From: Cladochytrium replicatum | Lineage: Eukaryota > Chytridiomycota > Chytridiomycetes > Cladochytriales > Cladochytriaceae | Assembly: GCA_025526935.1 (NCBI GenBank) | Contig: JAHLKD010000039.1 | Location: 62,001 to 126,000 of the forward strand | Reading direction: 5' to 3' | DNA length: 64,000 bases | Part shown: positions 1 to 64,000 of the stretch, piece by piece | Numbering within the stretch: position 1 is the stretch's first letter | Layout: every line of letters starts with the position of its first letter | Program-made: the position numbers and the translations under genes | Notes under the pieces: generated by a model | Seen by the model: the letters and a program-made list of their open reading frames with translations, nothing else | Told to the model about the DNA's origin: nothing | Database searches by the model: none

Positions 1-190
1 AAAGGTGTTCGTATACGCAGATCACTATTAATTGCGCCAACCGGCACTATTATGAGGTGTGATGGTGGTGATTTCTTAACTAGCGAGTTTCATCAACACC
101 CGAGAAAAGACAGAGTCCGCTAATTAGAGCTATCAATACTAGTGGTATCAAACGGCTATGCATTTGCTGGGATCTAAAAAAGGGAGGCAA

Positions 191-283
191 AGTGATAGAC
201 GATAGGATAAGAGAATAGCACAGTGATAGACGATAGGATAAGAGAATAGCACAGTGATAGACGATAGGATAAGAGAATAGCAC
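191..283. repeat. 31-bp direct tandem repeat, three copies
   Basis: Three head-to-tail identical copies of a 31-bp unit begin at 191, 222 and 253. The unit starts AGTGATAGAC and ends GAATAGCAC. No spacers separate the copies, so this is a minisatellite-like expansion and not a CRISPR array. The rest of positions 1-593 shows no recognisable gene; small open frames there simply read through the repeat. Confidence 0.95.
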
Positions 284-593
284 ATCCAAGCATCATCTTC
301 AACCGCCAGAGAAAAAAGAAGAATAAGTTGTGAATCGAAAACAGCAGAAATGTCCCGGGATAACTGAATGGCATTCAAGGCATTCAAAAGATCGAGAAAT
401 GGAAAAAAGAAATGCGTTCAAGTAAATCCAAAAACACCAGAGAAGTAAGGATGGGAAAAAATATGGGCCAGGTAATAATAAAGCACTTGATAGAACAATA
501 TAACCAACACGGATAGAACTGTCCCCCACTTTCGGAGGCACTCACATTCTCCCTCGCATATGCACCAGTTCGCTCCAACAGGAGCTTCTTTGC

Positions 594-1914
594 TTATCTT
601 GTTGTCGAGAGGTTCTCTCTGGACGCCCTGGCATAGCGATTCAATTGTGAATCCTTGTAGCTCACATAAGTTGGTAGCGAGTCGTTCGAGTCGTATCTCG
701 GGAGGGTGTGGTACCCGTTCGCGAACCACGCAGAAGCAGGCAAAGATGGCGTGGTGCCCATATCGATGCTCACTTCCGACCTCGAACCGGGAACAGGTGT
801 TGCGGCTCTTGAAGAAGCTGGGGAGTTGGAGTTGGAGGATGAGCGACGTGTCGGTGGAGGTGAGTAGACTGAGGAGGATCGGAGCCAAGGGTCGGGACCG
901 ATCACGATGATCACGGGGACGGAGAGAGCGTCGAAGATCGAAGGGTCGCCTTCTGCGCCCTCGGTGAGCTGCATCTCGACGAGACGACTTCCGAAGCGCC
1001 ATTCGAGGTGTCGCGATTCATCGAGCTTGTTGAATTCAGCGAGCATTCTGAGAGCAAATTGGAGTCAGTCAACTGTGTCGAAAATTGCAACAGCCATTTA
1101 GAATAGCGTACTTTGAAAGCGTGTTATGGAGGTTCGAGTCCTTCCAGTGTCGGAAAAGTGCTCCGCATACACCAAACCCAATCAACGCAATCGATCCAAG
1201 CATGAATCCAAGAGGGTTCACGACTCCCTCCGACGAAGTCGCGAACGCCCACATCGAAACCCCAGCGACGGCTGTAGAAACCAGAAGCCCTGCTACCCAT
1301 ATCCTAAAAGCCCACTCGTTCCGTGCCCCAGACACAACTTTCGGGAGTGTTCGAACACGCTCCAGGCGTGCTTCATACTCCTCCTGTGTCAGATGCAAAG
1401 ACAATGGATGTGGGCTCGTCGTTGCGGGTAGAGGAGAGATTCGTGGTGGACGGAGAGACGGCGAAAGGAGTCTATCGCGAAGTGCGTCCTGTTCGACACC
1501 TGTGGATGTGCACCAGCGAGAGTAGATGAGTTCACGAGCAGGGTTGCGAATATGCCACACTCGGGTCGACGGAGATGGTTTCGAGGATGCTTGGTACATG
1601 AGCAGATCGGCAGTTAGGCGGTCGGATGGGGATGATTCGGTTGTGACAAGTTCAGCGTAGACAGCTGCAGCACAGATTGGGTCTCGGACGGGGTGCCAGT
1701 CTGCTCCTATTGGAGACATTGCGAGCAGCACCGCTCTGCCAGTGGTAGCGGCAGTGGGCCGCTCGAGCGACTTTTGGTCGTCTTCATGAACTGGAAGCAT
1801 TTCGTGTGGAGATTTGACGGGGTGGGGCTGGCAGGTTTTAAGGGTCTTTGACCGAACTATGAAATTGGAATTAGCGAGGTAGGATAGAGGCCGTTCATTC
1901 GTTCGTTGCACCAA
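594..1914 (-). CDS. Two-transmembrane-segment protein, function unknown (2 exons)
   Basis: Two exons, 1914..1112 and 1047..594, are separated by a 64-nt intron (donor GTACGC, acceptor CTCAG) and join in frame to about 418 residues. The N-terminal half is polar and proline-rich. After a basic stretch (TLPKVVSGARNEW) come two closely spaced hydrophobic segments, roughly residues 207-226 and 234-255, separated by a short loop. An amphipathic stretch crosses the splice junction (HNTLSKMLAEFNKLDES), and the tail is Ser/Pro/Arg-rich and probably disordered. This looks like a hairpin membrane anchor with both ends on one side. I do not recognise the family. The start at 1914 is the first ATG in frame; an ATG near 1800 is an alternative. 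Confidence 0.7.
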
Positions 1915-2355
1915 GCAGCTTGGCTAAAGTAAAAGTAAGGAGAAAAATAAAAACAAAAATAAGGAGAAATACCAATTCAACAAAGAGATATCCGCATCTT
2001 CTCAAAAGTGGCTTGAATTTTTTAGGCAAAAGTTGGTCAGTGGAGGTGAGAAACTCTTATTTTTTATGCAAATGGGTCGTATTCTCGCTTAGATGGGCGG
2101 ACCTTTAGTAGAAATCGTGGAATGCAGGAACGCTGTGTCCCTCATCAAAATTGGAAGTAAAACTCATCATCGAAGTGATTCGTCGCCTCCCGCTGGATGC
2201 CTTCCTTGATTTTCTTTGGTTGCGAGAGATTGAAGAGGTAAAAATCATGCATAGCACTGCTGTTCTTACGCTCACTCCCTCGTTTTCAGGTTTTAAGGTC
2301 GATACGTTAATGTACATACTGAAACATAGTGTGTACATGCGTACAACAGGTAATA
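1915..2355. promoter_or_regulatory. Shared upstream region of two divergent genes; no gene seen
   Basis: This interval separates the minus-strand two-TM gene from the plus-strand PPR gene and presumably holds both promoters. It contains an A-rich stretch around 1925-1970. I see no convincing TATA box or other defined element. Confidence 0.3.
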
Positions 2356-5300
2356 ATGCGGATTCTTCGTACGCTCTTAGCGCTCATAAATCTTATCGTA
2401 CTAGTTCGAATCTGGTCGAATTATATCACGTTTCCGCAGAGCTTTCCACGTTTCTCCACTATATTTGTTGCAAATTTCCATTCGGGACGCCAAACTCAAA
2501 AGCGTCATGATTTTGCGAACGCTGCTCAGAGCTCTGGCGTTTCAGGCACGTCGAAGATCGTCGGATCTCGCTCTTCGAAGGCAAAAACAACCTCGGGGAC
2601 ACCATTATCACACGAATCCAAGCTGATGGAAGCTGCGAGGGGCGGTGATAGTGCTCAAGCAATATTCGTGTTCTCAAAATTCAATGGAGGCTTGACTGCC
2701 ATCGATCGCGCTCGATGGTGTGGACATGTCCTCCAATCTCATTCTGCCCTGAGTGACCGTAAACCCAGAAAAGGTGAAGCAGAGTCGATTTGGCATTGGT
2801 ACTTGGAATGGTCAAAGGCTTTGATCGATGCCTTTTGCAATCAACTACATGAGTCAAAGATGCGTCGAATGCAGGACAAACCATGGGGTTCACAGCAAAC
2901 ATTCATGCAATACTACAACACTACAACCTCACGCTCCAGCTTCCCATCGTCAGCGCTTCCTGATGCTCCATATGTGTTTTTCAGCACCATTTTCCCATCC
3001 ATTTTGCGGATACTGTTGTACTCTGATCATGTTGTCGAAGCGCAGATTCTGGCAAGGGAGAGGGGGAATGTATGGGGATTTGAACTCGAACCTATTGAGT
3101 ACATACACTTCATCCGAGCATTTGCACGACTACGAAGAACTGCTGAAGCGGAGCATTGGTTCGCAGATCTAAACTCTCAACACACCATGGACCAGTCCAC
3201 ATTGAGTATGGCATACGAAGCGTTGCTCTCAGCATATTCAGCTACTGCAAATGTTGATGCAGTTGAGCAAATTGTGCGGGCGATGAATGAAAACAACCTC
3301 CGCATATCACTATCAGCTCATGTCAGAGTTGCAAATTCGTACATTCACTTTATGGAGAAGAAAGGAGTCGCTCATTCAAACGTGACTGCTGCTTTATCAC
3401 ATTCGTCAAGCAAATCAAACTCGTCGAAGAATGAGATATCGCTACTTCGAAAATTGCTGGAGTATCTCGAAATCTTCAAGAGAGAAACAAAAGTGAACAG
3501 CAAGATTGAGGTTCTCCCGGCAATAGCATCTATTCATTTACTTCTACGTCAACCAGCTGAAGCAAAGAAATTTACATCAGAAGTAATCAATCAGATCATC
3601 GATAACCACTTCAAGCTCAGGTTTGCTCAAAAAGAGAAGATTCTCAAGGTTGTTTCAAAGCTGCTGCATTACCATGCGATCCAAGGCGACTTTCTGAGCG
3701 TGTCACATATATTCAGTCAGTTTCAGATGTATCCTGCGCTTTCGCTGCACAAAAACCTGAGTGCCAGAACCGAGATTATCACAGCGTATGTGCACTTCCA
3801 CGACATACACGGGGCACTTTCAGAGCTGGAAAAGCTTGATGAAGTGGGAATAGTTCCGGACCCCCACGTCCTCTCAATCCTTCTTCGGGGTATATTCTCG
3901 TCAACAACAGTGCCCGAAACCTTAACCGTCAAGCCTTCGTTTCAACTCAATCTCAAACTTCCTCCACCACGATCAAATCAGTTCCGCTGTGCAATGAGTC
4001 TCATTGAGCTCTTTAAACGTAAATACAATGTCGACCCGTCAAACGAGGCTCACCTTGCGATCATCCGTGGTCTAATTTCGCCGACTCCAATACTCGCATA
4101 TGTTCAACCGGGCTGGAGCACAATCGTTCATATCCTCAATCTCAAAGCCGCGATCGAGTATCTCCGTGCCAAGTTCGATCAGTTTAGCGATGCCCGGGCA
4201 CACACAGCATTAATCACCGCGCTCCTCGCGATTGACGAAGCCGATCTTGCTGTTGGCGACACCGACGTGCAGAACTTCGATCCACTTTCGGAGGCCATAA
4301 TTCTCTTTGAAGAGCTGAGACAAAAACTCCGTGAAGATCTCACAACACATCAGCATTCCGGTCCGACTTCGCTGCGCGATCTAGCCTCCGACAAAGATCA
4401 AATCGTTTCCGCAAATTACGATCACCCCCGCGCAGATCTCGTCGCATACACCGCGTTCATGAGCGGCCTTGCCCAACGCAGCCGTCGCGAAATGCGGAGT
4501 CACCTTCATATCGGACCCTCCCGGTGTTCTTCTTACCTTTGGCCAGAGAACTGGCGCGCTCGAGCGTACGGAATCCATCACAACGTGCCCCTCAACCGCA
4601 CTCCACCGCATCAGCCGCACCGTAGCCTCGCACCAGAATACATCGAACGTATAATAGAGTCAACCTTCTCAGAGCTCACCACCCTCTCCTCCGTGCTCAA
4701 CCCCAATAAGCCACCCCTGGACCTCACCAAAGTCGACTCGATTAGATCACAACTTGCCCCGGACTCTACAGCCCACAACGTGCTCCTAGCCGCTCACGTC
4801 AATGCGCGGTCATACGAAAAGGCCGTGCTTCTGTTCAACAAGATGGTTAACGAGCGCACAACGGTTACCGCGGAAACGATCACGCTCATGGTGAAAGCCT
4901 ACACATTCCTAAGCAACGGCTCCAAGAGCGATGTAGACCCGGACATCGTACCGAAGCTCTTCCATTCAATGACGCAGTCCTCGACCGCTCCCGAACTCCT
5001 CTCGCTGAATTCGCTTATGCTGCATTTCGCCGCACGTCGGGACATCGATTCGGGTATGCGCGTGGCGAATCTCCTACGCAGCGTGCTCAGGTCGCACGGG
5101 CACGGTACCGCCGGCGTCGTCCCGATCTTCACAACGCTCATTCACGGGATCTGGCAGGACGCAAAGAAGACCGTTCGCGGGATGATGCTGGATGAGAATG
5201 GCCAGGACTCGATGACGAGAACGGCGGATGATCAGCTTTCTCACGAGGAGAGGGAGGAGAAGGTGCTGATGGAGGCGAGAGGGAAGATTGTGGAGCTTGC

Positions 5301-5442
5301 GAAGACGTTGGTGGAGATGGGGTGTGGGAATGATTTGGACGATGTGTGGTTTCAAGCTTTGGCGGATGCTGGGGTGGTGATGAGGAAACTGGACAGGACT
5401 GGAGGTCGTCGGTGGATCGTGAGATTGGTCGAGGATGTGTAA
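2356..5442 (+). CDS. Pentatricopeptide-repeat (PPR) protein, probably mitochondrial
   Basis: A single uninterrupted reading frame of about 1028 residues from the ATG at 2356. The N-terminus begins MRILRTLLALINLIVLVRIW, which is basic and hydrophobic without acidic residues and compatible with mitochondrial targeting. Helix-turn-helix PPR-type units recur through the protein, for example MAYEALLSAYSATANVDAVE, ITAYVHFHDIHGALSELEKL and HNVLLAAHVNARSYEKAVLL. PPR proteins bind single-stranded organellar RNA and act in processing, stability or translation, so a mitochondrial RNA role is likely. An ATG at 2329 lies in the same frame. A second, out-of-frame ATG at 2508 opens an Arg-rich presequence-like peptide, so the true 5' end may be spliced differently. 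Which transcript it acts on cannot be told. Confidence 0.8.
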   Translation: MRILRTLLALINLIVLVRIWSNYITFPQSFPRFSTIFVANFHSGRQTQKRHDFANAAQSSGVSGTSKIVGSRSSKAKTTSGTPLSHESKLMEAARGGDSAQAIFVFSKFNGGLTAIDRARWCGHVLQSHSALSDRKPRKGEAESIWHWYLEWSKALIDAFCNQLHESKMRRMQDKPWGSQQTFMQYYNTTTSRSSFPSSALPDAPYVFFSTIFPSILRILLYSDHVVEAQILARERGNVWGFELEPIEYIHFIRAFARLRRTAEAEHWFADLNSQHTMDQSTLSMAYEALLSAYSATANVDAVEQIVRAMNENNLRISLSAHVRVANSYIHFMEKKGVAHSNVTAALSHSSSKSNSSKNEISLLRKLLEYLEIFKRETKVNSKIEVLPAIASIHLLLRQPAEAKKFTSEVINQIIDNHFKLRFAQKEKILKVVSKLLHYHAIQGDFLSVSHIFSQFQMYPALSLHKNLSARTEIITAYVHFHDIHGALSELEKLDEVGIVPDPHVLSILLRGIFSSTTVPETLTVKPSFQLNLKLPPPRSNQFRCAMSLIELFKRKYNVDPSNEAHLAIIRGLISPTPILAYVQPGWSTIVHILNLKAAIEYLRAKFDQFSDARAHTALITALLAIDEADLAVGDTDVQNFDPLSEAIILFEELRQKLREDLTTHQHSGPTSLRDLASDKDQIVSANYDHPRADLVAYTAFMSGLAQRSRREMRSHLHIGPSRCSSYLWPENWRARAYGIHHNVPLNRTPPHQPHRSLAPEYIERIIESTFSELTTLSSVLNPNKPPLDLTKVDSIRSQLAPDSTAHNVLLAAHVNARSYEKAVLLFNKMVNERTTVTAETITLMVKAYTFLSNGSKSDVDPDIVPKLFHSMTQSSTAPELLSLNSLMLHFAARRDIDSGMRVANLLRSVLRSHGHGTAGVVPIFTTLIHGIWQDAKKTVRGMMLDENGQDSMTRTADDQLSHEEREEKVLMEARGKIVELAKTLVEMGCGNDLDDVWFQALADAGVVMRKLDRTGGRRWIVRLVEDV

Positions 5443-6171
5443 TAGATGAAGGACTGGAATATAGAACTTTCGTTTCTAGCAGTTCTCCAACATCACACCT
5501 TCTCTTTAACTGATGTGTTTCTCAATTGAGAGAACCATCTAGGTCATTCCACCACGGATTCGACGGATCAGCACAGCAACTTACCCACCCACCGAGACGC
5601 ACGTCGATTGGTGTTTGGCACCTGATTATGCGAGCCAGTAAAGACGTGTCATGAGCAAAGAAAGTTGATAATAATGATTCCTCGATGGATTTAGATTCTA
5701 CTAATCCAACTTCTTATATCCAAACTCCTTTTAAGAAGGTCGATGGATCCATCGAGCCAAGGGCAAACAAAGCAAGCTGGTTTACCGTGTCATGACACCA
5801 GCCGTAGCAACATTGAGCTGTCATCTCCCAGCATCGCCAGCTCCAGTTGTAGCAGAACCTCCGCCACCGGTTAACCAGTTCACGATCCATATTTCGCTTG
5901 CTCACCTCACCATGCAACCTGCATGCAGCGTAGAGATCAACTCGATGACCCATTTGTAGCCGGGACCATTTCATTACATACATGCTATGAAGGCTGATGA
6001 TTTTTCAATTGTGGTGCATGAGTTGCACAAGGTTACGGCGGAGTCCACCAACGTTGGGCCATTTGGTTTGCTGGCGGGCTTCGTTTTAAGACTGGTGGGG
6101 CCGTCTGACAATTGCTCCCCCATGTCAATGGCTGATCGAGTCCTTCCGTACCTGAATGTAGCCGTCCAAGA
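5443..6171. other. Intergenic, no gene recognised
   Basis: Short open frames occur on both strands, but none has a recognisable motif, a plausible splice structure or codon use like the neighbours. The interval lies between the end of the PPR gene and a decayed kinase-like sequence. Confidence 0.5.
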
Positions 6172-6835
6172 TCAGCGAAACATCCGTGCGATGCCGTTGT
6201 AGTCTGGCTCGTCGAAAAAGCCCAGCGATCTAGCGTACGTCAGCATCTTGGCAAAAACGGGGGGTAAGCGGTCGCAAAGCGCTCGAACTCGGACAATCTT
6301 TTTCATTTCACACATTCTCTCCCACACGTTCATTGTGGCCTTGCCCTTGAATATTTTCCGTGTATTTAGCTGAACACTTGATTCTCCTTTGATCCGGCAG
6401 ATCTTCCTTGACATGCTCTCCATTTTCGTCCCGGAAAAACTCTGCAAGCCCCAAATTAGATATATGTTTGGGTGGGCTGCCATGATGTGTCCATATTCTC
6501 CCACGCAAAATTGCAAGGGCTTCTAAACAGAATCGGGACAAAGCATCAGACGTAGATACTTCATTTCGTCGTCATGGGCTCAACTTACTAATTGAAATGC
6601 ACAATGTCATGCCCATCGAGTGCGTGCAACAGCTCCACCATATGAGCCATCGAGTACGCGACTGTTCGGATGGGCAGTCTACGATTCGGAGCTTGTTGAA
6701 TCATCTGGTGCAGACTTGGGCCATGGCCATCGGTAATCTTGAGTTTAAATAGATTTCAGCCGTCGATGTATTAATTGTTCGTACGGCGTCCACGGCGGGG
6801 AAAGCCTTCAATACGTTGAACTGCTGAACATCCTC
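6172..6835 (-). pseudogene. Casein-kinase-1-like kinase relic
   Basis: Read on the minus strand, the segment near 6600-6730 encodes HGPSLHQMIQQ followed by LLHALDGHDIVHFN. This resembles the CK1 stretch LGPSLEDLF...IHSKNFIHRDIKP, with the catalytic HRD replaced by HFN. The segment near 6172-6340 encodes WERMCEMKKIV...LPPVFAKMLTYARSLGF and DEPDYNGIARMF, matching the CK1 family ending (...[26 protein letters not shown]). The pieces lie in different frames, the N-lobe is hardly visible, and a stop follows immediately after the DEPDY helix. Some breaks could be introns (a GTAAGT donor follows the HFN motif), but the missing catalytic Asp and the frame changes favour a pseudogene or a degenerate pseudokinase. 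No intact CK1 gene lies in the window. Confidence 0.55.
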
Positions 6836-7241
6836 ACTATTTTATGATAAATGAGAATGGTTACGATGTCGCAACGAACCGATCGGCATTAATCCAAATG
6901 TTATGGTTTGATACATTGTGGTTAACATGTAGCAGGAAGTTTTATACACTTGATCCAAAAAAAGAAAAGAATTGTGTCCTTCTGCCCAAAAGCACTACTA
7001 GTGTAGTGGGTACAATTTGAGCACATGAATTGAGGGCTGATTCGCGGAACAACATCGACAATGCAAAAAAGGAAAAGGTATCACATTGGGCAAGCGCTCG
7101 AATGATTGAAATGCACGGAAAAATGGCTGCGGCAGACAGAGGAGGCCCCCTCTCCATATATGGGTCTGTCTCTGTCGACCAGAACAGGCGTCCTGCTTTC
7201 CGAGCACCACAGATAAAGCGTCAATCCACGTAGGCAGTAGT
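6836..7241. other. Intergenic, no gene recognised
   Basis: AT-rich sequence between the kinase relic and the stop codon of the type II membrane protein gene. No coding or RNA feature could be supported. Confidence 0.4.
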
Positions 7242-8348
7242 TCACCGGATTGTTATTCGAGCTCCCGTATTCACCTGGTCAAAAAATTTAACAGCTTTAG
7301 GGCATTTCTGTACCGGTTTTGTTTTCTTTGACCACGCACCGAAATCCATACGGAGGCCGGTGGTCCCGTTCTGACTTGTCGCTTCACTTAAGGAGGATGC
7401 GCTTGCATTTCCAACCACGTAGCCATCCATCCTGTGTACAAAGCCCCAGTTGCAGAGCAGGGTTTGATCGACTTTGCAACTGTTCTTGTTGTCAAGCCAT
7501 CTCCGTTCCGTGATGTTGAAAGTGCGACCCAAGGTGATGCTCAGATCCATCGTTAGATAGGTAAAATTCACTCTCGGAGCGTCACGGAGCGAAGAAAGGT
7601 TGTAGGTCCGACCGCTCAAGGTGACCATCGGTTTGATGTAGAACGTCCCGTTAATAACCTCTTGAAATATCGAAGTTACAGTCGGCGTTGCGGAGGCCGT
7701 AGTCGGAGTACGGGTGGTGGTTCCCGTTCCCGCAGCATTGGTTGTGGCTGCAGTTGGGGTCGCAGGTGCCAACGGTGCCGGCCGTGTTGTTTGAACGACA
7801 ACGAGGGCGATCGTCGCGGCCAGTGATACTTGACAGAATAGAATGAGTCCATGGTGTTTTCACTTGGTCGTTGTTTTTAGTTCACCTGCTATGCCAACTG
7901 CTCGGATCCATAATCTATTTCGCCTCCATCTCGAATAACACGATGGTCTTGCCTTCTTCTCTGCTGCTGTTGTTGTTGGGTCCTTCGGAATCCCCGGGGA
8001 TCCAAACACGTTCGCTGTTTCCAGGTAGGGAAATAATGTATTCGGACCTTGCAGGGCGTCTGATTTCAGAATGACTACACCGTGAGGAGGTTCGATGAAG
8101 GCGGAAGGCTGAGAAGCGTGAGCAAACATCGAATTGCCGGAAGCGCTCAGCTGATAGTTGCTGCTGCTTGGATTGTGCGGTGGTGATAAAAGTGGAGTGA
8201 CCATCGTTGGAGGGTGATAGACAAGATGATAATTCTCAAGATTCTGGGAACCAGAATGAAGCTCGATGGGGGTCGTTGTTGTTATTGGGACCGTCATTTC
8301 GGGATGTTGAGCAGATCCCCGAAGCTCGCGTGAGGTTGGCAGAGCCAT
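7242..8348 (-). CDS. Single-pass type II membrane glycoprotein, function unknown (2 exons)
   Basis: Exons 8348..7886 and 7828..7242 flank a 57-nt intron (donor GTGAAC, acceptor TCAAG) and join to about 349 residues. The joined frame creates one clean membrane helix across the junction (IRAVGIAVSLAATIALVVV, about residues 148-170), which supports the splice. The cytoplasmic N-terminus is Pro/Ser/Thr-rich and ends in an Arg/Lys patch (YSRWRRNRLW), giving type II topology. A Thr/Ala/Pro stalk follows, then an extracellular domain with six N-glycosylation sequons (NGT, NLS, NFT, NIT, NAS, NGT) and three cysteines (SCKV, LLCNW, QKCP). It resembles small fungal cell-surface proteins but matches no family I can name. 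Confidence 0.7.
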
Positions 8349-9449
8349 CCTTGGTCGGACGAACGGAGTTTGGGTCCCAGTACAATCTTGGGACTGGTAA
8401 AATTAATTTTCAGCTAAGTCGATGGCCTGCATCCACACGGAGCAGAAACTGGTTGCTGATTGGACGATGGATTGCCGCCAAAAACGGCACCAGTCAGGTG
8501 TGATCCTATTGAACTTTTATGCGGTTGTGTACCGCTGGGTAACAGAGTTGAAGCATGCTGGAAACAGCTTTTTGATTGGACGATGGAATGCCCGAGCAAT
8601 GCCGCAAGGGTTCAACGATTGGGTGTCTCACTTCGAGCAATTTAGTTATGCTAACACCAACACACTGTGCGATAAGTCACGACTGTAAACTTAAGACTCT
8701 CGATATGGCTGCACACCGCTTCCTTCAAAGTTTTCCAAAGTTTTGGTTTCTATTTTCGTTAAGATATTTTTACGGTTGACCTTTCTTTTCTGTGTTTGCT
8801 TTTCGGCGAGAATACAAGGAGCCAGAGCTGAACCAGAAAATGGACTTCAGGGTGCTCCCTCCACGAGGACTTCGCACACCCACACCATACCCCGCACGAA
8901 GAGAGAAAAACAAAAATGTTTGGCAGTACACAATAAAAAACAATAACACACCCCCGCACTCACTCGAAAACGAAAAAAAAGGCAGAAAAACAGAAAGAGC
9001 CACACAGTCGAAAGAAACTTGAGGGAAATGAGGGTCACTCAAACTTGGGATAGAAAAAAAAACTTTTCAGAGGGGAATCATCATAGAAAAAAGAAAATGA
9101 GAGGAATACATGGTTGCATCCTTTCTTGCTCGTATCGAAAAGAGCGCCCGCACAAACGAATTACACCCGCAAAAAAAAGGTCAACCACACAATTTTCATC
9201 AGTGGAGAAACCACCACGCGCAAAGGTTCCGAGACCGGCATTATAAACGAAAATACAAAAGAGCAAAAACGACAGAGAGAGATGAAAGACAGAGAGCTGG
9301 GGTAACAACTTACAATAACAAATGCAAATCATTCCGCATGTTCGGCATAGAGTGTTTCGTGAAAAAAAGAGCAAAAATGCGTGTGGGCATCCACATGGCC
9401 CCAGTACGTTTTCTACCGAGTCGCGTCTATAAATGGGTTGGAAAGGCGT
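8349..9449. other. Intergenic, A-rich, no gene recognised
   Basis: About 1.1 kb without a supportable gene. A short direct repeat (TGATTGGACGATGGA) occurs near 8457 and 8574. From about 8885 to 9310 the plus strand is strongly purine/A-rich, with many AAAA and AGAGA runs, so open frames there on both strands are low-complexity artefacts. Confidence 0.5.
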
Positions 9450-12400
9450 TCATACGCTCCGCGTCGACGTGCCCGACGAAGTCCCCGTCACCGTAGACGC
9501 ACCAGTCGCAGTGGACACACTCGCACTCTCGCTCCCACTCGGCATCGAAGCCGTCTCACTCTCGCTCGCCGTCACGCTCTCGCTCGTTGTCGTTGTAGTC
9601 GTCGTGACGGTCTGGGTCGCACTCTCCGTCGTCAACGTAGTGCTCACATAGCTCGGCCCAGTGCAATAATACACCCTGGTCCCCTTCTTCACGCCGCGCT
9701 CCTCGCACCAATATTCCTTCCCGTAAAGTTCGCAATAGTCCCACTGCGCAAGACAACTGTGTCCGTTCTCCTGGCCATAGCGGTACCCGTTGTGGTCCTT
9801 GGCGGGGTTGAGAATGTAGCCCGTGCACGGAGGGAAGTGCTGCCAATCGTCGCCGGTAGCAAAGATGTCCTTGGATGCGCAGTAGTCCCACTTGTCGTAG
9901 AGCTTGCAGTAGTCGAGCGGGATCAGGCAGCTCTTGTCGTTCTCGAAGCCGTAGCCGTAGCCGTTAGGGTCATATTCAGGGTCAGAGACCTCGGACTCGC
10001 ACGGTGGGAAGTTCTTCCAGTCCTCGTCGTCGGAGCTAGAGTCGCCGCCGTTGCTGATGCCCTTGGACTCACAGTAGTCCCACTTGTCGTAGAGCTTGCA
10101 GTAGTCCAACGGGAGAAGACAGCTCTTGCCATTCTCAAAGCCGTAGCCAAACCCGTTGTCGTCATATGCGGGGTCAGAGACGTCTTCCTCACAGGGGGGG
10201 AAATTGTGCCAGTCATCGCCGTTGTGGCGCTTCATGAACGAAAGCTGGGTAACGGGGACGAATCCGGAGAGATCAGTGCTGCTGGTCGGGTTGGTGAGAT
10301 CTGCTGGCGAAGTTTCAGTGGACGTGGGAGCCGGGCCACTGGAAACATCGGTAGCGGTGTTGTCTGCCGTTGATGTTGGCAGCACCGAGGAAAGGTCGGA
10401 TGTTCCGGTGGATTCAATTGCGGTACTAGTGAGCACGTCGGTAATTGTAACGCTTCCAGTCGGTGTCGGTGTTTCGGTGGGAACGTCTCCCCAGCACTTA
10501 TCAGTCCAGGTCGGTGTGCTTGCATCTGTCACCGTAGGTGTGGAGCCTTCAGAGTCGCCAGTAGCCGTCCCGGTAGGTTCACCTTCAATAGGTGTCTCTG
10601 TTGTTCCGTCACTACCATCCCCAGCATCCGTGGATTCCGCAGGCTGGGTGTCTGAACCTGATCCATCGTCCGTTGCAGTTTCGTTAGGGCTGTCTGTCGC
10701 GGTCTCACTTGATACACCATCAACAGCGGTGGTCTCGGATCCCGATGTCTCAGTGGCGTCGCTTCCAGCGTCTCCAGCGTCTCCACTGTCTCCAGAGTCA
10801 TAGGTACCAGTGGGCTCATCGTCTCCAGAGTCTCCAGCGTTGTAGGTTCCGGTCGGCTCGCTGTCAGAGCCGGTGGTTTCATCGCACGTCTTCGTCGAGT
10901 AATCATCAGTTCCGGTCTGCGTTCCGGTGGAGGACGTCTCGGCAGAGGCCGTGTCCGTCACAGTTCCGGAAATACTTGCGCTATCAGTAGCAGTCGCGGT
11001 TTCCGACGAGCTCCCGCTTATAGTACCGGAACTCAACACACTCGACAAGCTCGTCGTCAACACAGTCGACGACCCAGACCCAGGTCTCGCAATCGCAAGC
11101 GACGAATTGACGTAACGCAGCAGCGCCTGGATCGCCGTAAGCGACATCGCGCCTGCAGACTCAACTTCCGCGCTTGCGTTCGCAAAGATACCAAAGTTGG
11201 AACCTTCCACGTTGAGCTGGTAGCTGTACGGAACCCCAAACGACAGCGCGCTGTCGAGCGCGCTGCCAGTGTCCTGGCCAATCACGTCGTAGTATTGTCC
11301 AGTCGGGAGGGTAACGTTGGCGGTGAGGTTCAGGAAGTCGCTCGCGGCAAGGGCTCCGGCTTGCAGCTCCGTGAACTGGACGGCACGATCGGAGCTGTAC
11401 CCATAGGGATACAGGAGGTGCTGTGGACAAGAAACGTCACTTGGTCTGAGCAGTCTCAAACAAGTGATATAGCACGTACCGACTGAGGGGCGGACTTAAC
11501 CTCAACGAATGAGACCAGGCTTCCAGCAGTCAGGTTCTGCACGTCTTGGAGGTAGGTTGACAAAATCTGTGTCTCAAGTGCCTCGAGAGGCTGGAATCCC
11601 TTGAACGAGGGGGAGCAAGTGGTGTTGCCGCTCACGGTTGCGTTCCATCCGCTGACGTAGTTGCGCTCCAGGTTCTAAAAAAAGCATGTCAGCACACTCC
11701 ACGAAATACAACAGGTCTCAGCCAACAAAACGTACAACACCAGCACAGTTCGAGCCGGGGAGAGACTGAAGGTTCTTGGGCCACAAGCGTGCCAACGGGT
11801 CGGTCAGCGTAAGATTGTAAGCGTCGACGTTCAGCACCGGGATGAAGGTGAAAGAGAAGGTGTCCCTGAAACCCTGCAGTGCCGGGTCCGCAGTGAAGTA
11901 GTACGCAATGTAGTTCACCACGGCGGGCGAAAGCCAGTCGCGTCCGCTTGAGCCACCTAGAAGAACGACGTGGTACTTTCCAGTACCAACAGTCAATCCA
12001 TGCACGGTCCTGTTGAGCGCCGTGACACCCAGTGGCGAGATCGCGGCTCCGATGGTGCCGGTGGCATTGAGGTACACATCGACCGGGTGGAACTCCTTGA
12101 ACAGTCGTGAAGGGTCAGTCACCTTCACAGAGCCGTCCTCAAGATCGATCGGAACAGTGACATTTGTAGCCACAGTTCCGGTGAGCGCCCGACGCGTAAG
12201 GGTCTTGCGGAAGGGTCTCTTGACAAAGCGACGGAACACAGCGCCGAGAACCGACTCGACACGAACAAGACCATCCTGAGGCAATGGCGTTCCGTCGGGG
12301 TTCAAATCGGCCAGGAGGACCTGCATCATGTTGCCGGACAAGTCACGGAATGCATCGACAGTGGCAGAATGGTTGCGGTCGAGAGCTTCAGCTTCGATGA

Positions 12401-12836
12401 GTGCAGTGACGTTGGGGGCGAGAACCTCCGACGTCACATTGACGTTTACTGCCAGGGAGGGAGGGAGCAAGACATCCCAGAAACCAGGTTTGGACGGAGA
12501 CCCTCTGTACTTGTAGATGACATCGAGAAGATTGGACTTACAATACAAGCGAGGATTAGATTAGACAGATTCAATTGCAAAGACACACACCTCGACGAAG
12601 GAAGAGAGAACGGCGGTGTCGGTAGCAGGAGGGTATGTAAGGTTGAAACGCACGAGCGAGTAGTCGTAGTAAGAAGTCACATTTGGAGATAGAAGCGAAG
12701 ATGAGGGGTCAGAGTTGCCCGCCGGAGCCCTTTGGTAGAGTCTTATCGGAGTCGCAGAAGCAAAGGCCAGCAGCGACGAGAGCAGGAGGAGGAGTAGTAG
12801 TGCCGGCGGTGGATTGATACCGGCCGGCGTAGACAT
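9450..12836 (-). CDS. Secreted M14-fold pseudo-carboxypeptidase with Ser/Thr linker and three CBM10/dockerin-like repeats (4 exons)
   Basis: Exons 12836..12591, 12536..11736, 11674..11480 and 11420..9450 join in frame to about 1070 residues. The order is: signal peptide (MSTPAG then a poly-Leu core); prodomain-like region; M14 carboxypeptidase fold, about residues 200-525; Ser/Thr/Asp/Glu-rich linker, about 530-805; three tandem Cys-rich repeats, about 815-1005; Thr/Ser tail. The fold is recognised from VVLLGGSSGRDWLSPAVVNY (family GGIHAREWISPA), FIPVLNVDAYN, NLERNY and LLYPYGY. All zinc ligands are lost: HxxE has become SxxD and His196 is replaced (K in VEVKSAP). The general-base Glu270 position reads Gln (YSYQLNVEG). 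The fungal Ecm14 family is a known precedent for inactive M14 proteins. Each C-terminal repeat carries four Cys and a GYGYGFEN-KSC motif resembling CBM10/fungal dockerin (PF02013). The likely role is a wall-associated binding or scaffold protein. Confidence 0.8.
9650..10220 (-). repeat. Three tandem coding repeats of a Cys-rich CBM10/dockerin-like module
   Basis: Inside the last exon of the pseudo-carboxypeptidase gene. The units run approximately 10220..10045, 10035..9855 and 9855..9650. Each reads DDW/EDW, then FPPC, then D-P-x-x-D-x-NGxxYGxEN, then SCL, DYC and a final W/Y-C. Units 1 and 2 are nearly identical; unit 3 is more diverged and ends with an extra RVYYCTGP. The spacing of aromatic, Gly, Glu-Asn and Cys residues resembles the CBM10 core (NGWGWEN..SC). 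The domain assignment is tentative; the repeat itself is certain. Confidence 0.8.
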
Positions 12837-13716
12837 CGTGAATGCGAAGATGAGGCAATAGAAATGGCACACAGGCACACCGCGAAGCCAAACAATGCGT
12901 TGGGGATCTTAAATGGACCACCAACGACTCAGGACTTGGGGGACTCGGGGAGGGGATGGATGATGATGGGGATAATTGAAAATGGCTGGGTAAATCAAGG
13001 AAATCCAGACGGAATAGGGGAGGCGAGGATGGGCAGTAATTTAGTAATATGATACTAATAACAATGACATTGGTTGGTATTGAATGGTACTGTGCGCAAC
13101 GGACATTTACAGTTGGGTTTCATTCATCTGACCATTGTTCGGTATCCGATTCACAATTGATGGTTGGATGGGCATTGTTTGGGGAATTCTCCATCTTTTA
13201 CCGCATATAAAAGCTGAGTTTTGCATGTATTTCTTGTTCCTGGATACACCGAGACAGCTCAAAACTGTTCACATTATTTACTGCCTCTGTGTCGAGAGTG
13301 CACTACTGAAATACCGCTGCTTCCATGGGTACGAACCACGCAGGCGTTTGATTATCACATCTCTCAATGTCATCACGACATTTTCACAAAAAAACACATC
13401 CAAACTTTGCTTGCTCCCCCATCTACAGACCGAATCAATAAAGTCTCGATAAAATGAAAACGACAGCGGGGACCGAATCAATAAAGTCTCGATAAAATGA
13501 AAACGACAGCGGGGGTTGTTTCTTCACTCTACTGCTGAAACATGCAAAAAGGAAAAACAATGCCGAACCCTTTCCATCGACTCAGTCACACGAATCTCGG
13601 AATGGTTGGTGAAATGGAATGAAGAAATGCACAAAATCTACAAGAACCCAACAAGGTTAGACTAGACACCCCCCGAATCCACGCTCGTCCCTGCAATCTT
13701 CATCGCTGATTTTCCC
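12837..13716. other. Intergenic between two minus-strand genes; holds one perfect tandem duplication
   Basis: Contains the upstream region of the pseudo-carboxypeptidase gene, including a G-rich stretch near 12935-13035, and the downstream region of the Kin4-like gene. No gene is supported here. Confidence 0.5.
13428..13513. repeat. 43-bp tandem duplication (two copies)
   Basis: Copies start at 13428 and 13471 and are identical. The unit begins GACCGAATCAATAAAG and ends GACAGCGGG. It is non-coding, 200-290 bp downstream of the Kin4-like stop codon. Confidence 0.95.
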
Positions 13717-16700
13717 TTAAATCACAAACTCGCCGTTCTGCAACGGCAACCTCGGCAAACACTCCAAGTAAAGCCTCTTGAATCCCCAAATGTCGCCCCT
13801 CACCCTCTTGAAATCAACCACATACAACCCTGCGAGGTTCTTGATCTTGTGGATCTCAACCGTGAACCTCACCTCACCTCCCACCCAACTCAACGGCTGC
13901 GTCTGCTGCGCCTGTTGCGCCTGGAACTGCACGTCCTCCGCCCCTGCCGCGGTTCCAAACAATACGCTCCCGTTCCCGTTCCCGTTCACGCTTCCCTGCC
14001 TCGCAAACACAAACGAGCTCCGACTCCGCGTCGACACTGCGTCCCCCCCGCCCGAACTCAACCTGCTCACTCCGGGCGACGTCCCAAGCTGACTGAAACT
14101 CGTCACCGTCATCTGACTCTCCTCCCCAAACCCTACGCCCCCATTTCCAACCCCGAAACTCACACTGCTACGGACCCCGCCAGGCTGCATGTAAAACATC
14201 GGTCCTCCTCCAAACCGCCCCGTCCCCATCCCGCTCGTCGCCGCAAGGTACGCCTCCGTAGCAAGCCGGTCCACCTCCACGAGCCGCGCGTCGCCCTTGC
14301 CGTCGTACCCCTTGTTCCATGACCGCCCGTGCGACGCCATGTACTTGATCCGCTTGAGGAACGAGATCGGCATCGACGCAAACACGTTCGCCATCGCCCG
14401 CTTGCTCTTGTTGCGCTTCACGTGGCCGTTGATTGTCGGCGACCCGATCGATCGCACGTCGATCGAGACCCGCGGCTGCGACGACGGCGCCGCAGGTACG
14501 GGCACGGGCGATGCCGGCGCCGTAGGGTAGGCGGCTTGCACCTGCCCTTGCTGGAACACGCTCGCCGCTTCCGACTCCCGTCCGAAACTCACCGTGTCGT
14601 CGTTCACCGCCATACTCTGTCGCCTCAGCACCGCTTCCTCCCCGCCCACTCCGTTCACAGTCAACACGCTCATGTTCCAGTCAGAGTTTGAAAAGATGTG
14701 GCCGACCGCACCGTGCGTCACCACCCCGTTGGGAGACCCGCTCTCGCTCCTCCGCGGGCGGATCACCTTCAACTTCATGTCGCCGTCTGCACGGCTCACA
14801 ATCAACCCAAGCTCTTCAAGCACATGCGCAATCTCAATAATCAGCAACTGCGGCGCTTTGCTAGTCAACGCGCGACGGTCCAAAGGTCCATTATGGTACT
14901 TTAGTTTCGCCGCGACAGCGCTGTTCGGCGCAAGTCCACCAGGGCTGTTGTGCAACGACGATCCAGAGCTTCCCGCGCGCTTGGGTGTCTTGTTGAACAT
15001 CGACACGCCAAACATCGACCCTTCCTTCCCATTGATGCTCCCTTCGCGCACAGAGCTGCTCGTCGTCGACGCGTTCATGTATGTCTCAGAGTACGAGCTT
15101 GCCGCTTGGAAGCTCGGGCGTCCGACCGCGTTCGAGCTCCCGTTCCCGTTCGGAACCGAAACGCTGACGTTCGTGGTCGAGTCCGACACAACGGATAGGT
15201 TCTGCCTCGACACCAAGCCGTTCGAGTTCTGGTACGGCAGGTACACGGCCGAGGTCGACGTGCCTGCGGTGCCGGTAAGATACATCGTATGTCTCGTGCC
15301 GTTGCCGATGACAGGTGAGTGTATACGTGTTGGACTCTCCGTCAACTCCTCGTCAAACATCGATACAGCGCGCGTCTTTGTACCCCTGCGTTTGAAGATT
15401 CCAAATACTTTTGACTTGCGTCCTTCAGAAGTGCTCATGCTTCGCGACATGTCCACGCTCGCACGTCCGATGCCGTCGACAGCTGGCGAGCTGCGCGTGC
15501 TGGGGGTTCGTGTAATGTCCATGCTGTACCCCTTTCGCTCCTGTACAACAACCACACGTGGTTTGGGCGCGGGAACGGCGGCCGGGGTAACGTGCGAAGG
15601 AACAACGCTGTCGGCGGGCGGGGTAGCGTCACCATCCTCCGCCATCGGAGTGTCATCCATCATAGTGACCTCAGCAACAGCTGTCGTAGGGACTTCGACC
15701 GTGTCGGTGGGCGCATCCGCAACCGTCGCGGCAGCAGGCTCGTCGATCTCCATCGCCTGCACCTTCTCCGCAACCTGCTCAACAACAACAAGGTCCAAGC
15801 GATGGTCTTCCTGCGTCGGCGTCGATGGTCCCTCGAGCTCGTTGTCAGTCGCAAACAAGCTCTCCATGGTCTGTCGGACACCTTCAGGCCCAATCACAGG
15901 CTGGATCTCCAAGCCCGCCGTTGTGCTAGCAGCAGCCGCGACCGGCGCGGCAGGCGCATCTTGCGGCGTGCTTTCGACTGCTGGAGTCTCTGGTGGCGAC
16001 AGCATGGCAGGCGGTGTGCTGACCATCACCACCTTCATTGGTGTAGGCGTCGAAGGTTCAGGAACTTCAGTCTCAAAGACGATTTTCTCGATGGGAGTGC
16101 TTGGAACTTGTTGTGTGGGAGCAGTGTCGTTATCTACTGACACGTCTGGCATAGGTGTGTCGACTGGGGCAGACGGGATAGGTGTGGTGTTGTTGTTGAG
16201 CCGGTCTTCTGGGGCCGGCGTGGCCGCGGGTGTAACGTACAATCCATCTTCCACCTTTTGCATAGAAAATTAGCCGACAGTTGAAAAGCAAAATTGAGAA
16301 CACAACAAACGTACGTCCTTGGCGAGAGCGGCCGCTTCCTCAAAGATGTAAGCGTAGGGAGCAAGCCATCTGCAATAAACAGTGTCAAAAAGAAGACCAT
16401 CAATCATTTGTGTAGGCTCCCCCACCTATGTGACATGACATCGTTCATCTTGGCGCGGTACTTCGGATCTGGTACGAGCATCTTTCGGAGCATGCTACGA
16501 GCGTCATCACTGACATAGTCCGGGAACTCGAGCTCGGTTTCGAGAATGTACTTGTACAGCAGGTTGATGTTGTCGCCTTCGGGGTTCGCTGGGTCGTCAT
16601 CGAACGGAAGATAACCGCAAAGCATGGCGTAGAGGATGACACCACACGACCAGATATCAGCTGCCTCTCCAACATATCCCTGCCCAAACACATTAATTTC

Positions 16701-17864
16701 GTGAGATGTTTCAAAATTTTTTCCCCTCACATCAGAGATGACGAGTTCGGGAGCCGCGTAGCACGGGCTTCCACAACTAGTAGTCAGAAGCACTCCAGGG
16801 TCTCCGTCCTCGTCCAGTACGCCCCAAACTCCTCCCATTCCCTGAGTTTCAGCGGTCTCTGCTATGCTGCGGTTAGCAAAGCCAAAGTCGGTGATGACAA
16901 TGTTTCTGTGCGAGTCGAGTAGCAAGTTTTCGAGCTTGAGATCGCGGTGGACGATATGGTTGCGGTGGAGGTAGTGGACACCGGCAATGAGCTGGGCAAA
17001 GAACCTACAGGCGTCTTTTTCTCGGAGGTAGCGGTGGGCGAGGATGTGTTCAAAGAGTTCGCCTCCGGAGGCGTACTCCATGACCATTCCGATGTACTGG
17101 TCGGTCTCGACGACTTCGTGGAGCTTGACGATGAACGGGTGTGATACGGACTGCCATAACAAGTGTCAGAACACTACAAAATTTGGAAAATTCTGTTATC
17201 CCAAACCTGAAGGATAGAAATCTCGCGCATAAGTTTCGCTCCGCGGTCTCCATTTTCCAGCGACTCTTTCTTGATCAATTTAATGGCCAGCTGTTTAAAA
17301 TAAGATATAGAATCTGGGTCAGCGTCACTTCAGGGAGAGCGATCAACTTCACTATGGTACTATTCTCCTCTTCATCCAATTTATCCTCTGTATCATGTCG
17401 CGAAGCGCCATGAATTAATTCAACTCCATCTCCAACCAGTCGTCGAATGGCAACCACATGGCGCGAAACCTACTCCGTGCCCGCCCCTTCTTGTTATTAC
17501 CCCAGTCAATGATAGCATGGCGCGAATCACCATGCTCTGCTCCGTTCCCCCTCCTCAAATGTGTCACCCGGTCCCCACTCTTCTCATTCTTGAGGCCAAG
17601 CAAATTACACGGCGCTCCGCGCCTTCTCCTTAGAGTCTTACTCGATCTCCACCGTTGTTCTCCATTGGTTTCGCATACCTCCTTCCCGGTGAGAGTATGA
17701 ACGGCCAGCTTGACCTTTCCAAACTCTCCTTCACCAATGGTTTTCCCGAGCCTGTAAGGTCCAAAGTTCGCCTGTTTCCTTGAAGAGTGGTGATGCGACG
17801 ACGAGTGGTGTGTTCCGTGGTGGTGGTGGTGAGCGGCTGTTGCCGAGCCGGCGGGTGGCGACAT
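13717..17864 (-). CDS. Kin4/Ppk1-like CAMKL serine/threonine kinase with split KA1-like C-terminus (6 exons)
   Basis: Exons 17864..17679, 17290..17207, 17150..16731, 16679..16426, 16369..16315 and 16254..13717 give about 1178 residues. The kinase domain is complete: GEGEFGKV (45-52), catalytic Lys in AIKLIKK, HRDLKLEN from residue 158, DFG at 178-180, and TSCGSPCYAAPELVIS in the activation segment. The YASGGELFEHILAHRYL and GYLPFDDDPANPEGDNINLL stretches match the Kin4 group, which delays mitotic exit when the spindle is misplaced (S. cerevisiae Kin4; S. pombe Ppk1). A His/Ser-rich N-terminus precedes the kinase. The long disordered middle (about 340-790) is Pro/Thr/Val-rich. A KA1-like domain is split: LLIIEIAHVLEELGLIV near 800 and VRFTVEIHKIKNLAGLYVVD to GFKRLYLECLPRLPL at the end, with about 290 residues between. 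KA1 domains bind acidic membranes. Intron 16680..16730 is 51 nt and in frame, so retention would insert 17 residues in the activation segment. Confidence 0.88.
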
Positions 17865-18587
17865 GATTGAGTGGAGTAGTATGAAGGGGTATTAAGTAGT
17901 GCGGACAAGCAAGTAGTAGAATCTAACAGAGCGAGATTAGAAAAGCGAAATGGCGGGCAAGCAATGGGAATGTAAAGCTTGAACGAGAATGGCGTACTTA
18001 TGAATAGGAAATGCAGAGTACGGCAATGCAGCGAGAAATGTAACACAAAGGCAGGCACACCGGCACACCAGGCACAACAGGCACGACAGGCACTACAGGC
18101 ACACACCACGACCGCTGGGCAGCAAAGCAAAGTGAAGCGGCGACGAATGGATAGGATTGCCCTAGCACTGAGTAGGGTTAACAGCCAGGGTTCCTGTGCT
18201 GCGATCCACGTGTGCAGGATTGGTGTGGCTGTGGTTTTCTATGAATTTTTTTATTACTAACAGCCGGATGGGCACGTGGATAGATGGATTATCTGGACTG
18301 GGCAACTTTACCGTGGTGGGTGTGGTTGTAGTGGAGGAATGTCTGTATTACATACATACTATTGCTATTACTACCATCTGGATTAAACCGAAGATGCCGT
18401 GCTGCACTCGCTATTGTAAATCATCCTTTATTTGGTTATATTTTTCAAACTCCGGGAAGAACTGGAAAATTATCATCCGACCGTTTTGTCATTTTAAATG
18501 CAGCTCCAAAATCAACCAGTTGACATTTGTGGTTTATTTTATCCGCAACAGCGTTCTTCAAAGATGTTGTCGTAAAGAGGTGCGCAT
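17865..18587. other. Upstream region of the Kin4-like gene with a 9-bp minisatellite
   Basis: Around 18050-18106 an imperfect 9-bp motif (ACAGGCACN) is repeated about six times, roughly 190 bp upstream of the kinase start codon. No gene is supported between 17865 and 18587. Confidence 0.6.
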
Positions 18588-19345
18588 TTGAACATTTATC
18601 CTCCTATTTCAGATCGAATTTCGTTTTTGAGACGGCACATCAAGAAAAAGAATAATTTTCTGGAAGAGCATTCCTCGATGAATCAATATGGTATATCACA
18701 CCTCGCGAATGGCTTACCTCCAGATCTCGTTGCAAAACTGTTGAACTTTGCTCAAACTTCGAGCCCGCGAAAAACGCCTGGTTCTCACGTTTTGTTGGCA
18801 AGTTCCGGAGTTTCGAAGTACCTCTTCAGTCATCAAGCTCCTTGAGAGCACCTTCACCTTTCTCTTTGAGAGGGCCGTGCACTGCTGGCATTTCGTACAG
18901 AACGCATTTTTGGTGGAGTCGTCGCGGTGTGCGTCCTCTCATGTCCGAAGCGAACGCGGATAAGCTTGGTCTGATCCATCTTGCATTTCCGGGGATGGTG
19001 TCCCAGGGTAATTTTCTTCGGCCGCTTTCCATATCAGCCAACCAGCAGATATTTCAATCAGATGCCAGTTCTTGCGGACTTGGTTTGCGCTAGAATCAAT
19101 CTGTAACAACCCAGACAGCGTCGCCCGTGTGGAATCCGTCACCGTCAACCCACTCCTCTGCTGCTTCTCAGTCATCTCCTCCACCTGGGTCGCTTTGCGG
19201 GTCCACTTGTAGCATCCCTACCAGCATTAGTGGTGTACGTCAGCGCCACCACTTTCGCTCTTGCTCCTCGATCATATTCGCCATCGTCCAACACCGTGGC
19301 TCCCTCGAATGTACACTGAACGCTTTAAAGGGAGAAGATAAGTAA
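18588..19345 (+). other. Possible decayed coding sequence, unassigned
   Basis: Overlapping plus-strand frames carry protein-like pieces, for example NGLPPDLVAKLLNFAQTSS, which is faintly F-box-like, then RLVLTFCWQVPEF in another frame and further stretches to about 19345. Frame changes and stops interrupt the reading, and no GT-AG introns were found that repair it convincingly. It could be a relic of an F-box-type gene or simply chance; I do not assign a function. Confidence 0.2.
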
Positions 19346-19882
19346 AGAAATGTGAAGTCACTGAACATCCTCGTTAATAAAACCCTAACAACTGATTAAT
19401 TGAAGATCAGCGAGGACGCCAACACTTTTCTAAAATACTGAAACACTGGCCACTCTGCTTTATCCCGGAGTTCTTGAGGAAGTGAGTTGGGATCGCTTTT
19501 GCATGGAACTCCTTTAGATTTTGAATTGATCTCGGATCTCAATTATTTTCTTTTAACATTTCAAATGTCCCTTACTGTGATTCCGTGATTTTGATTTTGA
19601 TTTTGATTTTGATGTTGGTTGCAAAGCACGCACACACCACCGCCCCGCTCCAGCCACACGTCGGTCACATGAGCATCCGCTGGCTGGTGTGACTCTCCGC
19701 TGACTCTCTACCCAAAACAACAATAAGGTCCACCCCGCTCAGCTCTCGGCTCTGGAGTTTCCTAACCTACCTTTGCGTAAGCTCGCCCTGCCTTCATTGT
19801 CGTTGTTCTGCTCATTCCAATGCACGAATGACCCCCCCACTAGAACACTCTTTGTTAATCTCCCGCACTCCCCCGGAAAGCC
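19346..19882. other. Upstream region of the Yippee gene; contains a short microsatellite
   Basis: No gene seen. Near 19588-19614 the hexamer GATTTT is repeated about four times. The remainder, up to the start codon at 19883, is pyrimidine-rich, as often seen upstream of fungal start codons. Confidence 0.4.
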
Positions 19883-20573
19883 ATGGGCATCATCTACCGC
19901 CGCTACATCGACCCCAAAGACGCCTCACCCTCGTCGCGCATATTTGGCTGCCTCTGCTGCAAGACCCATCTCTCCTCCACCGACGAAATATACTCTCGGG
20001 TATGGTTCGCCGCTGGCATTGCAATGCCTCTCCAACATGTGTTTTTCATGCTTACCCTTCGATTTCGCATCTCTCATTTCTATACACTGTATCTCGTTAA
20101 CGGCTGTTTCCCCTTCCACACCGTGGATACATTCGAAAAAAATCAGGCTTTCCACGGCCAGCACGGAAAGGCGTACTTGTTCAACAAAGTGTAAGTTTTG
20201 TCTTGTTTGTACGTGAGCTTCTATTTCGCAGAAAGGAGACCTTTCTTTATCGAATCGTTCGCTCAATGAACAAACCCTAGAATCAACGTTACCGAAGGCG
20301 AGCCTCAAGATCGCAGCATGACCACTGGCCTTCACAACGTCACCGATATCATGTGCGCTACCTGCCAGACCGTCGTCGGCTGGAAATATGTAGGCATTCC
20401 CGCCCTTTTCTTGCCAAAAAATGCAATATTAGTAGCTCCCTGCATTAACAACTTTGGCTCATGACTTTTCTTACCTTCTCCCCTGCCCTCTTGCATTCTT
20501 TGTTCAGATCAAAGCATATGAGGAAACCCAGAAGTACAAAGAAGGAAAATTCATCCTGGTACCTGGCCCCTAG
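19883..20573 (+). CDS. Yippee-family zinc-binding protein (Moh1-like), 4 exons
   Basis: Exons 19883..19999, 20147..20190, 20281..20389 and 20508..20573 join in frame to 111 residues, the usual Yippee length. The two CxxC zinc motifs are present (FGCLCCKTHLS and MCATCQTVVGWKY). The signature blocks FHGQHGKAYLFNKV, TTGLHNVTDI and ETQKYKEGKFIL match the family in order. All introns have GT donors and AG acceptors. Yippee proteins adopt a beta-tent fold related to cereblon. Yeast Moh1 and mammalian YPEL5 are GID/CTLH ubiquitin-ligase-associated, so a regulatory role in protein turnover is plausible. Three introns in a 111-residue gene are typical of the intron-rich style of this genome. Confidence 0.95.
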
Positions 20574-22861
20574 CATTCATGACAGTGCAATAATCACTGA
20601 TGGAAACAAAACTTATCTATGTCTGTTTTCCACCTTGTGAACATCTCAATTCGCACGGACAATTTTCGCGGGTTATTCGCTGTGCAGGAACGGCTCCTTT
20701 TGACGGAAGTTCAATGAACTCAAGTCGCTCAGCACCGAAACCCCTTCAGATTTTGTACGATTCGCGGCCTTCTTGAACACATTTGAGAAAGCGTTTGGGA
20801 AGAGTGATCCGCACGCAGTTCGTTTTTAGAGCAGTTTCCCGATTCTGGTGCCGGTTTCTTCAGCGTTGCGTCATTTCACCCCTTTTGTTAGTCTGGACCA
20901 AAAAAGCGCGAGGTCAATTTCCAGGTTTTGGTTGGTTGGGAAATTTCCAGTTTTTGGTTGGTTGGGATCTTCTCTTTCACTTGTCATATCAGGCGTGGCC
21001 TGTATCCATACCATTTCCCTTTCGTGTTTACTTTGTGCCGTGGTTTCATTCTACCTTTATTGTTGATCCCAGCCTTGTTTTCTAGCGTTTCTCTTTCCCC
21101 CGTTAAATATCTTCAATATTTCTTTATTACAAAGTATGTATTATACGGTCACCAATTCGATATCAAACCTAATGTGTCCCTGGTCATAAGGTCAAGCACA
21201 AAGAGCATACAATTTACATTGCATTGCGGTTATTCCATTGCAACATCGCCAAGATTTTGCGGGACATTGGCTGACTCACTCCTCTTGCATGGGTCAAACC
21301 GCAGATGCAATCAGTCATGCCTGAGATCCCCTACAAACGTGCGGAGGTGCTTCCTGCTTGCAGCAGGACTTTGTCCACAATTCTGGTCTGAGGTCTGAGG
21401 TTCAGTAAATGACTCCTGGAAGAGCGTTCGGTTTCGGTTTTAGTCCACTTCTGGTTGCAAGTTGCGCTAGGAATGCTTGGCGCGCGATTCCCGCGATGGT
21501 GGAAATGCTCTCTCTGGGCAATACCTGTCTCTTCTCCTTCGTCGACTTGGTACAGGTGCTATGATTTTGTTAAACACAGTCAAAGATCAAGCTCTTGAAG
21601 GAAAAAGTTTCCTGCAGACTTACCAGAACAATACCATAAGAACAGGAAAAAGAAAACCGAAAGAGTAATGCTGAATCATTTTGGAGAATATCGAAGCTTT
21701 TTGTTGGAAATGCAGAAGTTGAGTAGACGCCAAATCTACGCAGATAAACAAGTAAACAAACAATTCCTCCGGATTTAGAGTTCTCCGCATCCTCCTCGCT
21801 GGTGTCAATGATGTCGATGACGCTGCGAAAATGTGTCTGAAAACTTTTCATCAAACAACGATTCCTCAAAAACTCTCGCTCGCAAGATCAGATCGGACAA
21901 CAAGCAGTGGACTCTTCTCCTCCTCTCTTGTGTTGTTCGTTGTTGCAGCTAGCATGACATTCTCTAGCTGCGATCTTTTAAAAAAATGAGGGTTTCCTTG
22001 AAATGAGGAGGTGTGTGAGATTCTCGTACGAATGCACAGCCCGAGATGATTGTTTGTTTACCGCTCTTAACGATATAGTCAGCAGTCCTGAAACAGTTGG
22101 TAAACATGAAAAGGATTGGTTTCCATTTGTTTATGTATATACTTCACCTTCCAACTTTTGAAACCTAATGATTGGTAAATGAAGAATAAACAACGTTCCT
22201 TTTGAGCAAGTGGTTAATGGGGGCGATTGGCCAGGTTGTGATCTGGTCTTGTGTACTCTCATCTTAACACTCCCTGCAAACTTCCCAAACCGAGCTGCAA
22301 ACCACCGCGAGAGTGTTGAGTTACGCTTCAATATATAGAGACCTCGTTTACAATAGCTTCAGATTTCTTTACCCGTTTCTGCAGCGGTGGTAAAAGGATC
22401 GTGGGTTGATCTTGTTGTTCTTGAAGGGTGTGAGGCGTAGAGCGGGAAGCGAAATAGACTTCAAAGAAGTCAATCAGTCCCCAAACGTGCCCGGGGTGAT
22501 CTCAACATGTGGTCATCTATGAAGGAGTGGAGAGTCAGAACAACAATTATCAAAGCGGACAGGTTCAACCTTGTCTATTCGGAATCTCACAGAGTAAGAT
22601 GTGGTACTCTCATAGGTTCTCGCTGTCCCTAAAACTAACCCTTCTAGAAATGCCCATCAAACAAGATCCGATGCTCCCCGATCCATCACCCGATCCTCCA
22701 CAACGTCCGTCCAGTAACTTTCCTCCACGTCAAGTCAGGTTCGAGTCAACCCAAGCCAACGTCCCGCAAAATCTCCTCACATGCCGAAGAAGGAAAGTGC
22801 CAAGCTGAAAGGAATGAATCAAGGATCCCGAAGCAAACAAACAGAGAAGAACAACTAAGTC
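20574..22861. other. Gene-poor interval, nothing assigned
   Basis: About 2.3 kb without a supportable gene. Longer plus-strand frames between 20783 and 21398 are Phe/Trp/Leu-rich from T-rich DNA and overlap each other. A minus-strand frame near 21570-21869 (DIIDTSEEDAENS) looks slightly more protein-like but has no partner exons. A 26-bp imperfect duplication lies at 20916-20967. Confidence 0.45.
20916..20967. repeat. 26-bp tandem duplication (one mismatch)
   Basis: AATTTCCAG followed by TTTTGGTTGGTTGGGA occurs twice, at 20916-20941 and 20942-20967, differing by G versus T after the CCAG. It lies in non-coding sequence. Confidence 0.9.
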
Positions 22862-24625
22862 CTAAATTCCCACGCAGAACTTTAGAAGGAAAACATGCAA
22901 CAAACAACAACGGACAAACCTGGGCCTGGCCAGACGCTTACCCACACGATCAATCTTCAATCGGCAGATTCCATGTACATCAACGAGACGACGGAACACC
23001 CCACCCCAGCGATCCGCCGCCCTGACGACGTTGAACTCAGCTCCACCAAATCCTTGGTTGAGCGCAAGCCGCTTGCTTACGTGGGCAATCTTAGGTCGGT
23101 CCATGTACCTGCGCAAGAGCCAAGACGGCGCCGGGCGATACACAGATTCAAGCAAAATCTGCGCAAAGTCCGCGACAACTCTCCCCCTGTGGTCGCACAG
23201 CTGCTTATCGCACCACACCATCTTGACTGCTTCCTGCACTTCCCCGACGAGCCCTTCCATCGACCCTCTCTCTGACTGCTTCGGCTTCAGGAACAGGAGT
23301 CGTAAGTCTCCCTTCGCCGTCTAACTGGAAACTCATCGACATTATGAACGAGTGGTTGGGGTTGTGTACCCATGTTGTCTCACCGCGCGCTGGTGTCTTC
23401 CGCTTAGCTGGTTGACGCTCGTGGGCGAGATCAACAGGTACATTGCGCAAGTTGGGCTGCTAAGATCCAGTTAACGATAAAGTTTGAAAGATGGCAAGAT
23501 CCAGATAAACGGTAAGGTTGCGGAAGATGGCGGTGGTTGTCAAGAGGAGGGTGACGATTACCGACGGGAAGAATGGCCAAGGAGGACCAAAAGGCCAACC
23601 AGATCGACCAAGGCCAAGGGAGTACCAACTCGCTCGTGGGTTACCAATCAAAACAAATACAAGCAACAGGCTAACGAAAAGCCCAAACGTTTCAACCACA
23701 CTCTGGAGTGGTCGACAGACGTATCCAAATTTAAGTGCAATCCCGATAGCACTGTTCGATTTCCCGACGAAATGTTGGCGCAGAGAATACCTGAATGACT
23801 GTGGGCAGTAGAATTGCATAGGTCTTTGGGATCGCGCATGATTGCAGATTAAGGATCACGACAACCATAAAGTTGGGGATGAGATATGTCGGCAGTACGA
23901 GCAAATTAATCAGGATCTCGTCGATTAAATCAACCGCTTCCAGCACTTTTCTGTCGATTGCCTGATCGGTTCGCTGAAATGCAAAGAGCTTCTCCAACGC
24001 GTCTCGCACTTCCTCTCCATCATTACCGAAACGGCAATTGCGTCTGTCTGGACTGTTTGCAAGATGTTTGTGATGGCCAGCATGTACCGTCCACTAGTGT
24101 TTCCTCGCTCCTTTATTCCTGTCCGTGTTCGTCCTCGTGATCCGCCTCTTCGCACCTATTATTCATTTTCAGTCATTTCATGCAAGCACCACAAGATTTC
24201 ATGTTTACCGAGGAGTCCCCCCGATTGCCGCCAGTCTCAACCCAGCTGGGCCAACTCCGACTCCGCAGTCAGAGCAAATAGTTTCTGCCTGTATCCCAGC
24301 CGGAGTTCTTTGAATTCTTGTGCCCTCTCCCGCTGGGCACGTTGCGCTCCCAGTCTCTGCGGCCTGAAGCACCCAAGCCGGAGCTCCTTCAGTCCACGTG
24401 CACTCTCCCTTAACGCACGCCAGACTCGTTCCAGTCGCTCCGCTTCCTCGACCTCACCGACGAGTATCAGGATCACCATCCAAATTGCCGCCTTTCTTGA
24501 AAGAACAACGACCTCCACTACTCGATGATAAGCAAATATGTTGGCAGATTTTCAATGATATTACCGTCGATGGTGAGCTTTGAAACGGTCCCATCGATAA
24601 AGCAAGGAGTGCTCGGGTCCGACAT
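22862..24625 (-). CDS. Candidate multi-exon integral membrane protein; exon structure unresolved
   Basis: On the minus strand a series of protein-like segments runs from an ATG at 24625 (MSDPSTPCFIDGTVSKLTID) through an Arg/Glu/Leu-rich coiled-coil-like segment near 24240-24470 with an internally repeated KELRLG. A strongly coding-like exon follows near 24060-23780, with KLFAFQRTDQAIDRKVLEAV, then a hydrophobic helix (LPTYLIPNFMVVVIL). Two more hydrophobic segments lie near 23751-23500 (TFGLFVSLLLVFVLI and FFPSVIVTLLLTTTAIF). A basic cytosolic-type segment lies at about 23270-22900 (WCDKQLCDHRGRVVADF). At least three membrane helices are likely. I could not find one splice model that keeps all pieces in phase, so it may be a decayed gene. 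The family is not recognised. Confidence 0.4.
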
Positions 24626-25690
24626 TCACTAAGGAGAGGCTGTCCTCAGAATGCGCATTGCCTTATCTGTGTCGGGATTGACGGAGACGCAGTATTCGAG
24701 TCCCCGAAAAGGCGTCCATTATATCCACGTTGGCACTCGCTATTTGTCACCCACATGTAGACCACTTCGAGTTCGAAATTGAGCCGTTTATATTCGAAAA
24801 CACCCCAGAGGATATGCCGCTCTCGTGGTGGAAAATCGTCTTCCAAAGACTGCAGAAGCAGCTTAGACGGCTGCAGTGCACAGGGCAAAATCACACAGCA
24901 AAGCTTATTGAAATTCAGCCAAAGAGAAGCTTTTGTGCTTATGACTGCTTAGGTTACTCACTGAGGAATGGATGTGTAAAAACTAACCAGTGAGCCAAAA
25001 TACTAAGGTGCTCTAGCCAAAGTGTTAGATGCCAATGCCCTTATCGCTCGCTGTGCTCTTTTCCATGATGCTTGAGGGTTAGTTACGCGAACATACACAT
25101 AACAGGGAAAATCAGTCCAGTTCAACACTTCCCTTCTCTAATCCAAGCAGAACCACTGTATCCAACGTAAAAATGCGACGTGAACTCAACTACGACAGCG
25201 GCAACGCCAAGAACTCCTGCTCCGATCTTCAATCCAGTGTGGTTCTGCTTTTCCTCGGCCTCTACGGCGGCGAAAGTGGTTGAGACCTTGCGGCGAGGTC
25301 GGAGAAGAGTTGTTTGTGTTGTTTGGATCAGAGTATTTTCGATTGGGATCACAAAGGGGATGCTTTGTGCGGTTTAAATACAAGAATTATAAGATTGGCG
25401 GGGTGCATTAATTAATGTTTATTAATGGTACTTTTAGGTTGTTTTTTTTGAATGTGAGACTGAATGAAGCGCAACCACAGTCCAAAAGCAAGATGAAGCA
25501 CTCAAAGTGAGCGCAAAAAGTAATTAAGGAGCAATAAACAAGCAGAAGCCGTTTATAACACCAGCACAAAGTTAGAGAGAGAATCAAGTTACACATTAAC
25601 TATGTAAAGTAGGGAAAGAAAATCCCCAAGAAATAATTGAAAAAAAGCTGAGTTATTAGTCCAGTTCTCTAAAAAGCAACAAACGATTCT
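24626..25690. other. Intergenic; one short membrane-protein-like frame
   Basis: A minus-strand frame at about 25352-25122 reads KIGAGVLGVAAVVVEF near its centre and could be a final exon of a small membrane protein, but it has no ATG and no recognised upstream exon. The rest, including the region just downstream of the RhoGEF gene, is AT-rich without features. Confidence 0.3.
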
Positions 25691-28600
25691 TCATCTTCCG
25701 CTGCCGCTGCTTTCCGAATCGCTACTCGCGGTACCGCACTCGTCTAGTTCTCCGACAAAGCTCCATCCGTCACAGGCGGGCACGACTCGGGAAGGCTCCA
25801 CGCCGTGTCGACATGCATCACATATCCCGCGATGTTTGGAGCAGCCATCACAAACTGAAAAATGATCATGTCAGTAGGCAGCAACGTATCACTCCGAAAT
25901 TCAACTTCTACTCACCAGCACGACCGCATCGCTTACACTCGCACTACAGATATATGAATAAGAATATTAAGCACTTTGACACTTTAGACCTTTCTGCACT
26001 CATGCTTACCCTATTCACAAGCAGTCCAAAGTTCTCCGAACAAAGCCCGCACTTCTCCTGCGTCGATCCAGGCGCCGTGTTCGTCTCGCCCCACACCCAC
26101 CTCAACATCCTCTCAAACCACCCTTCCCCAGGCCTCAGCCTCAGCACGTCCTCAAGGTCCGCGGGCGCACTCACACGATGTGACGCTTTGTTCGGCACAG
26201 ATAATAGTCTCTGTGTTCCCGTAGCCACCGCGCTCCGCGTCGACTCGGACGAGTGCGAGAGGACAGAGCCGCTCACACTGTAGCGACGAGGGTTGTTCAC
26301 GACGACACCGACTTGCTCGCGCTCGATACGGTCGCAGCAGGTGTCGCACGCTCGAAGCGCAATGTCACGCTCCGAAGTGGATTTCATAAAGGTCTAACGA
26401 AAACAGTAGAGCGTCAACTCGAATTCCTTTGACTGTTCCGTAAAATTTTGTTTACCCCAGTTGAACAGTCATGACACACTACTCGACCGCAGTGCCTGCA
26501 ATGATGCTAAAGTAATTTGGTCAGCACTTGAAATCAGTTTGAAGGCAGGGGTTCTGCTTACCCTGCGTCGGAGGAATGTGAATTCTCGCCGGCACGACAT
26601 GCAATGTGGTGCAGCTGCATCAGGAATCCAGATCGGAGCAAGCTGGGTGGACGTCGTTCGACTCGGCCGTCCTTATAAAACAGTCAGGAACACATATCAA
26701 ATTTCAAAGTGTGACATACCAAGCGAAAGTGTCTTCCGGTTCTGGATGAGAGTTTCCTTTGCCTTCATGATCGCTTCGATCCACGCCTCCTTCTCTTCCT
26801 TTGTGTCTACAATGACGCAATTAGTATAAGCAAAGTTTTCAGATTTCGAATTATTTTACACACCTGTGTATGCTTGGAAGCTCCGCGTGGGCGTTTCGAT
26901 CGAGAAGACCGTAGGCATGCTTTCGATGTACGACACGTCGCTGACGTAAATGTCCTCGAGGTCGTACTTTCCGTGATTGATGAGCTGCGGGAAAGGCGTC
27001 GGGCTTACTTGTTGGTCAGACGTAGCAGAGATGAATACAAGCAGCTGGTAAATTACCTGGTGAGAACGAGGATGTCGTTGAATAGGTACATCCACCTAAT
27101 TTGGATATTCTTCCTGCAAATCTGTGCAACGAAATAGAAAATGAATCAGTAAACGACAATATTCTGAACTTGAATATTCCATACCTTGTTGATTTTTCCT
27201 ACACGCAACAATCGCCGCCCGGCCTCTAGCAAGTTCTGTTTTGAGAATGAATTTCCAGGAATTTAGTAAAATGAATTGGAAGCAAGAGAAATAGGTTGTG
27301 TCACCTCGGAAGGATAGAGCGCAGATTGAACATGCAATGTTTGCATGAATAGCTCTTGCTCGCGAATGCTCTCGTTCATCCATCTTGCGACTACGATAAA
27401 GCATAGTTTCAGTTTATGTGATGAAAGACTGTATATCGTCAATTTTTACCAGTCTCGACGAGTCGAAGCGACACAGACAAGTCCTGGTAGTCCGGGTGAG
27501 TCGGGCTGGTGTACCGGTAAATATTCTACGATACAGCAATAAGCAACTCTTCAATTCACCCTCACTTTTATGACACGTACCTCGAGCAAAAGCCTGTACC
27601 GAGGGATCCGCTGCACAGGCATGATCAGGAACGACTCAAACGACAACCCTTTCGTGATCCCCGCGTTGCTTTGCTCGCGCAGGAACGCCGCAAAGAACGG
27701 GTTTCTTTCTTTCTGGTCACGCACGACCGCTATTGCGTTGTCATAGTTTTTGATGTAGGAGCGGTACATCTTCAAAAAATGGCCCTGCAAATACCAAACA
27801 AATGTCGTCAGAATTATCAACGAATGCAATCCTCATTTCGAGCTCACAAGTCGTGAAAACACATCGCCGAGCCTGCCGTTCTCGGGTGTCCACCTCAAGG
27901 CACTCGAATCGGACATCACGGGCTCATCGAATGCGCCTTGGAGACGGTCCTCGAGTCTAGCGAGGAGGACGTCGTTGACGCGGATAATATCCTCGACGTT
28001 GCTGAAGATGGCGTTGAACTGCTCGGTCGTCAGGATCATGGAGGAAACTGAGCTTGCAGGGCGGTGTGACGCAGTGCTGGAAGACCGGCCGGTAGACGAC
28101 GACGAGACCGAGTTGGAGCGAGTGAGTGTTGGGATTGGGGCTACGAAGAGGTTCGGCTCGGGGGTGATGCGGCCGTTGCTTCTAGAGGGTGGTTTAAGCC
28201 GGTCGATGAAGACCTGCAAGAAACAAATCATAAGCATTTCTTCAAGCAAATTCAGTTGGGTTACTTACTCGCTTCATCAACGCGAGGTCATCGCAATAAC
28301 GCCTCTCGCTCTCAAGGATCTCCCTCGCAATCCGCTTCCGCATTGAAAGCATCTCCTCTTCCGCCTTCGACGCCGGTCCTTTCTGTGCTAACTGCTGTGC
28401 GGCTTTCATAGCCACAACCGCAGCTTTCACAGCCTGAACCGGAGTCCTCGAAACCCTGATCATAGGGACGGAGTCCTCAGATCCGGTTGTCGCAGTTGTA
28501 ACGATCGAAACTGTGGAAGGGGACCTCGGGATAATCTCATGAACGTCTTTGAACGTCACACTGACCCGTTTCCGTCGCAGTGCCTCCTTCGCGTCCTCGT

Positions 28601-29981
28601 CACTGTCGTCCTCTGCCGCACGCTTCGTGCCGACGAGAACTGCATCGTCAGCGTCGGTGGCGTCATTGTAGCGTCGCATCACGGGCCAAGAGAGTCTGTC
28701 ATCGGCGTGGGCAGGGCTGGTGTTCCCAAGATCACCTTTCTCGCGGCGGACTTCCTCGCGTGCGGTGTGGGTGGTCGGACGAGAAAGGACTTCGTGGGAG
28801 GTGTCGATCGGGGGAGGGACAGGTTTGTCTTTGGTGAAGCTACGCTGTGTGGGATGGCTGCTGGTTGTGGAGGATGTGCTCATGGTGTCACTGTCGCGTT
28901 TTATTGTGGATTTTTGGAGAATGGAGATTGGTGTAACTGTCGGCCGACTTTCTGGGACCGTGGTGGGAAGAACCTGTCCTCCGAAGAGGATGCTCTTGCT
29001 TTTTGTGCGCGTGCTATGCCGGTCTTCTTCCTCCGCGTCCGTTGAGCCGATTGTCGCAACAGTGGAGTCGCAATCATCGTCCTCGTCCGGAACTATTCTC
29101 TCAAGATCCTTCTTTGGCTTTAATGACATCGATGTGTCCTCTATCTCTATTTCGGGAAGTGGAGATGATGCAGTCGCGATAAACGGGTCTTCCGGACGAA
29201 GTGCTATTGGCAGAATCGAGGATGAAGTTGCAAATGTTTTGTGAATGTGATGAGTTGGACGTTGTACACTGGATGCGGAGTGATAGCGCGATCGTGTTGA
29301 GTAATCAATGCTGCCGGTGCTCGAGACATTGGACGAGGTGTCTGATCCAGCATTCGAGGACGTCTCGAAGCGGTCACGAAGGTGTCGACCCCAGGTGCCT
29401 TCACTCGAGGTGTCCGACGACGAAGGTGTTTCAGAGCGTAGTGGTCGTCGCTGTGGAGAGTAGAAGTGTGCTGCTTGTTCGATAAACACGAGAGAATTTG
29501 GAGGAGCGGACATTCGTTTCTGAGCTGCCGATATTTCCTCCGATTTATTAGTGATATTAGTATTCGTACGGTTTCGGCTGCTGTTGGTAGAGCCAGAAGA
29601 GTGTGAGTTGTCGGTCTTCAAAGACGATTTCGATCCGCGCCGTAATTGTGCTCGTCTATCATCCGCTGCTGGCGAGAGCGTCAACAGGGCAGTGAGCTCT
29701 TGGGCGTATCGTGCAAGATGTGGGTCTGAAATTCGCCGCGAATCATCTACGGGAGTGTTGAGATGCTGAGGCTCGGGAGTCGGGGTTTCCGGTCTATGAT
29801 TCGGATGGTACCGCGATGCGGATAGCATTCTGTGTGGTCGAGATATGACGACTGCATCAGCCCTTGTTACAGTTGGAGCAGAAGGTACGGAGAGGATGCG
29901 TGGAGAGAGCGGAGTGGTCATGAAAGATACAACCGAGGCATCGGACGAATCAACGGAGGTGTCCGTGAAGGTAGGAAGCAT
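25691..29981 (-). CDS. FGD-like Rho guanine-nucleotide exchange factor: DH-PH-FYVE plus a second atypical FYVE-like finger (14 exons)
   Basis: Exons: 29981..28269, 28213..27848, 27784..27581, 27525..27450, 27390..27305, 27235..27185, 27121..~27057, ~26984..26864, 26806..26720, 26671..26562, 26506..26456, 26393..26010, 25943..25916, 25854..25691; roughly 1165 residues. The first ~550 residues are Ser/Thr/Arg-rich and disordered. The DH domain starts at REILESERRYCDDLALMKR and includes LSFESFLIMPVQRIPRYRLLL, the conserved helix. The PH domain includes WMYLFNDILVLT and EEKEAWIEAI. A canonical FYVE finger follows (WIPD, CMSCRREF, RRRHHCRHCGRVVC, ACDTCC), which binds PtdIns3P. After about 100 residues comes a second Cys cluster (KCGLCSENFGLL, RCECKRCGRAVCDGCS, ICDACR). 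It activates Cdc42/Rac-type GTPases at endosomal membranes by family analogy. The exon 7/8 junction is one base out of phase with GT-AG rules. Confidence 0.88.
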
Positions 29982-31588
29982 ATGGTCAAGGATGGAGAGT
30001 TCGGTGTGATTGATGTTGATGTTAGCGAAGTAGAGAAAGGGAAAGACAATGGTTTCAGCGTCAGAGTCCGGAGCTAATTCAGAATCACAGTCTGTCAACC
30101 TGTCTATCAGTGTGTGTCAAGCAAGTCAAGGTCCGTCGAAAATTTTGCAACTTTGAAACCTGTCAGAAACACTCTGCTGTAATGTTGCCTTTCTGGGTAG
30201 CAATCAGAACGACTGCTTAAAAGTCGCCTCGATTTTGCTCTTCCTTCACAAGGGAAGAGCCGTACATGTCCGTGGGGATCTTGGAGAAAGCACAGTCGGC
30301 GATCAAAGTTACAAACATGAGCATATTCCGACAGCTGTCACAGGTGAGACTCTGTGCATGACCTTTCCGGTGTCACCTATGGTGACTTCCTCCAACAAAT
30401 CGCAACCCCTATCATCATATGCGAAAAGGAGTCCTTACATGACGGGAATCTGCGACAAAGCTGATATTGACCACAGCAATCAAACCGTTTCTGCGTACAC
30501 CAGGTCCTCGCTTTTTGGAAAAAACGCAGTCACCACAAACAAACCAAAAATTAAGCGAGGCGAGGGGGGAGACTCGAATATCAAATCCAAGTCACAACTT
30601 CGTTGAAGGCTGAAGGAAAATTTTGGGAATTCGGTCCCGAATCCCATCCAAAGGCTTAACGGAAGGTGGCCAGGTTTTAGATATCTGTATAGCACTGTAT
30701 TTAAACAGATAGTTTCTTACGTATTGGAACTCGGCCAGCTCTTTACAAGCTACGCGCACATGATTGTCCGAGATACCCTTTGACCAAGTTCCCGAAGCTC
30801 AGCAAGATGCTCCTGGAGCTGCACCAGCCAGAAACTGTCTGTATTGCTCCCGAGAAAGTACAACATATGATCTATTTCCACATTCATCGGCAATCTGAAA
30901 ATGAAATGGCATGGCAACTTCCTTCACCTAGAAGTTGATCTGATATTTTTTCTGTAAACACTTTTTAGATTTTACGTCCCTTCTGGGACGGGCGAACTTA
31001 TTGAAGGCCGCCAAGCATCAAGAGATTGCAGCGAGGCAGACATCCGCGGACATGCTTCAAGATAGGATAGCTGCACTTGCTCTGAGGAGAAGATCCGTAC
31101 GTCTCTGACAAATCCGTCAACTGTCGAATTTCAGAAGATCGTCGTTCCAGTTGCCAATGCGATCACCCTGATAATCTGCGAATGTCTTAATTCGCCGTTC
31201 TTGCTGCAAAATTAGAGGACTATTGTCATGCAACAATCGATAGTTACGGGAACGACACTGAGTACACAAAATCAAACTGGCACAAGATTTCACGGGCCTA
31301 ATCTTAATGAAAATTCGGCTCGCTCAGATTCACAATGAGCAGTTTGGCTGCAAAGATCTTCGAGAAGCTGAAGTCGCGAAGGTGCTCATTAGACCGTGAA
31401 ACTTTGAGGATTTCATTTTGACTTTGTCTTAAGCATCTGATCAAATCAAGCGATTCGTCGAATGCTCCAGAGTTCACATTCATCCCATCATCCACCAAGT
31501 TACAAGCAGCACTGTCACTTCAATCTGGATAGCAGGCTCTGGTCTGAGTATCGACAAGATGTGAAGTCTACTCTGGAACGGACGGACG

Positions 31589-31638
31589 AGCAACTGTGTG
31601 AAACTTTGGCACGAGCAACTGTGTGAAACTTTGGCACA
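31589..31638. repeat. 25-bp perfect tandem duplication
   Basis: The unit GAGCAACTGTGTGAAACTTT plus GGCAC occurs at 31589-31613 and again at 31614-31638 without change. Confidence 0.95.
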
Positions 31639-32061
31639 TCGTGCGGATGGTCGACACAATGGACCCATTGACCCTTATTTTTTCCGCAGATAAAGATGTG
31701 GAGAGAACCTGTTCTCGCCTAATCTACTCAGTAACTGGCAAAACATCTAAAAACATCACACGACTAAAGGAACTGGCATTCCAACGACCGTAGTTCGCTC
31801 GCATATGCCCCATCATAAAAGAGAGAAAGAATGGGGAGAAACATTGAGCTCACTTTTCTTCCATCTTGGTGCATCTCCCTCCAAGTCTTTGTGAAATTGA
31901 CTGATTCGGTGAGTTTGCTCCAGCATTCAATACATTTGCAAATTTGAAAGTTGATCCCATCCAGTGTTTATGTCGAAAAGTGGACATGATTGGGGATCAA
32001 AGAAATGCCAACAAACAAACATCACCCTTTTAAATAGCAGGCGAAATTCGACCATACTAAA

Positions 32062-32107
32062 AAACATCCTCATCACTCCTTCATAAACATCCTCATCACT
32101 CCTTCAT
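32062..32107. repeat. 23-bp perfect tandem duplication
   Basis: A 23-bp unit starting AAACATCCTCATCACTCC occurs at 32062-32084 and 32085-32107. It lies just upstream of the candidate plus-strand coding region that begins near 32148. Confidence 0.95.
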
Positions 32108-32147
32108 AAATTGCCCACCTGAACTGCAAACCAACCCTTCATCCAGT

Positions 32148-33452
32148 ATGCATTGGAAAAGGACGTCGATCACCCTCTCAGCGAAACAAGTAAGCATAAA
32201 AAGTGACTTCTTGCCCAAATGCTCACTCCTCCAAAGTTCTCGAAGGATGAGAAATATGTCTTCGTTAAAAAGTACGGATCACAGCGTCGAGATTGCCTGC
32301 TGGAAGTTGTCGTCGACAGTGCGAAGCGCGTCTGAGCACTATTGAGCAGATTCGAGTGCACACAATGCGAGGATGATTGTCGCGCGACAATAGCACAGAT
32401 ACGCAATGCTGTTGACTACAAGAAGGCGGACTGGCATAAACTGCAAGATTACCCAACCCCTTGTCTCGGAAGTGGGACAGAAGTCGAGCTCGATAGAATT
32501 CGCGAGGAACAGTTGAGGCTTTTATGTGATCTTCGTGCACAGAACCGTGCGGAAGTCTCGAAATGCAAAGCAATCAAGTCGTTAGTGAAACGCAAACCGC
32601 TTGGGGTGAGCGTGATCGAGTTGGTTTCATTTCTTCGATCTGATTTTAATTGTCCAGGGGCCGCTGGTGAGGGTTGGAGAACATCTTACTCCACAGTTTT
32701 TCGCAGCTTTCATTGCGAATACCAACCCTGTCTCAGTTTTTTCAGGCTTCAAGCCTGGGGTAAAGGTACTTCAAATATTGAAACATTGAGCAACTAATCA
32801 AGACTTTGTGGTAGGTATCTGATCAGCTGAAACAAACTGCCCAAGACTCCGCAGTACAAATTGAAATGTTGCCCTCGTTCAAGGAGAGTATCACGGTTGT
32901 ACCAACAAGAATGCTGAGGAGCTCAAGTTGGTCCCCGAGGTTAAACAAGTCGGAGCCGAACAATCTTTGGTGCCCAAGATACACATAGATATGGCTCCCA
33001 CGAGTTTCCTTGCCGTAATTCAAGATGTCTCTGGCAGCGAACAAATAAGGGTTCACCAAGATACACTCGTGTCGTCTCCCGGGGATAGCGGCGGCTTACG
33101 AGATAAAAATCATCTCGATCAGCGTAATGCTTCAGAGCACACATGCCATGATATCACCCAGGTGCTAGCTGAAGTCGAAAGAGAGGATCACAAACACAGT
33201 TCGGGAGCTGAGCACACTGGCGAAACGAAAGAACAGGGCGTGCTGGAATCTACTAGCGTCAACGAGATGGAATCCATGGATCCAACTGAAATCTCCTGTA
33301 TGGACAACACAAGCATTGACGTTGGCCAACTCAATCTTTTTGCATGCTCTTCCAATGATGGAGGCTTCGAGCACGGTGTGCATATCTCTGTGTTTCCCAC
33401 AGGTGAAGGTATATTGACAATGCCAATCTCTCCTTATGCACAAACTAACTGA
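32148..33452 (+). CDS. Candidate gene or gene relic, unassigned
   Basis: Plus-strand segments look protein-like. One, about 32200-32606, has ECTQCEDDCRATIAQIRNAV, a Glu/Arg-rich helix (LDRIREEQLRLLCDLRAQNR) and KSLVKRKPLG. A second, 32928-33452, is an acidic, Ser/Thr-rich frame of about 174 residues. Stops separate the pieces, and while GTAAGC and GTGAGC donors exist, no complete splice model was reached. No domain is recognised. It could be a fast-evolving gene or a decayed one; confidence that it is expressed is low. Confidence 0.3.
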
Positions 33453-34559
33453 GAAGGTTTGAATAGAACCTCAGATCAGGTCGGAAGCACAGTCGTCATC
33501 TCCAAACAAACGACTTTGTTTGACAACAACGGGAAATCTTTCCGGATATGATTCAGGACCAGCTTTTAACGCATCTCATCTGCTCTCAAGTATGACGATA
33601 AAAACCCTTACTTTACCGGAGACGGTTTGGAACGGCCCGTTTGCGTGGAGGGTAATTGGATTTCATTCTTTCTGATGAAAAATAAGGACGACGGCAAAGA
33701 TCAGAACAAAAGCGAGATTAATTGTACACAAGTTCAATTTCACAATTTCAATGTTCTTGAATTCCAGGGACATGTCCCTGTCCGACTGGGAGGATTCTTT
33801 TGTCCCTGGTTGGTTCACCAACACCGATGAAGCGCTTACATGTGAGCAGAATAGAGATACTTCGAGAAGTGTTGCACAAAGCGGCCATGAAACAACTTCG
33901 GGCTCGGTAGCGTGCTTCAGCAGTCAATTGAAACCGCATCTTCAGTTGGTCCAACTCAAGTTCCAATTGCTTCTCGCGACACTTTAGGGCGACAATAGGG
34001 GGTTTCGATCGCTGCCTGAGTTCATAAAGACCTTCTGTTGGCGATAGGAACCGATTTTTTCTTCTTTCACATTTTTATTAAACTACAGCTGGAGTTGCTC
34101 TACATAGAACATGGGCAGCAAAACGTGAAGGAAGTTGAGACACCAACTGTACCCACCGAGCCATTATTGCAGCCGGATCATTTGCTGAAAATGTGAAAAT
34201 AAAAAACAGGGAAAGTGTCGAGGAAGAAAAAGGGAAGTTGTGTTGTGTGTTGATGTTATGGTCTGTTGTTTTGGTTTCAGATGGTTTGCAGATTTAAATG
34301 AAAACTGCTCATATCAAAAAAAAGAGACAATCGGTGTGGAGTCATAGTACGTTTGATTTTCCATTGGCGCGTTCGAGTAAGAATAAAGAATGCTTTGAGT
34401 TGTTGTCGCTTGACAGCGTTCGTGGCTGGCTTTTTTTAACTGTTTTTTGAAGACCCCAGATGCTCCTACTTGGAAAAAACCGCCGCCCACTGTGACCCGC
34501 AAAACCGCTCTGAGGCTCGATGTGTTTCTCATACAAATAAATTCATCATCAAGGCAAAA
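33453..34559. other. Intergenic; possible leucine-zipper fragment on the minus strand
   Basis: On the minus strand, about 33990-33840, the frame reads CREKQLELELDQLKMRFQL followed by TAEARYRARS, a leucine-zipper-like helix, and ends at a GTAAGC donor. No basic region or partner exon was identified. The rest of the interval shows nothing supportable. Confidence 0.3.
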
Positions 34560-36945
34560 TCATAGTTCATCGATGTTGTTGTGCTGCGGTGTCGCTTTCT
34601 GCAGCCGCGGAATCACCTTCGACAGCAGGTAGCGCACCGGTTCCAATGCGGTCTCCGGGTCCCATCCCCTCGCATTCTCTTCGCCAAGTCCGATCCACGC
34701 CGACGGTGTCGTGCCAAACGGTTTACCGTCTTCAAACGCACCTGACTCGTCCAGCTTCGGAAGTGGCTTCTTCTTGAGCCAGTGTTCCGTTTTCGATATG
34801 AGACAGACGGAGGTTCGTCGGTGGGGGGAGAGGTGCGAATAGGCGCGGACAGGTTTCAGCCCACCGCTGCGTTTCTTGGTCAGCGTGACTTTGGGTCGAG
34901 AACCCGAAGCGGGTTCGGAGCCGGTCAGGGCGAGTGTGGTGTCAACACCAGGGTATGAGATCGGGAAGGGGTTGGATGAACCATCCGGTTCCGTCGCGGA
35001 CATAAGCGTCGCTTCAAAAATCGCATTTGTTTCAAACTGCAGAGATTCACTCGGCTTTCTCTCAAGGCTCGACAGGTCTTCGGATCGTTTCCTTCCGTTG
35101 TAGCGGCCGCTGCGGGAAGAATCCCACTCGAAGCTTGGACTGATCAGGCCTCGTTCGTCTTCGAGGGAAGGATACCGCGGTGACAGTGGCGAAAGTGCAG
35201 AAATGAGCGGGTCAACAGGATCAAGGAACAGCCGCAATGCGGCATGATTGGCGTCTTCCGAGTTCCGCCTACTGGCTTGACGTAACGGTCGATCTCGCAC
35301 AAGAGTAGGGTCGATTGTCATGGAATCGGTTGCGCCGGTGATCTCGGCAACAATGCTCTCCATATCCTTCGCGAAAGTGTGCGGAGTTACTCGTCCACTG
35401 TGTGGATATCCAGAATCGCTCACGGATCCATCGTCCATGACACCTCCGTCAGTGGTAGGTGACAAGGGAGATAGAGGCGAGAGGATCGCTCCGGGCGCTT
35501 GACCAGTATCAACGAAATGTGCAAGTGCATCCCTAAAGGCCTGCTTGCCCGTAAAGTATTGATCGCTTACTGGCTCGTGGAACTGCAAAGTTCCTTCGCT
35601 CAGGCTGGCGGACTCGAATGTCGTCATTCGAACTCCACCGGTGCTCAACTGAGCTACATCTTCATTCGCAGGAAGTAATGTCGGCTTCCTCCTTTTGCTA
35701 AAGGCGCTGGGTCCCCGAAGCATCACTGGCGGGTTGGGTTTCCTGAAACCGTCCGAACCTGGTGATGTTCCGAGGGTGATGGATTGAATGGGTACACTGA
35801 ATTGCCGACCCATCTCGTCTGTGCTGCTTGAAGTACGGCGCAACTCCGTAAACCAGTTTGAGAACTGTGATGGATGCGATCGAGCTGCTGCTCCATCGGT
35901 CCATCCTAAGTCTTTCGCTGGGATCAAGGTAGGCCGGAAACGACCTTGTTGGTGACTGGCATTTACTGCGCTGAATCCGCTGCTCTCGTTATCACTTGTG
36001 GGAGAAAGCGGATAGGTCGGTGACACTGGCGAACGGGGCTCTGGCGGTGAGCGGAAACCATCCTCACGAGGACGCGAAACTCGTTGTTCCGACTTGTCCT
36101 CAAGAAGGGTTTCATCGATTATGTCCTGATATTGACTTGCCCAGTCACCGAGTTGAATGGGGTCAAGTCGAGAGACTCTCCCCCGAAGTGCCTTGTATAG
36201 GTTTTGTTGTCCCTCCGTGAGAGCGGCTTGTGTGACTGTAAGTTCTTCCGACCACTGCATTAAAGTGTGACTAAACTGACTCAGGGCCTGAAAAGTGAAA
36301 AGTTACAAAATCCGAAGAGATAGAACACAATTAACGACGTACCTTTTCGGCTGCGATAACCGCTGTGAAGAGCAAGTCTCCAAAACGGCGATTCACGCCG
36401 ATCTTTCCGCTTGTTCTAATCCATCCACTTTCGCCTTGTCCATTCGTTCCGATGAAGCTACCGTTCTTGCTGTTCGATGTTACGAAGTTGTTGTTTTTGG
36501 GCTTCGCGTACTTCCTTTTGAACGCCAAATCGTCCTCTTCATCGCTTGAGCTGTTTTTCATGAAACGTGTAAACTTGTTGTTCTGCTTTCCGACCAATAG
36601 GTATCGCAGGAAGAAATATGCCGCATGCAGCAGAGTAACTCGTGAAATCGCAAACCGACCCAAAACGGAGCATGTCCATTGTTCGATCCATAAGCGAGCG
36701 GCAGGTTGAAGAATCTCTCTCTCGGGGTCAGGCAGGCTTGTCCAAACACTCACAGTGAACCTCGCGAATTCGACGTATGACTCTTTCAGGTAGTTGTCAG
36801 TCTCATTGGTGGAGCATTGCAAGTCCACGCGAGAGATTAGAGTTGGGAATGGGAAGTGATGGGGAGGCGTTGCTGATCTTAGCTTTTGACCAGTGCGTTC
36901 CAGCGACGGAATCTCGAGCTCCTGAACTGGCGACGCCGCCAACAT
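34560..36945 (-). CDS. Cyclin-fold (Pcl-like) protein with long disordered C-terminus (2 exons)
   Basis: Exons 36945..36343 and 36287..34560 join in frame across a 55-nt intron to about 776 residues. The N-terminal ~270 residues resemble a fungal cyclin box. A first helix pair reads LWIEQWTCSVLGRFAIS then RVTLLHAAYFFLRYL. After an ~80-residue Lys/Asn/Ser insert comes GDLLFTAVIAAEKALSQFS with LMQWSEELTVTQAALTEGQ, matching the pattern LF.AALIAA.KFL.D...SN..WA.LSGL...EL..LE of Pcl/Pho80-type cyclins. The conserved Lys/Glu of the kinase-binding face are only partly visible. The remaining ~500 residues are Ser/Pro-rich and probably phosphorylated. The role would be partner of a Pho85-type CDK. The assignment rests on pattern, and the insert is unusual. 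The gene is divergent from CSN1. Confidence 0.6.
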
Positions 36946-37158
36946 CGACAGAGGGAGAATGGATGTAGAGGAAGCACTTCTAGGCCAGGACCCACTTCTT
37001 TTTCCGAGGAATGGGAACCTTTTTGACGGAAGGTGTGGAGTTTGTTTGCGGATTTCACACCAAAAGATGTCTAAGCCAATAGAATTTGAGCGTAAATGCT
37101 AGAAACAGAGAATATGTCAAAGCCACTGAGCAGCAGCCCGCAGAACTGAGCAAGCGAG
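36946..37158. promoter_or_regulatory. 213-nt shared upstream region of cyclin-like and CSN1 genes
   Basis: The start codons of the minus-strand cyclin-fold gene and the plus-strand COP9 subunit gene are 213 nt apart, so both promoters must overlap here. No specific transcription-factor site was identified. Confidence 0.4.
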
Positions 37159-38796
37159 ATGATGGACGACGAAGTGGCATCAAAGAAGAAAAAGACGGTG
37201 AGATTGGTAGATTCATCAACCATCGACTTGGACTCGTACATCGCAAACTACTCGGGTACGATTTCGTCAATGAATGTCTACAATCCGTCTCAAACCACAC
37301 GCAAGGACATGGGAAAGTCGATCGTTTGGTTTACATTGCAACTCGGTGCGTGCCGCTCCAGGTCGAGGCATATAATTCTGCTCTCAATGAACTCAAAACA
37401 ACGCTCAACGTGCAACGGTACCTGCAAGTTCATACAAAGCTCAACGATCTGCTCTCATTGCAAGGCAAACCGGCAGTGTCTGTGGACACTCTCTGGGTCG
37501 ATGCTACCCAGAAACAGGCACGAGCAAAAACAGATAAATTGGAAGCGGAGTTGAAGAATTACAAGACAAATGCAATCAAGGAGAGCATTCGCGTGAGTTT
37601 CAAACTCGGGTCATGTAGAGTTATGAGAGTTGACAAGGCTTGATTTGCACAGATCGGCTACAAGGATTTAGGGGATCACTACTATGACTGCGGAGATCTC
37701 CCAAAAGCCATGAAATACTACTCACAAATGCGCGATTACTGCACCACTTCCAAACATATGCTGGACATGTGCCTGAATGTTATTAAGGTACGGTGTTGAA
37801 GTATAATTATGCCGTTGTATTGAAATTTTTGTAGGCCAGCTTGGAACTTGGCAACTTCCCTCATGTACAGAGCTACGTCTTGAAGGCGGAGGCAACTCCA
37901 GACCTTGCTGAAAACGCAGTGGCAAAAGGAAAGCTTAAATGTAGCATGGGACTGACAAAATTGGACAATGCGGAATACAAAAGAGCAGCGCGATTTTTCC
38001 TCGACACAAGCTTTGAGCTGGGAAACAACTTCAGCTCTGTAAGCGAATGGTGATTCGCGACACGACTTAAAAGTTTGAATGACTCGCCTATAGATTGTTT
38101 CTGCAAACGATATCGCAATCTACGGTGGACTAACTGCACTCGCAACATTCGACAGACAGGAGCTGAAGGCTAAGGTTTTTGATAATTCGGACTTCAAGCA
38201 GTTTTTGGAGCTCGAGCCACACATCCGCGAGCTTCTGGAAAGCTTTTACAACTCAAAATACGTCCAATGTCTTGAGCTCTTCGACAGAATGAAGGTATCT
38301 CACCGATTTCATTTCACCTTGCTGCGTTCTAATTCCTTCAAAGAACGACTTGCTCCTGGACGTCTTCTTTAGCAACCACGTCGAAGTCATCTACGATCTC
38401 ATCAGGAAGAAAGCACTCGTCCAATACTTTTCTCCATTCCTGTCCGTGGACCTGAACAGGATGGCCAAAGCCTTCAACACCAACGTCGCGCTCCTCGAGC
38501 CAGAGCTCGCCGGGCTGATCATGGAAGGACAGATTGCGGCGAGGATCGACAGTTTCAACAAGGTGATGAAGGTGAAGGAGACGGATCAGCGTTGCGAAAC
38601 GTTCCGGAAGGTCATATCTGTTGGGGACACGTACAGGTCACAGTCACGCGCACTCGTGCTGAGAATGACACTTATGAAGGCGGATATGATCGGTAAGTTT
38701 GCCCGGTGCAGAAGTTTTGTAGTTCACCTCATCATGCACACCATAGTAACTGACGGATCTCGCGAGGATCCACGGAGGGGGAAGGCATATTATTGA
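37159..38796 (+). CDS. CSN1: COP9 signalosome subunit 1 (CSN1/GPS1), 7 exons
   Basis: Exons 37159..37255, 37306..37592, 37653..37787, 37835..38038, 38094..38294, 38344..38692 and 38747..38796 give 440 residues with every phase consistent. Recognised blocks are [20 protein letters not shown] near the start, [19 protein letters not shown] with [13 protein letters not shown] (TPR-like), and [19 protein letters not shown]. The PCI-domain region runs from [20 protein letters not shown] to [20 protein letters not shown] and [14 protein letters not shown]1 is a scaffold subunit of the COP9 signalosome, which removes Nedd8 from cullin-RING ligases in nucleus and cytoplasm. Length is near that of other CSN1 proteins. 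CSN1 is also related to Rpn7, but the order of blocks and the short C-terminus favour CSN1. Confidence 0.9.
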
Positions 38797-41746
38797 GGAA
38801 TGCCGGGGACCTTTCCTTCACCTTAGAAAAATAACTTTCCCCAGACACATGTGTGCATAACTCAGCTTGGAACTTGACAAGATGTCTTTGAACACTGCGA
38901 TTGCTTTAATTAGGTTGGCAATGACCTTGCAAAATGAAGAAACTCAACTGCAGGTCGACTCTCGGAGGACCCATTGAATGTGCACCCTTATAAATCAGCA
39001 CGCTATTAAAAACACCATTAAGACTTAGAACAAAGATGGAGCCGGTGCTTCTCCGCCTGAAGAAACACACCGCGTATCACCAAAACAAACTTAATATTGC
39101 TTTGTGACTTTCCAAACAAAGTCCTACCCGAAAGTCTGCTTCTTATTATTGAAGCAGAGATGGTTGCTAAATTGTCCATCACGTTGGAACATTTCAGCTC
39201 CAACCCACTCGATTTCCATCAGTCCGGATATGGACATGACGTCTCCTACCTTAACGAGAATCAATGAGATAGAAAAAAGTGAATGAAGCACCTTAAAGCA
39301 TCCCTTAGGCATGAGCTAATCGACCAGAGAGTTGCCCGTTTACGAACGAGCAGTTAACACTTGTTTCAATAGAGTGAGTTATCACCAAAGCTGCTTCACA
39401 AGTACACGAGTAGCTAAGATAGTCAACCCAGCATTACAAACAATAATCACGAATTCTATTTTTGCTGACTGCTACATTAGGCAGCTGTTGACAGCCAACT
39501 CATCTCCGCATTATTTGATAGTGGCAGACCACACCCAGGGAGGTACGGAGTGGAGTGCTCATGTACATATTTGAGAGAAGCCGCACTTTCGCTCGCGGTT
39601 CTTGGATCCGAGGGTTTACCTTCATGTTTTTTCTCATCAACTCCCGGGAGCCCAGTTCCCGTGAAGTATGGCTTCTCAATGCACATCTCCGAAAGTAACC
39701 GGTGTTTCCTGTTGTAATCGTTGCTAGGACCGGTGAATGCCTCGGGGACGCCACTCCCCCTTGGAGGAGCATCGCACAAATCCTCAACGCTCAATTTGCA
39801 CTGTTCATTGGAGAGTTTTAGCAAATTCACATAGAAGTTTTTCAATTGATGTACCCGCGAAGGGCCTTCAGCACATCGAATTGATGGTGGAGCTATTTGG
39901 GGAAGTTCTTCGTTTTTATGACCAGGCGAGATTCTTTGAGGGCTCCGTTGTTGAGGGACGACCCACTTCGATCAGATCATAATGGCATAAGTAAAGTTGA
40001 CGGAAAGATCTCTCACTACTCACCTTATCGTTCGTGGTGCATTGTCGAAAATTCTCAAGCACAAAACCAGCCCTAATTTGCGACTGAGTCAAGCTCAAAA
40101 AACCAGATCATTACCAACCATGCGTATGATCGTTCAAGTGTGGTACAGTTACATCCTCGGGAACCAACCCTGTGCAAGCCTCCAAAGTTGTCATCGTTCT
40201 GCTCGTCAACTGTCTGGAGAAATCTTTAGAAAGACCTCGAGCCCCTAGCGAATCACCCCAACAACAGGTACGAACATAACCTGGCTCAATAAATTGCCAA
40301 CTAAGGCATACGGGAGGCAGACACTGGAGCATGACGTATGGCAGGGACAGTTACCCTCCATCCGCACACATCCGTAAAGTCTCCGATTGTTTCTTAATAA
40401 AAAATCATGACCCTGGCAAATTTAAACCTCTCAAACTGAACACTTCTTTAGAACGAATCCACGCTCAGTGCATAAACCTACCAATTGAAATGCAGGATGC
40501 ATTCAAGAAATTCAAGGTGAGATAAGTCAGAACAATTTACCAAAACAAATTGGATCACTTGTCTTGATTTGGAGCGTTCAGGCTGTCCACGCCTGGAGTA
40601 CCAAATGCCAGATCAGGGTGCGCAAAACATAGAATCAGCCGAGTTTTCGCTTTTCTCGATTTTCCTCGGGAACGGTCAGCTGCTCGTTGGCTGGACAGAA
40701 TCAAGCAGTGGATATCCACAGTGGGTTTCATTTCTCCTTGCGCTATTCAATCTTGCAGCAGAAAAGCTTCCCAGAAGAATGACTCTCTTGCCTCATCAAT
40801 GTCCAATGGTTGGACCTCCGTTGTGATAAAATTATTGAGAATTATGTTGTAACAAACAACCATAACTTGAAATAAACAAAGGAATGGATTGTTGAATATC
40901 GGATATCGAGGATAAGCGCAACTGACACTGTAGCTAGAATACCTTGGCATTTTGGCTCAGTGGATAGTTTTAACATGGATGTGTGTGGCCGCTCCCATCG
41001 CTCGAGAAAATTGAATGCGAGGTTCCTGACTACACCACTGTAACTTTTCGGAATATACGTTAGCATTTACAATTCGATCATTACCGACATGGTCCGACCG
41101 GAGTATTTCTTCTTCCCTTTCCAGTGCCATCCCCCGCTCAAGTCGATCAATGCGTTCCCATTATGGCTGCATGGTAACTGTCAACGATGCTCCGCACTGC
41201 AAAAAGCTCACCGTAAGAGCCACACAGATCCTTTCCTGTGGGAAAACCAATATTTTTAAAGTTTGAATATGTACCACGACCTCCCACTATGCAAGGACGA
41301 TAGCCATTATGGAGAGAGTATGAAGGGCAAAAATATGGGATGCAACTGGGACGAGGTGGCCGACAAAACAAACAGGTTACCACTTGGGGTAAATGTACCG
41401 GGATCTAGCAGGACGAGCTGTTTTTGATACGAACTTGAAGATAAGGATTTGAACTGTCTTCGAAGGGACTCTGAATGATGGGTGAATGTGAGCAGACCAA
41501 TTGATCCACTGGAGGAAAACCGGTCTGCCAGTAATTTGGTACAGCGACAATGGATAAGAGACTGTAGTCAATGGTGCTTTGTTGACCGCGGGATGTCCAA
41601 TCAGCTTTGAGACAAAGTTGTATCAGCAACACAAGTGGCCATAGAGAGAAAAGAGTGGGCATCAATCTGATAACTTTTTCGAAATTTGGTCATAATGTGA
41701 GGGTAAATAGCTTAGTCTTTGTAAACAACTTGGCGCCCGCAATGCT
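38797..41746. other. Gene-poor interval, about 3 kb, unassigned fragments only
   Basis: Minus-strand frames near 40098-39916 (GFVLENFRQCTTNDKVSSE) and 39845-39477 (NFYVNLLKLSNEQCKL) are somewhat protein-like and could be exons of one unknown gene. A plus-strand piece near 40430-40520 (LERIHAQCINLPIEMQDAF) is similar in quality. None has a recognisable domain or a complete splice model. Confidence 0.35.
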
Positions 41747-42858
41747 TCATTCACTCAATCCCATAGACTTTGCGAATATATCGAACTGCGAAAGCAAATT
41801 CTGATGCGTCGACGTTTCGTTGTCGAATATTGAGTTCACTGCCTCCATCGCAATTGTGAAGATCCTCTGCCGTGAAAACGAGTATGCTGATGCGACCGAA
41901 TAGAATTCACTCGACAGTGCACAGTCAAATACGCCTGAATCGTCCGTCTGTCAAAGATGGAATTAGCCACTCAAACAGTAATGCGTCGACGACTTACGCA
42001 GATAACGCAAGAATGACTGTCCATGAGCAGATCCTTGATGTGGTGATCGTCAATGTGCGTTACAGTCTTTCCAACAAGGTTCGACGTGACACAAATCTCA
42101 ACCGGGATCTTCTTCTCCAGAATCTGATCCCTTACATCTTTGGCTATGAAAGTACAGTGGCCTAGTCTATCAGGATCCATGGACAGCATCAATCTCGACT
42201 CTTCATCCATGCTGTCAAGTTCTCCGAGGTGAAGTGTCACCTTTATTCCTGTCCTCTTCGCGAGATCAAACGCAGCTTTCAATTCCGAAAAGTGTCCGAC
42301 CGCCGGATCCCCACAAAGATCAACGCCAACCACATGCCCTCCTCTCGAAACATGGTTCTGCTCCGCAAGCGCAACAGTATCCATCGCAGTCTCTAACGAG
42401 CCCCGACGGTCGATTGAAAGTATAAGTCTCACGATGATGCTCGGTGAAGACACAAGCGCAGCACAGATTCCATCTTGCACCGCCCCAACGTACTCGTTTC
42501 GGGTCATGAATGGTGTGGAGCGCGGCGTTGTCCTGAGTTCGAGGTACACGACTCCGTCAGATGCGAATTCCGCGATAGTGCGTTCGGTTGCGATCCGAAG
42601 GGCGTGTGGGTCAGCGGTGAGCTGGTGGATGTATGAAAAGAGTGGGAAGAAGTCGTGAAACTGGGCTTCCGGATGGGCTGCCATGTTTAGGAATTTTGGT
42701 GGGGGAGGGAGTTGAGGTCGGTCAAGGGTGGAAATTGAATGAAGTTGTGCTAGATGCTGGATGGTTAAGGGCGAGAGACTGCCGTTGAGGTGTGCGTGGA
42801 GTTCAATCTTTGGGAGTCGACGGCAGAAGTCGAGGAGGGATTCATCGATGATCGACAT
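41747..42858 (-). CDS. Adenosine deaminase-like protein (ADAL / N6-methyl-AMP deaminase type), 2 exons
   Basis: Exons 42858..41998 and 41947..41747 flank a 50-nt intron (GTAAGT...ACAG) and join to 353 residues, the usual ADAL length. Metal-binding HAH at residues 21-23 (PKIELHAHLNGSL), the catalytic HLGEL motif near residue 210, VTSNLVG, and TDDSGVF at 288-294, created by the splice, are all present. FASDGVVYLELRTTPRS is characteristic of the ADAL branch as opposed to ADA1/ADGF. ADAL enzymes hydrolyse N6-modified purine monophosphates such as N6-methyl-AMP, protecting nucleotide pools from recycled methylated RNA. The protein is cytosolic with no targeting signal. The gene looks intact. Confidence 0.92.
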
Positions 42859-43550
42859 TTTGTTGCAAATTTTTCAACGAAAATTTGACGGAGTTGAAAT
42901 GAGAGCGAAACTGCACTAGACAACAATGTATTAATGTGGTGATTCTGTTATCTTGTACACAATGATGTAATTATCACATTGTGAAACAATCAACAAATGA
43001 AACAAATGAACTTCGCTATTTCAGAGCCATACAAAAGTTTTAACAAATATCCAAGAACCCAGAGGGAGAGGAGCGAAACCACGTTTCGGTGCATCCTCCA
43101 GCACGCCCAGCGCGCACAGCCTTTGGTTATCGCGAGTAGTGTCTGCGAGTTGTTGGATTGTGGAAAGATCTAAGATGTAGCACAGTTGGTGCTGTTCAGG
43201 TGGAGAAGAGATCGCACAGGTATACTCTCCCTGGTAGCCTCTGCCACCTTTTTTTGAGCTGTGAAATCTCAAGACGCGCTGGTTGTTAAAGTTCCGTGTA
43301 CGTGAAAAACGGCAGTGGAGGCAGCCATTAGGGTATTAAGGAGCTCAGTGGTTCGAGGTTAATTTGTAACTTCATCGGGAGCACAGTGTAGCTCAATTTG
43401 AAAAGAGCCATCTTGACCATCGCTCATAGCGTTCTGGTACTGAAGCCCTTCGCAGGCATCCGCTGAGTATCCGATGATCAAGGTGGGAAGTTTGGGGTCG
43501 AGGTAGTCAGACCAAGATCCGGATCTACATTTATTCACAGTGGGAAACAA
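42859..43550. other. Intergenic; possible unknown minus-strand exons
   Basis: Two minus-strand frames (43272..43021 with FHSSKKGGRGYQGEYTCAIS, and 43550..43359 with DYLDPKLPTLIIGYSADACE) look protein-like but could not be joined or identified. The region otherwise holds the ADAL upstream sequence. Confidence 0.3.
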
Positions 43551-44850
43551 ATGAATACCACAACCTTGAGATCAAGTCGTTTAGTAGCTGTTGAGCGGAG
43601 ACAGTTGCAAACCACACTAAACAAGTCGAGCCCACAGACTCGCTTCAAAGTCATCCACGTCGCCGGGACAAAACGGCAAAGGCTCCGTCGTCGCACTCAC
43701 AACTCCGCTCCTCACCCTCTATCTCAAATGTCAGCACTTGCACCTCCCCGCACCTCCACCACTAGCGCGACCCCATCCAGATCAACGGCAACCCAATGAC
43801 GCTGTCCCCAATACGAGTCCACGCGCGCCTACACCCTCGTCGTATCCGAAGCGTTTGCTGGCTGCACACCACCGTCGCCGTTCGAAATCAACACGTGTAT
43901 CGCATCCATGAAATTCGCGGAGCACAAAGTCGACGGCGGGGTCGTGGAGGTCGGGCTTGGAGGGCGGCTGGACGCTACGAACGTGTACCGACGAAAAATG
44001 TCCTGGCTGTGATGGCGTCCATTGGGCTCGACCATGTGGAGTTTCTTGGTGATTCTACTGAAATAATTGGGAAGGAGAAGGCGGGGATCGTAGATAGGAC
44101 GAGGACGGTGGTGGAGTTTGTGGAGGGTTGACTGCAAGCTGGGAGAGGGTTAAATTGCACCTGGCGCACCCGGCTCGGACTCTCGGATGAGGAAGTGAAG
44201 ATGGCGATCAGATTCGAGTCCTCTGATCACGTCTCGCCGGCTTCTGATGTCGGCGTTGGCACGGTGGAAGCTTCTTTCCCGAAGTTCGGCACTGGATTGT
44301 GCATGAGGTTTCAAGACAGGGTACACATCCCAGACCACTGGAAGGTGGGACAACTGCAATCAAGAAAATTCGGTTCAGGATGCCGTTGCCATGAGACTTT
44401 CAACTTGAAAACGTTGGAAGTGCGCTGAACACGATCGCTCTTGTTGCTCCTGAACTTTCCAGGTTCAGACTAACGATGCGACAGCTGGCGTCCGGAGCTG
44501 AGCGAACACGTTGGCGGATGGCTCGAGTGGGTTCATTCATGTTCCGAATTCCACACATTCCGTACTGGTGAACGATTCTCACAACGCGGATGCAGTGATC
44601 GAGCTTCGTCGGTTTGTGAATTGCATCTTTCAAAGACACCTGGAACGAAGAGTGTGTGCTGGATCTTGGGATTTTCGTCTGGCAAGAAGATGGAAGGGAT
44701 TTTAGAATAGCTGTTGAAGCCTGGAGACGTTGTATTTTCGGCACCCTTTGAGAGACCTGTGGGACATGCCGTGGGTGGTGTGTACATCCGGAGGAAGTCA
44801 GGGATGCTATGATGAAAAACCAATGATCAAGTGTGAGCGAATGCATTTGA
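43551..44850 (+). pseudogene. Folylpolyglutamate/dihydrofolate synthase pseudogene (Mur-ligase family)
   Basis: Pieces of an FPGS/DHFS protein occur in the right order but in different frames. RFKVIHVAGT is followed, after one surplus A in the run at 43670-43673, by NGKGSV in the next frame, so the ATP-binding loop is broken. VVEVGLGGRLDATNVY near 43940-43990 shifts frame again before MASIGLDHVEFLGDSTEIIG and KEKAGIVDRT. Further on, HVPNSTHSVLVNDSHNADAV with IELRRFV corresponds to the LVDGAHN region, and ILGFSSGKKMEGILE then a stop, LLKPGDVVFSAPFERPVG, corresponds to the C-terminal domain. Functional enzymes add glutamates to folates or make dihydrofolate. Multiple frameshifts and stops make this copy non-functional; a functional copy presumably lies elsewhere. 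Confidence 0.85.
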
Positions 44851-45047
44851 GAAGGTTGGTGCAGCTCTTGATTTGCGGCAGAAATGGTTCTCTATACTTA
44901 GTTGCACGACTGTGTCGATCTATTGGAAAGGAGAAAGGAACTCAATATTTATATCGTAGCAGCAATTGGTCTTGGGAGTTCTCAGCCAATATATTAGTAC
45001 AGTTTGAAGTACTATACAGAAAGCGAATCGATTTTTATTTGAATCGC

Positions 45048-46038
45048 TCAGCTTTCCTCCTCCTTGAACTGGGCGACATTCTCGTCTTTCAACAACTGGT
45101 CGATCTCCTCCGCACTGAACAAATGGAATGCAATTTTCCCGTCTTTTCCCTTGCTCACTGTGGCGAATTCCACTACATCGCGAATGTAAGGGTGAAATCA
45201 TGTCGACCTAGATTCATTCTACTCACATTTGTCGCTACCAAGGGTGGTGGAATCCATAGTCTTTGCAAGAACCTTCACCGCCAAGCTCTTTGCATTCGCA
45301 AGCGTCATCCCAGTCTCTTTATAGTCCTGCTTCAGGATGCTCTGAGCGTTGGACGAGTTTGCGCCGATACAGGTTGCCTTCCAGCCTGAGTAGTTGCCGC
45401 TGGGGTCGGAGTGGTAGAGCTGGAATCCAAAGTGAGAGTCCCAACCAGCATACAGGAACGACACGCCGAAAGGACGCAGACCTACAAAACAGCCCATCAG
45501 TCGCCATAGATAGAATCAGACTTTCTGCCCAACCTCCATATTGTGTGTATCCCTGCTTCAAATCACACATCCTCTGGACCAAAAGCTCCGCAGGAATCTC
45601 CTCCCCGTAGGTGTAGAGGTACTGCTGTGCCTGCTGACGCGCATACGTGATCAAAGTGTTTGCATCGGCCGTGATACCAGCGACCGCACACGCCATGGTG
45701 CTATAAAAGCCCAACCAAAAATTTCAGCACCTCTGTCCCATCAATTTCCACGTCTGGCTAACTCGTTGAGAACGTAAACCTTCTCAGCAGAAGCGGACTG
45801 CTCGAGCAGTTTCGAAGTCACTTTCTTCTCAGCGGCAAGAACGATCCCGTCATCTGCGAGGATGCCGAGCGCTGTTCCGGCATGAGAGATGGCCTCCATG
45901 GCGTATTCAACCTGGTATAATCGCCCTGTTCACGCCGAATGCGAGATTTAATTGGAAGGAAGCTATGAAGCTGCAATAGTGACGGGAAATACCTTCCGGC
46001 GAGAAGATTGTGGTTCGCGAGTCGTAACGACGAGCCAT
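45048..46038 (-). CDS. PRE9: 20S proteasome alpha subunit PSMA4/Pre9 (alpha-3 position), 5 exons
   Basis: Exons 46038..45993, 45925..45763, 45700..45534, 45481..45227 and 45172..45048 join in frame to 251 residues. The N-terminus [20 protein letters not shown] and [17 protein letters not shown] is the proteasome alpha signature, close to PSMA4. [50 protein letters not shown] and [12 protein letters not shown] confirm the subunit. It forms part of the outer ring of the 20S core. The C-terminus ([20 protein letters not shown]) is shorter and less Lys-rich than in yeast or human. All introns are GT-AG; intron 2 uses the less common donor GTTAGC and intron 3 GTTGGG. No clear proteasome-type PACE element was found upstream. 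Confidence 0.95.
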
Positions 46039-47605
46039 TGTGAAAGAATTTGGTGAGAAGTCTGAATTTCATGATCAGGGAGAAGAGTTCAAAAGTTAGT
46101 TTAAATGGCGGATTTGACCACAAAGATGGGCTCTACCCTATTATCAGAGTAAATAAGAGTAGGAATGGCGAAACCTCAGAGGTTGATCAGTCTCACTCGA
46201 CACGTAGGCAGAGCTAGATGCGAAGTGGTGTGGCGTAGGATTGATTGCGCGGCCTTTTGGCGAGCATGTTTTATCAATAAAATTGAGAAATAAAGCAACA
46301 AATAGCAGAGTAAAGTAAGATGAGAAGGACCATTGAGAGATGGAAAGAAAGCGAGACAAATTTTGACATTAATTAATCAAGCAAGTGCGCTTCTTTCGAT
46401 GAAAATGGCAACATGCGAATCAAGGGACGGCCATGTCCAAAGGCGGAACGATGACTGCATGTCGTTGGAGTTGTCTCGCATATATCAACTGAAACTGGCA
46501 CGCGGGTGGATCAAGATCGCTCTCAGATCGTTTCCGTAGAGGACAGAGCGGCATTGAGGCCGAGACAGGGAATAGACGTGGGAAATTATGCAGTTGGAGA
46601 GCACAACTATTGATCATCTCGCTGCGATATCGTTTCTTTCTCTGCCAACACATCAAAGTGTCCATAGTGCTGATTATTGGCATGCGCAACCACGACGATA
46701 CCTTTCTTCCCTCCTAAGTTTACTCTCGCACATCGGCGCAATCCGTTCTAAGACTGACGGATCAACGACATCCCTGGCAGCTGGCAATGGCCCTTCCATC
46801 TCGAAGACCCAAAGTTACTCGTAATTAAACTGTAGGAGTACGGCAGCTTTGACGCAACCTTCCGCCAGTCGTTTACGTTGAGGACCCCAACGCGGATATA
46901 CATCCACTCCTGGAAATTGTAATAAGCAAGTATGATGGGGTATTTACTCTTTCTTAACTGTCCACTAAACTCTGTCTTATTATCAATGATGGGACCAGGC
47001 ATCCAGCAGATTTTGCAAATGCGCTCGGAAGGTTGCCAACTTGATCTACAGATACGAATAGTGGAAAAGTCCGCAAAAAAACCCAAACGCCTTGGAGTTC
47101 CTGTGACGGCTTTCACTGGTAGGTGACTCAAATAACTACCAATGAGCTGAAGTAATCTTTGATTCGTCTCTTTTTAGCCTTCACTCTGAGCAGATCTCCG
47201 AAAAACGACCAGATCTCACTGAAGCCCGCTACATCTGTGTCTCCCGTCAAGCGCAATCAGCGTATACTTTTTTGTCACATTTGGGACGACACATTCTTGC
47301 ACTAACGTGTTTGAACCAAAGCATGCCCCCCGACAATGTTAACTTCCCTCTTCCCGCACCTGTGTCTTCTGGAGTTCAAACTGCCTCCATTCTTGAAGGA
47401 CATGACGAGCATAACTGCACGTATTCCAGCGGTTCCATCTGGCTCATCCCACATCCTAAGCACAGTGAGCGCCATTCATGACGGAAATCTTTGCCTCTCT
47501 GGCTATCGCCTAAGTAGATTGCAATTTTATCAGGTAAGAATTTTGTTTAACCTACTGTCATCATTCGTTGATAGACTGCGATAGCATTTGTCCAACCTAG
47601 AGGTA
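46039..47605. other. Gene-poor interval upstream of PRE9
   Basis: Contains the PRE9 upstream region and scattered short frames. A plus-strand piece near 47010-47120 (QLDLQIRIVEKSAKKPKRLG) ends at a GT donor and may continue after the TTTTTAG acceptor at about 47177, but no family or complete gene was found. Confidence 0.35.
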
Positions 47606-48170
47606 CAAATAAACACCTCTTTTCTTTTCAGATTTGACTTTAGGAGGATATAGAATTGGTAAATTTATCAAAGACCATTTAGATGTTGCAGATGAAGTTT
47701 TGAAAACTTTAGAACAAGCTAACTTGACTGCTTCTGGAATTAAGTCTCAGATTTGTATCTCGGTTGCAAATCCTCGTGCTAGCTTAATTGAACGTCATTG
47801 ATCTCCAATTCGTGAAACAATTTCCAAATGGTGTACTCAAGCACAAGGCAATTTTTGGCATAGATATCTCTGAATGTGTTGATATCATTCCATGTTACAG
47901 TTAACTCTGCTACTGATTATACTCCCTGCTGCTGGTTATACTTCGTTTGAACTTTGGTATGGACGTGCTTCTATCATGCCTATCGAATTTGCAACGTGAT
48001 AATTCTATTGACAATTTCACTGACATTGTTAGCGATATCACTCAGATGATTGAACTGAAGAAGAAACTCCTATTGAAGATGCCGAAAATCAGACCACATC
48101 GCACACACACTCTTTGAAACCACTTCCTGCTGTTTCAGCTGTATCGCAGTTTGGGGGAGACTGTCGGGGT
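47606..48170 (+). mobile_element. Ty3/Gypsy retrotransposon relic (reverse transcriptase tail joined to integrase)
   Basis: A plus-strand frame reads IKDHLDVADEVLKTLEQANL and TASGIKSQICIS, matching the end of the Gypsy reverse-transcriptase palm and connection. Within about 50 bp it continues as SLIERH, a stop, SPIRETISKWCTQ and NFWHRYL, which matches an integrase core. After more stops comes YTSFELWYGRASIMPIEF, the conserved integrase end (TGYSPFELVYGR..LPIE). The RNase H and most of the integrase are missing, so an internal deletion has joined the two parts. Many stops make it inactive. No long terminal repeats were confidently placed. Confidence 0.75.
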
Positions 48171-48850
48171 GTGCGCCGTGAATGCAGCATAGAGAGAGAT
48201 TTGGAAAGAGTTGGATGAATAGGACTCCCTTTCTTTATTTAAAATTGGTTCTTTATAGAAAATTTAATTATTTTGTTTATTCAGAATTCTGTTTTAATAG
48301 AATCACATGACCACAAATCTAAGAACCAGTTGCAAACAGCACAGATAATCCTGTACAAAACTACTGAGTGACCAGAAGATTATTTCAGAAGCAGTAGGTT
48401 GGTTCACTTGCTCCTGGTGTTCAGTCTGAGGCAAAGGTGGACATTATTGTGGGACATCTGAACAACAAGGTACCAAAACCAAAACAAAACAAAATCTATC
48501 AAACCTGTGTGGCTCACAAAGAAATCAATTCAGATTCAACCCTTGAACGAGAAGTCCCCACTGCGAGGAACCTTTGGAGTTATGGCGTTGGCATGCTCGC
48601 CCAGAAGTCCACGCTGGGCAGCGGAGCTTATGTGGAAAGGATCGTATATTAGTGGCTGTTAGAGCTGCTTGAGTCACAAGACGATCACGATGGTTGCAGA
48701 TATGTGACATTTGGGCAGCGAGGGGGGCAAGCAGGTTTTTGTTGGGCAAGTTGGTGGAGGTTATGATGCGCAGGTCAGGTCATGGCGGATTAGATTAATA
48801 TTTTAAAGGTGGTTATCTACTTCAAATTGATGAATAATGTGGTGAATCAG

Positions 48851-48985
48851 CATTCGGAGTAGAGTATACTCCGTCTGAAAGTGATTGAGTAGAGTCGATC
48901 CTGAGACTCATATACGCCATTCAATCATCGTTGCATACTCTTATATAGTAGTATGGCTTGATTACTAAACTAAGTAATTATAACT
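48851..48985. repeat. Dispersed ~130-bp repeat, copy A
   Basis: Closely similar to the copy at 50270-50400 in the same orientation, sharing blocks such as GTGATTGAGTAGAGT, TTCAATCATCGTTGCATACT and GCTTGATTACTAAACTA. Near its start it carries the 10-bp palindrome GAGTATACTC. It could be a terminal piece of a transposon or a solo repeat. The rest of 48171-50264 shows no gene. Confidence 0.85.
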
Positions 48986-50264
48986 GTGATTACTAAATAG
49001 TGCTTCAATCAGACAATGGATTCTTTGTTCCTAAACGGGAACAAAGACCTTTGGACTGATCCACGTTCAGAGGTGGTCTTAGTGAGCAAACCATCCCGGT
49101 GAGCAGAACAAGTATGTATCGTTCCTCAGCTGTTGAGACAGATTCAGAGGAATCGAGTCGTGCAGTGCTATCGATCGATTAAGGGCTCATTGTTTCTTGC
49201 TTGCTTTCTGAGTGTTTCGTACAGTGAGAAGTGAGGCATGACCAGAACTACCTAAGTGAAGCCAAGCAAAACTGCGAGGAATTGATCAACCGTGGAAATC
49301 GACACAAGATTGCATCAAAATCAAAATCAAAATAAAATGGCTTAGGAAACCCTTTATCACTTTTCAAAGAGCAGAAGAAGAGGCTCTGTGTTCCTGCCGA
49401 AGCTGAGCATACGGATCTGGGGTGTGGAAACTGTATAAAGTGCCTTCCCAGGTGTTAACATTTCAAGAAATGTTTTAGCTGGCAGCGTGGCTTGTGATCA
49501 CTAAAAAAACAAACCACTGATTATTAATAATTGTCATAAAACATAATTGTGGTTTTGGATCTCCTCATATTTAGTAACACCAAAAATTGTATCAATAAAC
49601 CTCAGTGATCTATTTAAATTGATCGCCACCATCGCATTCACGCTGTTGGAATGAGCAGCCTCACTACAAAGTAAGCCTGGCAACCTTCCCTCCAAAGCAG
49701 CACTGCCAAAACTTATTGGAAATTGGACCTTTTTTCTTCTCGATCCACAAACACTGTTGGGAAACAATCCCATGGTAGGTGATCCTCAAAGCCCAATAGG
49801 TTTTAAATATTTAACAGGGATCCATTGGGGATACAGGGGAATGTGTCGTAATTCTGCTCTAGGCTCTATCTCCGCAATCTTCCAGCACACTAGCTTTGGC
49901 GCACTGCAAGACTGGATTCACTGGAAAGGTGAAATTAAACCCCTGAATAGCCACCAATAAAACAATACCCAGGAACACAAACTAAAAAGCCAACAGGTTT
50001 TGTCCCTCTCCTTCCACCCAGGTGCCAGCATTTAGTTTCGAATGGGCAGGAGTGTGAGTAGAGCGCAAACAGTCTAACATAGAAGGGGTTGTTACTGGCA
50101 GTGCAAGAAAAGGTAGCATCAGGGGAAAGATTCAATGGAACCACAAGGAACTTACAGCATTTGATTCTTAAAAAGTATTATGTACATGCCTAACCTCCAG
50201 CTCCATTCCCACTTTCTGGTAAGTGCAAGCAGGCAGACCACAAAGCTTCGCAACATTTGTAGAA
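48986..50264. other. Sequence between the two repeat copies, no gene recognised
   Basis: Several short frames on both strands, none with a known domain. If the flanking repeats are the ends of one element, this would be its interior and is non-autonomous. Confidence 0.35.
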
Positions 50265-50269
50265 GGCGT

Positions 50270-50400
50270 AGTTGGAGTAGGGTATACTCCATTCAAACGT
50301 GATTGAGTAGAGTTGATCCTGAGATTCATACACACCATTCAATCATCGTTGCATACTCTTATATAGCTGTACGGCTTGATTACTAAACTACTGTTCCCAA
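50270..50400. repeat. Dispersed ~130-bp repeat, copy B
   Basis: Direct-orientation partner of the copy at 48851-48985, differing by scattered substitutions. It sits immediately upstream of the hAT transposase relic, so it may be part of that element's non-coding end. Confidence 0.85.
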
Positions 50401-50439
50401 TCAGTAAGTATTACTCTGAAATAGCACATTCTATATGAT

Positions 50440-51470
50440 CAAATGAGCCTTACAGCTACGAGAGGCGATGGACAAAATATGCTGGATTGAAGATTCTATG
50501 AAAGATTGGTCCAAAAAAAGCAGAGCAATGAGAGGTCCTACAGAAGATCCAGGATGGTTCAAGTGTATTTAAAGGCAATCAAGGGGTCTAGATACCAACA
50601 CTTCCACTCGTTATTCCATCTTATCGATCAACTGGAGGACCTAGAGGAGGTGGAATTGGATGAAACCTTCGGCATAGCATTTCAAAATGCACTTGACAAG
50701 CTGCAGCATATTACTCGATTGCTAAGAGCCCGTGTTTAGTAGTTGCTATGGTACTCGATCCTCGTTTTAAGGATCAATATTATCGATTTTCAAAGGCTTG
50801 GGAGGAAGAAGTAGGAAGGACTCAGGTCACCCTTGTGCAGAAAGTCTGGGAGGAACACAGGAAAGAAGAATAGTGGACAACAAACTAGGACATTGACACA
50901 ATTCCAGCGGAGCTTCCGGTGATAGACAGAAAAAAAATGGACGTTGAACGTTTGAGAGCCATTAGATTGGTTTTCAACTGGCAAGAAGAGATTCATGAGG
51001 AAAAAGATCTGGATCACTATCTTGTTGATCAGGTACTCCGCTGTATTGATTCTATTGGGAAGCAGATCAATAATAATATTATGGATTGGTGGAAGACTGT
51101 TGGAAGTGTGAACTTTCCAGCCCTGAGCAAGATGGCAATGGACTGTATTGGAATACCAGCAACAAGTGCTCCAGTCGAACAAAAGTTTTCAGCCAGATTT
51201 GATTTGGTACCTGCAATTCGCAATCACCTTGCTTTGAAGCATTCAAAAAGTGAAGCTCGTGAGGATTTTGCGAAGGTGCACAATTTAGAAGGGGATTCCG
51301 ATGTGGTCTTTGAGCTGGAAGCTACCAATGATAACCCAACCTTTAAACATATAATTGTTGTTTTGACTGTTCATCAGTTGAAGTACCGTCCAGGAGTTGA
51401 GAAAGTGTCCATGTGGACAGTATCCTATGCTGGGAGCATTGATAGAGAGGTTGGTTGTATTTGATAGAGA
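50440..51470 (+). mobile_element. hAT-family transposase relic
   Basis: Three plus-strand pieces in different frames: a helical segment 50506-50739 (FHSLFHLIDQLEDLEEVEL), then VVAMVLDPRFKDQYYRFSKA from 50739, then 50919-51463. The last has WWKTVGSVNFPALSKMAMD and IPATSAPVEQKFS, the hallmark of the hAT C-terminal dimerisation domain. Stops and frame changes separate the pieces, and the N-terminal BED finger and catalytic acidic residues were not found. hAT elements move by cut-and-paste; this copy is inactive. Terminal inverted repeats and an 8-bp target duplication could not be identified by eye. Confidence 0.8.
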
Positions 51471-51793
51471 TTGTGTAGACTTAATCAGGGCAGCAAGCAA
51501 GCATAATTAATTCTCAGTATTCAATTAGAATCTAACGAAATCTGCCAGTTAATTGTTCTGAACCGCCGTAAAACTTAGCTCACACTGAGCTATGTCAGTG
51601 AGACCATCAAATTTCGTAACTATCCCAGCTGAGCCCCCAGGTACAGTTTTAATTCAAACCCAAACATTGGTCAATGCTTAAATAATAAAAATATGAGCCC
51701 ACTGTATTAAAGGCAAGTGAATATCGTTCTCTAAGATCCATGGCAACAAACTGGCCATGATCCGTATATACAGCACATACCGCCCAAAGCCAA

Positions 51794-53317
51794 TTAATAA
51801 GTTGAATATCTTCTCCTCCCTTGCACCCATTCTCCAAACACGACCTCTTTCGTGGATATCGTCAGTCCCTCCTCCTCATCCTTCCTCGGCAAATGCTCAA
51901 TCTCCACCACGCAATGCGTCTCGTTCCTGGCCCAGTGCAACCTCTTCCGTTTCTGTATAAACTGCCCCGCTCCCTTCACATACACCTCGTACATTCCTGT
52001 ACAGTCCAGCCGCACCCACTCCAACAACTCCAAATCAAACCTAAACGATCCCAGCAGCGCCGTGTTCAACGCCGCATGTCCGAATTCCCGCACCAGCAAG
52101 CTTTCCGTCGACGCAGGTATCCACGTCTCCGCGCCTTCAAACGTTGCCCTTCGCAGCGGCTGGAGTAGGTAGATATTGTACTTGTCATTGAGTCGTTTGC
52201 TCTGCGCCTGCGCAGTTGCGTACGCGACTTTCGAGAGCGCGACGAGGTCGATGTAGAGTCCCGTTGCAGTATCTATGAAACGCGCTTCGATCGCGTTGTG
52301 GATGTCCGAGAGTCGGTTGAAAGCGAATGGGCTGACGTCGAGGACGTAGCGGTCACGCCATACGCCGAGCGCTATGTAGCGGGATAAAATGTTTTGGGTG
52401 GGGGTGGGAGGCAAGGCCTCGTTCACGCCGTGGGTGGTGCCGTTGAGTGCGGCGAGGTATTCGAGTGTGCTGCCTGTGAAATGGACTTGGAGGGCGTCGA
52501 TCCAGGGGAGCCGACGCTCGCCCCACCACCAGCCGAGAAGTGTGTCCCCGGAGAGCCAGTAGGGTATTCTGTGTTTGTGTGCGAACCCAGCCCATGCGCG
52601 GAACAGGTATCGATATGCGACGGAGCGTTCTTCGTCAGTGAGAGAATGAATAGGTTGGACGTCTTTAGGGACCCGGTCGTGCCAGTGCGGTCGATCACGG
52701 AAGGAGAAGGCTAAAGTTGCTCCGTTCCGGGTATAGATTGATCGATCGTAGACAGGCCGATCCTGTTCGTTGAAATAGCTCCGACCACCGGAGGGATAAC
52801 CCGGTTTCTGTCTCCGATCGAAATCCCGTTGTTGCTGTTGAAGCCGTGGTGACAGAACCACTTTAAAATCGTCCCATTTGAGCCATAGCTCAGCACCAGT
52901 GACTAAAGCGGACGGTTTTGCTCCCTGCAGGAACCCCCAGCGTCCGCGGGGGCCGACCGCGGCTACGACCTTTCCGGCATCCTTGCCGAGCAGGGAGCGG
53001 CCATGGGCCAATCGCTCTGCGTCGAGCTGCGACTGGTTTTTGCCTAGGAGGATGTGGAGGATCACGGCGAGGAGGAAGGCGATGAGGAAGAGGTGGAGGA
53101 GACGGAGGAATGTGGAGCGCTTTGATAGAGTGCAGAGGCGGAAGAAGAAGGGTCTGCGAGTCGTTTGAGTGAGCTGAGCAGGTTCCAAAGACGATCCGTA
53201 GAGGAAAAACCAGGGAAATGTTGGGCGAGCGAGGTTGGGAGAGTCGATTGACAGGATTCCGAGACGCGAGAAGCGCTTCTTTCCCGAGGCATCATCGACC
53301 GAATTGACGCCCAGCAT
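51794..53317 (-). CDS. LicD/Mnn4-like Golgi type II membrane protein
   Basis: A single exon of 507 residues from the ATG at 53317. A basic N-terminal cytosolic tail precedes one membrane helix (about residues 70-92, FLRLLHLFLIAFLLAVILHI), then a stem and a lumenal domain. The LicD/fukutin nucleotidyltransferase-type core is recognised from HKHRIPYWLSGDTLLGWWW and from NAIEARFIDTATGLYIDLVAL, which matches the Mnn4-type DARFID..TGL.IDI motif. Mnn4-like proteins promote mannosylphosphate transfer onto fungal glycans in the Golgi. Oddly, the segment normally reading PWDxDxD is PWIDALQV here, so the acidic pair is reduced to one Asp and catalysis is doubtful. The gene is divergent from SEC1. No intron is needed; a weak alternative splice near the 3' end cannot be excluded. 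Confidence 0.8.
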   Translation of the reverse strand: MLGVNSVDDASGKKRFSRLGILSIDSPNLARPTFPWFFLYGSSLEPAQLTQTTRRPFFFRLCTLSKRSTFLRLLHLFLIAFLLAVILHILLGKNQSQLDAERLAHGRSLLGKDAGKVVAAVGPRGRWGFLQGAKPSALVTGAELWLKWDDFKVVLSPRLQQQQRDFDRRQKPGYPSGGRSYFNEQDRPVYDRSIYTRNGATLAFSFRDRPHWHDRVPKDVQPIHSLTDEERSVAYRYLFRAWAGFAHKHRIPYWLSGDTLLGWWWGERRLPWIDALQVHFTGSTLEYLAALNGTTHGVNEALPPTPTQNILSRYIALGVWRDRYVLDVSPFAFNRLSDIHNAIEARFIDTATGLYIDLVALSKVAYATAQAQSKRLNDKYNIYLLQPLRRATFEGAETWIPASTESLLVREFGHAALNTALLGSFRFDLELLEWVRLDCTGMYEVYVKGAGQFIQKRKRLHWARNETHCVVEIEHLPRKDEEEGLTISTKEVVFGEWVQGRRRYSTY

Positions 53318-53587
53318 TTTCAACTTTTCAACACGCACACGAACCAACAAGCCTTCTTACAGAGGACTTGGAAAAAAAGAAAGATATTCGGGACGGTTGC
53401 TCGAGCGATACAAAGACTAGTGCTAATCTACAGGTGGGACTGAAGGATGCTCTTGCTGTCGGTCTCATCGAGTCTACTGATTATTACTGTGCTCCAGTTG
53501 TCCTTCCGTTCGCTGACCTTCCAAGACCTCTACCTCAAGCTACAGCTCATCGCCATCATCTCGTAGAAAGCGTCTTCCACCCGCCCT
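53318..53587. promoter_or_regulatory. 270-nt divergent upstream region, LicD-like and SEC1
   Basis: The two start codons (53317 minus, 53588 plus) face away from each other across this interval, so it must contain both promoters. No specific element is evident. Confidence 0.4.
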
Positions 53588-56500
53588 ATGGCTTCTGTAA
53601 AGGAACGCGTTCGCCATCGTATGTCGTTCGGGTTCTATTCTCTGGCTGGCACCGCTAATTTCACCGTATTTCTGCTAGGCATCTTGGTGGACATGCTCCG
53701 CACCGTCCAGCCTCCTGGAAAGTGGAAGGTCCTCGTCGTCGATGCTGAAGCCTTGAAGATTATGAACTCGGCATGTCGGATGAGCGATATTCTCGACGAA
53801 AATGTCACAGGTGGAGTCCCCTACTGATTACAATCAGGCCGATTCTGCTAAATACAACAATGCATTGCAGTGGTTGAGGATCTCATGCTACGCAGACAGC
53901 CGTACCCAACTAAAGAGGCTATCTACTTTATTGGCCCCGCAAACGATTCGATCCAGGCTATCATCGACGACTTTAGCAAATCAAAGCCGATCTACGGAGC
54001 AGCGCATATTTTTTGTACTGCAAGTAAGGAAGATGGAAGGTTGGTCCTGCATTTCGTTGATGTGCGTGGTCACTAGCCCTTCCGGATCGACTGTTCGACA
54101 AGCTGAAACGTTCACCAGCATCGAACTACATCAAGTCGTTGAAAGAGCTCAACGTCGACTTCATTGGTGCGGATCTCTAAACCAGATTTTGTATCTTTTT
54201 GCTTAATTTGGCTTTGATCCAGCTTACGAGTCGCTTATGTTCTCGCTCGAAACTCCCTTGAGCATGTACACCGTCTACAACGCCGCAACACCGTCTCACC
54301 TCGAATTCGAACTCAAAAGCCTCGCATCTCGCGTATGTTTAGCCTGTTCTTAATGGTTAAATTTACTACTGACTCATGTTCCTCAGCTCTCCTCGGTCAT
54401 GTCGACCCTGGGCGAGTTCCCATACATCCGTTACCACGATCCCAACGCCGGCTCCAAAGGCAAGCCCGTAGTCGCCAAACTCGCCGATCTCGTCCAATCC
54501 GAGCTTGAACATCTGCGTGAACTTGACCCGTCTTTCGCTAAGCAAAAGCCGGGCCACCAACCCGCTACGTTGCTGCTAGTTGAGCGATCATTGGACGTGA
54601 TGGCACCGCTATTGCACGAGCTCACTTATCAGGCGGCAGTGCAAGATCTGCTCCCGCTCGAAAATGGGAAATATAGGTACGGACTTTATGGAGATGCAGA
54701 TTGATCGTTTATCGGTGCTTTATGTAGGCGGCAGGATGCGAAGGACCCGAAAGATGAGCTTGTCTTGTTGGACGAAAATGACCTCTTCTGGGTGCGTTCC
54801 TCCCATATTATACCCTTTGCTGATTTTGATGTTGTCCTTAGACCCACACACGACACTGGCACATTGCGGAGGTCATGGATTTCCTAGGCGACGTGGTGAA
54901 GAAGTTCATCGCAGAGAACAAAGCGGCAAAGTACGAGAGGGATGGTGGCGGAGAAGATTCGAACTCCCGACTTCAGGCGATGAAGGACACGATGAGCGCA
55001 TTGCCTCAATACCAGGAATTGAAAGCAAAGGTGGGTGGTTTGGAGGCGCGGCTTTGTAAACATGCAGGTTACTGATTGCAGATCTGGTTGATGCACAGTT
55101 TTCCTTACACAGTGCGCTATGTCAGGAAGTCATGGCTGTTTTCAATCGTCGCCAACTCGATCGGATCTCCAAAGTTGAGCAAGTGAGCTCAAATCATCGT
55201 CGCTCCCATGTTTGGAGGCTGACCTGAACTCTTAGGACCTGGCGACGGGTTTCAACGCCGAAGGTCGACCCCTTACAAAGCTCATCACAATGGATCTGAA
55301 CCCCATATTCGAGGACCGAAATGTCCGCTACCTCGATAAAGTGCGGCTGCTCATGCTGTACATTATCTCGCAGCAAGGCATCCAGGACAGCGAGAGGCAG
55401 AGACTGTTTGATCTTGTGAAGTTGGGTATCGAAGAGTCCCAAGCAGTGACGAATCTGAGCATGCTCGGGGTAAGACTAAGCGCGAGCATGGAGAATAAGA
55501 AAGTCGATAAGGTACGTTTACATCTCAATTTGAAACGATTGCGTTTATGAATGTGATGTTTATGCAGGGTCGGTATTCTTATGGAGGGGGTATTAAGGAA
55601 CCAAAGGAATCCAAGTTCGATACAGCGCGCTACACTCCAGTCATTAAATATGTCCTTGAGGTATGAGTGCAGTTATGTTTCTGTAAGATTTCCAAATTTC
55701 GTGTGCAGGATCAACTCAAGGGAGTCATCCCTAACGACCAGTTCCCATGGGTCCGACCGCCGCCATCGGACTACAATGGCTACGGCCGTGCAACGAGCAC
55801 CAACACCCTTAGCGGTAGCTCCTCCTCCCAATCCCTCAGCGCCGGTCCACCTCCACCCCTCCGAAACACTAAGCCATCCTGGGCAACTCGAAAGGCGGGA
55901 GGGTCCGCAGCTGCCCCCGGCACCGCTTCGAACAACTCGTCTTCAACGTCCCTTGCGAACGGAGGGGCACAAGCTGCACCGGTGAACCCGGCAATGACGC
56001 TTGACGGGTTGATGAACACGCGTTCGGCGTTGAGGAATGAGGAGTTGAGAGAGAACGGACCCCGAGTGATTGTTTTCTTTGTTGGCGGTGTGACGTATTC
56101 GGAGTTGAGGGTGTGCGCGGAGCTGATGAAGGAGTTTAAGCGTGAGGTCCTCATCGGTAAGTTTGAAAATAAGCGTCATTGATTTATTGTTGACTTTGGG
56201 GAACGGAGGATCAACGCACGTTGCAAACCCGAAGCAGTTCCTGGACATCTTGAAGACCCTCCACAAGACCAACATCCCCACGAAGCTGATAAACTCACCC
56301 ACTCCGCGTATGCCCGGCATGGCGGCGGTGGAGGTGATCGCACCCCCGCCCGCCCAGCCCCTTCGTTCACCCGTTGGATCGCCACCGGGAAGTACTACCT
56401 CGATGAACGACTCGCCCAAAGGCTCGCGCGACCGCGTGGACCGCGGCGGGGAACCCACCCGACCGAGCAGCAAATCGACTCGCGGCGAACCTACGAGTTC

Positions 56501-57173
56501 TCGAGACCGCGTGGATGCTAAGCCAAGTTCCAGCGGCCGGGATCGCGAGCGTCGGGATCCTCCTCGCGATGCACCCAGGGACTCGCACAGGGAGCGTGAG
56601 CGCGGGTCCGAGCGTGACCGTGGCTCGGAGCGATCAGACCGCGACCGCGAGTACAGGCGCGACTACGACGATCGCGGCGGCGACCGTGACCGTCGACGCG
56701 ACGACCGGCCGCCGCCGCGTGAGAGCGAGCGTGGTGGCGGGGATAGGTACAGAGACGACCGTCGCGACGATCGGTACCGCGACAACAGACGTGACGATCG
56801 GTACAGAGACGACAGGAGGGACGACACTCACCGCGACTATATGCGGGACGACCGTCGAGATGAGAGGGGGTACCCAGACAACAGGGGCGATCGGTACACA
56901 GATGACAGGGACCGGTATTCGGAACTTGGAGGGTACGATAATAGGCGTGGAGGTGGTGGGCCGCCACCGTCGCGTGGAGGGCGAAATGGGGGGTATGACG
57001 ATGTGGATGATCGGATGAGGAGGATGGACTTGGATTCGCCGAGGCAGGGGTACCGCGATGCGCCGCCGTCGGGCCCGCCGAGTAGCGGAGGGTCAGCACC
57101 GGGATCTGCGCCTGCATCACCCGCACAGCCGGAGAAAGCGAAGAAGGGGTTGAACTTTTGGAAGAAGAAGTGA
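53588..57173 (+). CDS. SEC1: Sec1/Munc18 (SM) protein with long Arg/Asp-rich C-terminal extension (13 exons)
   Basis: Exons 53588..53618, 53679..53810, 53871..54023, 54077..54166, 54223..54332, 54387..54676, 54728..54791, 54842..55030, 55099..55182, 55236..55511, 55568..55660, 55709..56156 and 56209..57173 total 2925 nt, exactly 975 codons (974 residues). Conserved SM blocks are LVDMLRTVQPPGKWKVLVVD, SACRMSDILDENVT, ATLLLVERSLDVMAPLLHEL with TYQA, THTRHWHIAEV, and PRVIVFFVGGVTYSELRVCA. SM proteins bind syntaxin and assembled SNAREs at the plasma membrane for exocytosis. The last ~290 residues are an added tail: Pro/Ser-rich, then dense R/D/E/Y repeats (RYRDDRRDD units), a Gly-rich stretch and a terminal KKGLNFWKKK. 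An ~85-residue Ser/Gly/Pro insert also lies before VIVFFVGG. Confidence 0.93.
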
Positions 57174-57579
57174 TTCGGAGTAGTGGAGATACCAAGTGGG
57201 AAAGTGTGGATTTTTAAAGGTTCTTCCTCACCTCATTTCTTTCATCAGGGCATTTTTATTATTGTGGGAGGGATAGATCTGCAGAGGACAGCATCCACGA
57301 TTCTCTTTTCTTACTTTCTTTTTTATACAGTTCAGAAGCCTGTACTCTTTGTTGATTGACATCCCTGCTGCAAACCATTCCACAAAGTTCAAAAAGGTGT
57401 TCTCAATCGTTCGTAATAGTGTGTTTCTTCGCTTTTCTTCTTGGAGGTGTTTTCGGATGATCACTGTCGTGCAACCAAAATTACATGATTATGCATTTAA
57501 TCATTTAATCGTCAAACTAGCTCATACGCAGTGGGTGTTGTGCTGTACAAACAAGCCAAGCAAGTTGTTATTCTATTCC
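57174..57579. other. Convergent 3' intergenic region
   Basis: Separates the stop codons of SEC1 (plus) and the DNAJC8-like gene (minus). It is T-rich, presumably holding both 3' ends; no gene seen. Confidence 0.5.
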
Positions 57580-58369
57580 TCATTTCTTCTTTTTCTTGTC
57601 CATGAACTTTCTCCAACTGGCCACTCGATCGTCCCTGGAGCTCTCCCACGCCTTATCATGCTCCAGCTTCCTCTTCCTCGTCTCCGCCTGCTCCTCCGCC
57701 TCCTGCGCTCTCCTCTCAAACTCGTTTTTGAGCCGTATGCTTGCGCGGTCCATGTTTCCTTTCAGCATCGACCGCACTTCTGCACGGATCGCATCGATCA
57801 CAGCGGGCTCGTACATTCTCGGATCGACATCCGCGGGAGCTGTCGGTTCAGATTTTAACTCTGTTTTGGAGGGTTTCTTTGTGATGCGTTTCTGGCGCAT
57901 CACGGTGTCGCGGGCCTCTTGCAAGATCGCAACAATGGTTTCGCGTTTCTCGTCGTCGGTGAAGTAGGATTCGGCTGCTTTGAGGGCCTCGAAGGCCTCT
58001 TGTGCTCTTGGATTTTTGGACTGAAGAAAGGTGTAAGATTGTTTGTAGTTTGAGGGGTTCAACATATTTTAACCTTGTCGGGATGGCAGAGAATGGATTT
58101 CTTCCTGTATTGGAGCTTGATTTCTCGCTGGTCGATGGTGCCGGTTGCAAAGGTGGTTGAGGAGACTTCGAGGAGGTCGAAGGGGTTTTTGATGGTGAAG
58201 GACAGGATTCTGTCGATCTGGAGTTGATCGACGAAGGTTTAGATATTCCCAAAGCAACGGCTCCTGCTGGTTAATTTAATACCTCTGCGTCCTGCGTCAC
58301 TGCCGAGGCAGTCATCCTCAGAAACGTATCGACATCAAAGTCGTCCTCCCTTTCCGTGTCCTTGCCCAT
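57580..58369 (-). CDS. DNAJC8/Spf31-like J-domain splicing-associated protein (3 exons)
   Basis: Exons 58369..58283, 58217..58074 and 58020..57580 join in frame to 223 residues. The N-terminus (DDFDVDTFLRMTASAVTQ) and the J domain (NPFDLLEVSS, then LQYRKKSILCHPDK with HPD at residues 74-76) are followed by SKNPRAQEAFEALKAAESYF. A charged coiled coil follows and the protein ends DDRVASWRKFMDKKKKK, matching the DNAJC8/Spf31 pattern ending in R-V-xSWR-F. Members associate with the spliceosome and stimulate Hsp70. The Lys-rich end could act as a nuclear localisation signal. The second intron starts right after HPDK. Confidence 0.92.
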
Positions 58370-58410
58370 AGCGTCCCGGTGTTGAGTCCAACAGTGGCTT
58401 GACCTCCCCA
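58370..58410. promoter_or_regulatory. 41-nt bidirectional start-codon interval
   Basis: Only 41 nt separate the ATG of the minus-strand DNAJC8-like gene (58369) from the ATG of the plus-strand ACT-domain gene (58411). Core promoters must therefore overlap the neighbouring transcript or coding sequence. Confidence 0.5.
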
Positions 58411-58954
58411 ATGTCCACCATCGACACCCTCAGGAAGCTCACCGCGGCAAAGTTCACCCTCGTCGTGTACCCCGACCAGCTCGCGATATTCAGATGGCCG
58501 CCCGCGGCAGTCCCCAACGCGCTCTTCCCGCTCATCATCAACAACGTAACGTTTTTCTCGCTCACCCGCACACAGGACGAGTTCTCGCTGGTCTTGCCCG
58601 CGGACGTGGAGCTGCCGACGGACCCGCTCGGCGTGCCGCCAAAATCCGAAGCTGGCTGGAGGTAATTAACCCGGGACAACTTTTCTATTTGGGATCTGAG
58701 AATGGAAATTGATTCTTGAAATAAAAAGGGCATTCCGGGTTCAGGGACAGGTGGATTTCAGTGAGGTTGGTGTGATGGCGGCGATCACGATTCCATTGGC
58801 CGAGGCTGGGCTGTCGATTTTCGTGGTGTCGACGTTCGACACGGACTACGTGCTCGTGAAGGAGGATCAGTTGTCTGATGCGATCAAGGCGTTGGAAGCG
58901 GCAAAGTTTACGGTGAAGAAGACGATGCAGAAGCTGGGAAAGAATAGCCAATAA
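58411..58954 (+). CDS. ACT-domain protein of the CASTOR/GATSL type (2 exons)
   Basis: Exons 58411..58661 and 58729..58954 join in frame across a 67-nt intron to 158 residues. The N-terminal half (AAKFTLVVYPDQLAIFRWPP, then FFSLTRTQDEFSLVLPAD) and the C-terminal half (GQVDFSEVGVMAAITIPLAE, then LSIFVVSTFDTDYVLVKEDQ) each have the beta-alpha-beta pattern of ACT domains; the second is the more conserved. Human CASTOR1 uses such domains to sense arginine upstream of mTORC1, while the short fungal and bacterial relatives are mostly uncharacterised, so a small-molecule-binding role is inferred. An upstream in-frame TTG at 58399 is not used as a start here. Confidence 0.85.
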
Positions 58955-59203
58955 AGTATCGAAATGGGACACTTTTGTTTGGTGGGTGGTGTGTTTTACT
59001 CCATGCTGCTTTATTTGGTTTGTGCACCTCTTTGGATTTTCCGGCATGCGGTGATTTGTTTTGCTTTTCGCTGCTTCGTTTTTAGCTTTTCATTAGTTGC
59101 AGTTGAATAGAGGTTGGCATTAGCAACTGTGTGCTCTGGCCTGTCCATGATTGGGAGTGTGTGAAACCGTTTGCCCGACCAGATCACAGCAAAAGTGTCG
59201 TAA

Positions 59204-61070
59204 ATGGCCACCTTGGCACCGAAGAGCAACCGCAAGAGCAGGTCCACACTCCACCTCCAAACCTCGCAGGTCTCTCTCAACACGAATCCCTCCCACCGCC
59301 AACAATCCACACTCGCACCACCACAACATCAAGGCCGCTCAATCTCCCGAAACGGCTCCAGCCTCCACATCTTCCCCAGCCGCTCAAACTCCCGCCTCGC
59401 TCCCGGCCGCTCCAATTCCCGCCTCATACCCGGTGGCCGCTCCACCACCGCCCGCCCCGCACGCTCCTCTTCCCGCCTCTCCATCTCCCACGACGATCCC
59501 GTGTACACTCCCGCAGTACCACCTCCGCCGCCCCCGCCGACACTAAGAGACATTGCGATCGTGAACCACGGCCCGATCGTCACGCAGCTCGAGCAGGATC
59601 TGATCCACGCGACGAGCACGGGGGACTTGGATGCGGTGTATGAGTGCATTTGGAAAGCAGCGGAGTGTGGTGGGCTGAAGTGCGCGAGTGCGGTTGTGAG
59701 CTCTCTGGAAGAGGGGGGATCCGGGCGACATGCGGGTGGGAGTGCGGGTGGTGGAGGAGGGCATATGGGGAGGAGGAACGCGATATCGCCGAGACGGTGG
59801 AATTTATCGAGGGCAACGACGAAGGCGATTCCCCATCCGGAGGGAGAGGGACGGAGGAGACGGGCATCGTCGGTGGGGACGGCGAGGTTTAACGCAAAGA
59901 GCTGCAATATCAATTGCAGGATTCCGTTTATGGGCACAAGGTGAGCTACAAAAACTCTTTTCATTTGTGAGAAAAACTGTTGATGTTTTGCCAAAGTCCC
60001 CTTTCTTTGGTGTGCAAAAGCGGTCTTCCCTTATGCGCCAAAATCGCAAATGTTCTACTCGAGTTCGGTGCTGATGCGACCGACGCCGACAACTATGGAG
60101 TCACGCCGTTACATTGGTGCGTCTATTTTCTGAGATAAAAGCATTTGCCAATAACAACCGTTGTTCTGTTTTTTAGGGCAGCTGAGAAAGGAAGCGAAGT
60201 ACTGATACAGCGACTGATTCAGCATCTGAACGAACGGTTTTTACTCGCACATTCAAAGTTGGCTGGTCCAGCGAATGAGAGAGTGATACAGGCAATAGGC
60301 AAGAAGGATCTTTTTGGAAGCACACCATTGCACTTTGCAGCTGTAAATAACAGGCTCAAGGTCGTCGAGGCTTTGGTATGTGGACACTTTGAAAGTTATC
60401 GAAGAATACTTTTTTTTACCGCTTATGCCAACAGCTTTTAGCAGGGGCGGACCCAACTGCGGTCAATAACGATGGGCGGAAGCCGTCTGATGTATGTTCA
60501 GACCCAGATGTTCGATCCATTCTAATTGGTGAGAAAAATTCTTGGTTTGATAATATTTCCATCAAGCTTAACCGCATTTTGGTTGCAGAGGAGGAGAAGC
60601 GACTCATGCGTGCACGAATGGCAGCGAACCAACCCGCACTTCTACAGCCTGCGAAGTCCACCAAAAAGAAAGGAAAGCGTGGTGGAAAATCAAAAGGAAA
60701 GAAATCTTCACGACCCACGAGCGCAAGCAGCACGGGTGGTGGATCAGCGAAATCTAAGTTAAAGGCCAACCGAAGCGGTGGGAAAGGCCCAGTGAAGCGA
60801 GTGGCTTCGGGGTCTGTGAGCTTATCAAGAGATACGGGACTGAATATGGGAAATGCAAAGAGTGGATCCGGGATGGTTGGAATCGGGTCGTCAGGATCCA
60901 AAAGCACTTCGAGGGGTGGGAGTCGAAGTGGTTTGAATGAGAAAGGGAAGAGGAAGAGTGGTTCTAAAGAAGAGGAACGGGTTGAAATTGACGGATATCA
61001 AGGATCTGAGCGCGCATTAGCCAGCAAGAGCAAAGGGTTTGTGGTTTCTGCAGTCCAGAACAAGAACTAG
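59204..61070 (+). CDS. Ankyrin-repeat protein with disordered basic flanks (5 exons)
   Basis: Exons 59204..59940, 59997..60116, 60177..60375, 60435..60528 and 60589..61070 give 543 residues with consistent phases. The first ~245 residues are Ser/Arg/Pro-rich with a poly-Pro run and short Gly tracts. Ankyrin units follow: IANVLLEFGADATDADNYG then VTPLHWAAEKGSEVLIQRL, then DLFGSTPLHFAAVNNRLKVV then EALLAGADPTAVNNDGRKPS. The tail, from about residue 385, is Lys/Ser/Gly-rich (KSTKKKGKRGGKSKGKKSS) and probably nuclear or RNA/DNA-interacting. Introns fall within the ankyrin units. The binding partner is unknown. The gene is tandem with the next plus-strand gene 270 nt downstream. Confidence 0.8.
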
Positions 61071-61339
61071 ATCTGTTTTCCCACGGGTGTTTCACTGCCA
61101 CAGTTGCCGTGTCCTCGCCGTTCTTTGGGCCGGTGCCAAAACGACGACCGACCGACTGACCGAACGAACGCGTCCTTCAAGTCGAGACGGCCCGCTAGCT
61201 CATAGCCAGAGAACCGGTGCGTGGCAGAATCACTGTCCAGCGTAGCTGCGAGGAGGCTTCTTGCTAACGAGGCCCTGCTGGTATGTGTGCGGCTCATGGT
61301 GCCTTGGTCGGCTATACTGACCGGTGGCGCTAGTGAGTG

Positions 61340-64000
61340 ATGGCGAGCAGGATTGCGAACAGTGAGTCGAAGCGGCCCACCAGTCACCACCATGCTGCGC
61401 AGGGGTCTTGGCAGCAGCACCAGTATTTCCAGCAGCCGCAGGCGCAGAATGCCAACGTTGTGCACGGTTCACTCGCTCGAAGCGTCTCTGGTCGTAATCC
61501 TCCACCGCCTGTGCCCGTTGCCCTTCCTCAGCATACACAGGCAGCGCATAGCGGTCAGAGTATCCATGCATCGTTAGCCCGCAGCGCATCAGGGCGCAAT
61601 GGGCCAGTGAACCCTGTGTCCGTGGTGACACAGAAACCCTTGCCAATTGCACCGGGACAGCAACGGCAGCAACCGTTACCACAGCACAACAGCGGTCTTT
61701 CACCACAGATGCGGTCGTTGGATGTTAAGCCTCCTGCTGGAAATTCACCAACTTCTTCGACAAGTGGCACCATTGCCAACACTCCCTCTTCTACTTCCAA
61801 TGCGTCCATCCCACGTCGAACTGTTTCTCGTAACCCTTCCAGTGGACATGTCGGTGGATTTTCAGACCCTCCGCCACCGACCGACTCCGTCTCCCCGTAT
61901 GACGGCCAAAATGTATCGCAAAACCAGCACAATTATAATCATCATAATAACATTGGACCGGTTCCCCAGCAGAGCCGCCAGGCCCATCACCACCATTACC
62001 ATCATGGACCCGACCATTCACACCACCCACAAATACGAACAAAAAACTTTGCTGCTACACCAAGCCCAGCTCCAGCTACAGCGGTACCAGCTACGCCTGT
62101 TCCGGGCCAATCTATGTTTGGTCTGGACGACCCACCGGAAACAGCGAGTTTGATGTTGACCAAAGGATATTCACACGAGTTTCCAGTGAAGACCAGTCGT
62201 AGCCATAACCATGGAGGAGAAGCGGTAGGAAGACCAAAGAAGAAAGAATGGTGGGAACCGAAAGGTACCCCAACCATTCCAATCCTGGAAGGTGGGGTTC
62301 CGGGACTCTCTGCGGAAACTCTGGAAATTTTGGCACCAACACAACCCCACGATTCGTCCAATGATCACAAGAGCGGCTCGGGGTCAGAATATGCTGGGAG
62401 TATGAGAAGTCCGGGGAACCCTGGCCGACGATCTTCGGGTTCTAATTCGTTTGCTGAACGAAGTGGAGGATTTAATGAGACATCGGACTTCGGTGCACCG
62501 GTAAAACCGCGAGCGGACAGCGTAGATGAGTCTACCCCCTTCCATGTTCGTAACGGGAGTCAGTCATCGCTCTTAGGGGGAGGAATGGTAGGTGCAGAAG
62601 GATTTGGACTTTTGCCACAACCACGCGATATTCCTCCGCGGGGACCTAGCAGGTCGGCGAGCAATGCACTCTTATCGGATGCTGGTCAACCCTCCGTTCC
62701 CGTACAGGAAGCATTCATTCCGCCTGTTCCAACCATTTCGCGCGATGTGCATCATGAGATTCCTATGCCAATGCAACCTCAACCGTTTTTGTTTCCTGCC
62801 CAAACTATTGCACGGGAACCAACGCCAGTTTACGTTCAGCAGCAACAGCCAACAGTCCAGGTACATCCCACTATCACGCGCCAAAAATCCGGTTTTGGTG
62901 TGAACGAAGGTTTTGGAGCGGTTGGATCTACGTTACCTCGTGAACCACCACCGGGAAGCGAATACTACGGTCAAAATGGAGGTGGAACACTCAACCGCGA
63001 TCCCTTTGCTAATGATGTGCAAAGACCCGTCACCCCAAGTTCGAGTTACACATATCCTGAAAATGTTTCGGCCGATTTTGTCGCGCCAGGGCCTAGAAAC
63101 TTATCGCTGCGGAAAAAGCTCTTCAATTGGTCTGGAGTGATCACGGGCGGCAACAACACCAAGCAGACTCGTCCACCTTCCAGGCAGCGAGATATTGAGA
63201 GCAATCTTGGGCCGTCATCGCCTACACAAGCCGCAACGGAGGAGACTCTTCCGCGATGGAATGAAAATGGACAGCCAGGTTATGCTATGCAGCAACCTCC
63301 ACAACCGTTTGCTGGCGCTACATTGGACAGAAGGAATCTCGAGACACTGACTCGTCAGCATGCAAACATTTCACCACCTACTCCATCGAAGATTGATCGT
63401 TATGGAAACATTGCGAGGCTGCAACGGTCGCAATCTACGGAGCCTATGGCGGATCCTTACTATGCCGGTCAACCACCGTATAACCAAGCTTTCAATGAGA
63501 ACCAGAACTTCAGCTCCTTTGGTACCACCGGTGAACCTTGGAGCCACCATCCGGCGATCAGAGAGCCGTCTTCTCCCCTTCCACCTGGTGTTCCGCAGCA
63601 GTATACACAGCAACAGAGACCGTCAACCCCTCAACGTGCCCAACCGCAATGGTCTTCGACTTTGGGTCGCAGTGGGAATGAGCCGGAGCAGATGCACCAG
63701 AGATCTGCGTCTCTTCATTATCGTACTGGTTCAGGTCAAAATGTAACACCCGAGGCTCCGAACGCTTGGAGCCAACCTCCGGTTCCTGTGGATGAGTCTT
63801 TGATGCAACGAGCTCAGCGGGCTCCGCCAGCTCCTCAGCAACCTGTCCCACCCCAGCCGATTGTCAAACCTACCCAATCGCTTGACGTTGCGACTGGTAC
63901 ACTGAATCATTCGAGCAGCCAAGGATCGATGCGTCTTTACGCACCGGCTGAGTATCAACACCCCCAGATCCCGCACACAGCACCGAACCCACCTCCAGGT
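61340..64000 (+). CDS. Long Gln/Pro/Ser-rich, probably disordered protein; 3' end outside the window
   Basis: From the ATG at 61340 the frame stays open for 887 codons to the last base. It begins MASRIANSESKRPTSHHHAA and contains Gln-rich, His-rich (QAHHHHYHHGPDHSHHPQ) and poly-Pro stretches. Likely phosphorylation-type Ser motifs recur (RSASNALLS, LQRSQSTEP, HQRSASLHYR), and the only compact hydrophobic/basic patch is NLSLRKKLFNWSGVITGG. No folded domain is recognised in this part; a structured domain may follow downstream. Composition suggests a scaffold or adaptor, for example cell-cortex or RNA-granule proteins, but this is a guess. Stop, further exons and true length are unknown. Confidence 0.75.
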   Translation, partial: MASRIANSESKRPTSHHHAAQGSWQQHQYFQQPQAQNANVVHGSLARSVSGRNPPPPVPVALPQHTQAAHSGQSIHASLARSASGRNGPVNPVSVVTQKPLPIAPGQQRQQPLPQHNSGLSPQMRSLDVKPPAGNSPTSSTSGTIANTPSSTSNASIPRRTVSRNPSSGHVGGFSDPPPPTDSVSPYDGQNVSQNQHNYNHHNNIGPVPQQSRQAHHHHYHHGPDHSHHPQIRTKNFAATPSPAPATAVPATPVPGQSMFGLDDPPETASLMLTKGYSHEFPVKTSRSHNHGGEAVGRPKKKEWWEPKGTPTIPILEGGVPGLSAETLEILAPTQPHDSSNDHKSGSGSEYAGSMRSPGNPGRRSSGSNSFAERSGGFNETSDFGAPVKPRADSVDESTPFHVRNGSQSSLLGGGMVGAEGFGLLPQPRDIPPRGPSRSASNALLSDAGQPSVPVQEAFIPPVPTISRDVHHEIPMPMQPQPFLFPAQTIAREPTPVYVQQQQPTVQVHPTITRQKSGFGVNEGFGAVGSTLPREPPPGSEYYGQNGGGTLNRDPFANDVQRPVTPSSSYTYPENVSADFVAPGPRNLSLRKKLFNWSGVITGGNNTKQTRPPSRQRDIESNLGPSSPTQAATEETLPRWNENGQPGYAMQQPPQPFAGATLDRRNLETLTRQHANISPPTPSKIDRYGNIARLQRSQSTEPMADPYYAGQPPYNQAFNENQNFSSFGTTGEPWSHHPAIREPSSPLPPGVPQQYTQQQRPSTPQRAQPQWSSTLGRSGNEPEQMHQRSASLHYRTGSGQNVTPEAPNAWSQPPVPVDESLMQRAQRAPPAPQQPVPPQPIVKPTQSLDVATGTLNHSSSQGSMRLYAPAEYQHPQIPHTAPNPPPG

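Follow-up and report, generated by a model that had tools for sequence, protein, structure and literature searches.

A predicted M14 pseudo-procarboxypeptidase with three CBM10/dockerin-like repeats in a zoosporic fungus

The window, namely the whole stretch of 64,000 nucleotides analysed here, contained on its minus strand a predicted gene running from 12836 to 9450, with four exons encoding 1070 aa and with complete start and stop codons. The exons (12836-12591, 12536-11736, 11674-11480 and 11420-9450) were separated by GT/AG introns in phase 0 throughout, the splice sites having been set by consensus and reading frame. Both the start at 12836 and the stop at 9450 coincided with those of an initial annotation of this DNA, the coding span being exactly 9450-12836. 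The features found along the gene were the following:

12591..12836, minus strand: exon 1 (aa 1-82), with the start codon and a hydrophobic signal peptide at about aa 1-28 (by eye); donor GTGTGT
11736..12536, minus strand: exon 2 (aa 83-349), with the remaining pro-region, a basic processing stretch (by eye) and the first half of the M14 domain
11480..11674, minus strand: exon 3 (aa 350-414), the part of the M14 domain with the N144E and H196K positions
9450..11420, minus strand: exon 4 (aa 415-1070 and stop), with the C-terminal part of the M14 domain, the linker, three repeats and a Ser/Thr tail in one open frame
12288..12689, minus strand: pro-region at about aa 50-165, with its borders placed by eye and intron 1 inside the span, alignable with the pro-region of a predicted-active paralogue
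11181..12035, minus strand: Peptidase_M14 domain, aa 250-494 (introns 2 and 3 inside the span), with S279, D282, K409 and N484 at zinc-ligand/catalytic positions
10221..11072, minus strand: Ser/Thr/Asp/Gly-rich linker, aa 531-814 (284 aa), defined by composition
10059..10220, minus strand: CBM10/dockerin-like repeat 1, aa 815-868, from profiles, repeat alignment and a one-repeat model
9867..10028, minus strand: CBM10/dockerin-like repeat 2, aa 879-932, from profiles and repeat alignment
9693..9854, minus strand: CBM10/dockerin-like repeat 3, aa 937-990, the most divergent one, which alone had no Pfam match
9450..9656, minus strand: Ser/Thr-rich C-terminal tail, aa 1003-1070, in which no hydrophobic anchor was seen by eye

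Exon 4 stayed open over all its 656 codons, starting within the M14 domain at HLLYPYGYS. Since this exon alone carried the end of that domain, the linker, the repeats and the tail, the fusion did not depend on splicing guesses. A gene-fusion artefact was considered and rejected on the predicted gene structure, because the C-terminal part of the M14 domain and all the repeats lay inside exon 4 with no stop codon between them, although the linker may conceal a further intron. A continuation beyond the stop into an anchor exon was also rejected, by eye only, and no GPI or membrane anchor was seen by eye in the protein. The linker, which had been described as a Ser/Thr/Asp-rich stretch of ~275 residues, proved slightly longer, had no Pfam match and was composed of 41% Ser plus Thr (residues 531-811). 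Furthermore, 16 N-glycosylation sequons were found within residues 1-530. Taken together, the signal peptide seen by eye, these sequons and the Ser/Thr-rich linkers were compatible with secretion, and we infer that the protein is secreted and glycosylated, with a linker that is probably O-glycosylated.

The Pfam search with Peptidase_M14 (PF00246), proposed in the initial annotation, gave a clear match over residues 250-494 (E=1.7e-29, 103.8 bits vs. a cut-off of 21.6). The closest solved structures were pancreatic-type carboxypeptidases, the best PDB match being CPA2 (1aye, E=5e-19); of the 50 PDB sequence matches listed (E up to 1), the weakest (E 0.76) was unrelated. The pro-region had no Pfam match of its own and aligned with that of the paralogue, which itself scored 18.6 bits against Propep_M14, below the cut-off of 22.1. 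The active site was mapped by aligning the protein in MAFFT to CPA2 and to the paralogue on contig C4 (L023), itself predicted to be active. In carboxypeptidase A (CPA) numbering, the positions H69, R71, E72, R127 and N144 were occupied by S, R, D, P and E, and the positions R145, H196, Y198, Y248 and E270 by R, K, A, G and N, respectively, so only two out of 10 (R71 and R145) were kept. Thus, the replacement of HxxE by SxxD and the loss of the second zinc His, as claimed earlier, were confirmed, with the zinc ligands H69/E72/H196 changed to S279/D282/K409. On the other hand, the catalytic Glu had been taken to be a Gln, which needed correction, as both MAFFT and HMMER placed Asn484 at Glu270, with Q482 lying two residues upstream. 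The His of HLLYPYG was considered as a restored zinc ligand and rejected by eye, for being six residues past the H196 column.

The residues of an active M14 A/B enzyme at the zinc-ligand positions (H69, E72 and H196) and the catalytic position (E270) were thus all replaced. Judged from its sequence, the domain is M14 by descent (A/B subfamily) and would be unable to work as a normal zinc carboxypeptidase, all three zinc ligands having changed, in agreement with the initial annotation. Moreover, CPA2 and the predicted-active paralogue had 99 identical positions, 36 of which were kept in the window gene, and the two out of 10 kept at the active site were not significantly fewer than this overall proportion (P=0.22). 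As the loss was not focused on the active site, the claim is limited to lost catalysis and does not extend to a selected rebuilding of the pocket.

The three four-Cys repeats reported beforehand were recovered with 54 aa each and 24 invariant columns out of 54, repeats 2 and 3 showing 78% and 56% identity to repeat 1, respectively. The dN/dS values obtained by the Nei-Gojobori method were 0.135/0.946 between repeats 1 and 2 and 0.464/2.525 between repeats 2 and 3, and between repeats 1 and 3 dN was 0.346 with an undefined ratio. The low dN relative to dS in the first pair suggests purifying selection, as averaged over 54 codons since the repeat duplication. The core common to the repeats and bacterial CBM10 was G-Y-G-F-E-N-x-x-S-C-L, with an aromatic pair that reads Tyr-Phe in the first two repeats and Tyr-Gln in the third. 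The planar Tyr-Trp-Trp binding face of CBM10 was not kept; some characterised CBM10s also differ at these positions (excerpts of PMC8121702). Compared with CBM10, the repeats lacked the first Cys, had an extra downstream Cys and presented a longer insert (about 9 residues) ahead of the core; CBM10 subgroups without one disulphide and with an insert of five to six residues are described in the same excerpts.

The Pfam profile CBM_10 (PF02013) matched the three repeats together at E=1.1e-4 and 23.0 bits, right at the cut-off of 23, while single repeats remained under it (19.9, 19.6 and nothing). A bacterial-type CBM10 profile was built from 36 sequences (1E8R and 35 distinct segments), against which the repeat block scored 28.4 bits. 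The best of 2,000 shuffles (1,000 plain and 1,000 Cys-fixed) reached 8.6 bits, which argues against a chance match. Single repeats scored 13.7, 14.1 and 7.3 bits, the last value (repeat 3) being inside the shuffle range. Furthermore, hhalign aligned the repeat alignment to this profile with 82% probability over 16 columns and a score of 27.9, compared to 21.8 for the best of 100 column shuffles. The structure of one repeat, whose prediction had also been proposed, was modelled confidently (pLDDT 86.6), and the top two places in its PDB ranking went to the dockerins 2j4m and 1e8p, in this order, though their E-values were non-significant; with the triplet, 2j4m ranked first and 1e8p eleventh. 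These are two entries of one protein, the Piromyces equi Cel45A dockerins. In the model, a C-terminal two-helix part with an extra Cys was added to the fold, also predicted confidently. The relationship of the repeats to CBM10/dockerins, previously suggested from the letters, is therefore supported by profile, and weakly by the fold ranking.

Regarding the two branches of this family, the conserved core was nearer to that of bacterial CBM10 (G-W/Y-G-W/Y-E-N-x-x-S-C) than to the WC core of dockerins. With the bacterial modules (Cellvibrio 1E8R and the S. degradans GH5_8 mannanase) the repeats shared this core, extended by I/L, together with Y/F-P-x-C upstream and x5-6-C downstream of it, and the mannanase likewise bears a C-terminal triplet of tandem CBM10s. 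In contrast, the two Trp of bacterial CBM10 were replaced by Tyr and Phe/Gln in the window repeats, and the modules sit on a polysaccharide-degrading enzyme there and on a dead peptidase here. The binding of the three tandem CBM10s of the bacterial mannanase to galactomannan is summed (excerpts of PMC8121702).

The genome (50.5 Mb in 198 contigs) presented 22 matches to chitin synthase (PF01644, best E=3.2e-50) and an axonemal radial-spoke protein (PF04712, best E=2.9e-47), which together indicate a zoosporic fungus; the chytrid affinity assumed in the initial annotation is plausible. A total of 18 fragments matched M14 across the genome at E up to 0.01. Among them, the C4 paralogue (G000:C4:157k) had a signal peptide (by eye), a pro-region and the motifs HAREW, HSYSQ and ELRD, and was predicted to be active; its partner copy on C1 was counted among the matches. 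The gene on C10 (L027) was an apparently active M14, and further copies looked decayed. In a gene pair on C51 and C36, SPRE replaced HxxE and was followed by a transmembrane-like stretch (by eye). Moreover, introns 1 and 2 had the same phase and lay within one codon in the window gene and in the C4 paralogue, the splice sites of both having been chosen by the analyst. These shared positions suggest that the pseudoenzyme, instead of having been imported whole, probably goes back to a procarboxypeptidase gene of the ordinary fungal kind and arose within the host lineage.

The likeness to Ecm14-type pseudo-carboxypeptidases drawn by the initial annotation turned out to be loose. Ecm14 and a basidiomycete sister clade are secreted fungal M14 A/B-type pseudoenzymes, as predicted here, and Ecm14 also has a pro-region, together with a cell-wall phenotype (excerpts of PMC7706225 and PMC11266112). 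However, H69/E72/H196 are all retained in the ascomycete Ecm14, whose defining changes are N144D and E270K (same excerpts), while the window protein has S/D/K at the ligands, N144E and E270N, both of these changes being absent. In the basidiomycete clade, about half of the members have R127Y/H196R/E270H according to these excerpts, compared to R127P/H196K/E270N here. Carbohydrate-binding repeats are not mentioned for either group in the excerpts of PMC7706225 and PMC11266112. Furthermore, five out of five pseudopeptidases (AEBP1, CPXM1, CPXM2, CPD-III and Ecm14) retain H69 in Table 2 of the excerpted PMC11266112, and its loss here places the window protein further from the enzyme than any of them.

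A closer parallel in layout is found in vertebrate AEBP1/ACLP, CPXM1 and CPXM2, where a dead M14 domain is accompanied by a module holding the protein on the extracellular matrix. This module is a discoidin domain, and direct collagen binding is reported for CPXM1 (excerpts of PMC11266112). In contrast to the window protein, they belong to the regulatory M14 group, have the module at the N-terminus instead of C-terminal CBM10-like repeats, and all retain H69 and E72 (excerpts of PMC11266112, Table 2), neither of which is kept here. On the side of the repeats, the celpins of anaerobic fungi, which are serpin-CBM10 fusions, set a precedent for CBM10 on a non-carbohydrate-active protein in early fungi (excerpts of PMC8778642). 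An M14-CBM10 fusion is not mentioned in excerpts of the open-licence PubMed Central literature, including PMC7706225, PMC6690862, PMC11291939, PMC11266112, PMC5428031, PMC8778642, PMC11878562 and PMC8121702.

The interpretation to which about an even chance is given is that of a secreted M14 A/B (CPA/CPB)-type pseudo-procarboxypeptidase tethered to polysaccharide by its repeats, where the architecture is read from the gene and the function is deduced. The repeats would hold the protein on polysaccharide, either of the own wall or of the growth material, through summed weak binding, and the flexible, probably O-glycosylated linker would keep the dead M14 fold off that surface. This fold may be a displayed binding domain, binding a protein or peptide C-terminus without cutting it. 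In active carboxypeptidases the substrate carboxylate is bound by Arg145, which is kept here together with Arg71. The protein would then work as an adhesin, a decoy or an adaptor, by analogy to the discoidin-bearing vertebrate proteins. M14 pseudopeptidases are known in vertebrates and Dikarya, and a fusion to putative polysaccharide-binding repeats would point directly to the location of such a pseudopeptidase. An extension of this interpretation, tentative and on balance unlikely, is that fungi independently evolved the ACLP/CPXM plan, here with no zinc ligand left, and that the repeats, extended by two helices and an extra Cys, form a branch of the CBM10/dockerin fold outside cellulosomes. 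If true, it would show a role of CBM10/dockerin modules in a zoosporic fungus where no cellulosome was seen, and the presence of such modules in a zoosporic fungus that is not gut-like would bear on the origin of the cellulosomal dockerins of gut fungi.

Tethering to polysaccharide is questioned by a reading, somewhat unlikely though with a real chance of being correct, in which the repeats share the CBM10/dockerin fold and bind protein or form a disulphide-stapled surface spacer, the whole being a structural or adhesive wall protein. The weakened planar aromatic face and the extra two-helix part with an added Cys per repeat, as predicted in the one repeat modelled, point in this direction, and Pfam describes CBM_10 as a 'Cellulose or protein binding domain'. 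Ser/Thr-rich stretches are also the typical look of fungal wall proteins, which the tail and linker resemble. However, the aromatic core pair is kept in two of the three repeats, G-Y-G-F-E-N-x-x-S-C matches bacterial CBM10, and inspection by eye showed neither a GPI nor a membrane anchor with which it could be a wall protein on its own. The repeats could instead be true fungal dockerins plugging the protein into a scaffoldin, as celpins are thought to do and as one branch of the initial annotation proposed. The best fold matches are dockerins and the CBM10-serpin fusions occur in anaerobic fungi (excerpts of PMC8778642), but the CC and WGxxNxxWC motifs, present in 2j4m, were absent from the repeat alignment, and hhalign gave only 11% probability against two dockerin modules, the dockerin and CBM10 profiles differing greatly in depth. 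Those two motifs define the fungal dockerin family. Moreover, neither the triplet search (E up to 0.1) nor a one-repeat search (E up to 10) turned up another locus carrying the repeat in the genome; the three matches of the one-repeat search were all in the window gene, as were the two matches of a PF02013 scan at E up to 10 (18.9 and 18.4 bits, below the cut-off). These searches were insensitive, as PF02013 at E up to 0.001 and a double-dockerin query both missed the window gene itself. A cellulosomal dockerin role is thus unlikely, no other gene with the repeats having been found by this insensitive search. Anaerobic gut fungi are very AT-rich, to which the 49.7% G+C of the window is a poor fit. 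With the core nearer to bacterial CBM10, the cellulosome-tether branch was not supported, and the scaffoldin reading is held to be very improbable.

The possibility that the metal site is altered and the peptidase still active can be given hardly any credence: D282 could be a ligand, and neither R71 nor R145 is lost, but the two His ligands have become S and K, the catalytic Glu has become N and R127 has become P. A decaying gene, of which one duplicate is already lost and the remaining copy is drifting, is quite improbable. On contig C18, 204 bases of the M14-repeat gene were detectable, with indels, and nothing more, and the 36 out of 99 conserved positions also agree with drift. Against this, the window copy has 1070 codons without a stop, four exons and intact splice sites, repeats 1 and 2 differ by a dN much lower than their dS (54 codons, averaged since the repeat duplication), and after a duplication it is usual for one of the copies to be lost. 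For the polysaccharide-tethered pseudopeptidase, one copy lost and one intact would be compatible with a function and no proof of it.

Contig C18 (~301,200-316,500) was collinear with positions ~259-21116 of the window, with 83% identity on the longest stretch (13721-16940) and, on shorter ones, values of about 73-96%. A few short C18 matches were out of order (window 40901-40963, 49001-49030 and 50416-50855), C18:320901-330000 had no matches to the window, and no second copy of window 51794-53356 was found in the genome. Other duplicated pairs were C51/C36, with 79% identity over 3.9 kb, and C1/C4, with 84% and 82%; judged by sequence comparison, these pairs would be consistent with an ancient duplication of the genome or with a hybrid.

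To begin with, the segment at window positions 259-21116 was found duplicated on contig C18 of the same genome (G000, about 301200-316500; loci L075, L030 and L073), where the order is largely collinear, there has been gene loss and the longest stretch shows 83% identity. Moreover, contigs C51/C36 and C1/C4 form further pairs resembling this one, and such similar pairs suggest an old genome duplication or a hybrid origin. M14-related features of this genome include the following:

L030 4476-4678: relic of the duplicate copy of the M14-repeat gene, matching only 204 bases of exon 2, with indels
L020 (C51/C36 pair) 2873-4644: M14 pseudopeptidase of a second kind, copy 1
L021 (C51/C36 pair) 3693-1922, minus strand: the same, copy 2
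L026, G000:C4:234000-239500: decayed-looking M14 gene fragment
L029, G000:C4:296500-302500: decayed-looking M14 gene fragment

The L020 and L021 copies form a pair in which HxxE is replaced by SPRE. By eye, no second zinc His was seen in either, and the M14 part is followed by a transmembrane-like segment and then an acidic tail. The M14 gene fragments in L026 and L029 look decayed from their sequences, with stops and frame changes present, and L029 has RxxE where HxxE is expected.

Within the linker of the M14-repeat gene, four 22-base direct repeats, overlapping or nearby, were observed at window 10759-10840. Their spacings (9, 9 and 42) are multiples of 3, which suggests that slippage enlarged the linker. 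Furthermore, a 336-codon open frame (window 9363-10373, plus strand) runs antisense to the repeats and tail of this gene, and is most likely a by-product of sense-gene codon usage.
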